64,000 nucleotides of DNA, taken from positions 1,976,885-2,040,884 of the forward strand of contig NZ_CP049864.1 of the NCBI RefSeq assembly GCF_011300685.1, written 5' to 3'. Below, piece after piece: positions 1 to 64,000 of the stretch. Position 1 is the stretch's first letter; each line of letters opens with the position of its first letter. Source of the DNA: Lysobacter sp. HDW10. Lineage in GTDB: Bacteria > Pseudomonadota > Gammaproteobacteria > Xanthomonadales > Xanthomonadaceae. Made by a program: the position numbers and the translations under genes. Below the pieces are notes generated by a model. The model saw nothing but the letters and a program-made list of their open reading frames with translations, did not search any database and was not told where the DNA came from.

Positions 1-243
1 ATCTGTATTCCCATCAAAATCATTAACCTTCAATTGTAGCCCCGTCACTTATAGAGACGGTCGATTCAGCGTATTCAGCCAGCACCATGCTTCGACGCAT
101 GGAGAAAAATGCTCTCAGTCGCCATTTGGACTAAAATATTGCGGCTCGTTGTCGGCCTGATCCCGGCCGGGCAAACCCCTTAATCACCTTCGCAAAGCGC
201 CCTCAGTCGAATCCTTCGCCTGACTTCGCGCTGGAGCTTACAA
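1..243. other. Left-edge non-coding region upstream of ldh
   Basis: No convincing reading frame or RNA gene is visible here. A short CCGTC/GACGG inverted repeat lies near 42-60 without a T tract, so I do not call it a terminator. The last bases carry a GGAG ribosome-binding sequence about eight bases before the ldh ATG. The rest is presumably the ldh promoter region, but I cannot pick out convincing -35 and -10 elements. Confidence 0.5.
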
Positions 244-1344
244 ATGATTTTTGAAACCCTCGATACCACGGGCCACGAACAGGTCGTTTTCTGCCACAAC
301 AAGGACGCGGGCTTGAAAGCCATCATCGCGATCCACAACACGGTCTTGGGACCGGCGTTGGGCGGTACGCGCATGTGGCCCTACCGTAGCGAGGACGAAG
401 CATTGAACGACGTGCTGCGTTTGTCGCGCGGCATGACCTATAAGAACGCAGTCGCCGGCCTGAACTTGGGCGGTGGTAAAGCCGTCATCATCGGCAATCC
501 GGCCACGGATAAGTCGGAAGCTTTGTTCCGCGCTTTCGGCCAATGCGTTGAATCTTTGGGTGGTCGTTACATCACCGCTGAAGACGTCGGTATCGACGTG
601 AACGACATGGAATATGTCTACCGCGAAACCGAATACGTGACCGGCGTGCACCAAGTGCACGGTGGTTCGGGTGACCCGTCGCCGTTCACCGCCTACGGCA
701 CGTTGCAAGGTTTGATGGCAACGCTGTCGAAGAAGTTCGGTGACGAAGAAGTTGGCAAGTACGCGTTCGCAGTGCAAGGCCTCGGCCACGTCGGCATGGA
801 ATATGTGAAGTTGTTGAACGAACGCGGCGCCAAAGTGTTCGTCACTGACATCAACAAAGAACTCGTAGACAAGGCTGTGAGCGAATACGGTGCGGAAGCC
901 GTGGGTCTCGACGAGATTTACGACGTCCCGGTAGACGTGTACTCGCCGTGCGCCTTGGGCGGCACGATCAACGAAAACACCTTGCCGCGCTTGAAGGCGA
1001 AGGTGATCTGTGGTGCCGCAAACAACCAATTGGTGAACAACGCGATTGGTGACGAAGTGTCCAAGCGCGGCATCTTGTATGCGCCTGACTATGCAGTCAA
1101 CGCCGGTGGCGTGATGAACGTGTCGCTCGAAATTGACGGCTATAACCGCGAACGCGCCATGCGCATGATGCGTACGATCTATCACAACCTGTCGCGCATC
1201 TATGAAATCTCGGAACGCGACAACATTCCGACCTACCAAGCCGCTGACCGTTTGGCCGAAGAGCGCATCGCCGCCATGGGCAAACTGAAGTTGCCGATGG
1301 GTCGTGGTGCGGCCCGCTTCAAGGGCCGTATTCGCGGCAATTGA
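244..1344 (+). CDS. ldh: Leucine dehydrogenase (Glu/Leu/Phe/Val dehydrogenase family)
   Basis: NAD-dependent oxidative deamination of leucine (also valine and isoleucine) to the 2-oxo acid plus ammonia, in the cytoplasm. The 366-residue protein has the family's substrate loop LNLGGGKAVI with the catalytic lysine near residue 80, and a Rossmann GLGHVG motif near residue 180. Length matches bacterial leucine dehydrogenases (about 350-370). The start is preceded by GGAG. It lies just before isovaleryl-CoA dehydrogenase and in the same direction as the liu genes, which fits the first step of leucine breakdown. A hairpin follows the stop. Exact amino-acid preference is inferred from the family and context. 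Confidence 0.9.
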   Translation: MIFETLDTTGHEQVVFCHNKDAGLKAIIAIHNTVLGPALGGTRMWPYRSEDEALNDVLRLSRGMTYKNAVAGLNLGGGKAVIIGNPATDKSEALFRAFGQCVESLGGRYITAEDVGIDVNDMEYVYRETEYVTGVHQVHGGSGDPSPFTAYGTLQGLMATLSKKFGDEEVGKYAFAVQGLGHVGMEYVKLLNERGAKVFVTDINKELVDKAVSEYGAEAVGLDEIYDVPVDVYSPCALGGTINENTLPRLKAKVICGAANNQLVNNAIGDEVSKRGILYAPDYAVNAGGVMNVSLEIDGYNRERAMRMMRTIYHNLSRIYEISERDNIPTYQAADRLAEERIAAMGKLKLPMGRGAARFKGRIRGN

Positions 1345-1364
1345 TTGCTCGCGGTAAAGTCTCT

Positions 1365-1392
1365 GACAAGCCCTCTGTAAAGAGGGCTTGTC
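1365..1392 (+). terminator. Perfect 11-bp hairpin between ldh and liuA
   Basis: GACAAGCCCTC and GAGGGCTTGTC form a perfect 11-bp stem with a six-base loop, followed by only a short GTTT. It may be a weak terminator or an attenuating/stabilising hairpin between ldh and the next gene. Confidence 0.55.
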
Positions 1393-1440
1393 GTTTCAGG
1401 CCGGCGTTTTAATCCGACACATTGTTTCAAGGAGTAAGAG

Positions 1441-2598
1441 ATGCGTGTTCCAAGTCTTGGCGAAGAGCTCGATGCGCTACGCGATGCCGTTCGCCGTTTC
1501 GCAGAAAGCGAGATTGCACCGCGTGCTGCCGCTATAGATGAGGAAAACGTCTTTCCACAGGACCTGTGGTCGAAGCTCGGCGACATGGGCTTGCTGGGCA
1601 TCACGGTGCCTGCCGAGTTTGGCGGTAGCGAAATGGGTTACCTCGCGCACATGGTGGCGATGGAAGAGATTTCGCGCGCCTCAGGCTCGGTCGGTCTCTC
1701 TTATGGCGCGCACTCGAATTTGTGCGTCAACAACTTGTATGCGAACGGCAACCAAGCCCAGCGCGAAAAATATTTGCCTAAGTTGTGCAGTGGCGAATGG
1801 AAGGGTGCGCTGGCCATGAGCGAACCCGGCGCGGGTTCTGACGTTGTGGGTTCAATGAGCTGCCGCGCAGAATTGAAAGGCGACGTGTGGGTCGCTAACG
1901 GCAACAAGATGTGGATCACCAATGGCCCGGAGGCTGATGTCTTGGTGGTTTACATGCGCACCGCCCCCAAAGACGCCGGTAGCCGCGGTATGACCGCCTT
2001 CATTGTTGAGCGCGGCATGAAAGGATTTAGCACGGCACAAAAGCTCGACAAGTTGGGCATGCGCGGTTCAAATACGTGCGAACTCGTGTTCGAGAATTGC
2101 GAGATTCCGCAAGAAAACGTGCTCGGTGAAGTCAACCAAGGCGTCAAAGTCTTGATGAGCGGCTTGAACACGGAGCGCTTGGTGTTGACCGGTGGTCCGC
2201 TCGGCCTAATGCAAGCCGCGCTGGACATCACCCTGCCCTATGTACGCGAGCGCAAACAATTCGACGTTTCCATTGGCACCTTCCAACTGATGCAAGCCAA
2301 AATTGCAGACATGTACACGAAGCTGCAATCCAGCCGTGCCTTTGCGTATCAAACAGCCCGTGATTACGACGCTGGATTCAAGAGCCGAGTGGATGCTGCT
2401 GCGTGCTTAATGCATGCCTCGGAAGCCTCAGTGGAAGTCACTCTCGAAGCCATTCAAGCACTGGGCGGTAATGGCTACATCAACGAATTCTCAACAGGTC
2501 GCTTGTTGCGCGATGCAAAGCTGTATGCAATTGGTGCCGGCACCAATGAAATCAGGCGAATGCTGATTGGGCGGGAACTGTTCGCCGGGAATAGTTGA
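1441..2598 (+). CDS. liuA: Isovaleryl-CoA dehydrogenase
   Basis: FAD-dependent acyl-CoA dehydrogenase converting isovaleryl-CoA to 3-methylcrotonyl-CoA in leucine degradation, passing electrons to ETF. The 385-residue protein has the N-terminal helical domain, the mid-domain flavin signature [10 protein letters not shown] near residue 125, and the C-terminal helical domain with QALGGNGY and a glutamate near AGTNEIRR. Sequence and length match IVD/LiuA. A strong AAGGAG sits before the ATG. The neighbours ldh, liuB, liuC, liuD and liuE support the isovaleryl-CoA substrate over other acyl-CoAs. A bidirectional terminator follows. Confidence 0.92.
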
Positions 2599-2600
2599 AC

Positions 2601-2627
2601 AAAGGCGCTGCTCTGCAGCGCCTTTTT
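2601..2627. terminator. Bidirectional terminator between liuA and the autotransporter
   Basis: AAAGGCGCTG and CAGCGCCTTTTTT flank a five-base loop. The T run serves liuA on the plus strand, and the reverse strand also ends in Ts, so it can end the convergent autotransporter gene whose stop codon is two bases away. Confidence 0.85.
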
Positions 2628-2629
2628 TG

Positions 2630-5515
2630 TTAGAAGCCGCGCTGATACGTCAGCATTGCGGCAGTGTTCGTGCCCAAGGTTGACGTCCGCTGACTCACAT
2701 CGAGTTTCAGCACATTGCCTTTCCCAAACTCGGTATTGAAGCCCAAGCTGTAAAGCGCGCTGTGCTTCGCGAAGCCGAGTCCTTGCACCGGCATCCAAGC
2801 GTTCAATGCGGTGAACGTCGCATTCAAGGTGTTTTGCGATGCGAGCAATTGCTGCCATTCACTGCGCAATTCAAAACCCATCCGCACGCCATTTCCCACT
2901 GTCCAACTTTGCGCTGCACGCAGGCCCGAGTAGGCTTGCCAACGGCTCGCATCGCCACCGCGGCTTCGCAGTGCAAAGCCCGTCAAACCGCCTTCATCAA
3001 AATCACGCGTTGTTGCATTGGCATACTGGGTCCCGACGTAAGGCGTCAGTCTGATGCCTGCGACGTTCACGCCGACACCCCCTTCGACACCCGCAAACGT
3101 GTAGGTGCCATGCACTTGGCTAGTCACGGTTTCGCCCAAGGCACCTAGCTGCAAATGACGTTCAATTTGGCGATCAAATCGACCTGCACCTGCAAGTGCT
3201 TGCAAAAAGGCAGAACGACCAAACCAAGCCGCGTAAATTTGTGCCTCACCCTGACGGCCGCGGCTTCGATCGCCGAACGCCGACAACCAACTATTGGTTT
3301 CCGTTGAACTGTAGGCCGCACCTAAGACACCGTTGCGTCCCCAACGCATGTCAAAGCCCGACATATTGCCTGTGACATCCATGCCCAGCGCGCTGTAGCC
3401 AGCACTGATCAAATTGCCATTGCTCTGCAATGCGTGGGACCAAGAAGCGGACGTCGCGTCACCTTGCATCAACCGATCCAACCGATCGGTCACGGTTCGA
3501 CGTCCGATATCTAAAGACTCAAACGTCATGGCTGCCGATGAAGCATGGATTTCACCACCCAAGCTTTGCAAACTCCGCTCGGCCTCTCCGCGATCTCGCG
3601 CATGTTGGAGTGATGCTGCACTCAGCACGAAGTTGGTGTTGTCCACCGCACCCACATCGATAGATGTCATGGCGGCTTCTACGCGGCCCGCACTATTGAT
3701 GGCTGCAGAAGACATCTGCGCATCGTTCGCTAACGCAGTGACTTGCAAGCGCGTGACGTTGAGATAGGCATTGTTCGCGTCATAACTCATCGTTGCATCA
3801 AGAAAAACATTCGAAGCCGTTTTTACCGTTGCGAATGTACCCGTCAAGCCGCCCAACGTATTGAGTACGGTCTCGCGGCTCTTCGAGGTGTAGCCCGACT
3901 TCTGACCCAAGATGCTTAGCTGTCCGTTGATGTTTGCGCTACCGGTCACACTGACCGTGTTGCCCACCCAAACGCCCAGATTGCCTGAGGCCGATTGCGT
4001 GTAATTGCCTGCCACGGTCACAACTGCGTTCTGGTCTGAAAAGAATTTGCCGGCATTGTCTACCCCGCCATTGAAGCGGCCTGCCGCGTACACCAAGCCG
4101 CCGCTTGCAATCGTTAGCTTCGAATTCAGACCCTTTCTTACATCCAATGCGCCCGCGTTGACGGTTGTTCCACCTGTGTAGCCTTGCGCTTCAGTGAGGG
4201 TCAAGGTGCCGGCGCCGTTCTTGATCAAGCCACCTGTGCCCGTAATCGTGTTGCGCCAGACCGAGTTGTTAGAGGGTGCAACGGTGACATTGCCCCAATT
4301 GAATTGACCCGGCCCTTTGATTGCTTTGCCTACGTCTAGCAAGCCGTAGCCAAACACCGGATCAACGCCCGGCGCACCTAAATCTTTGGCAGTGCCAAGG
4401 AGCGTTTGTCTAACCAGATCGTTATTGAAATAAGGAAACGCAGACCAAACCACGGCCGCCGCGCCTGAGACGAGCGGTGCCGCATATGAGGTGCCGCCAC
4501 CGCGCAAATAGTATTGGGCATCAGCGCTGATGTAGGTCACGATGCCCGGCGCGGTCAAACAATAGTTCATCGCGCGGCCGCATTGTTGGGACCACGACGT
4601 CAACTGCGTTGGCACCGCCGGATCCAAAGCGGCCACAGTGAGCCAACCTTTTTCCAGTTTTGCCGCATCCACTGACATGCTGGGCAATGACGCCATGTCA
4701 GATGGATTTGCTTTTAAAGCTGCAATGTCACCCGCATTGCCATTGGCGAACACCACGATGCCATCGCGGTTCAAAATGAAATCTGCAAATCCTGAAACGA
4801 TGCCAGGCGTTGCCGCGGGGTCGGTCCAGTACAAACCACCCCATGAATTGTTGGAGATTTTCGCACCTTGATCAGCAATCAGACGATGCACTTCTTTTAA
4901 GAAATTACCCATACCTGCAGCATCTGCAGGCGTGATTTCATTGCCTTGACCTGACCCGTCATCGACCGGGTCTTTATCTTGGATCATGCGCACCGACGCA
5001 ATGTTCGACAACGGCGCAACCCCGCCGCCATATTGCCCGCTGGGCGCGCCTGCGGCCAATTCTGCAACCACGGTGCCATGCGGTTTGACGTAGTCGACAT
5101 TCGCATTGTTGTCAGCCGGATCCAGTGCAAACAACGAGTACATCACTCGACCATTTAACGTGGGGTGCGTCGAATTCACGCCCGAATCCATGATTCCGAT
5201 GGTGACGCCCGAACCCTTCAAGCCATTCGCATAGCTTTGATCGGCATTGATCAGTCGCAAGTGTTCGCTGTATATCGGCTGCGTGCCAGAAGCAGGCAAT
5301 AGTGCAACGACCGTCGGTGGCGTCGCCAAGGTTTTCAAACTCAAGTCTTGTTGGACCGAGCCGAGCACCGGCGGTGGCGTGCTAGGTGTACCGCCGACCG
5401 GAGACCCACTGCCCCCGCTCGACTTCGTCCCACCGCCGCCGCCACATGCGGTCAATCCAAGTGCCAATGACGCTGTCACTGCCATCGCCAACACGTTCAT
5501 CGAACGTTTCTTCAT
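2630..5515 (-). CDS. Lipidated subtilisin-like (S8) serine protease autotransporter
   Basis: Predicted type Va autotransporter carrying an S8 protease. Starting at the ATG at 5515 (GGGGAG just upstream), the 961-residue protein opens with a lipoprotein signal ending LGLTAC, lipidated Cys24, then a Gly/Ser/Pro-rich linker. The catalytic triad is visible: Asp110 (IMDSGVNSTHP), His146 (HGTVVAELAAG) and Ser343 (GGGTSYAAP). A beta-strand repeat of the autotransporter-associated (PATR) type follows near 420-460, then a passenger stem. The last ~270 residues form the beta-barrel, ending in the required C-terminal Phe. Lipidation and architecture resemble Neisseria NalP. Transcribed alone. The substrate is unknown, and I cannot tell whether the passenger is released. 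Confidence 0.88.
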   Translation of the reverse strand: MKKRSMNVLAMAVTASLALGLTACGGGGGTKSSGGSGSPVGGTPSTPPPVLGSVQQDLSLKTLATPPTVVALLPASGTQPIYSEHLRLINADQSYANGLKGSGVTIGIMDSGVNSTHPTLNGRVMYSLFALDPADNNANVDYVKPHGTVVAELAAGAPSGQYGGGVAPLSNIASVRMIQDKDPVDDGSGQGNEITPADAAGMGNFLKEVHRLIADQGAKISNNSWGGLYWTDPAATPGIVSGFADFILNRDGIVVFANGNAGDIAALKANPSDMASLPSMSVDAAKLEKGWLTVAALDPAVPTQLTSWSQQCGRAMNYCLTAPGIVTYISADAQYYLRGGGTSYAAPLVSGAAAVVWSAFPYFNNDLVRQTLLGTAKDLGAPGVDPVFGYGLLDVGKAIKGPGQFNWGNVTVAPSNNSVWRNTITGTGGLIKNGAGTLTLTEAQGYTGGTTVNAGALDVRKGLNSKLTIASGGLVYAAGRFNGGVDNAGKFFSDQNAVVTVAGNYTQSASGNLGVWVGNTVSVTGSANINGQLSILGQKSGYTSKSRETVLNTLGGLTGTFATVKTASNVFLDATMSYDANNAYLNVTRLQVTALANDAQMSSAAINSAGRVEAAMTSIDVGAVDNTNFVLSAASLQHARDRGEAERSLQSLGGEIHASSAAMTFESLDIGRRTVTDRLDRLMQGDATSASWSHALQSNGNLISAGYSALGMDVTGNMSGFDMRWGRNGVLGAAYSSTETNSWLSAFGDRSRGRQGEAQIYAAWFGRSAFLQALAGAGRFDRQIERHLQLGALGETVTSQVHGTYTFAGVEGGVGVNVAGIRLTPYVGTQYANATTRDFDEGGLTGFALRSRGGDASRWQAYSGLRAAQSWTVGNGVRMGFELRSEWQQLLASQNTLNATFTALNAWMPVQGLGFAKHSALYSLGFNTEFGKGNVLKLDVSQRTSTLGTNTAAMLTYQRGF

Positions 5516-5678
5516 CGCACTCCCCGCTTGATGGCTTCTGATCTGCTTAATCCTGTGCGAAAGCTGAGGCGTGCGCAACAGGTAGGCGCATTCACCCGAG
5601 TCTGTTTGTCAAGACATCGCGCGGAGGCGTTCGAACCTTCATAATTGGGGATTCCCTTGCTTTTGGAAGTACCTCCTT

Positions 5679-6854
5679 ATGGGTGATGTCGTTATCGTCG
5701 GTGCCAAGCGCACAGCCATCGGCTCCATGTTGGGTCAATTCACGGGCGTGCCGACCCCGCAACTCGGTGCCACGGCCATCAAGGCCGCACTTGAGCACGC
5801 AAAGCTGTCCACCGATTCTGTGGATGAAGTCATCATGGGCTGCGTGTTGCCGGCCGGTTTGGGACAAGCACCCGCACGTCAGGCGTCATTGGCGGCAGGC
5901 CTGCCACATCGCACCGGTTGCACCACCATCAATAAGGTGTGCGGATCGGGAATGAAGGCCGTGATGTTTGCCCACGACCTGATCAAGGCGGGCACGGCCA
6001 ATGTCGTGGTTGCGGGCGGCATGGAATCCATGACCAATGCACCGCATTTGTTGAACGGTTCGCGCACGGGCATTCGCTATGGCAGTGCCGAGTTCCTCGA
6101 CCATATGGCGTGGGATGGTTTGACCAACCCGTATGACGGCAAGGCCATGGGTGTCTTCGGTGATGCGACCTGCGCCAAATTCAATATCGACCGCGACGCA
6201 CTCGACGCGTATTCGACTGAAAGCGTCAAGCGCGCACAAGAAGCCATCGCAAGTGGTGCGTTCAAAGCAGAAATCGCACCGGTCACCGTCAGCACGCGTA
6301 AAGGTGAAGTGGTTGTCGACACCGACGAAGAACCCGCGAAGATCGATTTGGCGAAAATCCCGACGCTGCGTCCTGCGTTCGGTAAAGAAGGCGTGCTGAC
6401 CGCCGCCGCCTCTTCAAAGATCTCCGATGGCGCCGCTGCTTTGGTCGTCGCTTCGCGCGAAGCCGCTGAGAAGAGCGGTGCCGAGATTTTGGCCACCGTT
6501 GTCGCGCATGCAACCAATTCACTTGCGCCGGATCAATTCACTGTCGCGCCCGTGGGTGCGATCCAGCAAGTCCTTGAGAAGGCAGGCTGGAAGGCTGAAG
6601 AAGTAGACTTGTTTGAGATCAATGAAGCTTTTTCGGTGGTCGCAATGCTGCCTATGCATGAATTGCACATCCCCCGTGAAAAGATCAATGTGAACGGTGG
6701 CGCAGTTGCATTGGGACACCCCATCGGCTGCAGCGGTGCACGGCTCTTGGTCACCCTGATTCATGCCATGCAAGCGCGTGGTGCCAAGCGCGGCGTTGCC
6801 TCGCTCTGTATCGGTGGCGGCGAAGCGACGGCGGTGGCCATTCAGATGGCGTGA
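5679..6854 (+). CDS. Acetyl-CoA C-acetyltransferase (thiolase)
   Basis: Condenses two acetyl-CoA to acetoacetyl-CoA or runs the reverse thiolysis, in the cytoplasm. The 391-residue protein carries the nucleophilic Cys88 in INKVCGSGMKAV, the GHPIGCSGAR motif, and a C-terminal CIGGGEATA motif with the second catalytic Cys. Length matches biosynthetic thiolases (AtoB/PhaA). It sits among leucine-degradation genes whose end product acetoacetate can be processed through acetoacetyl-CoA. It could equally feed PhaB encoded at 56 kb. Divergent from the autotransporter with a 163-base gap between starts. Confidence 0.9.
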   Translation: MGDVVIVGAKRTAIGSMLGQFTGVPTPQLGATAIKAALEHAKLSTDSVDEVIMGCVLPAGLGQAPARQASLAAGLPHRTGCTTINKVCGSGMKAVMFAHDLIKAGTANVVVAGGMESMTNAPHLLNGSRTGIRYGSAEFLDHMAWDGLTNPYDGKAMGVFGDATCAKFNIDRDALDAYSTESVKRAQEAIASGAFKAEIAPVTVSTRKGEVVVDTDEEPAKIDLAKIPTLRPAFGKEGVLTAAASSKISDGAAALVVASREAAEKSGAEILATVVAHATNSLAPDQFTVAPVGAIQQVLEKAGWKAEEVDLFEINEAFSVVAMLPMHELHIPREKINVNGGAVALGHPIGCSGARLLVTLIHAMQARGAKRGVASLCIGGGEATAVAIQMA

Positions 6855-6997
6855 AGACCAGCCTGAAGAGCGAATAACTAGGGACCAACGTAGTCTAAAA
6901 AAAATCCGGACAAGTCTATTGACATGGGTCACGGATTGGTCATTAATGTATCCAACGCGATTCCTCGCGTTGAACCTTTCAACTTAAGGAAATGATC

Positions 6998-7351
6998 ATG
7001 ACCTTGAATAAAGCACTGTTGGCTGCCGCCCTGGGCCTCGCCCTGACCGCTTGCTCGAACGCTGACCAAGCCGCTGACTCGGCTGCTCAAGCCAACCAAT
7101 CGGCCGCTGAAGCACAAGCCACCACGGCTGAAACCGCTGGCACCCCGGAAGCAGCTACCGCTGCTGCTGGCGCCGACGCTGCTGCAGCTAACGCTGAAGC
7201 CGCTAACAAGGAAGCCGCTGCTGCTGCCGCTGCTCCGACCGCTGCTGCTGCTGACGCACACGCTGACGCCGCTGAACAGCACGCTGAAGCCGCTGACGCT
7301 GCCGCCAAGGCAACGGAAGACGCTAAAGACGCTGGCGAAGCCAAGAAGTAA
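6998..7351 (+). CDS. Small alanine-rich lipoprotein (copy 1)
   Basis: I do not recognise a named family. The ATG at 6998 is preferred over an ATG six bases earlier because AAGGA lies seven bases upstream. The 117-residue product has a lipoprotein signal ending ALTAC with Ser at +2, which favours outer-membrane sorting. The mature part is more than half alanine with regularly spaced Asp, Glu, Gln and Lys, no proline-rich breaks except near the centre, and it ends Ala-Lys-Lys. This composition predicts one long helix able to pack as an alanine zipper, as in Lpp/OprI-type lipoproteins. It lies next to a second protein of the same design. Heavy use of GCT codons suggests high expression. Confidence 0.75.
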   Translation: MTLNKALLAAALGLALTACSNADQAADSAAQANQSAAEAQATTAETAGTPEAATAAAGADAAAANAEAANKEAAAAAAAPTAAAADAHADAAEQHAEAADAAAKATEDAKDAGEAKK

Positions 7352-7386
7352 TCCAATCGTCCAATAAGGACAATTGAGCGTTATAT

Positions 7387-7415
7387 GCGGCCGTCAATTC
7401 GTTGACGGCCGCTTT
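7387..7415 (+). terminator. Strong hairpin with UUCG loop after lipoprotein 1
   Basis: GCGGCCGTCAA and TTGACGGCCGC form a perfect 11-bp stem closed by a TTCG loop and followed by TTT. The T tract is short, so this could be a terminator or an mRNA-stabilising structure between the two lipoprotein genes. Confidence 0.65.
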
Positions 7416-7481
7416 CAGAATCCGGATCAAAACCGGTTCAACAAAAAGCTTTACACCCACTACTTAACTTTGGAGTTTTCC

Positions 7482-7886
7482 ATGAAGATCAAATTTGCTG
7501 CTCTGATCGCCGCTTCGGCCATCGCTCTCGCTGCCTGCAACGGCGCAACCGAACAAAAGGCCGACGAAGCTGCTGCTTCGGCTGACCAAGCTCAAGCTGC
7601 TGCTGGCGACGCTGCCGCTGCTGCTGGTGACGCTGCTCAAGCAACCGGCGAAGCCGCTGCTACCGCTGCTAACGCTGCTGGCGACGCCGCCGCTGCTGCT
7701 GGTGACGCTGCTGCCGCTTCGGCTGCTGCTGCAACCGCCGGCGCTGCTGACGCAACCAAGGCTGCTGCTGCTGACGCAACCGTTGCTGCTGCTGACGCAA
7801 CCGCCAAGGCTGCTGACGCTGTCAAGGACGCAGCTGCTGCGACCGAAGCTAAGGCTGACGCTGTCAAGGCTGACGCCAAGAAGTAA
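7482..7886 (+). CDS. Small alanine-rich lipoprotein (copy 2)
   Basis: The ATG at 7482 is chosen because TGGAG precedes it and a clear lipoprotein signal follows; a longer in-frame start at 7374 would bury that signal. The 134-residue product has a signal ending ALAAC with Asn at +2. The mature part is about 60 percent alanine, with a partly seven-residue-periodic Gly-Asp/Glu spacing (for example AAGDAAA) in its first half, no aromatic residues, and a C-terminal Asp-Ala-Lys-Lys. It is related in design, and probably by duplication, to the preceding gene. A role as an alpha-helical envelope lipoprotein, possibly peptidoglycan-linked through the terminal lysine, is inference from composition only. 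Confidence 0.75.
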
Positions 7887-7917
7887 TATCGCTTCCCGCA
7901 AGGGAGTCGAAACTTCT

Positions 7918-7949
7918 GAAAGGCCCGCGAAAGCGGGCCTTTCTTCTTT
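7918..7949 (+). terminator. Rho-independent terminator after lipoprotein 2
   Basis: GAAAGGCCCGC and GCGGGCCTTTC form an 11-bp stem with a GAAA tetraloop, followed by TTCTTT. This is a typical strong terminator for an abundant small mRNA. Confidence 0.9.
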
Positions 7950-7999
7950 GTATCAGTGGCAAGGTATCCTTATCTATTCTGATTTACGGTGAATTCTTC

Positions 8000-9607
8000 A
8001 TGCCCGAATTGAAGTCTCGGATAGACACTGGCTCCGCCGAATTCAAGGCGAACACGGCCTATCACGAAAGTCTTTTGGCCGAACTCAAATCGCGTCTTGT
8101 ACGCGCGGCACAAGGTGGCGGCGATGCCGCACGCGAAAAGCACGAAGCACGCGGCAAGTTGTTGGCACGCGAACGCATCACTGCCCTACTCGATCCGGGC
8201 GCACCGTTTCTCGAATTGAATGCACTGGCTGCAGAAGACATGTATGACGGCGCAGCCCCCGCTGCAGGCATCGTGACCGGCATCGGTCGGGTGATGGGTC
8301 AGGAATGTGTGCTGGTGGCCAATGATGCGACGGTCAAGGGTGGCACCTATTTCCCAATGACCGTCAAAAAGCATTTGCGCGCACAAGAAGTGGCGCTTGA
8401 AAACCGCTTGCCCTGCATTTATTTGGTGGACTCCGGCGGCGCCTTCTTGCCGCTGCAAGATGAAGTTTTTCCGGACAAAGAACATTTCGGTCGCATCTTC
8501 TACAACCAAGCGCGCATGAGTGGCGAAGCCATCCCGCAAGTCGCGGTTGTGATGGGCAGTTGTACGGCAGGCGGCGCGTATGTGCCTGCGATGTGCGATG
8601 AAAGCATCATCGTGAAGAATCAAGGCACGATCTTCTTAGGTGGCCCACCGCTCGTGAAAGCTGCGACCGGTGAAGTTGTCGACGCCGAAGCCTTGGGTGG
8701 TGCAGATGTGCACACGCGTGTTTCCGGCGTTGCTGATCACCTGGCGGAAGACGACCACCACGCATTGGCGATCGCGCGCGACATTGTTTCGACCTTCAAT
8801 CGTGGCAAGCCGAAAGTGGCAGAGTTGCGCGCACCGGTGGAACCCAAGTTCAATGCGCGCGAGCTGTACGGCATCGTGCCGCAAGAAGCGAGAATTCCGT
8901 TTGATATTCGCGAAGTGATTGCGCGTTTGGTGGATGGCAGCGAGTTTCAAGAATTCAAGGCGCGTTACGGCGCTACCTTGGTCTGTGGCTTTGCGCATAT
9001 TCATGGCTGCCCGGTCGGCATCATCGCGAACAACGGCATCTTGTTTTCAGAGTCGGCGCTGAAGGGCGCGCACTTCATTGAGTTGTGCAATCAACGCAAA
9101 ATTCCCTTGGTGTTCTTGCAAAACATCACCGGCTTCATGGTCGGCAAAAAGTATGAGAATGCCGGCATTGCACGCGACGGCGCAAAGATGGTGACGGCTG
9201 TGGCGTGCTCGAATGTGCCGAAATTCACGGTGGTGATCGGTGGCAGTTTCGGCGCAGGAAACTACGCGATGTGTGGCCGTGCCTACGGCGGCAGGTTTCT
9301 GTGGATGTGGCCGAATGCACGCATCAGTGTGATGGGTGGCGAGCAAGCTGCCAGTGTTTTGGCCACGGTAAAGCGCGACGGTATCGAGTCTCGTGGCGGT
9401 GCATGGTCGGCGGAAGAAGAAGAAAACTTCAAAGCGCCGATCCGTGCGCAGTATGAAGACCAGGGCAATCCCTATCATTCCACCGCACGCCTTTGGGATG
9501 ACGGCATCATTGATCCAGCTGACACGCGTCGCGTCTTGGGCTTGGCTTTGCATGCATCTTTGAATGCGCCGATCGAACCCACGAAGTTCGGCGTGTTCCG
9601 GATGTGA
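8000..9607 (+). CDS. liuB: 3-Methylcrotonyl-CoA carboxylase, carboxyltransferase (beta) subunit
   Basis: Transfers the carboxyl group from carboxybiotin to 3-methylcrotonyl-CoA, giving 3-methylglutaconyl-CoA. The 535 residues show the two crotonase-fold halves of biotin-dependent carboxyltransferases. Acyl-CoA-binding and oxyanion glycine-rich stretches are visible ([16 protein letters not shown] near 195, [15 protein letters not shown] near 415). Its length and the neighbouring liuA, liuC and liuD favour methylcrotonyl-CoA over propionyl- or geranyl-CoA. Its biotin-carrying partner is liuD, 7 kb downstream, so the two subunits are split by unrelated genes. The last codons lie nine bases before hscC. 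Confidence 0.92.
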
Positions 9608-9616
9608 GCGCACTGA

Positions 9617-11314
9617 ATGATTATTGGTATCGATCTCGGCACAACACATTCGTTAGTAGGACGATTTGGCAAGGACGGCCCTGAGCTTTTTCCTAATGCA
9701 CAAGGTGAAGTCCTCACACCGTCTGCGATTTCGCTAGACGATCAAGGCAACGTACTCGTCGGCGCAGCAGCGCGTGATCGCGCGATGACGCACCCGGAAA
9801 GCAGTGTGTCCACCTTCAAAAGGTGGATGGGCACTTCGCGTGAAACTCGATTGGGTTCGCACGGGTTTAGAGCCGAAGATTTGTCTGCATTCGTTCTGAA
9901 GTCTCTGATCGCCGATGCGGAAGCGGCCACAGGTGAGAAGGTCACGGAAGCCATCATTTCAGTGCCCGCCTATTTTGGTGATGCACAGCGCAAAGCCACA
10001 CGCATTGCGGGTGAATTGGCTGGCATCAAAGTTGAGCGCCTGCTCAATGAGCCGACGGCAGCTGCCCTCGCCTACGGCCTACAAGAACGCATGGATGGCG
10101 CGACGTTTATCGTGCTGGATCTCGGTGGCGGCACATTCGACGTGTCGATCCTGGAGATCTTTGATGGCGTCATGCAGGTGCATGCCTCGGCCGGCGACAA
10201 CCGCTTGGGCGGAGAGGATTTCTTGCACGTCTTGATCGATCTATTCGTCACAGAGATGAAGATCGATTTGAATGCACTGACGCGTGCAGAGCTCGCCTTG
10301 CTTCGTACGCGCATGGAGCAAGTGAAATCTGCATTGAGCACGAAAGACCGCATCACCCTCGACATCGATCTGCAGGGAAAGCACCACATCTGGGAAATCA
10401 CCGAGGCCCGTTTTCAGCGCTCATCCGAATCGCTGCTTCAACGTGTTCGCGCACCCATCGAGCGTGCGATTCGAGATGCAAAGCTATCGCCTTCTGATCT
10501 AGCCGAAGTGATTCTCGTTGGCGGCGCGTCGCGGATGCCGATCTTTACCCGATTGGTCGCCCGAATGCTCGGCCGACTGCCGTTGCGTCATGTCCATCCA
10601 GACGAAGCCATTGCGCTGGGCGCATGCGTCGCCGCTGGCATGAAGGCAAGAAATGAAGCCTTGGAAGAAATGGTGCTCACGGATGTCTGCCCCTATACCT
10701 TGGGTGTCGGCGTATCACGTGACCATGGCAACGGCCGTCGAACAGAAGGCCATTTTTCGCCGATCCTCGAACGCAACTGCACCGTGCCTGTCAGTCGGTC
10801 GGAAAGCTTCAACGCCATCGAAGACAACCAGCGCGAGATTCTGCTCGAGGTGTATCAAGGCGAAAGTCCGCGCGTCTCAAACAACGTGTTGCTCGGCGCA
10901 CTCAGTGTGAAGTTGCCACCTCGCACCAAAGTCGCAGATTCTGTGGTCGACGTTCGATTTACTTACGACGTCAATGGCGTGTTACAGGTTGAAGCCAAAT
11001 TGCTTTCAACTGGCAACGTCGAAGAACTGATTCTGCAGAACACACCCGGTGTACTGAATGAGGACGAAGTGCGCGCCAGGCTTGCAGAACTCGCGTCCAT
11101 CAAGGTCCACCCACGCGAGACGCAGGCGAACTTGGCAACCATTGCCCGCTTGGAACGTGTCTATGAAGAGCGCCTGGACTTGCGGCCTATGCTCGACGAA
11201 TGGTTGTCGACATTCATGGCCCACTTGGAGTCGCAAGATCTTGCGCAAATCGATCGGGTACGCCGTGAGCTGGATGGCGCGCTCGCTGAAATCGACACCT
11301 CGCCCTTCGCATGA
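9617..11314 (+). CDS. hscC: HscC-type Hsp70 chaperone
   Basis: An Hsp70-family ATPase of the HscC class. The 565-residue protein starts with the phosphate-1 loop IIGIDLGTTHSLVG, has the Hsp70 signature VLDLGGGTFDVS near residue 165-176 and the adenosine loop VILVGGASRMP near residue 297-307. It is shorter than DnaK (about 640) because the C-terminal lid is reduced, as in HscC. The ATG follows the liuB stop by six bases, so it may be co-transcribed with it. The next gene overlaps by four bases and encodes its probable J-domain partner. The client proteins are unknown. Confidence 0.85.
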   Translation: MIIGIDLGTTHSLVGRFGKDGPELFPNAQGEVLTPSAISLDDQGNVLVGAAARDRAMTHPESSVSTFKRWMGTSRETRLGSHGFRAEDLSAFVLKSLIADAEAATGEKVTEAIISVPAYFGDAQRKATRIAGELAGIKVERLLNEPTAAALAYGLQERMDGATFIVLDLGGGTFDVSILEIFDGVMQVHASAGDNRLGGEDFLHVLIDLFVTEMKIDLNALTRAELALLRTRMEQVKSALSTKDRITLDIDLQGKHHIWEITEARFQRSSESLLQRVRAPIERAIRDAKLSPSDLAEVILVGGASRMPIFTRLVARMLGRLPLRHVHPDEAIALGACVAAGMKARNEALEEMVLTDVCPYTLGVGVSRDHGNGRRTEGHFSPILERNCTVPVSRSESFNAIEDNQREILLEVYQGESPRVSNNVLLGALSVKLPPRTKVADSVVDVRFTYDVNGVLQVEAKLLSTGNVEELILQNTPGVLNEDEVRARLAELASIKVHPRETQANLATIARLERVYEERLDLRPMLDEWLSTFMAHLESQDLAQIDRVRRELDGALAEIDTSPFA

Positions 11315-12354
11315 ACCCCTACAAGCGTCTGGGTATAGCGCAGAATGCCAGCGTGCTTGAGATTAAGCGCGCCTATGCGCGCCAATTGAAATCGACGCGT
11401 CCCGACGAAGATCCCATTGCATTTCAAGCGCTCCACGAGGCGTACACGTATTGCCTGGACAACGTAGGGAATGATGCCGTCGAAGAAGAAACGGTGGAAG
11501 AGATCGAGGATGCGTCACGCTACCAAGAAGCTGAGCAGTCTCTCGCAGATCCACCGCAGATCGAACGCCTCGATGTTATCCACGAAATCGAGGACAACGT
11601 CGACGACGAGACGTTCTTAGACGACTTCATCAATCGCTTCGCGCAGGACACGCCGTCTGAGATGGTGCGCTGGCTCAACGCGCATCCTGCGATGTTCTCG
11701 ATTGCGCGTAAGGATGCCATGCGCTGGGACATCCTCGATCAAATGGAACAGGTCTACCCGCCCGTCTCCATCGAAATGATGGAAGTGGTCAAACAGTTCT
11801 TTGGACTTGACCAAGTGGATTTCAAGGCGCCTTGGCTGATTGATCGACTGACCGCGCTTGAACACGACTTTGATGGCGCGCGTGCGTACAACGCCTTGCA
11901 CGCTGAGTTCAGCGATCCGCATACGCGCTACTTCGACCGTCTGATCTACCGGGAGCTCAGCACGCCCTTCCACTTTTGGCGTCGCGCTTTCTTCATGCTG
12001 ATGTTTGGAATGCCGCGCCGGATCCTCGAGCTCTGGCAAAAGTTTGACGCAGCGGATCCCAATGCAGCACAGACACACTTGGACGCAGCGTCGGTGTCAT
12101 TTTGGCGAGCCGTAGCCGTGCGCAAGAAGATCACGCTGCCGCGTTTGGCCGTCGCGGCGTCGCGTATCTGCTTCTGGGTCCCCTTAGCGTCGTTCCCTGC
12201 CTTCAAGGACGCCAACTTGGTGACCTTTGTATCGCCGGCATTCTGGAAAACGATTGTCGGAAACATGGGCGTGTGGGCCACTTTGTGGTTGGCCGTGTGT
12301 TTGGTCAACATGACGGCGGTTGCGCTTCGCGTTCGCCTACAACGCACGAAATGA
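11311..12354 (+). CDS. Divergent J-domain membrane protein, probable HscC co-chaperone
   Basis: A J-domain protein presumably stimulating the ATPase of the adjacent HscC. Its ATGA start overlaps the hscC stop, implying translational coupling. Residues 1-50 form a J domain (NPYKRLGIAQNAS, then IKRAYARQLKSTRPDEDP), but the invariant HPD tripeptide is RPD. That variant is known from the DjlB/DjlC-type partners of HscC. The middle is acidic and soluble. The C-terminal ~80 residues contain two hydrophobic segments (around FWVPLASFPAF and WATLWLAVCLVNM), so the protein is probably tethered to the inner membrane. 347 residues. Confidence 0.8.
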   Translation: MNPYKRLGIAQNASVLEIKRAYARQLKSTRPDEDPIAFQALHEAYTYCLDNVGNDAVEEETVEEIEDASRYQEAEQSLADPPQIERLDVIHEIEDNVDDETFLDDFINRFAQDTPSEMVRWLNAHPAMFSIARKDAMRWDILDQMEQVYPPVSIEMMEVVKQFFGLDQVDFKAPWLIDRLTALEHDFDGARAYNALHAEFSDPHTRYFDRLIYRELSTPFHFWRRAFFMLMFGMPRRILELWQKFDAADPNAAQTHLDAASVSFWRAVAVRKKITLPRLAVAASRICFWVPLASFPAFKDANLVTFVSPAFWKTIVGNMGVWATLWLAVCLVNMTAVALRVRLQRTK

Positions 12355-12468
12355 ACACGCGTTCTCAGTTTTGACGTTGGGCTTTTGCTGAATGGAGAGG
12401 TACCGGTTTTTGCGTGCTACGTTATGAAGCCCGCAGCAGCGCTGCCTTCCCCCGAAGGGTAAATCGCA

Positions 12469-12987
12469 ATGGCAATTGGTTGGAAAGAAAAAGAAAAGGA
12501 CGGCACACGTGTGGATGTGGCCGCGTTTCCTGACAATGCAGTGTCGGCACCTCCGATGACCGCACCCATCGTTTCTGCACCTGCCCCCGCGACGTCTATG
12601 GCACCCGCCAGTCCTGCGCTCAAGGAATCCATTATTTCTCCCGACCTATCGATCGAAGGCAAAATCGAAGGCTCGGGTCACGTGCGCATTGCCGGCAAGT
12701 TCAAAGGCGATGTCAATGTCAAAGGCAATTTGACCGTTGAAGAAGGCGCCAAGTTGAACGGCAGTGTGCGCGCTGATCGTGTCAGCCTTGCGGGCGAACT
12801 CGACGGCAACATCGAATCGGCGCAGCATGTGGAACTGCTGAAGAGCTGTACGCTGAGCGGTGATATCAAAGCAGACACGTTGACAATTGCCGCTGGCTCG
12901 CGCGTCAAGGGTCACGTCGAATGCGGCTGGAAAGACGGCGCAGGCGTGGATAGCAAGCGAACCGGTACACCCGCCAACGACGGCTGA
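12469..12987 (+). CDS. Bactofilin-family cytoskeletal protein
   Basis: A polymer-forming bactofilin. The 172 residues comprise a ~60-residue Pro/Ala-rich N-terminal tail and a right-handed beta-helix core (about 65-160) with repeating short strands such as IEGKIEGSGHVRIAG and LAGELDGNIES. There is no signal peptide. Bactofilins polymerise without nucleotide and act in cell shape, stalk formation or localising wall enzymes and pilus regulators; which applies here cannot be read from sequence. Two bases separate its stop from the next gene, a zinc-ribbon protein, so they form a likely two-gene operon. Confidence 0.85.
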   Translation: MAIGWKEKEKDGTRVDVAAFPDNAVSAPPMTAPIVSAPAPATSMAPASPALKESIISPDLSIEGKIEGSGHVRIAGKFKGDVNVKGNLTVEEGAKLNGSVRADRVSLAGELDGNIESAQHVELLKSCTLSGDIKADTLTIAAGSRVKGHVECGWKDGAGVDSKRTGTPANDG

Positions 12988-12989
12988 TC

Positions 12990-13346
12990 ATGATCGGTCG
13001 CGCTTCTGCGGAGAAGCCGATTGGCGCAACGCGCCAATGTCCGCATTGCAAGGCCATGATTCTTGAAAGTGCCATGACATGCCCTGCATGTCGTGGGCAT
13101 TTGCGTTTTGACGTGCCGCCTGATCGCGAAGTCCTGGATCAGCCTCTGAAGATCGAGGGCAGCATTACCCACCCACCGGATGCCGGTGCGTGGGAATACT
13201 GCATGGTCGCTGTGATCAAGAACGAACGCGGTGAAGAAATCGAACGCAAAGTCATCGGCGTGGGTGCGATGAAAGCGAACGAAACGCGGACCTTCAGTCT
13301 CAGTGTGGACGTCGTCGCAAGTCGACGGATGCGCAGCAAGAACTAG
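12990..13346 (+). CDS. Zinc-ribbon protein of unknown function
   Basis: I do not recognise a named family. The 118-residue protein has an N-terminal zinc ribbon, CPHCKAMI then CPAC (residues ~18-36), and a beta-rich C-terminal region with a hydrophobic patch EYCMVAVIKNERGEEIE, suggestive of a small immunoglobulin-like or FxLYD-like domain. No signal peptide or membrane segment. It directly follows the bactofilin gene, suggesting a joint role. Its stop codon overlaps that of the convergent small Feo gene through the shared palindrome CTAG. Confidence 0.65.
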   Translation: MIGRASAEKPIGATRQCPHCKAMILESAMTCPACRGHLRFDVPPDREVLDQPLKIEGSITHPPDAGAWEYCMVAVIKNERGEEIERKVIGVGAMKANETRTFSLSVDVVASRRMRSKN

Positions 13347-13576
13347 TGGCAGTTGTCGTCATTGCTACAGCCCCCGCAGGCATTCCCTGCGCGGGCTGAA
13401 GGCGCGATCCGACGACCCAGCGCCTTCAACCACGCCGGCCGACCATCACGCACTGCCCAAAGCGCAATGGAGCCCGTCATTTTGCGCCACGTGCTTGGCA
13501 GTTGTGATCGCACCACGAAGGCCAGACAGAACAGGCCGATGGCCGCGATCACAATGTATTGCACGGTCAAAGACAT
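13343..13576 (-). CDS. Small FeoB-associated membrane protein with Cys-rich tail
   Basis: A 77-residue protein with one N-terminal transmembrane helix (VQYIVIAAIGLFCLAFVV), a basic middle and a cysteine-rich end, ACGGCSNDDNCH. It starts three bases after the feoB stop, so it is the third gene of the feo operon. Topology and Cys tail resemble the FeoB-associated Cys-rich membrane proteins found beside feoB in several phyla, taking the place of FeoC. The cysteines could bind iron or sense redox state, which is inference. Confidence 0.7.
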   Translation of the reverse strand: MSLTVQYIVIAAIGLFCLAFVVRSQLPSTWRKMTGSIALWAVRDGRPAWLKALGRRIAPSARAGNACGGCSNDDNCH

Positions 13577-13579
13577 GAC

Positions 13580-15433
13580 TCAGCCCAACCCCATCATCTT
13601 TGCGACTTGATACGTCAGCAACGACGCGCCGTACGCGAGCGCAAACAAATAGCCCATGGCGATCAGTGTCTGCTTCCAAGAACGCGTTTCACGACGAATC
13701 GTCGCCAATGTCGAAATGCACTGCGGTGCGTAGATAAACCAAATCAGCAAGGAGAGCGCTGTGGCAAGCGACCACTGTTGAGACACGATCTGGCCCAAGG
13801 CCTGCGCAGTGGCGTCGTCACTTGCCGCTTGCACCGCGTAAACAGTGCCGAGTGATGCAACGACAACTTCGCGCGCAGCCATCCCCGGAATCAAGGCAAT
13901 ACAAATTTGCCAATTGAAGCCCAAGGGTGAAAACACGACGGTCAGCAGATGGCCAAGGCGACCCGCATAACTGTAGTCAACAGCCGGGCCCGCAAAATCT
14001 GAAGGCGGTGTCGGGAAGTTGAGCAAGAACCACAGCAACACGGTCAGCGCCAAAATAATGCCGCCGACGCGCTTCAAGAAAATCATGGCGCGTTCTTGAA
14101 GACCGATCAGGACATCGCGAACGTTCGGCACACGATACGAAGGCAACTCCAACAGCAACATGTGCTCACCAGCGTCACGACGCCAGCGCTTCATGACCCA
14201 CGACACCATCAGTGCACTCAGAATGCCTGCCATGTACAAACCAAACAGCACCAGGCCCTGCAAGTTCAAAATGCCCAAGATGCGCTGCTGGGGAATGAAT
14301 GCACCGATCAACAATGCATAAACAGGTAAGCGCGCCGAGCACGTCATCAGCGGCGCCACCATGATCGTTGCCAAACGATCGCGTGGATCTTGGATGGAAC
14401 GCGTCGCCATGATGCCGGGCACAGCGCACGCAAAGCTGGACAGCAGTGGAATGAAGCTACGTCCAGACAAGCCCGCTTTAAACATCAAGCGGTCCATCAA
14501 AAACGCTGCACGTGGCAAGTAACCACTTTCTTCCAGCGCAAGAATGAAAAGGAACAGAATCAGGATTTGCGGCAAGAACACCAGAACGCTACCGACGCCG
14601 GCGATGATGCCGTCGACAAGCAAGCCGCGCAAAGGCCCGTCAGGGAGCATCGTTCCAACTTGCGTGCCGATCCAGCCAACGCCCGCCTCGATGCCATCCA
14701 TCATCGGCGTCGCCCAGGCATAGACCGCTTGGAACATCACAAACAGAATGACGGCAAGAATGGCGAATCCGAGCACCGGATGTAGCAACCAGCGGTCCAA
14801 CGCGTCATCCAACTTGGTGGATTGCGCGGGCATGATGACCGACTTCGCCAACACATCGCGTGCTTCATGGTGCAAGTCGATGGGATCAAGTGAGGCCGGT
14901 TGCACAGGCACATGCAATACGTCGACTTGTTCCAGTGCTGCCGCCAATTCCGCTGCGCCGTTTGAACGCACGGCCACGGTTGGTACGACCGGAATACCCA
15001 GCGCGGCTTGCATCGCGTCGATGTCTATTTGAATGCCGACCTTTTTCGCGGCATCCATTTGATTCAACGCCAAGATCATCGGCGTGCCTAGCTGCTTCAG
15101 TTCAAGCGCAAACCGCAAATGCAATTGAAGATTCGTCGCATCGACGACGCACACCAATACATCAGGCTTACCTTCGCCGGGGTAGAAGCCACGACACACA
15201 TCCCGTGCAATCGCTTCATCCAAACTGGTGGGATGCAAGCTATAAGCGCCGGGCAAATCAAGCACGGCGATCTCACGACCGCTCGGCAGTTTCATCCGAC
15301 CTTCTTTGCGTTCCACGGTCACGCCCGTGTAGTTCGCAACTTTTTGCCGACTTCCGGTCAGCAAATTAAAGAGAGCGGTTTTGCCTGAGTTCGGATTACC
15401 GATCAGTGCGATCCGCAGCGCCGGGGTTGTCAC
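13580..15433 (-). CDS. feoB: Ferrous iron transporter FeoB
   Basis: Imports Fe2+ across the inner membrane. The 617-residue protein has the N-terminal G domain, with G1 GNPNSGKT (residues 12-19), a G2 threonine in YTGVTVERKEG, G3 DLPG and G4 NQMD. The polytopic membrane domain carries the two Gate motifs, with cysteines in SSFACAVPGIMA and TCSARLPVY. It is shorter than E. coli FeoB (773) but typical for this bacterial group. It begins with GTG, overlapping the feoA stop by four bases (GTGA). Expression is likely repressed by Fur through the box upstream of feoA. Confidence 0.95.
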   Translation of the reverse strand: MTTPALRIALIGNPNSGKTALFNLLTGSRQKVANYTGVTVERKEGRMKLPSGREIAVLDLPGAYSLHPTSLDEAIARDVCRGFYPGEGKPDVLVCVVDATNLQLHLRFALELKQLGTPMILALNQMDAAKKVGIQIDIDAMQAALGIPVVPTVAVRSNGAAELAAALEQVDVLHVPVQPASLDPIDLHHEARDVLAKSVIMPAQSTKLDDALDRWLLHPVLGFAILAVILFVMFQAVYAWATPMMDGIEAGVGWIGTQVGTMLPDGPLRGLLVDGIIAGVGSVLVFLPQILILFLFILALEESGYLPRAAFLMDRLMFKAGLSGRSFIPLLSSFACAVPGIMATRSIQDPRDRLATIMVAPLMTCSARLPVYALLIGAFIPQQRILGILNLQGLVLFGLYMAGILSALMVSWVMKRWRRDAGEHMLLLELPSYRVPNVRDVLIGLQERAMIFLKRVGGIILALTVLLWFLLNFPTPPSDFAGPAVDYSYAGRLGHLLTVVFSPLGFNWQICIALIPGMAAREVVVASLGTVYAVQAASDDATAQALGQIVSQQWSLATALSLLIWFIYAPQCISTLATIRRETRSWKQTLIAMGYLFALAYGASLLTYQVAKMMGLG

Positions 15434-15678
15434 AGGTGCCCGCCTTCCGTCCTGATCTTGATCCGACGGGCTTCGTCAAGACGCAATGCGAATCGAGCAG
15501 AACCGATGCGCGTCACGATGGGGTCATTGGATATCGGTGCCACCGCAATGACGTGAATCGCCTCACCTGGCACAAAACCCAGTTCAACAAGGCGTCGCGC
15601 AATGGGGTCGTTGTCGGAACGCGGTTCGATGCGCTCAACAATGGCTGGGGTGAATGGGCTTAAGTCGGTGAGTGTCAC
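15430..15678 (-). CDS. feoA: Ferrous iron transport accessory protein FeoA
   Basis: A small SH3-like cytoplasmic protein that assists FeoB. The GTG at 15678 is the preferred start because GGAAG lies five bases upstream; a TTG at 15690 would give four extra residues and sit next to the Fur box. The resulting 82-residue protein has typical FeoA features: an ARRLVELGFVPGEAI core and a terminal beta-strand ARFALRLDEARRI. It overlaps feoB by four bases and is transcribed from the Fur-box region. Confidence 0.9.
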   Translation of the reverse strand: MTLTDLSPFTPAIVERIEPRSDNDPIARRLVELGFVPGEAIHVIAVAPISNDPIVTRIGSARFALRLDEARRIKIRTEGGHL

Positions 15679-15692
15679 GATGACTTCCAAAC

Positions 15693-15710
15693 AATAATCA
15701 TTCTCATTCT
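15693..15710 (-). promoter_or_regulatory. Fur box upstream of feoAB
   Basis: Read on the minus strand the sequence is AGAATGAGAATGATTATT, close to the classical GATAATGATAATCATTATC Fur consensus built of repeated NATAAT/NAGAAT hexamers. It lies 15 bases before the feoA start, so Fe2+-Fur would block transcription of the operon when iron is plentiful. Confidence 0.88.
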
Positions 15711-15789
15711 AACACTCGGCTGAACCGGAAAGACAAAGCCAAATGGGCTCAACGGCTATCATTCATGGGTCTCCCACCGTAGGTCCGGC

Positions 15790-16575
15790 ATGTACGCATC
15801 CTTGAATCTGAACCGTCAAGACGCTGTCGCGCGTATTCGTATGCAGCGCGGTGAGGTTCACAACGCGTTTGATGCGCAACTGATCACCGACCTCACGGAA
15901 ACCTTCAAGGCTTTGGACACCGACGACAGCATTCGCGTGGTGGTCCTCGAGGCTGAGGGCGCGTCCTTCAGCGCCGGCGCCGACCTCAATTGGATGCGCG
16001 GCATGGCCAAGATGTCCGAGGCTGAAAATCGGGTTGATTCGCTGGCCTTGGCACAGCTGATGCGGACCTTGGACGAACTCAGCAAACCTGTCATTGCCCG
16101 CGTGCAAGGCTCTGCATTCGGCGGCGGTGTCGGCCTCGTGGCCTGCTGTGATATCGCCATTGGCAGTACAGCGGCTAAGTTTGGTTTGACCGAAAGCAAA
16201 CTCGGGCTCTTACCCGCCGTCATTTCACCGTATGTCATTGCGGCGATCGGCGCACGACAATCGCGTCGCTACTTTGCGACGGGTGAGATCTTTGATGCGA
16301 ATGAGGCACATCGCCTAGGGCTCCTCCACGTTGTCACTGCACCCGAACAGCTCGATGAAGCAGTCGACTACATGATTGCCTCGCTACTGAAAGCTGCACC
16401 CATCGCTGCAGGTGCCGCCAAACAATTGATACGCGCCGTCGCAAACGACGCCGATGCACTTGCGCAAGACGCACGCAACGCTGCGCTGATCGCTTCGTTG
16501 CGCGTGTCTCCTGAAGGCCAAGAAGGCCTTGCTGCATTCCTCGAAAAGCGCAAACCGAACTGGATCAAGAACTGA
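15790..16575 (+). CDS. liuC: 3-Methylglutaconyl-CoA hydratase (enoyl-CoA hydratase family)
   Basis: Hydrates 3-methylglutaconyl-CoA to HMG-CoA in leucine degradation. The 261-residue crotonase-fold protein has the oxyanion-hole segments SAGADLNWM (residues ~58-66) and AFGGGVGLVACCDIAI (~107-122), and a SKLGLLPAVISPYV region. Crotonase subfamilies are hard to separate by sequence alone. The assignment to methylglutaconyl-CoA rests on its one-base overlap (TGATG) with liuD and the following liuE. Confidence 0.88.
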   Translation: MYASLNLNRQDAVARIRMQRGEVHNAFDAQLITDLTETFKALDTDDSIRVVVLEAEGASFSAGADLNWMRGMAKMSEAENRVDSLALAQLMRTLDELSKPVIARVQGSAFGGGVGLVACCDIAIGSTAAKFGLTESKLGLLPAVISPYVIAAIGARQSRRYFATGEIFDANEAHRLGLLHVVTAPEQLDEAVDYMIASLLKAAPIAAGAAKQLIRAVANDADALAQDARNAALIASLRVSPEGQEGLAAFLEKRKPNWIKN

Positions 16576-18551
16576 TGTTTGAAAAAATTCTGATTGCCAA
16601 CCGTGGCGAAATCGCTTGCCGAGTGATTCGCACCTGTAAAAAGTTGGGCGTTAAGACCGTTGCGGTCTACTCCGATGCCGACGCACATGCACAGCATGTC
16701 TTGCAGGCAGATGAAGCTTGGCATATTGGTGGCGCACGCCCGCAAGAAAGCTATTTGTCTGCAGAAGCCGTTTTGGATGCTGCGCTGAAATCAGGCGCGC
16801 AAGCGATTCATCCCGGCTATGGTTTCTTGAGTGAGAATGCCGATTTCGCCGACGCGGTGGAAGCCGCGGGTTTGGTGTTTATCGGTCCGCGTGCCGCATC
16901 CATGCGCAAGATGGGGAGTAAAGCGGGCGCGAAGGATTTGATGGATGCCGCAGGTGTGCCGGTCGTCCCGGGATATACCGGTGCAGAACAAGCGCCTGAT
17001 CTTTTGCAACAAGAAGCCAACCGCATTGGCTACCCCTTGATGATCAAAGCGGCACACGGCGGCGGCGGAAAAGGCATGCGAATCGTGCGCCATGCAGACG
17101 AATTCGCCGCCAACCTTGAAAGCTGTCAGCGCGAAGCAAAGAACGCATTTGGCCGTGACCGCGTGTTGCTCGAACGCTATATCGAAAATCCGCGTCATAT
17201 CGAGATTCAGATCTTCGGCGACTCAAGCGGCGACGTCATCCATTTGAATGAGCGCGAATGCTCGGCGCAGCGCAGATATCAGAAGGTGCTCGAAGAAGCG
17301 CCCTCACCTTTCTTGACGGATGACATGCGTCAAGCAATGGGGCGCGCCGCGATCTTGGCCGGTGAAGCCATCGCGTACGAAAACGCAGGCACGGTGGAGT
17401 TCATTGTCGGCGCTGACGGCAGCTTCTACTTCATGGAAATCAACACGCGCCTGCAAGTTGAACATCCGGTCACCGAATGGGTCACCGGATTCGATCTGGT
17501 CGAATGGCAGTTGCGCGTGGCAAATGGTGAGCGCTTGCCCGCAACGCAGGAAGAAGTCCTGCACTATGGACATGCCATCGAAGTGCGTTTGTACGCAGAG
17601 GATCCGGATGCGGGCTTCCTACCGGGCTCGGGCACACTGAAGCGTCTGCGCTTGCCGGCACCTTCGCGCAATGTCCGCATTGATTCCGGTGTGGTGGAAG
17701 GCGACACCGTCACGATTTTCTACGACCCCATGATTGCCAAGTTGATCGTGTGGGATACCACGCGCGAACGTGCGCTCTTGCGCATGCAAGAAGCGCTGTC
17801 CGAATGTGAAGTCGAAGGCCCCAAATCCAACATTGCGTTCTTGGAACGTTTGGTTCGCCACCCTGCCGTGTGCGAAGGTCGAATCGACACCGGCTATCTC
17901 GACCGCCACCTTGACGAGTTCGTTGGCACCCAGGCCGTATCCGACCTGGCTGAAATTCAGGCGATTGCGGCCGCACTCTTAACGACTGACATCGGTGACC
18001 AATCCCAGTCGCCATGGGCGCGCAATGATGCATGGCGCATCGGTGGACCGGCGGTGCAATCCGTGCGCATTGCCTATGGTCACGCGACGCATTTGGCCAA
18101 GGTTGCCCGAAACAACGCACAGGTGACCGTGGCAATTGACGGTAATGCGCATGTGTTTGATGCATTCCATGTAGACACACAGTCGGTCTCCGTGACGCGT
18201 GCCGGTCAAACGCGCAATCTTCGTTACCGCACGCACGGCGATGTGCTGACAGTGTTTGCAAACGATCAACGCTTGAATTTCGAAAGACGCCCCCTGCATG
18301 AACTGGCAGATTCTGCGTCGGCCGCCAGCGGCAACCAAATTGTCGCGCCGATGCCCGGGCGCGTCGTCGTCGTCAACGTCGCGCCTGGCGACACCGTGGC
18401 AGCGGGAGACATCTTGATGGTGATGGAAGCCATGAAAATGGAACTCTCACTCAAAGCCGCCAAGGCCGGCAAAATTGCCGAAGTGCGCGCAGAGGCCGCC
18501 GCCTTCGTCGAGGCCGACACCGTCTTGGTGGTGTTGGAGGATGACGAATGA
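16575..18551 (+). CDS. liuD: 3-Methylcrotonyl-CoA carboxylase, biotin-containing (alpha) subunit
   Basis: Carboxylates its own biotin with bicarbonate and ATP, then passes it to LiuB. The 658 residues contain the biotin carboxylase domain (about 1-450), with FEKILIANRGEIACRVIRT at the N-terminus and the ATP-grasp loop AAHGGGGKGMRIV near 155. A linker/BT region follows, then a biotinyl domain with the biotinylated lysine in VMEAMKMELS near residue 618. Length matches MCC alpha. One-base overlap with liuC and four-base overlap with liuE indicate a tightly coupled operon. Confidence 0.93.
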   Translation: MFEKILIANRGEIACRVIRTCKKLGVKTVAVYSDADAHAQHVLQADEAWHIGGARPQESYLSAEAVLDAALKSGAQAIHPGYGFLSENADFADAVEAAGLVFIGPRAASMRKMGSKAGAKDLMDAAGVPVVPGYTGAEQAPDLLQQEANRIGYPLMIKAAHGGGGKGMRIVRHADEFAANLESCQREAKNAFGRDRVLLERYIENPRHIEIQIFGDSSGDVIHLNERECSAQRRYQKVLEEAPSPFLTDDMRQAMGRAAILAGEAIAYENAGTVEFIVGADGSFYFMEINTRLQVEHPVTEWVTGFDLVEWQLRVANGERLPATQEEVLHYGHAIEVRLYAEDPDAGFLPGSGTLKRLRLPAPSRNVRIDSGVVEGDTVTIFYDPMIAKLIVWDTTRERALLRMQEALSECEVEGPKSNIAFLERLVRHPAVCEGRIDTGYLDRHLDEFVGTQAVSDLAEIQAIAAALLTTDIGDQSQSPWARNDAWRIGGPAVQSVRIAYGHATHLAKVARNNAQVTVAIDGNAHVFDAFHVDTQSVSVTRAGQTRNLRYRTHGDVLTVFANDQRLNFERRPLHELADSASAASGNQIVAPMPGRVVVVNVAPGDTVAAGDILMVMEAMKMELSLKAAKAGKIAEVRAEAAAFVEADTVLVVLEDDE

Positions 18552-19450
18552 GCACCGCCCCGTTCATTCGTATTGTCGAAGTCGGCGCACGTGACGGCTT
18601 GCAGAACGAAAAAGCGAATATCGCCACCGCCGACAAGATTGAATTGATCAATCGATTGTCGAGTTGTGGATTGCAGACGATCGAGGCGACGAGTTTTGTC
18701 AGCCCGAAGTGGGTGCCGCAGCTCGCAGATGCCGCTGAGGTTTTCGCTGGGATCACGCAGAAACCCGGTGTGAACTACCCGGTGTTGGTACCCAACCTGC
18801 AAGGCTATGAGCGTGCGATGGCTGTGGGCGTCAAAGAGATCGCGGTGTTTACTGCCGCTTCTGAAGCCTTCAACCTGAAAAATATCAATGCAAGCATCGA
18901 CGAATCGATCGCACGCTTCGAGCCCGTGATGGCACGCGCACTCAGTGATGGCATCAAAGTGCGCGGTTATGTATCGACTGTGCTTGGCTGCCCCTATCAA
19001 GGTGCCGTGCGGATCGCTGATGTCGTCCACGTGGCTGAGCGTCTGTTTCAGATGGGGTGCTACGAGATTTCATTGGGCGACACGATCGGCGTCGGCACAC
19101 CGGCGAAGGCACGCGCGATGTTGAAGGCCGTCGCGGGTTCGGTACCGATCGCGCACTTGGCCATCCACTTCCACGACACCTATGGCCAAGCCTTGGCCAA
19201 TATTCTGGCCTGCCTCGAAGAGGATGTCCGCGTCATCGACAGTGCTGTTGGCGGGACGGGTGGCTGTCCCTATGCAAAAGGCGCTAGCGGCAACGTGTCC
19301 TCAGAAGATGTGGTCTACATGCTGCACGGCGTAGGTTTCGACACAGGGATCGATATCGAATCTTTGAGCGACACCGGCCGCTGGCTGTCTGCCCTGCTCG
19401 GCCGCCAAACCTCCAGCAAGGTTGGCAAAGCGCTTGGGGCCGCAGACTGA
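18548..19450 (+). CDS. liuE: Hydroxymethylglutaryl-CoA lyase
   Basis: Cleaves HMG-CoA into acetyl-CoA and acetoacetate, the last leucine-specific step. The 300-residue TIM-barrel enzyme shows the N-terminal metal/substrate motif VEVGARDGLQNE (as IVEVGARDGLQNE), the HFHDTYGQALAN metal-binding histidines, and the C-terminal signature GGCPYAKGASGN with the active-site cysteine. Its ATG overlaps the liuD stop by four bases. No clear terminator follows before the next gene. Confidence 0.94.
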   Translation: MSTAPFIRIVEVGARDGLQNEKANIATADKIELINRLSSCGLQTIEATSFVSPKWVPQLADAAEVFAGITQKPGVNYPVLVPNLQGYERAMAVGVKEIAVFTAASEAFNLKNINASIDESIARFEPVMARALSDGIKVRGYVSTVLGCPYQGAVRIADVVHVAERLFQMGCYEISLGDTIGVGTPAKARAMLKAVAGSVPIAHLAIHFHDTYGQALANILACLEEDVRVIDSAVGGTGGCPYAKGASGNVSSEDVVYMLHGVGFDTGIDIESLSDTGRWLSALLGRQTSSKVGKALGAAD

Positions 19451-19532
19451 CCCCTTTTACTTGCTGACGGACATGACGTAAGGTTGATGGACGCGGGGGG
19501 AAAACGCGGCTCCAGCAAATCCGGGGACAGGC

Positions 19533-22088
19533 ATGAGTGGTCACCAGAGTGATCAGGATGCAAAATCAGAAGACGGTTTAGCCGTACTTCTGGCTTCGCT
19601 TGAGCGCGCCGCGAACGATCGTCGCCTGGACAATGGTTCCCGCTACTTGTTTTCGCGCGCACATCATCAAATTCTTAAGTCGCATGTGGCGCACACGGTC
19701 GCGCAACGCGAGTATCGGATTCTGTTTGATGCCGTGCCCGACCCGGTCAGCCTGATCGCCTTTGATGGCACCGTGCTCGACTTCAACGCATCTGGTCAAC
19801 GCCTGTATGGACGGACCTTGGACGAAGTCGTTGGCCGCGATATCGCAATCTTGAATCCAGAGGTGCCGCCCGATCATCTCTCACCCGTCTTGGATGCGAT
19901 TGGTCGCGGTGAGTCATACGTGGTGCAAGTCACCAACCGGAAATCCGATGGCACGCGATTCCCGGTGGAAGTGCACTCCGCGCGCGTTGAGTTGCAAGGA
20001 CGCGATTGCATTTTGGCGGTGGCGCGGGATCTCTCTGCGCGATTTGAAGCGGAGCACCGCTACGACACCTTGGTGGATTCGGTCGACCAAGGCATCGTCG
20101 TGAGCGACGCGGAACATGAGGTTGTGAGCGTCAACGGTGCTGGGATGCAAATCCTTGATCTCGAGCCCGGCAATTCGCCTGACGCGACATTCACTGCTGA
20201 GTTTTGGATCATCGTCGATGAAAATGGCAACGTATTGCCGCGCGATCAACTCCCTGCATCAATTGCGTTGCGGACCGGCGAAGCCGTACGCAGCCAAATC
20301 ATCGGCCTCTATCGACTCTCCGACAACCGCTTTAGATGGTTGCGTGTCACCGCCATTCCGCAGTTCACCTCGATGGCAGATCGTCCCAATCAAGTGATCT
20401 CGATTTTTTCCGACATCACCAGTTTGAAACGTGATTCCGCCATGTTCGATCGCGTTCAACAGCTGAGTAATGTCGGCAGTTGGGAATGGGATCGCACCAC
20501 CGAGCATTTGCATCTCAGTCGTGGCGCCCTGCGTATTTTCGGCTTTCAAACGCCGATGGACGATATCGCGAACTTCTATGCGCGCCTGCAGCCGGTGGAT
20601 GCGACGCGACTCGCAATGGCATTGAGTGCGCCGACCGTTGACGATATTGCGTTCACTCTGGAATTGAGAGGTTGGCGTGTAGACGGCAGTGAAGTGTGGG
20701 TGCGCATGCAAGGCGAAACGGATGCACGCGAGCCTTCACCGCATCGACTGACGGGCACCTTCGAAGACATCACGGAACATAAGAGCATCGAACACGGTTT
20801 GCGCATCCAAGCGCGCACCGATGCATTGACCGGCCTGCTCAATCGCGATGCCATCCACGATGAGTTGAACGCGTATCTCGCGGGCACACATCCTGAGTTG
20901 GCTGTGCTTTATATCGACCTTGATCGATTCAAGGTCATCAATGACGCATTGGGCCACAGCGTTGGTGACAAGCTGCTGGTGCAAGTGGCGCGACGCTTGC
21001 AGGAGGTTGTCTCCGGTCAGGGCGAATGCGCACGTTTGGGGGGTGATGAATTCCTGGTGGTCTGCAAGACGCAGGGTGATCAACACATCGAAATGGCGGA
21101 GCGCATTCTTGCAACGCTCGCCAAGTCTTTTCAGATCGATGAAGAAGAATTCACGATTAGCGCGAGCATCGGGATCGCTGAATCCCCTTCAGACAGCGTC
21201 ATCGGCGTTGAGCTGGTGCAACAAGCAGATGCCGCCATGTACGAAAGCAAACGCCGAAGCAATAACGGCTGGCAGCACTACAGTGAAGATCTGGCGCGCA
21301 GTCAAAGAGAGAAGTTGCAACTCGATCAACTGATGCGCGGTGCACTGTCGAACAAAGAACTGCACCTCGTGTATCAGCCGCAGCTCGATCTACATACGGG
21401 TCGCGTGATTGGCGCCGAAGCGTTGATGCGTTGGAACAATCCTTTGCTCGGCACGATGCGCCCCGATGTATTTATTGGCCGTGCAGAGAGTACCGGCGAA
21501 ATTGTTCGCCTCGGCGCATGGGCGATAAACGAAACTTGCCGCCAAATTCGCGAGTGGTTGGATGCGGGCTTGCCGCAAATTCGTGTGGCTGTGAATGTGT
21601 CGTATCGTCAATTTATCGCCGACGATTTGGTCGGCACGGTGATGGATGCGCTTGAACGCCATAAGGTGCCGCCGCAGAGCCTTGAGCTTGAGTTCACCGA
21701 GCGCGTCTTGATCGAGGACGCACCGGAAACCACCCGCATCTTTTCCGACCTCGACAAGCTGGGGGTGACCTTGGCCATTGACGACTTCGGCGAAGGGTAT
21801 AGCGGCTTGAACTATTTGCGGCGCCTCCCCATCCACGTGTTGAAGCTGTCGCAGCTCTTCATCAAAGGTGTGCCCGGCAATGCGTCGGACGTTGCTGTCT
21901 GTGAGGCCGTGGCAGGCATCGCGCGCGGCCTGCGCATGACGATGATCGCCGAGGGCGTGGAAACCGATATGCAGCGCCGCTATCTGGTCAAGCTGGGCGT
22001 CCCTGTGGGTCAAGGCTTCTTCTTCTCCCATGCCCTGAGCCCGCAGCGGTTCCTAACCTATATGCGCGCGCAAACCGGCGCAAAGTAA
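19533..22088 (+). CDS. Multi-PAS GGDEF-EAL c-di-GMP turnover protein
   Basis: An 851-residue cytoplasmic signalling protein without membrane segments. Three PAS-like regions are visible: about 65-170 (FDAVPDPVSLIAFDGT), 175-295 (VDSVDQGIVVSDAEH) and 305-420 (LSNVGSWEWDRTTE). A GGDEF domain follows with intact motif RLGGDEFLVV near residue 505 but no RxxD inhibitory site in the expected place. The EAL domain begins near 595 with GAEALMRW, then NVSYRQF, LEFTERVLIED, DDFGEGYSGLNYL and AEGVETD, so phosphodiesterase residues look complete. It may make or degrade c-di-GMP. The sensed signal is unknown. GGGGA precedes the ATG. Confidence 0.88.
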   Translation: MSGHQSDQDAKSEDGLAVLLASLERAANDRRLDNGSRYLFSRAHHQILKSHVAHTVAQREYRILFDAVPDPVSLIAFDGTVLDFNASGQRLYGRTLDEVVGRDIAILNPEVPPDHLSPVLDAIGRGESYVVQVTNRKSDGTRFPVEVHSARVELQGRDCILAVARDLSARFEAEHRYDTLVDSVDQGIVVSDAEHEVVSVNGAGMQILDLEPGNSPDATFTAEFWIIVDENGNVLPRDQLPASIALRTGEAVRSQIIGLYRLSDNRFRWLRVTAIPQFTSMADRPNQVISIFSDITSLKRDSAMFDRVQQLSNVGSWEWDRTTEHLHLSRGALRIFGFQTPMDDIANFYARLQPVDATRLAMALSAPTVDDIAFTLELRGWRVDGSEVWVRMQGETDAREPSPHRLTGTFEDITEHKSIEHGLRIQARTDALTGLLNRDAIHDELNAYLAGTHPELAVLYIDLDRFKVINDALGHSVGDKLLVQVARRLQEVVSGQGECARLGGDEFLVVCKTQGDQHIEMAERILATLAKSFQIDEEEFTISASIGIAESPSDSVIGVELVQQADAAMYESKRRSNNGWQHYSEDLARSQREKLQLDQLMRGALSNKELHLVYQPQLDLHTGRVIGAEALMRWNNPLLGTMRPDVFIGRAESTGEIVRLGAWAINETCRQIREWLDAGLPQIRVAVNVSYRQFIADDLVGTVMDALERHKVPPQSLELEFTERVLIEDAPETTRIFSDLDKLGVTLAIDDFGEGYSGLNYLRRLPIHVLKLSQLFIKGVPGNASDVAVCEAVAGIARGLRMTMIAEGVETDMQRRYLVKLGVPVGQGFFFSHALSPQRFLTYMRAQTGAK

Positions 22089-22146
22089 GCGGGGTCTCGG
22101 GCCGTCAATGCCCTAAAATGTGCGTTTCCCCGTTTGTGGATACCCC

Positions 22147-22917
22147 ATGAAACTCAATTCCGCGCGCGCCATTGTCACTGGCGGTGTCTCCGGCCTTGGC
22201 TTTGCAGTCGCCAAGCATCTAGTAGCGAATGGCGGCAAAGTCGCTCTATTCGACGTCAATACAGAGAAGGGCGAAAGCGCCGTTGCCGAACTGGGCGAAG
22301 CCAATGCAAAGTTCTTCAAAACCGACGTCAGCAATGAGGCGGAGGTTGTCGCGAATGTGGCCGCGAGCCAAGCGTTTTTGGGCGGTTTGAATGCATGCAT
22401 TAACTGCGCCGGCATTTTGGGTGCGGGTCGCGTGCTTGGCAAAACCGGACCGATGGCGCTCTCGCAGTTTCAAACGACGGTCATGGTGAACTTGGTGGGT
22501 AGCTTCAACGTTGCCAAAGCCTGTGCCGATCTGATGCAACACAATGACGCGAGTGACGACAACGAACGCGGCGTCATCATCAACACCGCATCGGTTGCGG
22601 CCTACGAAGGCCAAATTGGTCAGGCGGCGTATTCAGCGTCCAAGGGCGGCGTTGTCGGCATGACCTTGCCAATGGCACGCGAACTGGCACGATTTGGTAT
22701 TCGCGTCGTCACCATTGCGCCGGGTGTGTTCTGGACACCGATGGTGGACGGCATGCCGGAAGACGTTCAAAAATCGCTGACCGCGACGATTCCGTTCCCC
22801 TCGCGCTTGGGTCGCCCGGAAGAATATGCCGACCTCGCGGCGTACATTTTGACCAATACCTATATCAACGGCGAAACCATTCGTCTCGACGGCGCGACGC
22901 GCCTTGCACCCAAGTGA
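22147..22917 (+). CDS. SDR-family 3-hydroxyacyl-CoA dehydrogenase-like oxidoreductase
   Basis: A 256-residue classical short-chain dehydrogenase. The cofactor loop is [15 protein letters not shown] near residue 10 with an acidic residue in ALFDVN favouring NAD, the structural motif is NCAGI, and the catalytic Ser, Tyr and Lys lie in [13 protein letters not shown] and YSASKGG. Overall it resembles type II (HSD10-like) 3-hydroxy-2-methylbutyryl-CoA dehydrogenases. That would fit isoleucine or fatty acid breakdown near the liu genes, but SDR specificity is uncertain. The ATG at 22147 is preferred to an earlier in-frame one because the Rossmann strand starts directly after it. Confidence 0.8.
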
Positions 22918-22924
22918 GAAAGGC

Positions 22925-23491
22925 ATGAAGGCTTACGACATTAAGAAAGGCAATGTGGTCGAACACAACGGTGCTGTTTATCAAATCCGCGACATCGAAC
23001 GAAGCTCGCCGCAAGGCCGCGGTGGCAACGTCAAATTTCGTTTCACCATGTATAGCGTGCCGGGTGGCAGCAAGCTCGACTTGAGCTTGGGTGGCGATGA
23101 CGAATTGCGCGAAGTCGACTTGGCGCGTCGTCAATCGACGTTCTCGTACAAAGACGGCGAAGCCTTCGTGTTTATGGACGACGAAGACTACACGCCGTAC
23201 ACGTTAGACGCAGACGTCGTCGGCGACGACGCGGGTTACATCACGGACGGTTTGTCAGGCTGCTATGTGCAAGTCATCGACGACCAACCGGTCGGCCTGC
23301 AATTGCCGCAATCGGTCATCTTGGAAGTAATCGAAACGCCGCCGGAATTGAAAGGCGGCACTGCCACTAAGCGTCCGAAACCCGCACGCTTGTCGACCGG
23401 CCTTGAAATCCAAGTACCGGAATACATCGCCAACGGTGAACGCGTGTGGGTGAACACCACCACCGGTGAGTTTGGCGGCCGCGCAGACTAA
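22925..23491 (+). CDS. yeiP: Elongation factor P-like protein EfpL (YeiP)
   Basis: A ribosome-binding paralogue of EF-P that eases translation through difficult motifs. The 188-residue protein has the three EF-P domains. Its tip loop reads SSPQGRGGN, with Arg32 where EF-P carries the modifiable Lys34, as in the EfpL/YeiP class. The C-terminal OB domain ends [24 protein letters not shown] precedes the ATG at 22925, which lies seven bases after the SDR stop, suggesting co-transcription. A true EF-P is encoded at 51.5-52.1 kb. Confidence 0.92.
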
Positions 23492-23514
23492 GCACGACTA
23501 CCCGATTGATCGCC

Positions 23515-23545
23515 AAAGCCGACATGTTTCACGTCGGCTTTTTTT
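23515..23545. terminator. Bidirectional terminator between yeiP and the Nudix gene
   Basis: AAAGCCGAC and GTCGGCTTT form a 9-bp stem with a nine-base loop followed by seven Ts. On the reverse strand the stem ends next to the Nudix stop codon, so the two convergent genes may share it. Confidence 0.88.
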
Positions 23546-24101
23546 ATGGCCTTGCGTGACGACGTGTTAGCCAGCGTTGCGCCATTCGACGCAGCGATGT
23601 ATCTGCGCTGTCATCCGCTGCGAGTGACGCGATATCGCGCCACGCCAGCGCATGCGATTCGTCGCTGACCGCAAAGCGCTCGTCGCCATTTGCCACCACA
23701 ACAAAGCGCGCATCGTAGTGCCAATGCCCTGGCACACCCTTGTGTTCGGGAATGAAATGCAGGTCGATGTCAAAGATCTCAGGTTCGACACTTAAGTCCG
23801 ACAAACCCGATTCTTCTTCCGCTTCTTTCAAAGCCACCGCGGCCAAATCCGCATCACCGTCTGCATGGCCGCCGAGCTGCAACCATCGATCCAATTTCTT
23901 GTGATGGGTCAACAACACGCGCAAACCGTCCGCACTGACGAGCCAAGAAGAACCCGTGAAGTGCCCCTCGAGGCGTGATCGCGCATAGGCCTGAGCACCC
24001 TCTTCCGCCAGCGCAATGAATTGGGCGCGCCAATCGCGAATTTCCGCATCGTCCACAAATGGAAATGCCGCAAGTAACGCCGAAGTGTTGGAGTCCGCCA
24101 T
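23544..24101 (-). CDS. Nudix hydrolase-family protein
   Basis: A probable nucleotide/small-molecule diphosphohydrolase of 185 residues, taking the ATG at 24101 as start (the longer frame upstream has no Nudix-like sequence). The Nudix box is GHADGDADLAAVALKEAEEESG (split here as GHADGDADLAA and VALKEAEEESG). Compared with GX5EX7REUXEEXGU, the first glutamate is alanine and the arginine is lysine, while the metal-binding EAEEE core is intact. The substrate cannot be inferred. Convergent with yeiP, divergent from the permease. Confidence 0.75.
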   Translation of the reverse strand: MADSNTSALLAAFPFVDDAEIRDWRAQFIALAEEGAQAYARSRLEGHFTGSSWLVSADGLRVLLTHHKKLDRWLQLGGHADGDADLAAVALKEAEEESGLSDLSVEPEIFDIDLHFIPEHKGVPGHWHYDARFVVVANGDERFAVSDESHALAWRDIASLAADDSADTSLRRMAQRWLTRRHARP

Positions 24102-24221
24102 GCCCCAATGCTGCGCTGCGTCAATTCTTTTTGCAAGCAATCGGACAGAAAACCCTTGTGCCCGCGGCAACATAACGGTTATGTTTCGGTGAATGTCCAC
24201 CGTGTCTCTTTGGGGAACCGA

Positions 24222-25766
24222 ATGTTGTTTCAACGAATCAAGCCGCTCGACAAAATCCTAGAAACTGCCGAGAAGAAGTCGCTGAAGCGTCAGCTCGGCG
24301 CGTTCCAACTCACCATGCTCGGCATCGGCGCCATTATCGGTACCGGTATCTTCGTGCTGACCGCTGAAGCAGGCCAGAAAGCAGGTCCGGCCATGATGGT
24401 GGCATTCGTGATTGCGGCGATCGTGTGCGCACTTGCGGCGCTCGCCTACTCCGAATTGGCTTCGATGGTGCCGGTCTCCGGTTCCGCTTACACCTACACC
24501 TACGCCGTGATGGGCGAAATGCTCGCTTGGGTCGTCGGTTGGGCTTTGGTTCTCGAATATGCCGTCGCCGCAGGCGCGGTTGCCGTGGGCTGGTCCGGTT
24601 ACATGAACGGCCTGTTGAGCAGTGCAGGCATGGAATTACCTACCGCACTCAAAACCGGTCCGATGGACGGCGGCGCATTCAACGTGCTCGCATTCGGTAT
24701 CGCTTTGGTCGTGACCTTCTTGTTGGTCATCGGCACCTCGAAGTCGGCCAAGGTCAACGCCATCTTGGTGTTGATCAAGGTCATTGCCTTGACCGCTTTC
24801 ATCTTTATCGCTGTACCTGGCGCGAAAGACGCAAACTTCCAACCGTTCTTCCCGACCGGCTGGGGTAGCCCGATGGGTGGCGTCGGCGTGTTGGGTGCTG
24901 CGGCTTCCATCTTCTTTGCGTACGTCGGCTTTGATGCCGTGTCGACCGCAGCAGAAGAAACCAAGAACCCGAATCGCAACATTCCGATCGGTCTGATCGG
25001 CTCGCTGCTCGTGTGTACGATTTTCTACATGCTGGTCGGCTACGGTGCCGTCGGCGCCATCGGTGCGCAACCGATGATGAATGCTGCAGGCATGGCAATC
25101 CATCCGGGTACACCGGAAATGGCCGCGGCCTGTGCTGCCGGCGATCCGAATGCCTTGGTGTGCAGTAAAGAACCTTTGGCACACGTCTTGAAGGTCATGG
25201 GCTTTGCCAAATGGGGCAACCTGATCGGTTTGGCCGCTGCATTGGCCCTGCCGTCTGTGATCTTGATGATGATCTACGGCCAAACGCGCATCTTCTTCAC
25301 CATGTCGCGTGATGGCTTGCTGCCGGAAGTGCTGTCGAAAGTGCATCCGAAATTCCACACCCCGCACGTGGTGACGATTTTGACCGGTATCTTCGTGGCA
25401 TTGTTCGCCGCCATGTTCCCGGTGGGCATCTTGGCGGACATCTCGAACTCCGGCACCTTGTTCGCATTCATGGCCGTTGCCGTGGGTGTGTTGGTCCTGC
25501 GTAAGCGCGATCCGGGCCGCAAGCGTCCGTTCCGCACGCCGTTTGCATGGATCGTTTGCCCGCTCGCCATCCTCGGCTGCTTGCTGCTGTTCTTGAACTT
25601 GTCGGTTTACACCATCGGCATGTTCGTCGGCTGGGCTGTGATTGGTCTGATCGTCTATGCCGTGTATGGCTATCGCCATAGCGACATGGCGCGCGGCATC
25701 ACCGGTCCTGAAGGCGGCCCGAAGATCGATCCGGAACCGCCGTTCCATGAAGGTCCGCAAGCCTAA
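24222..25766 (+). CDS. APC-superfamily amino acid permease (cationic amino acid transporter type)
   Basis: An inner-membrane amino acid importer of 514 residues with roughly 12-14 hydrophobic helices. The first helix carries the APC substrate motif GIGAIIGTGIFVLTAEAG near residue 35-52, and helix 6-7 reads FFAYVGFDAVSTAAEETKNP. Start at 24222 follows TGGGGAA; upstream codons in frame lack homology to transporters. A loop of about 50 mostly hydrophilic residues with two cysteines interrupts the second half, as in some CAT-family members. The transported amino acid is not evident. Followed by a strong terminator. Confidence 0.88.
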   Translation: MLFQRIKPLDKILETAEKKSLKRQLGAFQLTMLGIGAIIGTGIFVLTAEAGQKAGPAMMVAFVIAAIVCALAALAYSELASMVPVSGSAYTYTYAVMGEMLAWVVGWALVLEYAVAAGAVAVGWSGYMNGLLSSAGMELPTALKTGPMDGGAFNVLAFGIALVVTFLLVIGTSKSAKVNAILVLIKVIALTAFIFIAVPGAKDANFQPFFPTGWGSPMGGVGVLGAAASIFFAYVGFDAVSTAAEETKNPNRNIPIGLIGSLLVCTIFYMLVGYGAVGAIGAQPMMNAAGMAIHPGTPEMAAACAAGDPNALVCSKEPLAHVLKVMGFAKWGNLIGLAAALALPSVILMMIYGQTRIFFTMSRDGLLPEVLSKVHPKFHTPHVVTILTGIFVALFAAMFPVGILADISNSGTLFAFMAVAVGVLVLRKRDPGRKRPFRTPFAWIVCPLAILGCLLLFLNLSVYTIGMFVGWAVIGLIVYAVYGYRHSDMARGITGPEGGPKIDPEPPFHEGPQA

Positions 25767-25793
25767 TTCAGGCAGGACACTGAGATAGAAGAG

Positions 25794-25819
25794 GAGCCCG
25801 GGCAACCGGGCTCTTTTTT
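25794..25819 (+). terminator. Rho-independent terminator after the permease
   Basis: GAGCCCGG and CCGGGCTC form a perfect 8-bp stem with a GCAA tetraloop and are followed by six Ts. Confidence 0.93.
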
Positions 25820-25874
25820 ATGCGCTTGATGCCTACTCGGCCCCCAGTCACATGCGCTTGATTAAACTAAAGCC

Positions 25875-26513
25875 ATGAACGACACCCTCCCCTACGATTC
25901 GCAACACCTCCGTCATCTCGCCGTCGAACTCATCACCAATATCCGTGAGCTAGGCCATGCAGGCTGGACACCGGCCACCAGTAGCAATTTCTCCATGCGC
26001 CTGGATGACAAGCACGCGGCGATTACCGTGTCGGGCAGAAACAAATCCAAGCTCACCGAAGCCGACATCATGGTCGTGGACTTCGATGGCGCAGCGGTTG
26101 GCAATCAGTTGCGTCCGTCGGCGGAAACGCTATTGCATACACAGCTCTACAAACGGTTTAACGAAGTCGGCTGTGTCTTGCATACGCATTCCATCACGCA
26201 AACCGTGGCATCACGCTTGTTTGCTTCTGCGGGCAAGATTCGGTTTGAGGGTTATGAGTTGCAGAAAGCCTTTCAAGGCAATACAACCCATGACGACATC
26301 ATGGATGTGCCGGTGTTCGCCAATACGCAAGACATGACAGTGCTCGCCAAGCAGGTCGAAGCGCGTCTGGAAGAAGGCCCTATGTGGGGCTATCTCATCG
26401 ATGGTCATGGCTTGTATGCGTGGGGTCGCGACATGCACGAAGCGCGACGCCATCTGGAAGCCTTCGAATTTCTACTCGCCTGCGAACTCAAGATGCGCGA
26501 GGTGAACCGATGA
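25875..26513 (+). CDS. mtnB: Methylthioribulose-1-phosphate dehydratase
   Basis: Dehydrates methylthioribulose-1-phosphate in the methionine salvage pathway. The 212-residue class II aldolase-fold protein has the zinc histidines in [12 protein letters not shown] and a later DGHGLYAWG. The N-terminal [12 protein letters not shown] substrate loop is typical of MtnB. It is the first gene of mtnB-mtnD-mtnC; its stop overlaps the mtnD start (ATGA). The upstream gene ends with a terminator, so a promoter probably lies in 25820-25874. Confidence 0.93.
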
Positions 26514-27070
26514 GTCGCCTTCGCATTTTCAAAGAGACGGATCCAACCTCGGTGTTGTTCGAAACAACATCACAAGACGAGATCGCTCGACGTTTGAAAG
26601 AGATCCATGTCGATTTCGCGCAATGGACCGCTGACAAAGCGGTGCGTGCAGGCGACTCACCCGAAGCGGTGATGGACGCCTATCGCACAGAGATTGATCG
26701 TTTGGTTCACGCACACGGGTTCAAGAGCATCGACGTGGTCAGCATTGCGCCAGACCATCCGAATCGCGATGAAATGCGCGCGAAATTCTTGGACGAGCAC
26801 GCCCACAAGGAAGATGAAGTCCGTTTCTTTGTGGACGGTTCCGGGCAGTTCGTCCTACATGTGGACGACCATGTGTATGAAGTGGTGTGCACGAAAGGCG
26901 ATTTGATTTCTGTGCCCGATGGCGTCACGCACTGGTTCGACATGGGACCGGCACCGCATTTCGTGGCGATTCGCTTCTTTACCGCAGCCGACGGCTGGGT
27001 CGGCTACTTCACCGGCACCGATATCGCGCAACGGTTCCCCCGTTACGACGCACCTTTGGAATACGTATGA
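26510..27070 (+). CDS. mtnD: Acireductone dioxygenase
   Basis: Oxidises acireductone to formate and the 2-oxo acid precursor of methionine (Fe form), or to an off-pathway product with Ni. The start at 26510 overlaps the mtnB stop. The 186-residue cupin shows the metal motif [12 protein letters not shown] (His, His, Glu) near residue 95 and the fourth ligand in [11 protein letters not shown] longer frame from 26384 would read through mtnB and is discarded. Confidence 0.94.
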
Positions 27071-27762
27071 AACCGCTGGTCCTCACCGACATCGAAGGCA
27101 CGACCTCGTCGATCTCTTTTGTAAAAGACGTTCTGTTTCCATACGCGCGACAGGCACTCCCCGACTTTGTTGCGCGTAACGGACATGATCCGCATGTGCG
27201 TCCCTTGTTGGATCAAGTGGCGGCGGAATGCGGCGGCATCTGCCAAGACGCCATGATTGCCGAGACGCTGCAAGGTTGGATCGATGAAGATCGTAAACAC
27301 ACGGCACTGAAAGCACTGCAAGGCATGATTTGGGCGGCAGGCTATCGCGAAGGTGACTTCAAAGCAGACATCTATCCGGATGTCGCGCCCGCGTTGCAGG
27401 ACTGGCATGCGCGCGGCATTCCGATCGCGGTGTATTCATCGGGCTCAGTGCCTGCGCAGAAACTTCTGTTTTCGCACACCCAGGCCGGCGACTTGACGCC
27501 TTTGTTCTGCAACTACTTCGACACCGAGGTCGGTCATAAGCGCGTCGCGGACAGCTATCGTTTGATTGCAGACACACTTGATCGCACACCCGACACGATC
27601 TACTTCTTGTCTGACGTCGTCGAAGAATTGAATGCTGCACGTGAAGCGGGCATGCATACGGTGCTTTTGGATCGTTTGGAAGACTATCCCGAACCGCGCA
27701 GCGACAGCGCGGCTAACGGGCATGCGCGTGTCACTTCATTCGCCGACATTGCACTGACCTGA
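27067..27762 (+). CDS. mtnC: Acireductone synthase (enolase-phosphatase E1)
   Basis: Enolises and dephosphorylates 2,3-diketo-5-methylthiopentyl-1-phosphate. The 231-residue HAD enzyme begins [15 protein letters not shown], where Asp8 and Glu10 are the metal/nucleophile residues typical of MtnC, followed by [11 protein letters not shown]. It has [11 protein letters not shown] and the late FLSDVVEEL motif. The ATG overlaps the mtnD stop by four bases. Its TGA abuts the stop of the convergent phosphoesterase gene, making the palindrome TGATCA. mtnA is not in the window. Confidence 0.94.
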
Positions 27763-29367
27763 TCAAGGCGCTGCGTCCTGCAACTCGTAGGTGCGCTGTG
27801 CGCTTTGCATGGCACCATTGATGTCTGCATACCGCACGGTCACGGTGTGCGTGCCTAGCGCCAACTGCGTAGGCAAGGCACCCCGCCACAAGTGTTCAAC
27901 GTTCTGCGCCTCTGGCGATCGGTCGTAAGCGCGCAAGCTGAGAGCGGCATCATCGCGTGCATTCTCAGCCAGCAAATTCGGATCGGGTCGACGCACACGC
28001 TGCATGGTCTTCCAAGCACCGTCGTCTACTTTGAACTCGACTTTCGCGCCGGGCGCAACCATATACGCGTTCACGTACAGCCCCCAAGCCGGGTAAGCGC
28101 CCCGTCGCAACGCGTGAGGCGCGCTTAAGTGCATCGCCGGCTGCGCCGCATCGCGCGCGGCGTGCCACACAAGTGAATAACGCCCGTCACGTTGGATCTC
28201 AAGCGTGGCCCAACCATTGGGTGTGCCGTCTGCCATGGTCGTATCAGGAATGCCCTGCGCATCTTTGACGCCGGACCAAAATGCGCCGCATACGGCACCC
28301 ACGTTGTATTCGTGCAAGGGCGTCGACCCTTGCCAGCCTGAGCTACGGTCGTGAAATACGTGTTGCTGCGTGTGGTTGTGCGCACTCAATACGAGCACAT
28401 GTTTGAAACGGGCGAGCAGATCGAATAAGGCTTGGCGATCTGCGTCGCGAAAGGAGTCGCGGCCCTCTGCTTCAAACAAGGGAATATGCATGCCCAAGAT
28501 CAGCATTCGGTCATCCGGAAGCGTTGCCAAATACGCGCGCAGGAAGGCCAGCTGATCTTGTCGGAACCCGCCGGTATAGCCAGATGAAGGCGCGCCTGTC
28601 CAAATCACATCGTCGAGGCCGATATAGGTGAAGTCGCGCTCGTTCCACGCGAACGTATCGGGCCCATACGTGTTTCGGAATGTGTCCAATGCGTGCAAAT
28701 CGCTCGACGCATCCATATCGATATCGTGATTTCCTGGAATGTGCAGCCACGGCACACCCATGCTTGCCGTGATGGCATTCATCGACGGATACAGTGACAA
28801 GTCATCGTTCACGATGTCGCCGAGGCTGGTGCCAAACAAGAAGTTCGACTTTTGACGTTTTTGCAATTGCTTGACGTCGGCGACGACGTCATCTCGGTAG
28901 TAGCCCACATCTGCCGCATTCTTGGTTTGCGGATCGGCAAACACCAAGACCCGGCTCGGACCCGAGACAGGCTTCACATCGGGCACGAATCCAATATCAA
29001 AACGCAAGCTGCTCTGAAGATCGAGTCCGCCAAATTTCAATCCTGATTCGCGGGTGGGTTGATAGGCCTGCCAGAACGCAGGCATGCCATTGACACCCCG
29101 GCGCGCCGCGAAGCCCGCTGGCTTGACGGCAAAGACCACCTGCCCCGTTTCAACCGGAATCACATACGCGCCTTGCGTATCGGTCAGTACGATGTCGCGG
29201 CCATTCGACACGACCACGTGCGCGATGCCCTTCTCACGTGCTTCTTGAATGCCATTGCCGTTTGCATCTGCAAAGACGCGCCCGTGCATTGACTCGGCTG
29301 CCGCAAGCGGTGCGGCGCATACCAACACGATCGCCGCGCAGAGAGTTTGCATCGCACGTGAACCCAT
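27763..29367 (-). CDS. Secreted calcineurin-like phosphoesterase with N-terminal carrier-like domain
   Basis: A predicted periplasmic or exported metallophosphoesterase. I take the ATG at 29367, preceded by GAGG at a suitable distance and starting a Sec signal peptide that ends near PLAAAES; a GTG 15 bases earlier is possible. About residues 25-120 form a SdrD/Cna-B-like beta domain (VFADANGNGIQE). The phosphoesterase core follows, with metal motifs FADPQ, LGDIVNDD, IPGNHDID and SAHNHTQQH, and then a C-terminal beta domain of the calcineurin-associated type. The substrate is unknown. It lies two bases or so downstream of the lyase gene on the same strand, so it may be its operon partner. Confidence 0.82.
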   Translation of the reverse strand: MGSRAMQTLCAAIVLVCAAPLAAAESMHGRVFADANGNGIQEAREKGIAHVVVSNGRDIVLTDTQGAYVIPVETGQVVFAVKPAGFAARRGVNGMPAFWQAYQPTRESGLKFGGLDLQSSLRFDIGFVPDVKPVSGPSRVLVFADPQTKNAADVGYYRDDVVADVKQLQKRQKSNFLFGTSLGDIVNDDLSLYPSMNAITASMGVPWLHIPGNHDIDMDASSDLHALDTFRNTYGPDTFAWNERDFTYIGLDDVIWTGAPSSGYTGGFRQDQLAFLRAYLATLPDDRMLILGMHIPLFEAEGRDSFRDADRQALFDLLARFKHVLVLSAHNHTQQHVFHDRSSGWQGSTPLHEYNVGAVCGAFWSGVKDAQGIPDTTMADGTPNGWATLEIQRDGRYSLVWHAARDAAQPAMHLSAPHALRRGAYPAWGLYVNAYMVAPGAKVEFKVDDGAWKTMQRVRRPDPNLLAENARDDAALSLRAYDRSPEAQNVEHLWRGALPTQLALGTHTVTVRYADINGAMQSAQRTYELQDAAP

Positions 29368-29383
29368 CGCCTTACACCTCACA

Positions 29384-31237
29384 TCAATTCACAGACATCC
29401 CATTTTCTGCCCATCGCGTCGCGCGAGCGACCACTTGGTCAAGTGCCATGTCGCGCTTCATGTAAGGCACCAAGGTTCTGAACTGCGCCAGCACTTCAGC
29501 CACCTTCGGCGACGGCGCAAAGGGCGGGCGCTTCGCCAAATCAACGCGCAGGGCTTCAATCTCTTGGATAAAGTCGGCGTCAGCAGCGTGGACGCTTGGG
29601 CATGCATGCTTGGCAAACGCAGCACCTTCGGTTTGCTGTGCCAAAGTGCGTGCGGCTTCCAGCATTTCAACGCGCAAATCGATGGCCTGCGCCGCGACCA
29701 AAATTTCCAAGCCGAGCACTTTGGCGAGATCATTTGTCATGGCTAAGACGTGGCGCGCTTCATTCGCGCCCATTGACACATGGTCTTCGGCATTTGCACT
29801 TGTCGGAATGGAATAGACGCTCGCCGGCATCGCACGTGAGGTCAGGTCATTGACGATCGCCGCGGCCGTGTATTGCACGATCATCATGCCGGACTCGGTG
29901 CCATCTTCGTTGCCGATCAAGAACGCAGGCAAGCCGTCATTGGTCGCGGGATCCACCAACTTGTTCAAACGACGTTCGCTGATCGACGCCAGCACTGGAA
30001 TCGCAGCTTTCACCGCGCTCATCGCCAAGGCCAACGGCATGCCGTGGAAGTGGCCTGCTGAAATCACCTGTGCATCCACATGGCTCGCGTTGGAGTCCGG
30101 GAACACCAGCGGGTTGTCAGTCACGGCGTTCAATTCAATTTCGAGGACGCGTGCCGCATGCGCGACCGCATCGCGCACCGCGCCATGCACCTGCGGCACG
30201 CAGCGGAGCGAATAACTGTCTTGCGGTTGATGCTTCTTGCCACCACGGAAAGGCATGAAGCGCGTATAGAACTTCTCGCGCCCATGGCGTTCTGAGGTGG
30301 GCACCCATTCCCACTGGATATCGAAGGTGTGTTCGTCCAGTGCCGGGGTTGGCCAACGACCTGCTTGCCAGGTTTTGAACTTTGGCACCAAGTGATACGG
30401 CACATCTGCCAAACGAGAATCTTTCAAGAGCTCGCGCAGTTGCGCGGCCACGTGAACTTGACCCGGATGTGGACGCAGAGCGTGCACTTCCTCTGCAAAC
30501 GCGCCGGTGCGACCGGCAAAGCCTTCGAGTGTCATTGCAGCGGCACTGTCTGCGACGTCTAGCAAGCGCTCCAATCGCGCGACAGCCAGAACGCCGGTCG
30601 CAAGCATCTGCGCAGTACCGTTGTTCAGTGCAAGTCCTTCCTTGTGCTGGAGTTGCACAGGTGCAAGGCCCGCACGCTTCAGTGCTTCGCCGCCGGCCAT
30701 GCGTTCGCCGTTGAAGAAGGCTTCGCCCTGCCCTAACAACACGATCGCCAAATGCGACAGCGGTGCAAGATCGCCCGAAGCGCCCACGGAACCCAGCTTC
30801 GGCACGACGGGCACGACACCCGCGTTCAGTAGTGCGGTCAAGGCTTCCAAGGTTTGGACACGAATACCGGAATGGCCACGCAACAAGGTGTTGATGCGGA
30901 TTGCCAACATCGCACGCACAACATCCGCTTCAAACGGTTCGCCGACACAGACCGCATGCGTCACGATCAAGTTCTCTTGCAGTTCGATCATCGGTTGCAC
31001 ATCCGCGCGCGATGCACGCACCGAGTGCGCGCCAAGCAACTTGTCTGCATTACTGCCGAACCCTGTGGAGATACCGTAAATCGGTTCACCACGGACGACT
31101 TGTGTGTCGAGGAAATCTGCGGCTTTGCGTACGTGTGCAATCGCCGAATCGGCCAATGCGACCTGTGCACCCTCTGCAATCTTCAGCAAATCAGCGCGGT
31201 CTAGTGAAACACCGTCCAGAACAACTGTGTGCATCAT
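29384..31237 (-). CDS. hutH: Histidine/aromatic amino acid ammonia-lyase-like protein with an insertion
   Basis: A MIO-dependent lyase that would deaminate histidine to urocanate or an aromatic amino acid to its acrylate. The 617 residues include YGISTGFG with the catalytic Tyr near 54, the Ala-Ser-Gly triad in [12 protein letters not shown] (153-155) that forms the cofactor, and [14 protein letters not shown] near 339-352. The selectivity position reads VTHA, nearer the histidine-lyase type (SHA) than the tyrosine type. It exceeds usual HutH length (about 510) by roughly 100, partly through extra residues at about 277-336 just before QDSYSLRC, rich in Trp, Arg and Lys. It overlaps hisS by four bases. 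No hutU, hutI or hutG is present, so its in vivo substrate is uncertain. Confidence 0.75.
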
Positions 31238-32601
31238 GCATCACCCTTTAGATGTTGAAGAACAGCGGCCGCATCTTGCACGCCTGCATAGGGCAACACC
31301 ACTTGCTCACCGGTCTTCAAATGTTTGATTGTGACTTGATTGTTTTCGCGCTCACTGCCGCCGCGCATGACGACATACGGAATGCCCAACTTGTCCGCAT
31401 ATTGAAACTGCTTGGCCAATTTGCGCGCTTCGAGTTGCGTTTCGACATTCAAACCTTGCGAACGCAGCGCCTGCGACAGACCGAGCGCGTCTTCCAAATC
31501 CGCTTCGTCCATCAGCGCGACCAAAACATCGACGCCGGACTCACCCGCCGAAACGATACCGGCTTCACGCAACTGCCAATACAAGCGCGACAAGCCAATC
31601 GAAATGCCGACGCCTGGCAGTTTGGATTTCGTGTAGCTGCTGGCCAAGTTGTCATACCGTCCACCGGAACAAATCGAACCGATACCGGGATGCGCGTTCA
31701 AGGTCGTCTCGTAGACGATGCCGGTGTAGTAATCCAGACCACGTGCGATCGACAGATTCAAGGCATAGCGTGATTCGGGCACGCCCAAGAACTTCAACTG
31801 CTCAAGGGTTTCCCGCAGCGCGCTGCGACCTTCATTGAACAAGTCTGTGCCCTCGCCCAGTGCGTCCAGTTTGGCAAGGGCGTCGTCATGCGAGGTCGAG
31901 CGCACGCGCGAAAACGCCAACAAGCGACCCGCAGTTTCAGCGGACAGATTGAAGGCTTCGCCGGTCAAAGTGTCACGCACAGCGTCTTCGCCGCGCTTAT
32001 CGAGCTTATCGATTTCACGCAAGACTTCATCTTGTTTCGCGCCTTCGATACCCAAAGTCTCGAAGAAGCCGCGAAGCAATTTGCGGTGATTGAATTGAAT
32101 GGTGAACTCGCCGATCTGCATACGCTCGAACACCGCATTGATGACCGCCGGAATTTCCGCGTCATACCGTGTGCTCAAACTGTCCTTACCAATGACATCG
32201 ATGTCGCATTGATAGAACTCGCGGAAGCGACCCTTCTGCGCACGCTCGCCGCGATAGACGCGTTGCATTTGATAACGGCGGAAGGGAAACGCCAGATCGT
32301 GCTCATGCTCGGCGACATAACGCGCCAATGGCACCGTGAGATCGAAGCGCAATGCCAGTTCCGGGAGGCCCGGTTCATTTTTTTCCAGTGCCCCGGTGGA
32401 TTGCACGAAGTACACCTGACGCTCGGTCTCGCCACCGCTCTTGGTCAACAACACTTCGGAGAGTTCGAAGACCGGTGTCTCTAACGGCAAGAAGCCAAAG
32501 GACGCATAGGTGTCGCGCACCACATCCAACATGCGCTGAAAAACGACTTGTTCCCTGGGCAATAACTCCAAAGTGCCCGAGGCGGTGCGCGGTTTGATCA
32601 T
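31234..32601 (-). CDS. hisS: Histidyl-tRNA synthetase
   Basis: Charges tRNA(His). The ATG at 32601 (product starts [18 protein letters not shown]) is chosen because family members begin there and GGAA lies six bases upstream; in-frame starts at 32628 and 32661 are possible. The 455-residue protein has class II motifs: motif 1 region, motif 2 [22 protein letters not shown] (given as [13 protein letters not shown] and RFREFYQCD), the histidine motif [13 protein letters not shown], and motif 3 [11 protein letters not shown]. The anticodon-binding domain is C-terminal. It is coupled to the downstream ammonia-lyase-like gene through an ATGA overlap. Confidence 0.95.
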
Positions 32602-32682
32602 GTCGAGTTCCGGCTGCAAAACACTCATTGTAAATGCCGCTTGCGCCAACTCAGAACCCACTTTAGAATGATCGGCTCACAT

Positions 32683-32759
<77 letters not shown>

Positions 32760-32778
32760 AAAACGCAAGTTTTGCGCG

Positions 32779-32805
32779 AAAACCGGCCTAAAGCCGGTTT
32801 TTTCG
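32779..32805 (+). terminator. Terminator after tRNA-Pro
   Basis: AAAACCGGC and GCCGGTTTT form a 9-bp stem with a five-base loop and run into further Ts. It sits 20 bases after the tRNA. Confidence 0.88.
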
Positions 32806-32877
32806 TTTCTGGCGAATGCCGCCCAGCGTGTTTAAAGGCGGGTCAATTCTGGCCCTGACAAGCGCCCTCAGGCCCCT

Positions 32878-33498
32878 CTAAGCTTTTCCACGTTGACTCA
32901 GCGTTTCGCGAACGTCCTGCCAAGTGAGCCCGCGCGCCTGCAAAAGCACTAAAAGATGGTAGGTCAGGTCGGCCGCCTCGCCGCACAGCGATAAATCATC
33001 CGCCGCGACCCCGGCCAAAGCGGCTTCCACGCCCTCTTCGCCCACCTTTTGCGCAATCCGAATCACCCCCGCATCAAACAGGCTGCGCGTGTAACTCGCA
33101 TCCGAGGTGCAGGTCTTGCGTTGCGAGATCAGCGCGTCCAACTCAGCGACAACGTCCGTTGGCGCGTTCGCAAAGCAACTGGGCTCGCCCGTGTGGCAGG
33201 TCGGACCCCGCGGCCTGACGAGAACGAGCAGACTGTCGTTGTCGCAGTCCGCCTGAATAGACACAAGATCGAGCACGTGACCGCTGATTTCGCCTTTGGT
33301 CCACAAACGTTGCTTACTACGACTGAAAAACGTCACCTGGTCGCGCTCCAGGGTGACCTTCAGTGACTCACGCGACATGTAGCCCAGCATCAGAACGCGC
33401 AAACTGTCGACGTCCTGCACGATCGCGGGCATGAGGCCACCCTGCTTCTCCCAGGCAAGCGCGTCGATGCCAGACACTTGAACGAATTCCTCAGACAC
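32878..33498 (-). CDS. hisI: Bifunctional phosphoribosyl-AMP cyclohydrolase / phosphoribosyl-ATP pyrophosphatase
   Basis: Catalyses steps 2 and 3 of histidine synthesis (HisIE fusion). GTG at 33498 follows GAGGTGCGGC and gives 206 residues; this start overlaps the end of hisF by eight bases. The HisI half (about 1-115) carries [18 protein letters not shown] and the zinc-binding [20 protein letters not shown] (abbreviated CDNDSLL...PTCHTG). The HisE half contains [12 protein letters not shown] and [13 protein letters not shown]. Last gene of the his operon. Confidence 0.95.
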
Positions 33499-34264
33499 GC
33501 CGCACCTCAATCGTTTCTTCGTGGAGTCGCTGTTTGAGCAGTGGTATCTCAATGGCGCCTGTATGAAACACGCTGGCCGCCAGCGCAGCATCCACGTCGG
33601 CATCTCGAAAGACGTCTACGAAATGCGCGATCGTGCCCGCGCCGCCGGATGCCACCAGCGGAACGGCGCACGCCGCACGCGCCGCACGCAGTTGTTGAAT
33701 GTCGAAACCATTGCGCATGCCGTCGCTACCCATGCAATTCAGGACGATCTCACCCGCGCCCAAGTGCTGGACTTCTTCGATCCAACTTAAGGTGGGCCGC
33801 TCGAGCGCTCTCATGCGCGCAGGGTCTCCGCTGAACTGCCGGACCCGCCATTCGCCATCGTCATCCCGCAGGCTATCGATCCCGACAACCACACACTGCA
33901 CACCGAACGTTTCTGCGAGTTCGGATATGAAGGCCGGGCGCGCAAGTGCGGGCGAATTCACCGATATTTTGTCGGCCCCTGCATTGAGGAGCCTGCGTGC
34001 ATCCGCCAACGTGCGTATGCCGCCCGCGACACAAAAAGGAATATCAATGATGCGCGCCACACGCGCGACCCAATCGGCGTCCGCACTGCGATTCTCGGGG
34101 CTTGCGGCGATATCGTAGAACACAAGTTCATCTGCGCCTTGGTCGCGGTAGCGTGTCGCTAATTCAACGATATCGCCCATATCCACGTGATCGCGAAAAC
34201 GCACACCTTTCACAACCCGACCATCGCGGACATCCAAACACGGAATGATGCGTCGACTCAACAT
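33491..34264 (-). CDS. hisF: Imidazole glycerol phosphate synthase cyclase subunit
   Basis: Closes the imidazole ring with ammonia delivered by HisH, forming IGP and AICAR. Start ATG at 34264 gives 257 residues opening [20 protein letters not shown], with catalytic Asp11; the long upstream extension of the frame lies inside hisA and is discarded. The second catalytic Asp lies in the [13 protein letters not shown] segment (ILN..DG region). TIM barrel phosphate loops (GGIRTL, SGGAGT) are visible. It overlaps hisA by seven bases. Confidence 0.96.
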
Positions 34265-34998
34265 GCGCGCACCACGTCGTTCAAATCCATGAGGCCATCG
34301 AGCAAAGCTTTGCCAAGCACGACACCCGCGCAACCCGCTTCGCGTAAGGCGCCGATATCCGAGAGTTGATGCACACCACCCGACGCTTGAACGGCGAGCT
34401 GTGGCCAATCGCGGGCCAAGCGCGCATAGAGGTCGACGTTGGGCCCGCCGAGCATGCCGTCGCGATGGATGTCGGTGCACAGCAGATGACGGATGCCTGC
34501 CTGTGCATGTCGATCCAACAAGCTGTCCAATTCGATGCCGCTGTTCTCAGTCCAGCCGTTGATGGGCAGCCGCCAAATGCCACCACTGTCGCATCGCGTA
34601 TCAAGTGCAATCACGATGCGCTCCACCCCAAAGCGGCGCAGCCAAATGGCCACACGATCCGGATCACGCACCGCAAGTGATCCAACAACAACGCGGTCCG
34701 CACCTGCGTCAAACAGGCGCTGTATCTCATCGTCGGAACGAATGCCGCCGCCGGTTTGCACGCGGAGCGCGGTGTGCTGCTTGATGTTTGCCAATAGCTG
34801 CGTGAGCGTATAGCCGCCGGCACGCGCCGCATCGAGATCCACCAGGTGCAACCAATCTGCCCCCGCCCGCGCATAGTCCTGCGCAAGGGCAAGCGGCTCA
34901 CTCGGATAGCGCGTTTCATTTGAATAGTCCCCTTGACGCAAGCGGACGACACGGCCATCGCGTACGTCAATCGCGGGATACGGCGTAAAGACCGTCAT
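34258..34998 (-). CDS. hisA: ProFAR isomerase
   Basis: Isomerises ProFAR to PRFAR. The 246-residue half-barrel-duplicated enzyme begins with [19 protein letters not shown], with catalytic Asp near residue 11, and has the second Asp in [14 protein letters not shown]. Phosphate-binding motifs [11 protein letters not shown] and [10 protein letters not shown] are clear. It overlaps both hisH (four bases) and hisF (seven bases). Confidence 0.96.
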
Positions 34999-35609
34999 GC
35001 CGCGGACATCGAAACAAAGTTTTTGAGCAGGCGCGCACCGAGATCGCCCGAACGTTCTGGATGGAACTGGACGCCGTGGAAATTTTCACAACGCACAACT
35101 GCCGCAAATGCATCGGCATGCGTGCTCTCGGCCAGCGTAAAGCGATTCACAGGTGCCGAATAGCTATGCACAAAATAGGCGCGTGCGTCTTGCTCAATCC
35201 CGGCAAGTAAGGGCGCGTCCGTACGCACTTCCAAAGTATTCCAGCCCATATGCGGCACGCGCGCGTCGGGCGCAGCACGCATCGCGCGGACGCGACCGGG
35301 AATGAGTCCCAGGCATTCAACGTCCCCTTCCTCGGATGACTCAAACAGCAGTTGCATACCCAGGCAGATCCCAAGTACGGGTTGGGTCAGACGCCGAATC
35401 ACGTCCACAAGCCCACGCGCGTGCAACTGTTGCATCGCGGGACGCGCAGCACCTACGCCCGGCAAGATGACACGCGCCGCGCTTTCAATTTGAGTGATGT
35501 CATCACTCAAGTTCGCGCTTACGCCCAAACGTTCAAACGCATAGACGATAGACCCGATATTGGCACCGCCCGAATCAATGATGAGGACATCCGAAGATTC
35601 AGCGCTCAC
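34995..35609 (-). CDS. hisH: Imidazole glycerol phosphate synthase glutamine amidotransferase subunit
   Basis: Releases ammonia from glutamine for HisF. The 204-residue class I amidotransferase has the nucleophile in [11 protein letters not shown] and the His-Glu pair in [10 protein letters not shown]. It starts with GTG overlapping the hisB stop (GTGA). Confidence 0.96.
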
Positions 35610-36688
35610 AAGAGACCCTTGGTGCTTGGCAGGTCAAAACCTTCGCGTCGAATGGCCTGACGTAAGGCGCGTGCGACGGCCTTGAAGCACGCCTCAATCT
35701 TGTGGTGATCGTTTTCGCCGGTGACGCGCAAGTTGAGATTCATACCTGCCGCATCACAGAGCGAACGAAAGAAGTGCGCGATGAGTTCCGTCGGCAGCCC
35801 ACCCACGCTGTCTCGCGAGAAAGTGCCGTCGAACACAAAGAATGCGCGCCCCGAAAAATCCAATGCCGCCGTGGCCAGCGCTTCGTCCATGGGCAGGGTG
35901 AAACCATAGCGATGGATCCCGCGCTTATCGCCGAGTGCTTCGCGAAGTGCTTGACCCAAGGCGAGTGCGCAATCTTCAACGGTGTGATGTTCATCGACAT
36001 CCAAGTCGCCCTCACAGCGCAGCGACAAGGCAAAGCCGCCATGTGTACCGAGTTGCGCCAACATGTGATCGAAGAAGCCAATACCGCTCGCGATCTGCGG
36101 CGCCGCAACAGCATCCAAATCAATGTCGACAACGATGTGTGTTTCTTTCGTGCTCCGGATCACTTGGGCGCGACGCGGTGCCGTGACCAATGTGTGTGCG
36201 ATGTCGGCCCAATCTGTGCCTTCACCGAACTGCGGCGAACGCAACTTGAAACCACTGATGCCCAGGTTGTCCGCGAACTGCATATCGGTGTCACGGTCAC
36301 CCACCATTGCGCTCCGCGACCAGTCGATCGAGCGGTCCTTCAATAGGTGAACCACCATGCCTATTTCCGGCTTGCGACTTGCCGACTTTTCGTGCGCGTA
36401 GCTCGCATCGATGAGGACTTCGCGAAAGCGGATGCCTTGGCTTTCGAATATGTGCAGCATCAAGTGATGCGGGCCGTCAAACGCTGCGCGCGGAAATGCG
36501 TTCGTGCCCAGACCGTCTTGATTCGTCACGATCACAAATTGCCAACCGGCAGCTTGTAAGCGCAAGAGCGCAGGAATGACACCATCGACAAAGCGCAGCT
36601 TCTCAAACGCATCGATTTGAAAATCGTCCGGTTCGGCAATCAAGGTGCCATCACGATCCACGAACAGGACAGGTACTGGCGACGTCAT
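35606..36688 (-). CDS. hisB: Bifunctional histidinol-phosphatase / imidazoleglycerol-phosphate dehydratase
   Basis: A fused enzyme carrying out the sixth and eighth steps of histidine synthesis. Start ATG at 36688 gives 360 residues. The N-terminal HAD phosphatase (about 1-165) has [12 protein letters not shown] and VTNQDGLG. The C-terminal IGPD domain has the metal histidine motifs [30 protein letters not shown] and [12 protein letters not shown]. Fusion is typical of gammaproteobacteria. It overlaps hisC and hisH by four bases each. Zinc-binding cysteines usual in the HAD half were not found. Confidence 0.95.
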
Positions 36689-37767
36689 GCCTGCACCCTC
36701 GGCTGCGTGAGCGCAGAAATCACACAATCGATTTGTTCGGCTGTCCCAATGCTAATCCGCAGCGCATCTTCCAGACCGGGCGTTGCGCGCATATCGCGCA
36801 CGATGACACCCGCGCCAAGCAGGCATGCCAACACGGACTCCGCATCTTCAAAACGCACGAGTAGAAAGTTTCCGTGTGAGGGATAGACGCGCCGCACACA
36901 TGGAAAACGCAACAACGCATCTCGCAAACGCGTCCGCTGCTGCCGAACGACCAAGACCGCATCACGCGTCGCGGCTAACACCCGCGTCGTAAGTGCGTCC
37001 AATGCTGCCTGTACCGCTGGCTGTGCAAGGGGATACGGCGCTTGGCTACGTTTGAGCATGCCGATCAACGTCGGTGCGGCAATCACGCTGCCAATGCGCG
37101 CACCCGCAAGTGCGTGCGCCTTGGACAGTGTGCGCAGCAGAACAAGGTTGTCATAGGTATCGACGAGCGACACGCATGCATCCTCGTCTGCAAACTCCGC
37201 ATACGCAGCATCGACCACGACCAAGGCCTTACTCGCTAAGCGCGTTGCGAGCTTCGCAATGTCTTCCAAGGCGATGCACTCACCGCTTGGATTACCCGGG
37301 TTGCAGATAAAAACGAGGGGGGCATCGTTGCTCAGGGCTGCCGTGGCCATCGCATCAAGATCGCTTCGCCAACCTTCGGGCGTATCCAATGCGGGCACTT
37401 CAATGACACGCGCACCTTGGAGCTTTGCGACCACCGCATACATACCAAATACCGGCGGCGCTATGACAACCGCACCCTGACCCGGCGCGCAAAATGTACG
37501 AACAAGTAGATCGATCCCTTCGTCGCTTCCGCGCGTCAACAAAAGTTGCGTTGGCGCAACGCCATAGAGTTCAGAAAGCGCTTCGCGGAGTGCGCTTGGT
37601 TGCGGATCAGGATATCGACGGAGTGTTCCGCTTGAATCACTTAAGGACGCCGATGGAGATTCATTGGCGTTGAGCCAAATATCGCCATCCAACACATCGC
37701 TGCGTGCAGAGCGATAGCCGCCAAAAGCACGGAGGTCCTCGCGCAGCAATATCTCCGCCGTGCTCAT
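36685..37767 (-). CDS. hisC: Histidinol-phosphate aminotransferase
   Basis: PLP-dependent transfer of an amino group from glutamate to imidazole acetol phosphate. Start ATG at 37767 overlaps the hisD stop by four bases and gives 360 residues; the longer frame runs inside hisD. Fold type I features include LNANESP near residue 35, CNPGNPSGE, a VVDAAYAEF segment and the PLP-binding lysine in [15 protein letters not shown]. Confidence 0.95.
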
Positions 37768-39062
37768 GCGCTTGCCGCCAATCGAATTTGCACTGCGCGC
37801 GCATGCGCATCGAGGCCTTCTGCTTCCGCCAAACGTGCCGCACACGGGCCAATCGTGCCAAGCCCCGAACGACTCGCCGTCTGTACCGTCAAGGCCTTCA
37901 TAAAGCTCGAGACTGACAACCCACTCCATGCGCGCGCCGCGCCACCCGTCGGCAAAACGTGGTTGCTACCGGTGCAATAGTCGCCCAACGATTCAGGTGT
38001 CCAATCGCCCATGAAGACCGTACCGGCATTCTGTACGGATGACAGCCATTGCTCGGGTTCGCGTACGCTCAAGATCAAATGCTCAGGCGCGTAGTCATTG
38101 CTGACGGCAATCGCTTCTGCAATGTCCGCGACGCGAATAAAACGCGCATGCGCCAAGGCAAGACGCGCAATCGCCGCACGCGGGAGCGTCGCGATCTGTC
38201 GCTCGACTTCCAGCGCGGCTGCTTCAAGCAGTGCATCGTCGTCGCTCAGCAGAATCACTTGCGAATCAGGTCCATGCTCCGCCTGTGACAACAGGTCTGC
38301 AGCCACATAGGCCGCATTCGCGCCGGCGTCTGCGATGACCAACACTTCCGACGGGCCGGCGGGCATATCTATTGCAGGCCCACCCTGACGCTGAGCAACC
38401 TGTCGCTTGGCTTCGTCTACATACGCATTACCAGGACCGAAAACCTTATCGCACCGCGGTACGGTTTCCGTCCCAAGACTCATTGCAGCGATGGCCTGTG
38501 CGCCGCCTAGTTTGAATATCCGAACATTCGGTGCAAAGTGCGCGGCCACCACCACGGCCGGATCTGCTCGCCCGTCGGGTCGTGGCGGCGTGCACAGTAC
38601 GACTTCTTCGCAGCCGGCCAGCATCGCTGGGATGGACAGCATCAATGCCGTCGACGGCAGGGGCGCACTCCCTGCCGGGACATAAAGACCCACCGTAGTA
38701 ATTGGCCGCAACACGCGTTCACAGCGCACGCCTTGTGTCGTGTCGACCGCATAGGGTAAGGGCATCCCTGCACGGTGAAAGCATTCGATGCGCGCAGCCG
38801 CTTCTTTGATGGCTGAAAGCAGATCGGGCTGAAGTACATCAAACGCGGCTTGGCGCTCCGCCTCGTCCACCTCAAAATGATCGAGAGACACCTTGTCGAA
38901 CTGTTCCGTCAGCGTGCGAAGCGCGCGATCGCCGTGCGTCGCGACTTCGGCAATGATTTCGCTCACGCGAACGCTTGTTTCCAAAGCAATGGTGCGCGCA
39001 GGACGCGCGAGGAGTTGCGTACGAAGCGTCGTATCGGCTTCATTCCAATGGATACGCCTCAC
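37764..39062 (-). CDS. hisD: Histidinol dehydrogenase
   Basis: Oxidises histidinol to histidine in two NAD-dependent steps, with zinc. The 432-residue protein shows [12 protein letters not shown], the [15 protein letters not shown] segment, [10 protein letters not shown], the catalytic QAEHGPDSQ region, and [11 protein letters not shown] start overlaps the hisG stop by four bases (GTGA). Confidence 0.96.
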
Positions 39063-39964
39063 GCCAACATCCTTTCAACGGGTAGCACCATCAACCCGCG
39101 TGCACCCGCACGTTTCAAGGCTTCCAATTGCTGCCAGCTGACCAAGCCATGACACAGCGCCTGCATCGCCAACAGTTCGCCGCCATCGACGGAATAACTT
39201 GTCGGTGGCTCGGAGTTCGGCAACAGCTTCAACACATCGGCCGCCGCCTCACGCGTGGTTTGAAAGATCAACAGTTTGCTGTCGCGTATGCGCAGTACGC
39301 CGTCGAGTCGCTGCAACAACACCTGCGCAATCTCATTGAGATCCGGATCGAGTTCGGCCACGGGTCCGGCAAGCACAGCTTCGCTTTGAAGCACATCACA
39401 CACGGGCTTGAGCTGATTTGCTGCAAGCGTTGCCCCACTTGAAACGAGGTCGCAGATCAGGTCTGCTTGCCCAAGACGCGGCGCAATTTCGACTGAACCC
39501 GAAAGGACAACGACTTCCGCGTCCACCGATTGCTGTTGCAACCAAGCGCGTGTCAACGCCGGATAAGAAGTAGCGATGCGCATGCCGCTTAGTTGCGCAA
39601 CGCCTTGCCATGTCCAGTCGTTCGGGATCGCCAACGAGAGCTTGCAACCGCCGAAAGCAAGCGCGCGCCATTCGCTGAAATTTGCGGCCTGCCCCATTTG
39701 ACCTGCGTGTTCGGCCAACACGTTGCGGCCGACAATGCCTAAATCGCACAGCCCACTGTGAATCAGGCCGGGAATGTCGTCGTCGCGTACCAATAGCAGA
39801 TCAACAGGTACGTTTTCGCCGTAGCAAAACAGTTTGTCTGGACGCTCGCGCCACACCAGTCCACATGCGCTGAGCAAGGCACGCGCCGGCTCACTCAGAC
39901 GACCATTCTTTTGGATTGCAATGCGCAAGCGATCGCGGCGCATTGGCGCGGGCTTTGGGTTCAT
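39059..39964 (-). CDS. hisG: ATP phosphoribosyltransferase (long form)
   Basis: The committed, feedback-inhibited step of histidine synthesis. I choose the ATG at 39964, nine bases after GAG; an ATG at 39973 is an alternative. The 301-residue protein is the long HisG form with a C-terminal regulatory ACT-like domain, and so does not need HisZ. It includes [16 protein letters not shown] and a [15 protein letters not shown] phosphate-binding loop. It starts eleven bases after the regulator gene. Confidence 0.94.
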
Positions 39965-39974
39965 GTTGAACATC

Positions 39975-40289
39975 TCAAGGGGAAGGTGTTTGTGTTGCGA
40001 GTGCCGCGGCGTAACCACCTGCGCCCTGCTCCAAGGTGCGCGCAACGCGACCGATCGTCGTGACACTGACGCCGGTTTTGTCATGAATCGCGCGGTACGG
40101 CTCACCGGAGGCAATCTGCGGCACGACCTTCCATCGGTCACACATCGATTCAAGTTCGGCCGGCGTACAGAGGTCGCGCAGGAATGCAGCGACCTTTTTC
40201 GGATCGTCGAGTGCCGCGAGTGCACGCGCGAGCGAATGAAAGTCTGTGTCGGATTCACGCTTCGTGGGGCTATAGGGCCGGATTTTCAT
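39975..40289 (-). CDS. TrpR-superfamily regulator heading the histidine operon (YerC/YecD type)
   Basis: A 104-residue all-helical DNA-binding protein. The core [20 protein letters not shown] is the TrpR-like helix pair, and [16 protein letters not shown] is the recognition helix. It is the first gene of the his operon, and the palindromic AT-rich site lies directly upstream, so it is probably an autoregulated histidine-responsive repressor. RegPrecise-type comparative work has proposed a HisR of this family in Xanthomonadales; I recall this but cannot confirm it here. Confidence 0.82.
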
Positions 40290-40301
40290 ACTTGACTCAA
40301 T

Positions 40302-40325
40302 GTGTTAACACGTTAATACATTAAC
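40302..40325. promoter_or_regulatory. Candidate operator of the his operon regulator
   Basis: Two adjoining palindromes: GTGTTAACAC (40302-40311, perfect) and GTTAATACATTAAC (40312-40325, perfect 6-bp arms, two-base centre). Repeated GTTAA half-sites resemble TrpR-family operators with a GTTAAC centre. The site starts 12 bases before the regulator's ATG (minus strand) and lies 85 bases before cysS, so it could also touch that promoter. Confidence 0.65.
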
Positions 40326-40409
40326 ATACTATGGGCACAGGATTGCAGCCGTCAAGTCCTATTTGGTTTTCCCGCCCGTTAAACTGTGGGCTTACCCTAC
40401 GAGCCGTTT

Positions 40410-41780
40410 ATGAGCCTGCATCTTTACAACAGCCTGAGCCGGACACTGGAACCCTTCGCACCCGCGGACCCCGATTGCCCGACCCTGTATCTCTGCGGGC
40501 CCACGGTCTACAACTACGTCCATATCGGCAATGCGCGCGGCCCCGTCGTTTTCGATGTGCTCGCCGCCCTCCTGCGCCGCCGCTACAAGGCCTTGAAGTA
40601 CGCGCGCAACATTACGGACGTCGACGACAAGATCAACGCGGCGGCCAAAGAAGCCGGCGTGCCGATCAGTGTCATTACAGACAAATACGCCCATGCGTAT
40701 GTGGAAGACATGTCAGCGCTCGGTGTGCAGGCCCCGGACATTGCACCAGCGGCAACCGCGCACATCGCCGAGATGATCGCCATGATCGAAACGCTGATCG
40801 AGAACGGTCATGCCTACGCCGCCGAAGGCCATGTGCTGTTTTCCGTGAACGCGTTTGCTGACTACGGCAAGCTGTCACGGCGCGATATTGAAGACATGCG
40901 CGCAGGCGCACGGGTGGAAGTTGCGCCCTACAAACGCGACCCGGGCGATTTTGTCCTGTGGAAGCCTTCGACCGACGACTTGCCCGGCTGGACCTCGCCT
41001 TGGGGCCGCGGTCGCCCCGGCTGGCACATCGAATGCTCAGCCATGGCCGCCAAACACTTAGGCGAAACGATCGACATCCATGCAGGCGGCGTGGATTTGC
41101 AGTTTCCACATCACGAAAATGAAATCGCGCAAAGCGAGTGCGCCCACGGCGGCAAAGTGTTTGCGCGCTGGTGGTTGCACAACGGCATGCTCAATTTCGA
41201 CGGCGCCAAGATGAGTAAGTCCGTCGGCAATATCGAGCGCGTGCACGAACTCATTCAGAAGCATCCGCCGGAAGCCCTGCGCTTGGCATTGCTGTCGGCA
41301 CATTACCGTCAACCGCTTGAATGGTCTGACCGGCTTGTTGATCAAAGCATTCGGACGCTGGATCGCCTTTACGGCACCCTGCGCGAGCTCGACGGCATTG
41401 AGGCACAGGCAGTGATTCCAGACAGCATCGAAGCGGCCTTGAATGACGATTTGAATACGCCCGCTGCGCTCGCAGAGATCGCACGCATTGCGGCGGATGC
41501 GCGCAAAGCCACTTCAATGGAAGACAAAGTGCGCTTGAAGTCCGAACTACTCGGCGCAGGTCTTGCGCTGCGCCTACTGCAACAAGAGCCCGACACTTGG
41601 TTCTCGCGTGGCGCGACTGAAGACGAAGATGCAAGCATTCAAGCCTTGGTGGATGCGCGCACTGAAGCCAAACAGAACCGCGACTTTGCGAAGGCCGATG
41701 CACTGCGTGCACAGCTCGATGGCTTAGGCATTCAATTGGAAGACACACCACAAGGTGTGCGCTGGACCAGGAAAGCCTAA
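40410..41780 (+). CDS. cysS: Cysteinyl-tRNA synthetase
   Basis: Charges tRNA(Cys), whose gene lies near 63.1 kb. Start ATG at 40410 gives 456 residues beginning [16 protein letters not shown]. The class I signature is [14 protein letters not shown] (HIGN near 38-41), zinc ligands include CGP near 29 and [10 protein letters not shown], and KMSKSVGN is intact. It overlaps sufE by one base (TAATG). Earlier in-frame starts lack homology. Confidence 0.96.
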
Positions 41781-42211
41781 TGTCACTTTTCCCGATGGAA
41801 GCGTCCACGCAAGAAGCGCAAGCGGCAATCACCGACGAATTCACTTTGTTCAGCGATTGGTCCGAGCGCTATCAATATTTGATCGACCTCGGCAAAAAAC
41901 TGCCACCGCTGGACGACGCGTTCAAGACAGAAACCTATCGCTTGCATGGCTGCCAATCCAATGTATGGATAACGCATCGCCTTGAGGATGGCCGTCTGTA
42001 TTTTGATGCCGCCAGTGATTCAACCATCGTCGCAGGTCTGATTTTTCTTGCCCTGCGTGTGTATTCCGGCCGCGCACCTGACGAGATTCTTGCAACAACG
42101 CCAGATTACGTTCGTACCATCGGACTGGAACGCCATCTTTCGCCGACCCGCTCCAATGGACACGCTGCATTACTACAGTTCATTCAAGACCGCGCGAGCG
42201 ACGCCCAGTGA
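41780..42211 (+). CDS. sufE: SufE-family cysteine desulfuration protein
   Basis: Accepts sulfane sulfur from a cysteine desulfurase (SufS/CsdA) for Fe-S cluster assembly. The 143-residue protein has the SufE fold, with the acceptor cysteine in RLHGCQSNVWI near residue 57. No suf operon lies in the window, so it is a stand-alone SufE/CsdE. It is coupled to cysS by a one-base overlap and to the MFS gene by GTGA. Confidence 0.9.
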   Translation: MSLFPMEASTQEAQAAITDEFTLFSDWSERYQYLIDLGKKLPPLDDAFKTETYRLHGCQSNVWITHRLEDGRLYFDAASDSTIVAGLIFLALRVYSGRAPDEILATTPDYVRTIGLERHLSPTRSNGHAALLQFIQDRASDAQ

Positions 42212-43458
42212 GCGACACGATTTCGGCTGAAATCGCGCCCGCACCCTCGCCTTTTACGGTCACCGGCTTCCGATGGTTGATGGTGTACCGCATCGCCACG
42301 ATGCTTTCCTATCAAATCGTGGCGGTGACAGTCGGCTGGCATATCTACAGCCTGACGCGTGATCCATGGCAATTGGGTTTGATCGGATTGGCGGAAGTGA
42401 TTCCGTTTTTTTGCGTCGCACCGTTTGCGGGACATCTGGTCGACACACTGCCGCGTCGCAAACTCGGTATGGCGGCGAGCACCCTGCTTGGCATCAATGC
42501 CATCGTCCTCACATTCATCGCTAGCGGACATATTTCTTTTAATGGCACCTGGCCGATTTATGCGGCCGTGATGGTGGGTGGCGTGGGCCGCGCCTTTCTG
42601 GGCCCGATTTACAACGCATTGTTTGGACGCGTGCTGACGCGCGCACAATTTCCCAAAGGCGCAAGCTTGGGCAGCGTGATTTTTCAACTCGGTCTCGTGC
42701 TCGGCCCGGCCATTGGCGGTTTGATTGTTGGGCATTTTGGAAAAGCCACCGCTTACGCCACGTCAACCGTATTCGTCGTATTAGCGATTTTTGCGCTTGC
42801 GGTCATGAAAGTGACCGAGCCTGTGCAAACGCAAAATCGTGGACCAGTGTTTCAAAGCATCGGTGAAGGTCTGAAATTCGTATTCGGACATCAGATCTTG
42901 TTGGCTGCTTTGGCACTCGACATGTTTGCCGTTTTGTTTGGCGGCGCGATTTCACTCGCACCTGCCTTTATCAAAGACGTGTTGAATGCAGGTCCGGAAG
43001 CTTTGGGCATGTTGCGCGGCGCGCCCGCCTTGGGTTCGGTCTGCGTCGCGCTATGGCTGTCGCGTCATCCCTTGGATAAAAACGCCGGCAAAATCATGCT
43101 GTTTGCCGTGGCGGGGTTTGGCGCCTGCATGATCGGTTTCGGACTCAGCAAAGTCCTTTGGCTGTCCATTGTGTTTTTGTTGATTTCGGGCATGTTCGAC
43201 GGCGTGTCAGTGATCTTGCGCTCGACCGTGTTGCAACTTGCGACGCCGGACGACATGCGCGGGCGCGTGTCATCGGTGAATAGTGTGTTTATCAGCAGTT
43301 CGAATGAACTGGGTGCGTTCTATGCGGGCTCAATGGCCAAGTTGCTGGGACTGGTGCCCGCCGTGGTGCTCGGCGGCTTTGTCACGATTGGCATTGTGAC
43401 TGCGACGGCTACATTGGCGCCGCGCTTGCGCAAACTCAATATGCGGGAATTGCACTAA
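42208..43458 (+). CDS. MFS transporter (EntS-like, MFS_3 type)
   Basis: A 12-helix major facilitator of 416 residues. It starts with GTG overlapping the sufE stop. The loop 2-3 motif region reads GHLVDTLPRRKLGMAAS, which matches the GxxxDRxGRR pattern only loosely. The overall pattern resembles the enterobactin-exporter/macrolide-efflux group, whose substrates vary. The substrate is not inferable. An inverted repeat follows. Confidence 0.85.
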   Translation: MSDTISAEIAPAPSPFTVTGFRWLMVYRIATMLSYQIVAVTVGWHIYSLTRDPWQLGLIGLAEVIPFFCVAPFAGHLVDTLPRRKLGMAASTLLGINAIVLTFIASGHISFNGTWPIYAAVMVGGVGRAFLGPIYNALFGRVLTRAQFPKGASLGSVIFQLGLVLGPAIGGLIVGHFGKATAYATSTVFVVLAIFALAVMKVTEPVQTQNRGPVFQSIGEGLKFVFGHQILLAALALDMFAVLFGGAISLAPAFIKDVLNAGPEALGMLRGAPALGSVCVALWLSRHPLDKNAGKIMLFAVAGFGACMIGFGLSKVLWLSIVFLLISGMFDGVSVILRSTVLQLATPDDMRGRVSSVNSVFISSSNELGAFYAGSMAKLLGLVPAVVLGGFVTIGIVTATATLAPRLRKLNMRELH

Positions 43459-43466
43459 ACATCTGA

Positions 43467-43495
43467 ATTCCCTGTCCGCGAGACGGACAGGGAAT
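43467..43495. terminator. Inverted repeat between the MFS gene and the DksA-like gene
   Basis: ATTCCCTGTCCG and CGGACAGGGAAT form a perfect 12-bp stem with a five-base loop, sited between two convergent genes. Neither strand has a T tract, so termination is likely but weakly supported. Confidence 0.55.
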
Positions 43496-43506
43496 CCCCG
43501 TTCGAC

Positions 43507-44604
43507 TTAGTCGCTGAACTGACGTTGCAGGTGTTCGCGACGGCCTTGCGCATCCAAGGTGCGCTCGGCTTCCGGGCGTGCTTCCAAACGTTCGAGGCCG
43601 ATTTCTTCACCGGTATCGACGCAGTAGCCGTAGTCGCCGTTATCGATGCGACGCAAGATTGAATCGAGCTTGCCGATCATTTTGCGGTTGCGATCGCGTT
43701 CGCGCAGTTCCAACGCATTTTCTGTTTCACGGCTGGCGCGTTCGGCATCATCACCCACATCGCGCACTTCTTCTTTCAGGCTTTCGATCGTTTGCTTCGA
43801 TTCGGCCACCAAAGAAGCGCGACGATCGAGCAACTTCTGACGGAAGTACTCGATGTGCAGCGGATTCATGTATTCCTCTTCCACCGACGGCTTGTAGCCG
43901 GCCGGCAAAATCGGGCGTTTGGTTTCGCGATCAATGTCGTATTTGACGACTTTGACCTTGGACGACTTCGGCGCGACTTTTTCGGTCGGCGTCTTGGCGA
44001 TCAGGGTTTTGCCGGTCGGGCGTTCGCGCGGCGGTGCCGGCGGAATCGGACGCGGTGCCGGTGCCGGTGCGACGGCCTTCTTACCGCTCTTCTTTGCCGG
44101 AGCTGCGACGCTGGCCGACTTCTTGACCGGTGCCGGTGCCGGTGCCGGCGTCGGTGCGGGCTTGGCAACGGGTGCCGGTGCAGCTTTCTTAGCCGGTGCT
44201 TTGACCGCCTTTACGGGCGCGGCTTTGACCGGTGCAGTCTTCTTCACTGCAACAACGGGGGCCTTCTTGGCAACGACGACTGCTTTCTTCGCAGGCGCTT
44301 TGCTCGCCGAGGGCTTTGCAGCCTTCGCCACAGCCTTTGCAGGCGCAGCCTTTTTCGCAGGTGCTTTGGCAACGACGGGCTTCTTGGCGACCTTCACAGG
44401 TGCTTTCACGGTCTTTTTGGCCGCTTTGGCGACTGGCTTAGCAGCGGGTTTGGCCGACTTGACCGCTTTCGCGGCCGGCTTCACCACTTTCTTTGCCACG
44501 ACCGGTTTCTTTGCAGGTGCCGACTTCTTGGCGGGCGCCTTGGCCTTGGTGCTGGTCTTCGCAGTGGTTTTCACTGCTTTCTTTGCTGTTTTCTTGACTG
44601 CCAC
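43507..44604 (-). CDS. DksA/TraR-like protein with histone-H1-like Lys/Ala/Pro tail
   Basis: A two-part protein of 365 residues. Residues 1-210 are low-complexity Lys/Ala/Pro/Val repeats such as AKKPVVAKK, like histone H1 or AlgP, and probably bind DNA nonspecifically. Residues ~240-360 match DksA: a coiled coil (FRQKLLDRRASLVAESKQTIESLKEEV), DDAERASRETENALELRERDRNRK, then the former zinc-finger region YGYCVDTGEEIGLERLEARPEAE. Only one cysteine remains of the usual four, so the zinc site is lost. The DxxDxA-type tip appears as DVGDDAERAS. It likely modulates RNA polymerase, possibly tethered to DNA. Start ATG at 44604. Confidence 0.82.
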   Translation of the reverse strand: MAVKKTAKKAVKTTAKTSTKAKAPAKKSAPAKKPVVAKKVVKPAAKAVKSAKPAAKPVAKAAKKTVKAPVKVAKKPVVAKAPAKKAAPAKAVAKAAKPSASKAPAKKAVVVAKKAPVVAVKKTAPVKAAPVKAVKAPAKKAAPAPVAKPAPTPAPAPAPVKKSASVAAPAKKSGKKAVAPAPAPRPIPPAPPRERPTGKTLIAKTPTEKVAPKSSKVKVVKYDIDRETKRPILPAGYKPSVEEEYMNPLHIEYFRQKLLDRRASLVAESKQTIESLKEEVRDVGDDAERASRETENALELRERDRNRKMIGKLDSILRRIDNGDYGYCVDTGEEIGLERLEARPEAERTLDAQGRREHLQRQFSD

Positions 44605-44711
44605 GAATCCGTCCTTACTGAAGTCCCTTGAGCGCGGGACGTCGGCTGTTATAGCCTAAGTACCCCTCGCCCGCAAGCCGGAGATACTGCGCCACGCGGC
44701 GTTGAATTGCT

Positions 44712-44960
44712 GTGATTTCAGAAATCCTCATTTTTTGCATTCGCATTTACAAGCGATTGCTGAGTCCGCTGTTGGGACCACGCTGCCGTTTTTACCCCAG
44801 TTGCTCTACGTATGGTATCGAAGCGATTCAACGCTTCGGTCCACTTCACGGCGGTTGGCTCACAATGAAACGTATCGTGCGCTGTCATCCCCTCAATCCT
44901 GGTGGGATCGATCCCGTACCCGAAAAAACCGACAAGGAGCCGAAATGTCATCGACATTGA
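44712..44960 (+). CDS. yidD: Membrane protein insertion efficiency factor YidD
   Basis: A small amphipathic protein associated with YidC-mediated insertion. The 82 residues include the family signature [20 protein letters not shown] then [11 protein letters not shown] and [17 protein letters not shown]. Start is GTG. It is not in the usual rpmH-rnpA-yidD-yidC context; instead its 3' end overlaps pyrC by 16 bases. Confidence 0.92.
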
Positions 44961-46291
44961 TCACCAACGCGCGCATTGTGAACGAAGGACGGGAGTACGT
45001 CGCCGATTTGCGTATTGAAGGCGACCGCATTGCATTGATTGGTGATGCCTTGGCGAGCAAACCCGGCGAAACAGTGCGCGATGCCAAGGGCGCGTGGTTG
45101 ATGCCCGGTATGGTTGACGATCAAGTCCACTTTCGTGACCCCGGCCTGACGCATAAGGGCGACTTGGCAACAGAATCGCGCGCTGCGGTGGCGGGTGGCA
45201 TCACCAGCTTCATGGATATGCCGAATACCGTGCCGCCCACGCTGTCCGCAGACGTCTTGGAAGCCAAATATGCGAATGCCAAAGGTCGAAGCGCTGGCAA
45301 CTATGGCTTCTACATGGGCGCAAGCAACGACAACTTAGAACACATCAAAGTGATTGACCCGCTGGCGACACCTGGCGTCAAAGTGTTTATGGGTGCATCA
45401 ACGGGCAACATGTTGGTGGACAACCCGGAAACCCTAAACGGCATTTTCGCCGCGGCCCCTGTGCCGATCATTACGCATTGCGAAGACACCCCGATGATCG
45501 ACGCAATGATGGCCAAGTACCAAGCGGAATACGGCGATGCATTGAGTGCCGAGCAGCATCCGGACATTCGTTGCCGCGAAGCTTGCATCAAATCGACGCG
45601 CTTGGCTTTGGAACTCGCCCGCAAGCACGATGCGCGATTGCACGTGCTGCACATTTCGACAGCAGATGAATTGGCCTTGTTTGAACGCGGCCCGTTGATT
45701 CGTGCGGATGGCACGCGCAAACGCATCACGGCAGAAACCTGCGTGCACTTCTTACATTTCGATCGTGCCGACTACGCCACGCTCGGAAACTTCATCAAAT
45801 GTAATCCGGCGATTAAAGACGAATCGGATCGCTTGGCCATTCTGCAAGCCTTGGCGGAAGACGTGCTGGATGTGCTGGCCACCGATCATGCCCCGCATAC
45901 CTTGGAAGAGAAGCAATCGCCCTACGCGAAAGCGCCCAGCGGCTTGCCATTGGTGCAATACGCATTGATCTCGGCCCTTGAGCGCGCACATGAAGGTGCC
46001 CTCACCCGCTCGCAAGTGGTGCAGAAATTCGCGCACGCACCGGCGCAACTTTTTGATGTCAAAGACCGTGGCTTTATTCGCGAAGGTGGCTATGCCGATT
46101 TGGTCTTGGTTGAATCCAAACCCTTCACGGTCAAACGTGAAGAGGTGTTGAGCAAATGCGGTTGGTCGCCGTTTGAGGGTCAGACCTTTCATCACCGCAT
46201 CGCATCGACTTGGGTGAACGGTGAATTGGCGTGGGACGGCACGGCAATCCTCAATGCATCGGCGGGTCGACGCATGGAATTTGCCCGATGA
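44945..46291 (+). CDS. pyrC: Dihydroorotase
   Basis: Cyclises carbamoyl aspartate to dihydroorotate in pyrimidine synthesis. Start at 44945 follows AAGGAG and gives 448 residues (class I, amidohydrolase). Metal ligands appear as [16 protein letters not shown], a later [15 protein letters not shown] and [12 protein letters not shown]. The lysine usually carbamylated is not obvious where expected (TGNMLVDN region), so a variant metal centre is possible. Overlaps yidD by 16 and the next gene by four bases. Confidence 0.88.
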
Positions 46292-47112
46292 GGCACCTGT
46301 GGCGCCTGCTGTTTTTTGTATTGGCGAGCGCCACCGCACATGCACAGTCGATCGACACGTCGCGCGTGATTTCACTGCCGACTGAAGCGCTGGAAGGCAG
46401 CCTGGTGATCGGTCATGCACCTGTGGGTGCACGCGTTTCAGTTTTTGACAAAGATATCCGAGTCGGCGCTGACGGCGCATTCGTTTTCGCGGTGCCCCGC
46501 GAAACGAAAGGCAGCGTACGCGTCACCTTCACCACGACGGCTCACGAATCCTATTCAAAGCAAGTCAAAGTGCTGCCTAAAGAATGGGTGGAGCAGCGCG
46601 TGAACGGTGTGCCGCCCGCGACCGTGAACCCACCGCCTGCCATTGCCGAACGCATTGCGCGCGAGCAAGCCAGCGTGGTCGAAGCACGCAAGCGCAACGA
46701 CAACCGGGAAGACTTTCTGCAAACCTTTATTTGGCCCGTCAAAGGCCGAATCAGTGGCCAGTTCGGCAATAGACGCGTGTACAACGGACAGCCGGGCGCG
46801 GCGCATTCGGGTGCCGATATTGCTGCGGCCAAAGACACGCCCATCAAAGCACCCGCAGATGGCGTCATTACGTTCGCGAACCCGGATCTATATCTCACCG
46901 GCGGCACAGTCGTGCTCGATCATGGTTTCGGCGTCAGCACCAATTACCTGCACATGTCGCGCATCGACGTCAAAGTCGGCGATGTGGTGAAACAAGGCGA
47001 TATTCTCGGCGCGGTGGGCGCTACCGGACGCGCCACGGGTCCCCATTTGCATTGGGGCATGAGCTGGTTTGAAACGCGCGTGGACCCGTTGTTGATGGTG
47101 CAAGGCCAATAA
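46288..47112 (+). CDS. Secreted M23-family peptidase
   Basis: A predicted periplasmic peptidoglycan endopeptidase or activator of 274 residues. Start ATG at 46288 overlaps pyrC and opens a signal peptide ending ATAHAQS. The N-terminal half is a beta-rich domain. The LytM/M23 domain (about 150-272) keeps the zinc ligands: His-Asp in HSGADIAAA and His-x-His in GPHLHWGMSW, plus NYLHMSRIDV. No LysM is seen. The active residues look complete, so it is probably catalytic rather than an EnvC/NlpD-like regulator. Confidence 0.88.
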   Translation: MRHLWRLLFFVLASATAHAQSIDTSRVISLPTEALEGSLVIGHAPVGARVSVFDKDIRVGADGAFVFAVPRETKGSVRVTFTTTAHESYSKQVKVLPKEWVEQRVNGVPPATVNPPPAIAERIAREQASVVEARKRNDNREDFLQTFIWPVKGRISGQFGNRRVYNGQPGAAHSGADIAAAKDTPIKAPADGVITFANPDLYLTGGTVVLDHGFGVSTNYLHMSRIDVKVGDVVKQGDILGAVGATGRATGPHLHWGMSWFETRVDPLLMVQGQ

Positions 47113-47124
47113 CGCGCCCGCGCC

Positions 47125-48045
47125 TTATTTGGCGATGATCTTCCCGCGCACCGATGCCACTGCATCGTGCGCATGCAAGCTTTCAATATGTGCCACGCGC
47201 ACTGCGAATTCGCAGCCCAAGTCTGTGCGATGCGACAGTGCGGCCGCAATTCGACGCGATGCATCTTCACAGAACATCAGGTTTTGCGCGTTGCGTTCGG
47301 CGAAGGCTTGCTCGTCTTCCCGCTTCACGGCGGTTTGCACAGGTGTGCCCAATGCGTCTTCAACGATGTCGATGAGCGCTTCGATTGGCAACGCAATGGT
47401 GCAGGTATTCAGCGTCAGCGTGACTTCGGCGCGACTTCTTTGCGCATGCGGCGTGGCCGCCATGCCCTCACTGGATCGCATCCATTCTGAAATTGCGTGT
47501 GAATCCGTCGGCGTGTCACCAAACTTCGTCAAGAACGCTTCTGCATTCTTTTGACGTGACAACGCAGCGGATGCAGGACACGTACTTGAATAGTCGATGT
47601 CGACGCGGAGTTCGAACTGTTCAATCGCTTCCTTGCGCACCGCACGCACACGCACCGGATACTGTTTCCAACCCGAGTATTGGCTGATCAACGCCTTGCG
47701 ATCAATCAAGTGGAGGAAGCGCGCTTGAATCCGTGCAGCGTTTGCCAGACCACTTTGTGATGCCACGCAATCCGCCAACACTTCAGACAGACGCTGGGTA
47801 GTGAATAAACCGTTTGCGACGTCTGATTGCAAAGTGAGATACAGACGCGACATGTGAATCCCACGTGCCTCTGCATCATTGAGATTGACTTCGACATCCA
47901 CCATCGCCGGCACACGCACGCCTTCAGAGACCTCAATGGGCATGGCCATGCCAGCCATTCCGACCCAATCCAAAGGTCTTGCAAAATCAGCTTGATCAAA
48001 TGCCACATCGGGCAAGGCCTTACGCGAAACGCTTGTGTCTTTCAT
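47125..48045 (-). CDS. folE2: GTP cyclohydrolase FolE2 (type IB)
   Basis: Converts GTP to dihydroneopterin triphosphate, the first step of folate synthesis. The 306-residue protein has FolE2-type features: the VDVEVNLNDAEARGIHMSRLY segment (as NLNDAEARGIHMSRLY) with a metal His, the active cysteine in STCPASAALSRQ, and a conserved Glu/His pair near FCEDASRRIAAAL. FolE2 can use metals other than zinc and often backs up FolE in zinc limitation; whether a folE exists elsewhere is not known. Ends 12 bases from the M23 gene. Confidence 0.9.
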   Translation of the reverse strand: MKDTSVSRKALPDVAFDQADFARPLDWVGMAGMAMPIEVSEGVRVPAMVDVEVNLNDAEARGIHMSRLYLTLQSDVANGLFTTQRLSEVLADCVASQSGLANAARIQARFLHLIDRKALISQYSGWKQYPVRVRAVRKEAIEQFELRVDIDYSSTCPASAALSRQKNAEAFLTKFGDTPTDSHAISEWMRSSEGMAATPHAQRSRAEVTLTLNTCTIALPIEALIDIVEDALGTPVQTAVKREDEQAFAERNAQNLMFCEDASRRIAAALSHRTDLGCEFAVRVAHIESLHAHDAVASVRGKIIAK

Positions 48046-48054
48046 TTCACTATT

Positions 48055-48684
48055 TTAGCCGCTACGTGCTGCACGCCAACTGGCCCATAGCACACTGAAA
48101 CGTCCGACCTTGCCGTTTGAGGCTGTGACGCGACGATCGGCGACCGAATCCAACAGGCGCCGCGCACGTGGGCCATGCGCATTGCCCTCACCGAGTGTGG
48201 CGTTCGGCACACGACCGGCTGAAATCATCATCGTTCTGAGCAGTCGTTCAGGTTGAACGGCAAACGTGCCGCCGAATACCCTGTGCTCCGCCATCGCGAC
48301 AGATCGCGCAAAGCCATCCAGTGTTCGCGCGACGGCGTCGATATCGCCTGAGATGCCCGCATCGCGTTCTCTGAGTGCACCCATTTCGTTGGCAATGCTG
48401 CCCCAATCAACGTTTAAAGGCTGCAGCACACTGCTCAATGGGTGACGACGCGCGCCCTTGGCCCAGCCGCGCAGTTCTTCTTGCCACCAGGCGAGCTTGG
48501 CCAAGCCCGGTGTCGCATCCTCGCCCGACCAAGCGGCCATCGCCAACTCATCGAGCCACGCAAACCAGACCCATGCCATTTCGCGTGTATTCGCAGGCAC
48601 AAAAAGCTCGGCGATTTCCCATTCGGGCCAATGTGCACACCACTTGTCACGCGCGGCCTGCAGCGTCACCGTTGTATCCGACAT
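48055..48684 (-). CDS. Squalene/phytoene synthase-like protein, degenerate
   Basis: 209 residues, start ATG at 48684 overlapping the preceding phosphatase stop by one base. The helical pattern and FVPANTREMAWVWFAWLDELA followed by PGLAKLAWWQEELRGWA resemble the trans-isoprenyl synthase / NDUFAF6-like group, but the two Asp-rich DxxxD catalytic motifs are absent or reduced (ELAMAAWSGED). It is therefore probably not a prenyl-transferring enzyme, perhaps an assembly or lipid-binding factor. Family membership is a pattern judgement. It is the last gene of the mtaD-ubiG-gph run. Confidence 0.5.
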   Translation of the reverse strand: MSDTTVTLQAARDKWCAHWPEWEIAELFVPANTREMAWVWFAWLDELAMAAWSGEDATPGLAKLAWWQEELRGWAKGARRHPLSSVLQPLNVDWGSIANEMGALRERDAGISGDIDAVARTLDGFARSVAMAEHRVFGGTFAVQPERLLRTMMISAGRVPNATLGEGNAHGPRARRLLDSVADRRVTASNGKVGRFSVLWASWRAARSG

Positions 48685-49346
48685 CAGGGCCACACGTCTG
48701 CAGCAACAAGTGTGGAAATGTCATCGATCATCAGATCGGCACCCCAAGTTTCAGGATCATCGCCTTCTAATCGGTAACCCCACAACGCGACGATCGAACG
48801 CATGTCGGCGGCGCGCGCGGCTTGAATATCGCGCTCGTCGTCTCCGACGTACACACACTGGTCGACTGAGACACCCATGTCTGCAGTAGCGTGCAAGAGT
48901 GGCATCGGATGCGGCTTGCGTTCTGCCAATGTGTCACCGCCGATCAATACTTCGCTGCGCGTCATCCAGCCGAGTTTTTCGACGATATCGCGCGCAAGAC
49001 CTTCGGGCTTGTTGGTAATGATGCCCCAACGCACGCCTGCGTCTTCGAGTGTTTGCAGAAAGGCCTCGACGCCCGCAAACGGACGCCCGTGTGCACCTGA
49101 TTCTTTGGCGTACACCGACAAGAATTCCGGCACGTGTGCAATGCGAGTGGCTTCATCCCATTCCGGGAATGCCGCACCAATCATGGCGCGTGAACCTTTC
49201 GACACATGCGGACGCAGATCGACCAAGGCCATAGGCGCAGCATTGCGTGCGGCTTTCATCACATTGATCGTCGCCAACATATCGGGCGCGCTGTCTAACA
49301 AAGTGCCGTCTAGATCGAACAGCACAACCTTGGGAAAACCCGCCAT
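48684..49346 (-). CDS. gph: HAD phosphatase, Gph- or MupP-like
   Basis: A 220-residue HAD hydrolase with motif I VVLFDLDGTLLDSAPD, motif II IITNKPEG, a lysine in AERKPHPMPLL, and motif IV YVGDDERDIQAA. It is annotatable as phosphoglycolate phosphatase. The order mtaD-ubiG-this gene is also that of the Pseudomonas PA3170-PA3171-PA3172 region, where the HAD protein is MupP, the MurNAc-6-phosphate phosphatase of cell-wall recycling. Both functions remain possible. Its ATG is one base after the ubiG stop region. Confidence 0.82.
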   Translation of the reverse strand: MAGFPKVVLFDLDGTLLDSAPDMLATINVMKAARNAAPMALVDLRPHVSKGSRAMIGAAFPEWDEATRIAHVPEFLSVYAKESGAHGRPFAGVEAFLQTLEDAGVRWGIITNKPEGLARDIVEKLGWMTRSEVLIGGDTLAERKPHPMPLLHATADMGVSVDQCVYVGDDERDIQAARAADMRSIVALWGYRLEGDDPETWGADLMIDDISTLVAADVWP

Positions 49347-49347
49347 C

Positions 49348-50055
49348 TCAAACAGGTTTCCGCGCAGTCGCGAGATAGTTGATGTCGGTTCTCGTGCTCA
49401 AGCGCGCACGGCTCACCAACGGCAGGTACTCAATGCCGCGCACGTCGTCCAAGCTGAGCCCTGCATCGCGCACGCCTTGTGCCAATTCAGCGGGCTTGAT
49501 GAAGTCACGGTACTGGTGCGTGCCTGTCGGCAACAGTCGCGCCACGTACTCGGCCCCGACAATGGCCAATGCAAAGGCCGCAGGCGTGCGATTCAATGTG
49601 GACATACACAAGGTGCCACCGGGCTTCAACAAGCGCGCACAGGCCGCCAAAATGGCACCGGGATCTGGGACGTGCTCGAGCATTTCCATGCAGGTCACAA
49701 CGTCGTACTGGCCTGCGCGTGTTTCAGCCAAGTCTTCTACCGGTGTCAGCAAGTACTCGACATCCACGCCCGCATCCAAAGCGTGCAACTTCGCCACTTC
49801 GATCAACTCATGTGCCAAATCAATCGCGGTGACGTCTGCACCATTGCGCGCCATGGCCTCACTCAATAGTCCACCGCCACAGCCGACATCCAGCACCTTG
49901 GCACCGGCAAGCGGTGCTTGCGCTTCGATATAGGCAAGTCGCACCGGATTCAGCACGTGCAGTGCTTTTTGTGGGCCTTGCGCGTCCCACCAGCGACTGG
50001 CCAGTGCACCAAACTTATCGAGTTCGGCTTGGCGTGCGTTGACGTGCACCGTCAT
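49348..50055 (-). CDS. ubiG: Ubiquinone biosynthesis O-methyltransferase
   Basis: SAM-dependent methylation of two hydroxyls in ubiquinone synthesis. Start ATG at 50055 overlaps mtaD by four bases, giving 235 residues. The class I SAM motif is [16 protein letters not shown], motif II region is [19 protein letters not shown], and [14 protein letters not shown] follows. The product S-adenosylhomocysteine is a substrate class for the neighbouring MtaD. Confidence 0.95.
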
Positions 50056-51398
50056 CGCGCGGCTCCCACGGCAGCGATTTTTTTCTGCCACGTGCGGGCG
50101 TTGGCCAATACGGCTTGCTCATCCATGTCGACCAAGATGCGCTGTTCCAATTTTTGCTTGCCTGCAATCCAAACGTCGCTGACATCATTGCGCGTAGCCG
50201 CGTAAACGATTTGAGAAATCACGTGATACAGCGGCTGCGTTTCGACGGATGACAAATCAATGCAGGCGAGATCCGCTTGTTTGCCGATTTCGATGGAACC
50301 AATGGCATGGTCCAGATGCATGGCCTTTGCGCCACCCAGGGTCGCGGCACGCAAAGCCTCGGGCGCGGACAGTGCTGAGGCGTCGTCTGCCACTGCCTTG
50401 GCCAAAATTGCCGCCGTGCGGGTTTCGCCAATCATGTCGAGGTCGTTATTGCTGGCGACGCCATCGGTACCGATCGCCACATTCACGCCGGCCTTCATCA
50501 AGGCACATGCCGGGCAGAATCCAGAAGCCAACTTGAGGTTGGATTCGGGGCAATGCACAACGCTGACACCGTGCTCAGAACACAAATGAATTTCTTCGTT
50601 GGTGAGTTGCGTCATATGGACCGCCATCAACCCTCGGTTAATCAAACCGAGACGTCGCAGGCGTTCAATGGGCCGCACACCGTAGTCGGCGATGGATTGC
50701 TCGACTTCTTGCGCTGTTTCGTGCAAATGCAAATGCACCGGAATACCGAGCTTTTCCGACATGTCTCTGACACGCGCGAAATTGTCATCGTCAACGGTGT
50801 ACGGCGCATGTGGTGCCATGGACGTGGTGATCAGCGGCTTGCCGTTCAGCGCATGATGCACTTCTTCGGCGCGCGCAAAGTACTCATCGTCGTCCTTTGC
50901 CCACGCTGTGGGGAAATCAATCACCGGCAGCCCGACTCGGACACGGAAGCCCAGTGCCTCATAGGTCTTGGCTTGGATGTCCGGAAAGAAGTAGTTTTCG
51001 TTACAGGTCGTCGTGCCACAGCGCAGCATTTCAGCGACCGCATGCGTACAGCCCGCTTCGACAAAGTCCGGCCCGATCACGGCACCTTCGATCGGCCAAA
51101 TGTGTTGTTGCAGCCAAACCTTGAGCGGCAGATCATCGGCCACGCCCCGCATCAGACTCATCGGGTTGTGCGTATGGGCATTCACGAAGCCTGGAATCAA
51201 TGCGGCATTCGGGCGACGCACGGTTTTCGCAGCGGTGTACTGTTGATGCGCCTCTGCAATCGGCAGGATATCGACGATGGCGTCGTCACGAATCACTACG
51301 GCATGCGCTTCCAGCACGACCGCGTGCGGCACCACCGGCACCACATAGCCGGCTTCAATCAGAACATCACAAGCTTGCGGTGCGTTTTCTTTTTGCAT
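50052..51398 (-). CDS. mtaD: 5-Methylthioadenosine/S-adenosylhomocysteine deaminase (TRZ/ATZ family)
   Basis: An amidohydrolase deaminating MTA or SAH to the inosine analogues, 448 residues. Zinc ligands are [13 protein letters not shown], a [11 protein letters not shown] histidine and [14 protein letters not shown] conserved PGFVNAHTH follows the beta-sandwich start. The gene heads a run with ubiG, and is functionally linked to mtnBCD, in which MTA would enter salvage through the deaminated form. Substrate preference is inferred. Start ATG at 51398. Confidence 0.86.
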
Positions 51399-51484
51399 CT
51401 TCTCTCGACTCTTCCAAATAGCGGCGCTTTGCGTAGCGCGTCAACATGCTTGACGCGACGCCAAGACACCTTCTTGGAACTGTA

Positions 51485-52051
51485 TTACTTCACGCGGCTC
51501 ACGTATTCGCCGCTGCGCGTGTCGACTTTGATGATTTCTTCTTGACCGACGAACAAGGGCACACGAACGACCGCGCCGGTTTCCAACACCGCCGGCTTAC
51601 CGCCGCCACCCGAGGTATCACCACGGACGCCCGGATCGGTTTCGGTAATTTTCAATTCAACAAAGTTCGGCGGCTGCACAGCGATCGGCGTGCCATTCCA
51701 CAAGGTCACGACACAGTCTTCTTCGCCCTTCAACCACTTTTCAGCGCCGCCCATACCGGATTTGTCGGCTTGCACCTGTTCAAAACTCTCCGGATTCATG
51801 AAGTGCCAGTATTCGCCATCGCTGTAGAGATACTGCATATCGGTGTCCATCACGTCCGCGACTTCTACGCTATCGGTCGCCTTCATGGTGATTTCTTGCA
51901 CGCGGCCGTTCTTAATGTTGCGAAACTTCATGCGCGTAAAGGCTTGGCCTTTGCCCGGCTTCACGTATTCGGTTTCCGTAATGACGCAAGGGTCGTTGTT
52001 GACCAAAATCTTTTGGCCGTTCTTGACGTCGTTCATACCCAAAGTGGCCAT
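51485..52051 (-). CDS. efp: Elongation factor P
   Basis: Relieves ribosome stalling at polyproline. The 188-residue protein has the three EF-P domains, with the tip loop KPGKGQAF placing Lys34 for beta-lysylation. This matches the presence of epmB, divergently transcribed 92 bases away; epmA (genX) is not in the window. ATG at 52051 is preceded by GGAGATAC. Confidence 0.97.
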
Positions 52052-52143
52052 CGCCGGTATCTCCTGAAGCTGGGGGTCGAAGCAACGTGCCGCAACCGAA
52101 TAAAATAGTGTCCCCGGACATCCTGCCCGGAATTAGACCGTCA

Positions 52144-53154
52144 ATGATACCTGCAGCCCTCCCCGCCCAAAAGTCCGAACCGAGCTGGCAAGCCGCTTGG
52201 CGCAATGCCGTGACCGACCCCTACGACTTGCTCTCGCGCCTGAACTTGGGTCATTTGTCGGCCACGGTGTCCGCCGAGGCACGGGCGCAATTCCCCTTGC
52301 GGGTTCCGGAAGCTTTCGTGGCGCGCATGGTCTCGGGTGACCCCCACGACCCCCTGCTCCGGCAGGTGCTGCCATTGGACGCCGAGTGTTTGGACGTTCC
52401 GGGCTTCAGTTTCGACGCAGTGGGCGACGGAAAAGCTCTGGCTGCGCACGGGGTCCTGCACAAATATGCGGGCCGTGTCTTGCTGGTCACGACCGGCAGT
52501 TGTGCCATCCACTGCCGCTACTGCTTTCGACGCCACTTCCCCTATGCCGACGAAACGGCCTCGATCAACGACTGGGATGCTGCTGTCGCCTACATAGCGT
52601 ATGACAGTTCGATTACGGAGGTCATCTTGTCAGGGGGCGATCCCCTGTCGCTGTCTACGCCCAAGCTATCGGCACTCACCACCCAGCTCTCGCGTGTCGA
52701 CCATGTGCAACGTTTGCGCATCCACTCGCGCCTGCCCGTCGTGTTGCCCGAGCGTGTCGATGATGCGTTGGTCACTTGGCTCAGTACCATTGAGCGACCC
52801 GTCACTTGGGTCGTGCATGCGAACCATGCGAATGAATTCGACCGCGCGGTTGCCGAAGCGCTCCAGCGCATTCGATTGCCACATGTCACGCTGTTGAACC
52901 AAGCGGTCTTGTTGCGTGGCGTCAACGATTCGGTAGACGCGCTCGCAGATTTGAGTGAAAAGGCTTATGCGCAGGGCGTCTTGCCTTACTACCTACACTT
53001 ATTAGATCGTGTGCATGGCACCGCGCACTTTGAAGTCAACGAACAAGACGCAAAAGCGTTGATAGTGGGATTGCGCGCACGTTTGCCCGGTTATCTGGTG
53101 CCCAGACTTGCGCGTGAAACCGAAGGCCACGACAGCAAAGATTTGTTGGCCTGA
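52144..53154 (+). CDS. epmB: EF-P beta-lysine modification protein EpmB (lysine 2,3-aminomutase type)
   Basis: A radical SAM enzyme converting L-lysine to beta-lysine for EF-P Lys34. I take the ATG at 52144 (336 residues); an in-frame GTG at 52087 would add 19 non-conserved residues. The radical SAM cluster motif is CAIHCRYCFRRHFPYA (CxxxCxxC). PLP lysine and GGDPLS (SGGDPLSL) motifs are visible. Divergent from efp. No strong Shine-Dalgarno sequence is visible. Confidence 0.93.
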   Translation: MIPAALPAQKSEPSWQAAWRNAVTDPYDLLSRLNLGHLSATVSAEARAQFPLRVPEAFVARMVSGDPHDPLLRQVLPLDAECLDVPGFSFDAVGDGKALAAHGVLHKYAGRVLLVTTGSCAIHCRYCFRRHFPYADETASINDWDAAVAYIAYDSSITEVILSGGDPLSLSTPKLSALTTQLSRVDHVQRLRIHSRLPVVLPERVDDALVTWLSTIERPVTWVVHANHANEFDRAVAEALQRIRLPHVTLLNQAVLLRGVNDSVDALADLSEKAYAQGVLPYYLHLLDRVHGTAHFEVNEQDAKALIVGLRARLPGYLVPRLARETEGHDSKDLLA

Positions 53155-53240
53155 AGGACGACGACTTCATAACAGACTAAAATTTCGCTTATAAAGAGTG
53201 TGTCTGCTTTCCAAAGATTCAGCCCCAGGATCCCAGTGCA

Positions 53241-55316
53241 ATGGCAAAACAGGAAAATCTAACCATCCGCGTCCTTGTCATTGATGACAGGCCAGAAGAT
53301 GCGGAAGCGTTGGTCAGCGGCTTGCGAAATGAAGGGCTGCCTGTTCGTGCCACCCGTCCTGCCTCCACTGATGAGCTCTTGAGCTGCCTCACCCAACAAT
53401 CTTTTGAGTTGGTCATTTCCCAACAGAACAGCACGCTCGTCCCGTTCAAACTCTTGGTTGAAGAAGTCCACAAGACCGGCAAAGACCTGCCCGTGATCAT
53501 GGTGTTGGAGAAGTTCGAACAAGAAAGCGTGTCTGAAGCGATCCGCATGGGCGTCGATGCTTTGGCCCTGAGCTGGGTACCCGGCAACGTCTTGAAGGTC
53601 GTCCAACGCGAATTCCAATTGTTGACCGGCCGCCGTGACCTGCGCCGACTTGAAGCGAGCTTGCGCGAAAGCGAGCGTCGTTGCGATGCATTGATTGACT
53701 CCTCGCGTGAGCCGATCGCCTATGTGCACGAGGGCATGCATATTCGCGCCAACCCGGCTTATTTGGAAATGTTCGGCTACGAAGATTTCGAAGACGTTGA
53801 AGGCATGTCGATCCTTGACATGATTGCGCCCTCGGATTCCGATCGCTTCAAGAAACTCCTGAAAGGCTTTTCCAAAGGCGAAGTATCGACGGATGATCGT
53901 CAGGAAGTTCAAGCACGCGATGCAGAAGGCAAGAACTTCGCCGCGTCGATGGAGTTCTCGCATGCCGAATATGAAGGTGAAGCCTGCCTTCAAATCATCT
54001 TCCGTCGCCAAGAGCTGTCTGCCGATCTTGCCCAAGAGATCGATGATCTGAAGCGCCGCGACGTGGCGACCGGGTTGATCAATCGCCCGACCTTCTTGCA
54101 ATCGCTTGAGCACGCCGTGTCTGGCGCAGCGAGCAATGGCGATGTGCATGGCCTGTTGCAGATTCAATTGGATCATTACAGCCAGTTGCTCAATCAGCTG
54201 GGCATGGATGCGGCCGACAAATTCATGCGTGCCTTGGGCGATCGAATCCGCCCGCTCATGACGGAAAAGGCGGAGCTTGCGCGCTTGGGTGAGTCTTCGC
54301 TTGCGATCTTGGTTCGTCATGCGCCGCACACAGAAACGCGCGCGCTCGCCGAATCGATTGTTGACGTGGTTCGCGCAAATATCTTCAAAATTGAAGACCA
54401 ATCGATTACAGCCACGGCCAGTGTCGCTGCGGTGCAAATCGGTGAACGCAATGCGCAAGTGACGCGTGTCTTGCGCCGTGCTGAAGACCTCATCAATACC
54501 GCCGTCGGCCTTGGCGGTAATCGCTTTGAAATGTTCGATCCAAGCGAAGTGGACCGTGCCGAAGAGGCGCGTATCGAAGCGTGGGTGCAACGCATTCGCC
54601 AAGCGATCGATTCGAACCAGTTGATTCTGCACTTCCAACCCATTGCGAACTTGCTCGGCGATCCGCAGCCCTTCTATGAGTCTTATTTGCGCTTGCTCGA
54701 CGTGTCCGGCGAAGCCATCGCACCCGGCGCATTTTTGGCGATTGCAGAAGAACGCGACATGATTCGTGAAATCGACAGCATCGTGATCGATCGCGCCGCG
54801 CAAACTTTGGCTTCGAACGTGACCGAACCCCTCACTCGAATTTTGGCGCAAATCAGTAAATCCGCCTTGTCGGATCCTGCGCTTGCGGATGAAGTGGGTG
54901 CCGTCATCTCGAAGTACAACTTGCAGCCGGGTCAATTGCTGTTGCTCACGCACGAGTCCAGCGTGTCGACACAACTCGTGCAGGCCGCAGAACTCAAGAC
55001 GGCTTTGGACAAAATCGGTAGTGGCTTGGTCATCGGTCAGTTCGGTGCCGGTCTTAACTCGTTCCAACTGATGGCGCATTTGAAGCCGAAATTCGTCAAA
55101 CTCGATGTCAGCTTCATGACGGACTTTGCCAAGTCACCCGAACAGCAAAACAAAGTGCGCCAGTTGGCAGAAGCGGCCAAAGCCGCAGGTATCCCGACCA
55201 TTGCACCGCAGGTGTCAGATACCGCTTCGATGACCACCCTGTTCACCAATAGCGTCGAGTTTGTCGAAGGCAACTTCCTGTCACCCCCCGGACCGAATCT
55301 CGAATTCGAGTTCTAA
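53241..55316 (+). CDS. fimX: FimX-like c-di-GMP effector (REC-PAS-GGDEF-EAL, degenerate)
   Basis: Type IV pilus/twitching regulator. It has 691 residues, the same length as P. aeruginosa FimX as I recall it. The REC domain (about 8-125) lacks the phosphoacceptor Asp (FELVISQQN). PAS (about 145-245) has SREPIAYVHEGMHIRANPAY. GGDEF is degenerate (RLGESSLAILV), and EAL is degenerate (FYESYLRLLD in place of EALLRW; GQFGAGLNSF in place of DDFGxGYSSL). The protein is expected to bind c-di-GMP through its EAL domain and signal to PilZ/PilB rather than turn it over. No pil genes lie in the window. Confidence 0.85.
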   Translation: MAKQENLTIRVLVIDDRPEDAEALVSGLRNEGLPVRATRPASTDELLSCLTQQSFELVISQQNSTLVPFKLLVEEVHKTGKDLPVIMVLEKFEQESVSEAIRMGVDALALSWVPGNVLKVVQREFQLLTGRRDLRRLEASLRESERRCDALIDSSREPIAYVHEGMHIRANPAYLEMFGYEDFEDVEGMSILDMIAPSDSDRFKKLLKGFSKGEVSTDDRQEVQARDAEGKNFAASMEFSHAEYEGEACLQIIFRRQELSADLAQEIDDLKRRDVATGLINRPTFLQSLEHAVSGAASNGDVHGLLQIQLDHYSQLLNQLGMDAADKFMRALGDRIRPLMTEKAELARLGESSLAILVRHAPHTETRALAESIVDVVRANIFKIEDQSITATASVAAVQIGERNAQVTRVLRRAEDLINTAVGLGGNRFEMFDPSEVDRAEEARIEAWVQRIRQAIDSNQLILHFQPIANLLGDPQPFYESYLRLLDVSGEAIAPGAFLAIAEERDMIREIDSIVIDRAAQTLASNVTEPLTRILAQISKSALSDPALADEVGAVISKYNLQPGQLLLLTHESSVSTQLVQAAELKTALDKIGSGLVIGQFGAGLNSFQLMAHLKPKFVKLDVSFMTDFAKSPEQQNKVRQLAEAAKAAGIPTIAPQVSDTASMTTLFTNSVEFVEGNFLSPPGPNLEFEF

Positions 55317-55331
55317 TTCAGCCGCATTGCG

Positions 55332-56192
55332 ATGCACATCAGCGGCCGATTCGCACCCTCGCCTACCGGTCCGCTGCACGCGGGCTCGGTGGTCGCGGCA
55401 CTCGGCAGTTACGTACACGCCAAACGTGCCGGCGGTACGTGGCGCGTTCGAATTGAAGACGTCGATCGCACACGCGAAATCCCTGGCGCAGCGAGCCAGC
55501 AGCTCGAACAGCTCGGCGTACTTGGATTCCATGCAGACGGCGACATTGTTCGCCAGTCTGACCGTGGCCACCTCTACCAAGACGCGCTCAATGCGCTGAT
55601 TGCGCAAGACCGTGCATTCGAGTGCCACTGCAGCAGAACTGACCTCATTGCGCAGGGCGGTATTCATCGCCACTGCGTGGCCGGACAGCGTCGACCGGAT
55701 CCCGCTTGGCGCCTCCGCGTGCCTGCACAGTGCACGATTCAATTTGAAGATGTTCTGCGCGGCTCGCAGTCTCAACGTGTCGACGAATGCGTTGGCGACT
55801 TCGTCCTGAAGCGTTCGGATGGTCATTGGGCTTACCAATTGGCGGTCGTCATCGATGACGCAGCGCAACAGATCACCGAAGTTGTGCGCGGTGCAGACCT
55901 GCTGGATTCAACGGCGCGACAGAGGCTTCTGCAACAGTATTTGTCACTGCCAACACCCACCTATCTGCACCTGCCACTGCTGCTGGACGACGAAGGCAAG
56001 AAATACTCGAAAAGCCTTAATTCCGAGGCAATTACCGCAGTGAATGCAACGCGACACCTGCAACAAGCGTGGCAAATTCTAGGCCAAGAAGCAGTACCTG
56101 ACGACGCACAACTCCCAGTTGAAATTTGGTTGCAACGGGCGATTGATCGCTTTGAGGTCCATCGCATTCCAACCGATTCGGTACAGGCTTGA
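55332..56192 (+). CDS. gluQ: Glutamyl-Q tRNA(Asp) synthetase
   Basis: Attaches glutamate to queuosine in tRNA(Asp), a modification enzyme related to GluRS but lacking the anticodon domain. The 286 residues show GRFAPSPTGPLHAGS (HxGx), a CHCSRTDLIA plus HRHC zinc site near residues 98-116, and the KMSKS-like KYSKSLNS. Starts 16 bases after fimX, so co-transcription is possible. Confidence 0.93.
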   Translation: MHISGRFAPSPTGPLHAGSVVAALGSYVHAKRAGGTWRVRIEDVDRTREIPGAASQQLEQLGVLGFHADGDIVRQSDRGHLYQDALNALIAQDRAFECHCSRTDLIAQGGIHRHCVAGQRRPDPAWRLRVPAQCTIQFEDVLRGSQSQRVDECVGDFVLKRSDGHWAYQLAVVIDDAAQQITEVVRGADLLDSTARQRLLQQYLSLPTPTYLHLPLLLDDEGKKYSKSLNSEAITAVNATRHLQQAWQILGQEAVPDDAQLPVEIWLQRAIDRFEVHRIPTDSVQA

Positions 56193-56270
56193 GACGCACT
56201 AACGCGAATCGAAACCTTTGAAGCCTAGAATCAAAGACATTGAATTCCGAATGGTTCCAGGAGGCTCGTT

Positions 56271-57011
56271 ATGTCATCACGCGTTGCATTTGTCACCGGC
56301 GGTATGGGCGGAATCGGTACCGCAATCGTCAAGCAGCTATCGCAGCAGGGCCATCGGGTCGCCACCAATTACCGAAACGAAGAACGCGGTCGCGCATGGC
56401 AGGCTGACATGAAAGCGCAGGGCTTCGATGTCTTTATCGTCAAAGGCGATGTCACCTCGGCCGAAGACGCCGAGTCGATGGTGAAAGCCGTTGAAGCCGC
56501 ACTGGGTCCCATTGAAGTGCTGGTCAACAACGCAGGTATCACCCGCGACAGCACCTTTCATCGCATGAAGTCCGACCAATGGGGCGACGTCATCAATACC
56601 AACCTCAATTCTTGCTTCAACGTGACCCGGCCCGTGATTGAAGGCATGCGTGAACGCAAGTGGGGCCGAATTATTCAAATTAGCTCTATCAATGGCTTGA
56701 AAGGCCAGTACGGCCAAGCGAACTACGCTGCCGCCAAGGCGGGCATGCACGGCTTCACGATTTCACTCGCGCGTGAAAATGCCCGCAACGGCATTACCGT
56801 CAACACCATTTCTCCGGGCTACATCGCCACCGATATGGTTATGGCCGTGCCCGAGGAAGTCCGTAACAAGATCATTGCCGACATCCCCACGGGTCGTCTG
56901 GGCACCCCCGAAGAAATTGCCTATGGGGTGGTGTTCTTGGCCGGTGACCAAGCCAGCTGGATCACGGGGTCGAATCTGGATATCAACGGCGGCCACCACA
57001 TGGGTTGGTAA
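56271..57011 (+). CDS. phaB: Acetoacetyl-CoA reductase (PhaB type)
   Basis: NADPH-dependent reduction of acetoacetyl-CoA to (R)-3-hydroxybutyryl-CoA for polyhydroxybutyrate. The 246-residue SDR has TGGMGGIGTAIVKQL, NNAGITRDSTFHRM and the catalytic YAAAKAGMHGF. The pattern matches PhaB closely. An SD sequence AGGAGG lies before the ATG. phaR follows 63 bases later; phaC is not in the window. Confidence 0.92.
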   Translation: MSSRVAFVTGGMGGIGTAIVKQLSQQGHRVATNYRNEERGRAWQADMKAQGFDVFIVKGDVTSAEDAESMVKAVEAALGPIEVLVNNAGITRDSTFHRMKSDQWGDVINTNLNSCFNVTRPVIEGMRERKWGRIIQISSINGLKGQYGQANYAAAKAGMHGFTISLARENARNGITVNTISPGYIATDMVMAVPEEVRNKIIADIPTGRLGTPEEIAYGVVFLAGDQASWITGSNLDINGGHHMGW

Positions 57012-57074
57012 AGCGCTTGAAACCATGCACAATGGTGCAGCGCGTCATCTACGGCGCCTGCATCAGGTCAACGC

Positions 57075-57566
57075 ATGAATAAGCTACGAGTCATCAAGAA
57101 GTATCCGAACCGTCGTTTATACGACACAGAAATCTCCAGCTACATCACCGTCGAAGATGTTCGCCAGCTGATTCTGGACGGGCTCGATTTCGAAGTGCGC
57201 GATGCCAAGACAGGCGACGATCTGACGCGTCAGGTGCTGCTGCAAATTATTGCCGAGCACGAGCAGTCGGGTGAACCCGTGTTGACGACGCCGATGCTGA
57301 GTCAAATCATTCGTTTGTACGGTGACAGCATGCAAGGCTTCATGGGCAACTATCTTGAACGCAGCATGCAGCTTTTCATGGATCAACAAGCACAGTTTCG
57401 GCAGCAATTCGGCGGCATGTTAGGCCCATCGCCTTGGACCATGATGAATCAACTGGCCGAGCGAAATATGGAAGTGTGGAAGGACATGCAATCGCAATTC
57501 CTCAATCCGTCCAACCCGCAAACGAACAAAGACGAAGAAACACAGAAGCGCCGCAGCGGAAAATAA
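57075..57566 (+). CDS. phaR: Polyhydroxyalkanoate synthesis regulator PhaR
   Basis: A PHB-granule-sensing repressor of phasin genes. The 163-residue protein begins KLRVIKKYPNRRLYDTEISS, the DNA-binding PHB_acc_N domain, with a PHB-accumulation domain following (LRQVLLQIIAEHEQSGEPV region). Placed directly after phaB, suggesting joint control of PHB metabolism. The next gene starts one base after its stop. Confidence 0.92.
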   Translation: MNKLRVIKKYPNRRLYDTEISSYITVEDVRQLILDGLDFEVRDAKTGDDLTRQVLLQIIAEHEQSGEPVLTTPMLSQIIRLYGDSMQGFMGNYLERSMQLFMDQQAQFRQQFGGMLGPSPWTMMNQLAERNMEVWKDMQSQFLNPSNPQTNKDEETQKRRSGK

Positions 57567-57567
57567 G

Positions 57568-57924
57568 ATGTCCACCGAACGCAGTTTCGTTGACTATGTG
57601 TTCGAACAAGCCGCGCTTGGTGATGCGCTGACCTGCAAACCGATGTTTGGCGAGTACGGTGTGTATTTGGAAGGCAAGATCATCGCCTTCATTTGCGACA
57701 ACAGTCTGTTTATAAAAGCGGCAGACGGCACGCAGCATTTGACGCGACATCTGCCCATGCGACCGCCCTACCCTGGCGCAAAAGACTATCCGGTGGCCGA
57801 TGAGTTGCTCGATGACACCGATGCCTTGCGCACGCTGTTGATCGAGACCGAAAAGGCACTGCCGGCCCCGAAAATCAAAAAGCCCAAACCTGAGCGCAGT
57901 CGCGCACGCAAGCCGAAGAGCTGA
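57568..57924 (+). CDS. TfoX N-terminal domain protein
   Basis: A 118-residue protein with the TfoX/Sxy N-terminal fold: FVDYVFEQAALGDALTCKPMFGEYGVYLEGKII (as CKPMFGEYGVYLEGK) and LFIKAADG. The C-terminal TfoX helix-hairpin domain is absent, replaced by a Lys/Arg/Pro-rich tail. Full TfoX regulates competence; the stand-alone N-domain has no settled role. It is coupled to phaR by a single-base gap. Confidence 0.8.
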   Translation: MSTERSFVDYVFEQAALGDALTCKPMFGEYGVYLEGKIIAFICDNSLFIKAADGTQHLTRHLPMRPPYPGAKDYPVADELLDDTDALRTLLIETEKALPAPKIKKPKPERSRARKPKS

Positions 57925-58027
57925 ACCTAAACCTTGCGTCGTTCAGCCATTCACATTCCGCTCTAAGTCGACGCGCCACACTGTTTTCCAGCAAGCGGCA
58001 CCCGATGTGTCGTGGGAGTTTCCAAAC

Positions 58028-58396
58028 ATGACGATTCGTTTCTTGACGCGCTTGGCCGCAGTTGCACTGACTGTGCCCGCACTCGCTTCAGCTGCCGGTC
58101 TCGATGCCGGCAAGCAGGCCTCGCAATGCTTTGCCATGTACAAAATTGCCGAGCAAGTGCCCGCCAATGCATCGCACCGCAACGATCTGAAAAAGCTGCA
58201 AGGCTTGATGTCTTGGTCAATGCAGAAGAGCGCAGTGACGCAGAAGCAATTCACTGAATGGTCGGGCGAAATGATGGACAAGATGGGCTCGCCGAAAAAG
58301 CCCAACAAGACCTTTATGAACGCAAAGATTCAAAGCTGCAATGGCTTCGCCAAAGCGCAATATGCAGAATTGGCGAAAGAAAAAGGCGCGAAGTAA
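58028..58396 (+). CDS. Small secreted protein of unknown function
   Basis: I do not recognise a family. ATG at 58028 starts a clear Sec signal peptide ending ALASAAGL; GGGAG lies upstream. The 122-residue product yields a mature protein of about 100 residues with two cysteines (ASQCFAMYKI and KIQSCNGFAK), which could form a disulfide, and is otherwise helical and hydrophilic. Ends 30 bases from the convergent glutamate-synthase-like gene. Confidence 0.7.
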   Translation: MTIRFLTRLAAVALTVPALASAAGLDAGKQASQCFAMYKIAEQVPANASHRNDLKKLQGLMSWSMQKSAVTQKQFTEWSGEMMDKMGSPKKPNKTFMNAKIQSCNGFAKAQYAELAKEKGAK

Positions 58397-58426
58397 TCGC
58401 GCCTTAGTGCACCGAGTTTCGACCCT

Positions 58427-60061
58427 CTAATTTGCGCGAGACGCCCAGAGCTCTGACACCTTTGTCGGCGGGGCAAATGTATCCGCGCGCGCTTCACGCC
58501 AAAAGTGTTGGAACACGGCGTGATCCGGCAAGGTATCGCCCAATAGCGCACCTGCATGCACGGCGGGATACAAGCTGGCCAAGGAACGAATTTCGGTCGG
58601 CGTGACGCGACGCAAGATATGTTCCGGCCCCAATTGACTGGGATGCTGCAAGCCTGCGGCACACAACATGTCGCGCAATGCCTTCAAGGTGTTTTCGTGG
58701 AAGTTTGCAACGCGCTGTGCTTTGTCTTCCACATCAAGGCGCGTCCAACGATGCGGATTCTGTGTGGCAATCCCCGTCGGACACAAATCGTTGTGGCAAC
58801 TCAGCGATTGAATGCAGCCGAGCGAGAACATGAAGGCACGACCTGCATTACACCAATCCGCCCCCAAGGCCATGGTGCGCGCAATCTCAAATGCACCGGT
58901 AATACGCCCCGCTGCGCCGAGATGGATCTTGTCGCGAAGCCCTGCGCCGACCAGCGTGTGTTGGACGAGCATCAAGCCTTCGCGCATCGGCAGGCCGACA
59001 TGGTTGATGAACTCAGACGGCGCCGCCCCTGTGCCGCCTTCCGCACCATCCACCACGATGTAATCCGGCAACAGCCCGGTTTCCAGCATCGCTTTGACAA
59101 TGCCAAACCACTCCCAGGGATGGCCGATCGCAAGCTTGAACCCTGCCGGCTTACCGCCGGACATCGTGCGCATATCGTCGATCAATTGCAGCAATTCGAT
59201 CGGTGTCGAGAACGCGGAATGTCGCGCTGGCGAAACACAGTCCTGCCCCATCGGCACGCCGCGCGTGATTGAAATTTCTTCCGTGACTTTGGCCGCAGGC
59301 AAGACGCCACCATGACCCGGCTTCGCGCCTTGGGACAACTTCAACTCAACCATTTTGACTTGCGGGTCTTGCGCGTTTTTCGCAAACAGTTCCCGATTGA
59401 AAGTGCCATCTTCGTTTCTGCATCCGAAGTAGCCGGAACCCACTTCCCACACCAAGTCGCCGCCAAATTCGCGGTGATAGGGAGAAATCGATCCTTCGCC
59501 CGTGTCGTGACTGAAATGACCCATCTTGGCGCCCTTGTTGAGCGCACGAATCGCATTGGCCGAAAGCGCGCCGAAGCTCATCGCCGAAATGCTGAAGACG
59601 CTGGCCGAATAAGGTTGCGTGACCTTCTCGCCGCCAATGCGAATGCGATAGTCGTGCTCGTGATGGGGTGTGGGCGCCATCGAATGGTTGATCCATTCGT
59701 ACTTGTCGCCGTACATGTCGAGCTCGCTACCAAACGGCACGACGTCTGAGACGCCTTTCGCACGCTGGTATACCAGTGCGCGCTGATCACGCGAATACGG
59801 CACTTCTTCAATATCGCGCTGGATGAAGTACTGCCGAATTTCCGGGCCAATGGACTCGAGGCCGTAGCGAAAGTGCGCCAACACCGGATAGAGCCGGCGC
59901 AAGGTGGTCTTTTTCTGCAGCAGATCCCAAGTCCCCAAGGCGGACAGCGCAGCGAAGATGCACACCAGAATCCACCAGCCGTTTGAATGCAGCATCAGGC
60001 CCGCAAGCGTTGAAAGCACCAACCCTGCGAGGGAGATGAAGTAGGCCGAGTATCGGAGCAT
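58427..60061 (-). CDS. FMN-binding glutamate synthase-family membrane protein
   Basis: A stand-alone glutamate-synthase-like oxidoreductase, 544 residues from the ATG at 60061; a longer frame to 60172 is unsupported. The N-terminus has two hydrophobic helices (FISLAGLVLSTLAGLML and WWILVCIFAALSALG). The rest is the alpha/beta-barrel FMN domain, with SFGALSANAIRALN, GAEGGTGAAPSEF and the 3Fe-4S motif GCIQSLSCHNDLCPTG (Cx5Cx4C). No glutaminase domain or GltD partner is present. The reaction is unknown; the protein is probably membrane-attached. Divergent from copA. Confidence 0.87.
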   Translation of the reverse strand: MLRYSAYFISLAGLVLSTLAGLMLHSNGWWILVCIFAALSALGTWDLLQKKTTLRRLYPVLAHFRYGLESIGPEIRQYFIQRDIEEVPYSRDQRALVYQRAKGVSDVVPFGSELDMYGDKYEWINHSMAPTPHHEHDYRIRIGGEKVTQPYSASVFSISAMSFGALSANAIRALNKGAKMGHFSHDTGEGSISPYHREFGGDLVWEVGSGYFGCRNEDGTFNRELFAKNAQDPQVKMVELKLSQGAKPGHGGVLPAAKVTEEISITRGVPMGQDCVSPARHSAFSTPIELLQLIDDMRTMSGGKPAGFKLAIGHPWEWFGIVKAMLETGLLPDYIVVDGAEGGTGAAPSEFINHVGLPMREGLMLVQHTLVGAGLRDKIHLGAAGRITGAFEIARTMALGADWCNAGRAFMFSLGCIQSLSCHNDLCPTGIATQNPHRWTRLDVEDKAQRVANFHENTLKALRDMLCAAGLQHPSQLGPEHILRRVTPTEIRSLASLYPAVHAGALLGDTLPDHAVFQHFWREARADTFAPPTKVSELWASRAN

Positions 60062-60151
60062 AGTCACGCGGAATTGAGAGGACACCTCAGTTTCGCAGCT
60101 TTGGGGAAAGACATCATCAAGGCACCGGCCGAACGCACCCGTTTCACGCGC

Positions 60152-60172
60152 TTGACATTCCAATGATGTCAA
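60152..60172 (+). promoter_or_regulatory. Candidate CueR (MerR-type) operator/promoter of copA-cueR
   Basis: A perfect inverted repeat TTGACAT-N7-ATGTCAA, whose first arm also supplies a -35 TTGACA. About 19 bases further a weak -10 (CATCCT) appears, the long spacing being typical of MerR-family promoters. It lies 35 bases before the copA start. Confidence 0.75.
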
Positions 60173-60206
60173 CCTTCATCCTGTCAGGCACCTGATAAAG
60201 AAACGG

Positions 60207-62486
60207 ATGCAGATCACCATGAAATCCACAGACGCGCCCATTGAAGTCGCCATTGAAGGCATGACCTGCGCTTCCTGCGCCGCACGGGTAGAGAAGGCCC
60301 TGAACACCCTCCCAGACGTGTCCACGGCTGCCGTCAATCTGGCCACCGAACGCGCCACCGTGCACGGCACTGCCAGTTTCGAGGCCCTTCGCCAAGCCAT
60401 CGAAAAGGCGGGCTACAGCGCTCACCCTGTCGCGTCCACGGCACAGGAGACCGCGGCTGCAAAAGAAAAGAAGGTCGCGGAAGGTATCCGTATCCGTCGA
60501 GACCTTGTGTTGGCCGCCGCGCTAACGCTGCCTGTCTTCGTCCTGGAAATGGGTGCGCACATCATTCCGTCCATGCATGCATGGATCTCAAACACGATCG
60601 GCATGCAGAACAGCTGGTATCTGCAATTTGTACTCACCTTGCTTGTCCTTGCCGTGCCAGGCAGGCGTTTCTTCAGCACAGGCATCCCCGCCCTCGTACG
60701 TCGTGCGCCCGATATGAACGCCTTGGTCGCGGTCGGCACCTCTGCAGCGTTTGGCTACTCCACCGTGGCCACCTTTGCACCTTCCGTGTTACCGGCAGGC
60801 ACTGCCAATGTGTATTTCGAAGCTGCAGCGATGATTATCGTGCTCGTCCTGCTCGGGCGATATCTCGAATCACGTGCGAAAGGTCGTACTTCGGAAGCGA
60901 TCCAACGTTTGGTAGGTCTGCAACCGAACACCGCGCGCGTGCATCGAAATGGAAAAATCGAATCTGTGCCGATTGAACAGGTGAAGGTTAACGATGTGCT
61001 TGAAATACAGCCGGGCGCGCGTGTTGCCGTGGATGGTGAAGTGCTGGATGGCGAAAGCTATGTAGACGAATCAATGATCACAGGCGAACCCGTGCCGACA
61101 CTGAAACGCAAAGGCCAGCGTCTTATTGCCGGCACCATGAATCAAAAAGGCAGTTTGACCCTACGTGCCACTGCGGTTGGCAGTGAAACCTTACTCGCGC
61201 AAATCATCCGCATGGTTGAGCAAGCGCAAGGCGCGAAGCTTCCGATTCAAAGTTGGGTTGACAAGATCACACTGTGGTTTGTGCCTGCCGTGATGGCCGC
61301 GGCCACACTGACATTTTTGATCTGGCTCGTCTTCGGACCCACACCTGCCCTCGCCTTCGCTCTCGTCAATGCGGTTGCGGTGCTGATCATTGCCTGCCCC
61401 TGCGCCATGGGGCTCGCGACACCGACGTCGATCATGGTCGGGACCGGACGGGGTGCCGAGCTTGGCATTCTGTTTCGCAAGGGCGAAGCGCTGCAGACGC
61501 TGAAAGATGTGCAGGTGGTCGCCTTCGACAAAACCGGCACCCTCACTGAGGGCAAGCCCGTGTTGGCAGATCTGGAAGTGATGTCAGGCTACGACGCCAA
61601 CGATGTACTGGCGAAGGTTGCGGCCGTCGAATCGCGCTCTGAACACCCGATTGCGGGTGCCATTGTCGCTGCGGCAGAAGCACGCGCATTGGCCTTGGGT
61701 TCGGTCACGCAATTCGAATCGGTCACCGGATTCGGCGTACGCGCCGATGTGGACGGCACACGCATCGAAGTCGGCGCGGATCGATTCATGCGTCAATTGA
61801 AGTTGGACATCAGTGCGTTCGCCGCGACTGCTGCGCGGATGGCTGAAGAAGCAAAATCACCGATCTATGTGGCGATCGATGGCGCACTCGTGGCTGTCCT
61901 TGCCGTTGCCGATCAAGTGAAGCCCGGCACACGCAGCGCGATTGCGTCGTTGCATGCGCAAGGCCTCAAGGTTGCGATGATCAGCGGCGACCATCAACGT
62001 ACTGCGGAGGCAATTGCCAAGCAGTTAGGCATCGATGAAGTCATTGCCGAAGTACTGCCGGACGGCAAAGTCAGTGCCGTTCGCCGCTTGCGCAAGGCAC
62101 ACGGCGTTGTGGCATTTATCGGTGATGGCATCAACGATGCGCCAGCACTCGCTGAAGCGGATATCGGCATCGCTGTCGGCAGCGGCACCGACATCGCCAT
62201 GGAATCTGCAGACGTTGTCTTGATGTCTGGCAACTTGCACACGGTGCCTACTGCCATTGCCCTATCGAAGGCCACGTTGAAAAACATTCGTCAGAACTTG
62301 TTCTGGGCATTTGGATACAACGTTGCGTTGATTCCGATTGCGGCCGGCGTCTTGTACCCGTTCAACGGTGTCTTGCTGTCGCCGGTCTTTGCCGCGGGCG
62401 CCATGGCGCTGTCGAGTGTCTTCGTGTTGGGCAACGCTTTGCGCCTTCGTCGATTCCAACCCGAAGTGATGCAGGTGATTGAATGA
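60207..62486 (+). CDS. copA: Copper-exporting P1B-type ATPase
   Basis: Exports Cu+ from the cytoplasm. The 759-residue protein has one N-terminal HMA domain ([13 protein letters not shown] near 20-32), eight predicted membrane helices, the CPC metal motif [18 protein letters not shown] in the actuator domain, [11 protein letters not shown] (phosphorylated Asp) and [12 protein letters not shown] at 60207 (an alternative is at 60219). It overlaps cueR by four bases. Confidence 0.96.
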
Positions 62487-62875
62487 ACATTGGTGAAGCA
62501 TCCAAAGCCACCGGCGTGTCAGCCAAGATGATTCGTTACTACGAGCAGATCGGTTTGATTCCGAAGGCAGACCGCACATTTTCGGGCTATCGCGCTTACG
62601 GGCCGTCCGACATTCACAGACTTCACTTCATTCGACGCGCACGCGATCTCGGATTCTCCGTCGCCGAGATCACGACATTGCTCGAACTGTGGCATGACAC
62701 CGATAGGCAAAGCGCAGACGTCAAACGTTTAGCGCAAGCGCACATTGAAGATTTGGAAAGTCGGATGCAACAGATGCAGCAAATGACGGATACATTGCGC
62801 AACCTGGTCAAGTGTTGCGCCGGTGATAGTCGCCCGGACTGCCCCATCTTGGAGGGGCTTCAACACAGCCAGTGA
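62483..62875 (+). CDS. cueR: Copper-responsive MerR-family regulator CueR
   Basis: A Cu+ sensor activating copA. The 130-residue protein has the N-terminal winged helix-turn-helix [20 protein letters not shown] and [13 protein letters not shown], a dimerisation helix, and the C-terminal metal loop [15 protein letters not shown] with the two cysteines expected of CueR (Cys near 112 and 120 spacing). The ATG overlaps the copA stop. Confidence 0.93.
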
Positions 62876-62883
62876 ATCAGTGG

Positions 62884-62970
62884 TGGTGCTCGGAGTGGGA
62901 ATCGAACCCACATTCCCTTGCGGGAGACGGATTTTAAGTCCGTTGCGTCTACCAATTTCGCCATCCGAGC
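62884..62970 (-). tRNA. leuZ: tRNA-Leu (anticodon TAA)
   Basis: Reverse-complement cloverleaf of 87 bases with encoded CCA and a long variable arm. Acceptor GCTCGGA pairs with TCCGAGC. The anticodon loop CTTAAAA gives TAA (decodes TTA). The order pgsA-Gly-Cys-Leu matches E. coli. Confidence 0.95.
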
Positions 62971-63014
62971 CCGCGTTGATTTTCTCACACTGAACGGCTT
63001 GACTCACAGCCATT

Positions 63015-63035
63015 AAAAAACCCGGCTAAGCCGGG
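63015..63035 (-). terminator. Terminator between tRNA-Cys and tRNA-Leu
   Basis: On the minus strand, CCCGGC and GCCGGG form a GC-rich stem with a TTA loop, followed by six Ts. It could end a transcript from tRNA-Leu before tRNA-Cys. Confidence 0.85.
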
Positions 63036-63055
63036 CTTTGAAATCCATCTTGCGA

Positions 63056-63129
63056 TGGAGGCCGAGGTCGGAATCGAACCGGCGTACACGGATTTGCAAT
63101 CCGCTGCATAACCACTCTGCCACCCGGCC
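63056..63129 (-). tRNA. cysT: tRNA-Cys (anticodon GCA)
   Basis: Reverse-complement cloverleaf of 74 bases with encoded CCA and U at the discriminator position 73, as required for tRNA-Cys. The anticodon loop reads TTGCAAA, giving GCA. Confidence 0.95.
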
Positions 63130-63138
63130 GGTGACTGG

Positions 63139-63168
63139 AAAAAGAAACCCCGGCAGTGCCGGGGTTTC
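63139..63168 (-). terminator. Terminator between tRNA-Gly and tRNA-Cys
   Basis: GAAACCCCGGC and GCCGGGGTTTC form a perfect 11-bp stem with a three-base loop; the minus-strand read ends with Ts. Confidence 0.85.
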
Positions 63169-63173
63169 GAATT

Positions 63174-63249
<76 letters not shown>

Positions 63250-63285
63250 ATTGAGTGGGCTATTTTAGCCACTGAAACGAACTTG

Positions 63286-63861
63286 TCAACTATTTGGATT
63301 GCCTTCGCCGCGCGTAAGCGTCGGCCATGCCGCCGCGAGATAGGCCAATCCTGACCACAAGGTCAACAAAGCCGCAATCGCAAGTAAATAGTCCGAAATT
63401 CTGAAGACAGGAATACCGAGGAAATTGTCTTCATACAGCAGGCCAGTTAAGGCCACCATTTGCGCAACGGTTTTGAATTTCCCGATGGCTGCGACTTTGA
63501 CTTTCCCGCGCTCACCCACTTCGGCCATCCATTCGCGCAACGCAGACACGGCAATCTCGCGGCCAATAATGACGGCCGCCCACATCGCCATCCAGATGGT
63601 GGGATGCTTTTGCACAATGATCAGCAAGACCACGGCCACCATGAGTTTGTCGGCGACCGGATCAAGAAATGCACCAAACGCCGAATACTGGTGGTAGCGA
63701 CGTGCGATCCATCCATCTAACCAGTCGGTGATCGACGCCAAGGCAAAGAGCGCGGCGGCGGCGATGTTGGCCCACTTATACGGAAGATAGAAACACACCA
63801 CCAAGACCGGGATCATGACGATACGCGCAATCGTCAACATGGTGGGAATTGTGATTCTCAT
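63286..63861 (-). CDS. pgsA: CDP-diacylglycerol-glycerol-3-phosphate 3-phosphatidyltransferase
   Basis: Makes phosphatidylglycerol phosphate at the inner membrane. The 191-residue protein has about five hydrophobic helices. The CDP-alcohol phosphotransferase motif DGx2ARx8Gx3Dx3D is seen as TDWLDGWIARRYHQYSAFGA followed by FLDPVADKL. ATG overlaps the uvrC stop by four bases. Upstream of the tRNA cluster on the same strand. Confidence 0.95.
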   Translation of the reverse strand: MRITIPTMLTIARIVMIPVLVVCFYLPYKWANIAAAALFALASITDWLDGWIARRYHQYSAFGAFLDPVADKLMVAVVLLIIVQKHPTIWMAMWAAVIIGREIAVSALREWMAEVGERGKVKVAAIGKFKTVAQMVALTGLLYEDNFLGIPVFRISDYLLAIAALLTLWSGLAYLAAAWPTLTRGEGNPNS

Positions 63862-64000
63862 CCTTGCGTTCCGTCTGGGTCCATGGCCTCAATGCCATGG
63901 AGACCAGCATAAATCCTTTCGGCCAAGGCTTCACTGATTCCTTCCACCTTTGCGATGTCGAGCACGGATGCGGACTTCAATCCGCCCAATCCGCCGAAAT
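63858..64000 (-). CDS. uvrC: UvrABC excinuclease subunit C, C-terminal fragment (runs off the window)
   Basis: Only the last ~46 residues are visible. They read FGGLGGLKSASVLDIAKVEG then ISEALAERIYAGLHG, the helix-hairpin-helix tail of UvrC, and end with a TGA overlapping the pgsA ATG. The bulk of the gene continues beyond base 64000. Confidence 0.85.
   Translation of the reverse strand, partial: FGGLGGLKSASVLDIAKVEGISEALAERIYAGLHGIEAMDPDGTQG

Follow-up and report, generated by a model that had tools for sequence, protein, structure and literature searches.

The window analyzed here is a stretch of 64,000 nucleotides (positions 1976885-2040884) from a complete genome of 2.18 Mb. It carries two adjacent genes for small alanine-rich lipoproteins, called copy 1 and copy 2 below, which lie between a thiolase gene and a carboxyltransferase gene together with a promoter, a leader element, and two hairpins, as follows.

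5679 to 6854, plus strand: upstream neighbor, an acetyl-CoA acetyltransferase-type thiolase (named by reading; conserved synteny)
6919 to 6947, plus strand: copy 1 promoter, with TTGACA at 6919-6924, a 16-nt spacer, and the -10 region CATTAAT (CATSAT in the family), based on conservation
6953 to 6972, plus strand: palindromic element of the 5' leader, CAACGCGA-TTCC-TCGCGTTG, close to where transcription is predicted to start (58 copy-1 leaders aligned)
6998 to 7351, plus strand: copy 1, an alanine-rich lipoprotein of 117 amino acids with predicted lipidation at Cys19 and a Lys-Lys end (open reading frame, orthologues at the same site, AF2 model)
7387 to 7412, plus strand: UUCG-loop hairpin after copy 1, with an 11-bp perfect stem and a short T-run here; a plain terminator in many relatives
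7482 to 7886, plus strand: copy 2, an alanine-rich lipoprotein of 134 amino acids of the XAC1346 type, with predicted lipidation at Cys19 and a Lys-Lys end (open reading frame, orthologues)
7918 to 7943, plus strand: intrinsic terminator after copy 2, with an 11-bp GC-rich stem and a T-run
8000 to 9607, plus strand: downstream neighbor, a methylcrotonoyl-CoA carboxylase beta-type carboxyltransferase (named by reading; conserved synteny)

Both open reading frames fall exactly where the original prediction had placed them. The start of copy 1 was set at 6998; an in-frame ATG at 6992 was not chosen, as it lies too near the ribosome-binding site and homologues begin MT(L/M/F)NK. Copy 1 reads MTLNKALLAAALGLALTA/CSNADQ...EAKK, where the slash marks lipobox cleavage, and copy 2 ends in ...DAKK, so that the Lys-Lys terminus described earlier is present in both. 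The lipoboxes are as clean as had been claimed (LTA/C followed by Ser at +2 in copy 1, and LAA/C followed by Asn in copy 2), and both proteins thus carry a lipobox and an outer-membrane lipoprotein signal of the kind found in Lpp and OprI. Since neither has Asp at +2, the E. coli Lol rule predicts sorting to the outer membrane, and no Asp was seen at +2 among the listed +2/+3 residue pairs of homologues. Alanine makes up 56 of 117 residues in copy 1 and 72 of 134 in copy 2, and about half of each mature part, in agreement with the earlier description. Aromatic residues had been noted as missing from copy 2; Phe, Trp, and Tyr are in fact absent from the mature parts of both copies, and copy 1 has a few His residues. 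Across the homologue sets, the median net charge is -16 for copy 1 and -13 for copy 2, with median mature lengths of 101 and 107 residues. Overall, we consider this identity and anatomy of the pair to be highly probable.

Because matches between alanine-rich proteins can be compositional, flanking genes were used to assign orthology. With copy 2 as the query, matches were obtained in 23 of 60 relatives, and the same thiolase and carboxylase beta genes flank most of the loci so matched. The region upstream of the carboxylase was taken from named contigs and approximately 100 genomes of the family, and alanine-rich lipoprotein reading frames were read off; by carboxylase, the nearest named relatives are Luteimonas, Pseudoxanthomonas, Dyella, and Thermomonas, which places the host among the Xanthomonadaceae as a member with a small genome. 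The usual order in many genera is thiolase, copy 1, copy 2, carboxylase beta. In genomes whose carboxylase shows no more than about 72% identity at best, this gene is found at another site, and the order thiolase, copy 1, copy 2 is kept. The thiolase is 67 to 91% identical in the loci searched, although its synteny with the pair probably reflects no functional link. A search for homologues in other Xanthomonadaceae, proposed with the original prediction, thus found the pair conserved in the family at the same site, and the two window genes are local members of this conserved lipoprotein pair. Gene number at the site varies from three in some genomes to one in others, the single-gene loci including those of Dyella, Rhodanobacter, Luteibacter, and Frateuria. 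The loci with three tandem alanine-rich lipoprotein genes (L011, L141, L145, and L162) indicate that the array expands and contracts. Orthologues from Dyella and Frateuria (L029, L034, L040, and L043) have a Pro/Ala/Ser-rich tail that should not be helical, while their first approximately 25 mature residues are still conserved. Near the locus, positions 2630-5578 of the minus strand encode a large protein with a lipobox-like N terminus that, by eye, resembles a subtilase-type autotransporter.

GCT-biased codons, a UUCG-loop hairpin between the genes, and a strong terminator after them had been taken as signs of abundant products, and all three were confirmed. GCT accounts for 61% of the alanine codons in copy 1 and 72% in copy 2; its share is 10% over ten further genes of the window and 15 to 21% for rpsL, rpsG, and a portion of fusA. 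The bias runs in the same direction as in the latter genes but is much stronger, and repeat expansion may therefore add to it. Other preferences of the two copies (GAC 100%, GAA 100%, ACC dominant, AAG preferred) agree with those of the highly expressed rpsL, rpsG, and fusA. The UUCG hairpin occurs once within the window, and the 130-nt intergenic RNA between the copies folds at -40 kcal/mol (z -4.8). A perfect stem of at least 8 bp lies downstream of 69 of 87 copy-1 genes, and perfect stems follow 75 of 93 copy-2-type genes. As a GC-rich hairpin with a T-run ends many copy-1 genes, the two genes probably have their own transcripts or share one only in part. An Rfam scan of 6800-8050 returned no match. 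Codon use, hairpin, and terminator make both copies look like abundant products, and both are predicted from these features to be probably abundant in the cell.

The promoter of copy 1, TTGACA-N16-CATSATG, is exceptionally conserved across the family. TTGACA was found at the right distance upstream in 77 of 87 copy-1 genes, where shuffled sequences would give 0.8; most of the remainder have TTGACT, the form found in the deepest relatives. CATCAT or CATGAT stands at a spacing of 16 in 68 of the 87. A palindrome related to that at 6953-6972 is present in 41 of 87 copy-1 leaders and in 18 of 93 copy-2 leaders (0.03 expected for copy 2), and its presence in the latter fits a tandem duplication of the whole unit. 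This element is either an mRNA-stabilizing hairpin or an operator, with a covariation term of only -0.12, and is followed on its 3' side by a conserved GACGAGGA-like ribosome-binding stretch.

The original prediction likened the pair to the alanine-zipper lipoproteins Lpp and OprI. The control sequences, Lpp from E. coli and OprI from P. aeruginosa, were validated by their own model scores: Lpp gave 89.5 bits on PF04728, OprI gave 44.8 bits on PF11839, and the two gave 57.1 and 67.3 bits, respectively, on NF040598. Copies 1 and 2 matched none of these three models, and kinship with Lpp and OprI is thus not supported. At an E value of 0.01, NF040598 matched 0 of 79 aligned members (39 copy-2 members and 40 others), none of the 39 copy-2 members matched any Pfam family, and individually scanned relatives missed the Lpp/OprI models, the Pfam scan covering the copy-2 set and these single relatives. 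Many NF040598 matches in 60 relatives fell under the cutoff and none exceeded it, and such sub-cutoff matches also occurred in unrelated control genomes. A genome search with PF11839 gave no match to any control, and hmmscan with OprI as the control took its place; OprI as a direct query in the host genome gave a best E value of 0.11, within long reading frames. Whether the genome holds an Lpp gene had been posed as a check on the earlier reading, and no recognizable Lpp was found there by a search that detected the E. coli control. Pfam Endomucin and Mucin matches on copy 1 were below cutoff and were set aside as compositional.

Periodicity also separates the pair from Lpp and OprI. When charged and polar positions were examined by Fourier analysis in 87 copy-1 and 93 copy-2 proteins, a peak far above shuffled sequences appeared at 99 degrees, or 3.64 residues; for Lpp and OprI, the charged and polar sets gave 101.5 to 104 degrees (3.46 to 3.55 residues). 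The heptad coiled coil implied by a zipper would require a period of 3.5, and the value in both families is 3.64. The window proteins themselves peak at 98.5 to 99.5 degrees, within the helical range, and are significant alone only for copy 2. Regular spacing of charged residues, as claimed originally, therefore holds for copy 2 (P 0.0045, helix window) and strongly for both families as sets, while copy 1 taken by itself gives only a suggestive P of 0.10. A period of 3.64 is close to 11/3, the value for helices of LEA proteins and apolipoproteins, and relatives give weak, sub-threshold Apolipoprotein and ApoLp-III matches, so that an LEA-like stress or desiccation protectant exported to the periplasm might be envisaged. 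Those matches are within composition noise, however, no LEA model was matched, and the promoter looks to be of a plain sigma-70 type; we regard such a protectant as distinctly unlikely.

A rod-like shape, as in the zipper proposal, is not what structure prediction returned. The AF2 monomer model of copy 1, built from 40 sequences, is a compact three-helix bundle with helices at 4-45, 52-78, and 82-116, including the signal peptide (mean pLDDT 87, pTM 0.74), although AF2 can be overconfident on alanine-rich sequence. The helices are interrupted at 46-51 and 79-81, where the alignment columns hold the most Gly/Pro and the most gaps: Gly/Pro makes up 11.6% of loop residues but 1.5% of helix residues, and there are 6.4 versus 1.2 gap boundaries per column. 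Copy 2 was modeled poorly (pLDDT 71, pTM 0.43), Gly/Pro does not mark its predicted loops, and a sequence search of the PDB with copy 2 gave no match. Structural matches to copy 1 (Foldseek/VIA) were antiparallel helical bundles, none convincing as a relative; those to trypanosome surface proteins, with Z up to 15, were read as a common three-helix arrangement and not as kinship.

An alanine-rich composition without aromatic residues and with tandem repeats has also been described for the meningococcal lipoprotein Ag473 (PMC3402496), and surface-exposed lipoproteins of this kind, displaying repeated helices outside the cell, would account for the drift of tails and lengths among homologues. 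The likeness to neisserial Ag473/NMB1468 extends to one same-locus homologue from an order-level relative (L018), which matches the Ag473 model NF047840 over its full length at 31 bits (E 3.5e-7). This best homologue nevertheless stays below the cutoff of 100 bits, and few members of the pair match at all: one weak match was found in 39 and one in 40 aligned members. Moreover, the copy-1 core is well conserved, with a mean column identity of 63%, unlike a typical exposed antigen. Surface exposure is thus rather unlikely.

The peptidoglycan stem is attached to the C-terminal Lys of OprI and Lpp (PMC10434034). The original prediction tentatively extended this to the pair, with an L,D-transpeptidase joining the side chain of the terminal Lys to meso-DAP and the two proteins replacing Braun lipoprotein. 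Such a tether is suggested by the Lys-Lys end of both copies in a genome with no recognizable Lpp, and one or more Lys-ending proteins are encoded at each of the 13 own-genus loci read. Lack of an L,D-transpeptidase had been named as part of what would speak against it, and four YkuD proteins were found: two L,D-transpeptidases with SHGC(I/V)RM, one YkuD_2 protein with SYGCPA, and one further YkuD, so that the cross-linking chemistry is available. Among them, L021 is nearest to LdtE- and PRK10260/PRK10190-type models and has a peptidoglycan-binding domain, while the YkuD_2 protein, L023, carries a motif of the SXGChA type, proposed for lipoprotein-releasing enzymes (PMC10434034), but is not a recognized YafK. 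L022 and L023 are neighboring YkuD-type genes (G000:C1, about 795400-797400), with SHGCVRM in one and SYGCPA in the other. For noncovalent wall tethering, the genome encodes Pal and an OmpA-type protein.

The lack of conservation of the lysine itself argues against the tether. A Lys end was found in 44 of 87 copy-1 and 45 of 93 copy-2-type proteins, so about half of the homologues are without the presumed cross-linking residue, and 34 of the 79 family genomes with a scored locus have no Lys-ending member; these counts are descriptive, as genomes share phylogeny and are not independent. The tail N(N/T)DGx, seen in eleven copy-1 proteins, has K as x in four, Q in four, and N, L, or M in one each. 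Nor are Lys ends associated with an L021-type transpeptidase (19/34 versus 26/45, Fisher P 1.0). The pair resembles Lpp and OprI, the latter alanine-rich too, as small, helical, putatively abundant outer-membrane lipoproteins with a C-terminal Lys in the host species. It differs in having approximately 100 to 115 mature residues versus about 60, no model match, no heptad period, a terminal Lys that is not conserved, and an antiparallel bundle as the predicted shape of copy 1. With family models, periodicity, predicted shape, and last-residue conservation all failing to support replacement of Braun lipoprotein, we consider an Lpp-like tether unlikely. Lys-Lys ends are, however, commoner (37 of 87 copy-1 and 40 of 93 copy-2 proteins) than the 3 to 5% overall frequency of lysine predicts, and this enrichment, with a Lys-ending protein at each of the 13 own-genus loci, would allow for attachment in some lineages. 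In those that keep Lys-Lys, including the host, the pair, though no relative of Lpp, might be facultatively linked to peptidoglycan with a bundle and not a rod as a spacer, a convergent tether of the outer membrane that is gained and lost through a single residue; we see this as a long shot.

The pair also resembles the XAC1346 family. NF052675 ("XAC1346 family secretion chaperone") was matched, below cutoff, by 15 of 39 aligned copy-2 orthologues; window copy 2 itself gave no match up to E 10 (cutoff, 120 bits). One relative genome reaches 176 bits, with the order thiolase, MTINKLLIAMALGLALTAC...EEAKK, and then XAC1346-like MKTIRMLSLSAITALTLAAC...HPQH, which places the XAC1346-type gene downstream of thiolase and copy 1 (L207-L209). 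Likeness to this family thus lies in gene order, the lipobox, and alanine-rich acidic helix-formers, and difference in the missed model and a Lys-Lys end versus PQH in the 176-bit homologue. If the name and the matches to it were taken at face value, the proteins would be cytosolic secretion chaperones, and XAC1346 would have been studied before. Fattori et al. reportedly described two hypothetical secretion chaperones of X. citri in 2011, and the model name presumably goes back to that paper. XAC0419, for which the 2011 chaperone paper is cited, is now annotated as an HPF/RaiA ribosome protein (PMC8508651). The NF052675-matching protein of the 176-bit locus (L207:1501-1824) has a signal peptide and a lipobox (LTLAAC) and should therefore be exported and lipidated, and its gene adjoins thiolase and not a secretion operon. 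A literature search on XAC1346 and on Lpp in Xanthomonas returned nothing useful. A cytosolic chaperone is hardly credible, and the NCBIfam product name, unfitting for a lipoprotein, looks wrong.

The explanation we favor, at a little under even confidence, is that the pair acts noncovalently as abundant acidic helical proteins of the outer membrane. Copies 1 and 2 would leave the cytoplasm through Sec and receive their lipid at Cys19; with no Asp at +2, they would then be carried by Lol to their predicted location in the outer membrane. The mature part (about 100 to 115 residues, net acidic, about half Ala) would fold into amphipathic helices. In copy 1, three such helices would probably pack on the membrane into a compact antiparallel bundle, as its predicted fold suggests, and copy 2 would form a looser helical array. 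Both would be made in large amounts from the conserved TTGACA-N16-CATSAT promoter and from mRNAs with structured ends. They may form an abundant, highly soluble, acidic layer at the outer membrane that serves as a filler or stabilizer and is perhaps holdase-like, as LEA or apolipoprotein helices are, with no lysine-linked peptidoglycan tether. This specific role is the more tentative part of the proposal. Some Dyella/Frateuria-type tails, being Pro/Ala/Ser-rich, would be nonhelical and weigh against it.

Overall, we conclude that the pair represents real, conserved, and probably abundant outer-membrane lipoproteins of Xanthomonadaceae that are as yet uncharacterized. The pair bears on the way in which the Xanthomonas family keeps its outer membrane in place without a recognizable Braun lipoprotein. 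The present survey turns a loose analogy to Lpp into testable statements on the species in which a lysine link is or is not feasible and on the promoter that drives the two genes, and the only database name of the pair, "secretion chaperone," looks to be in error.
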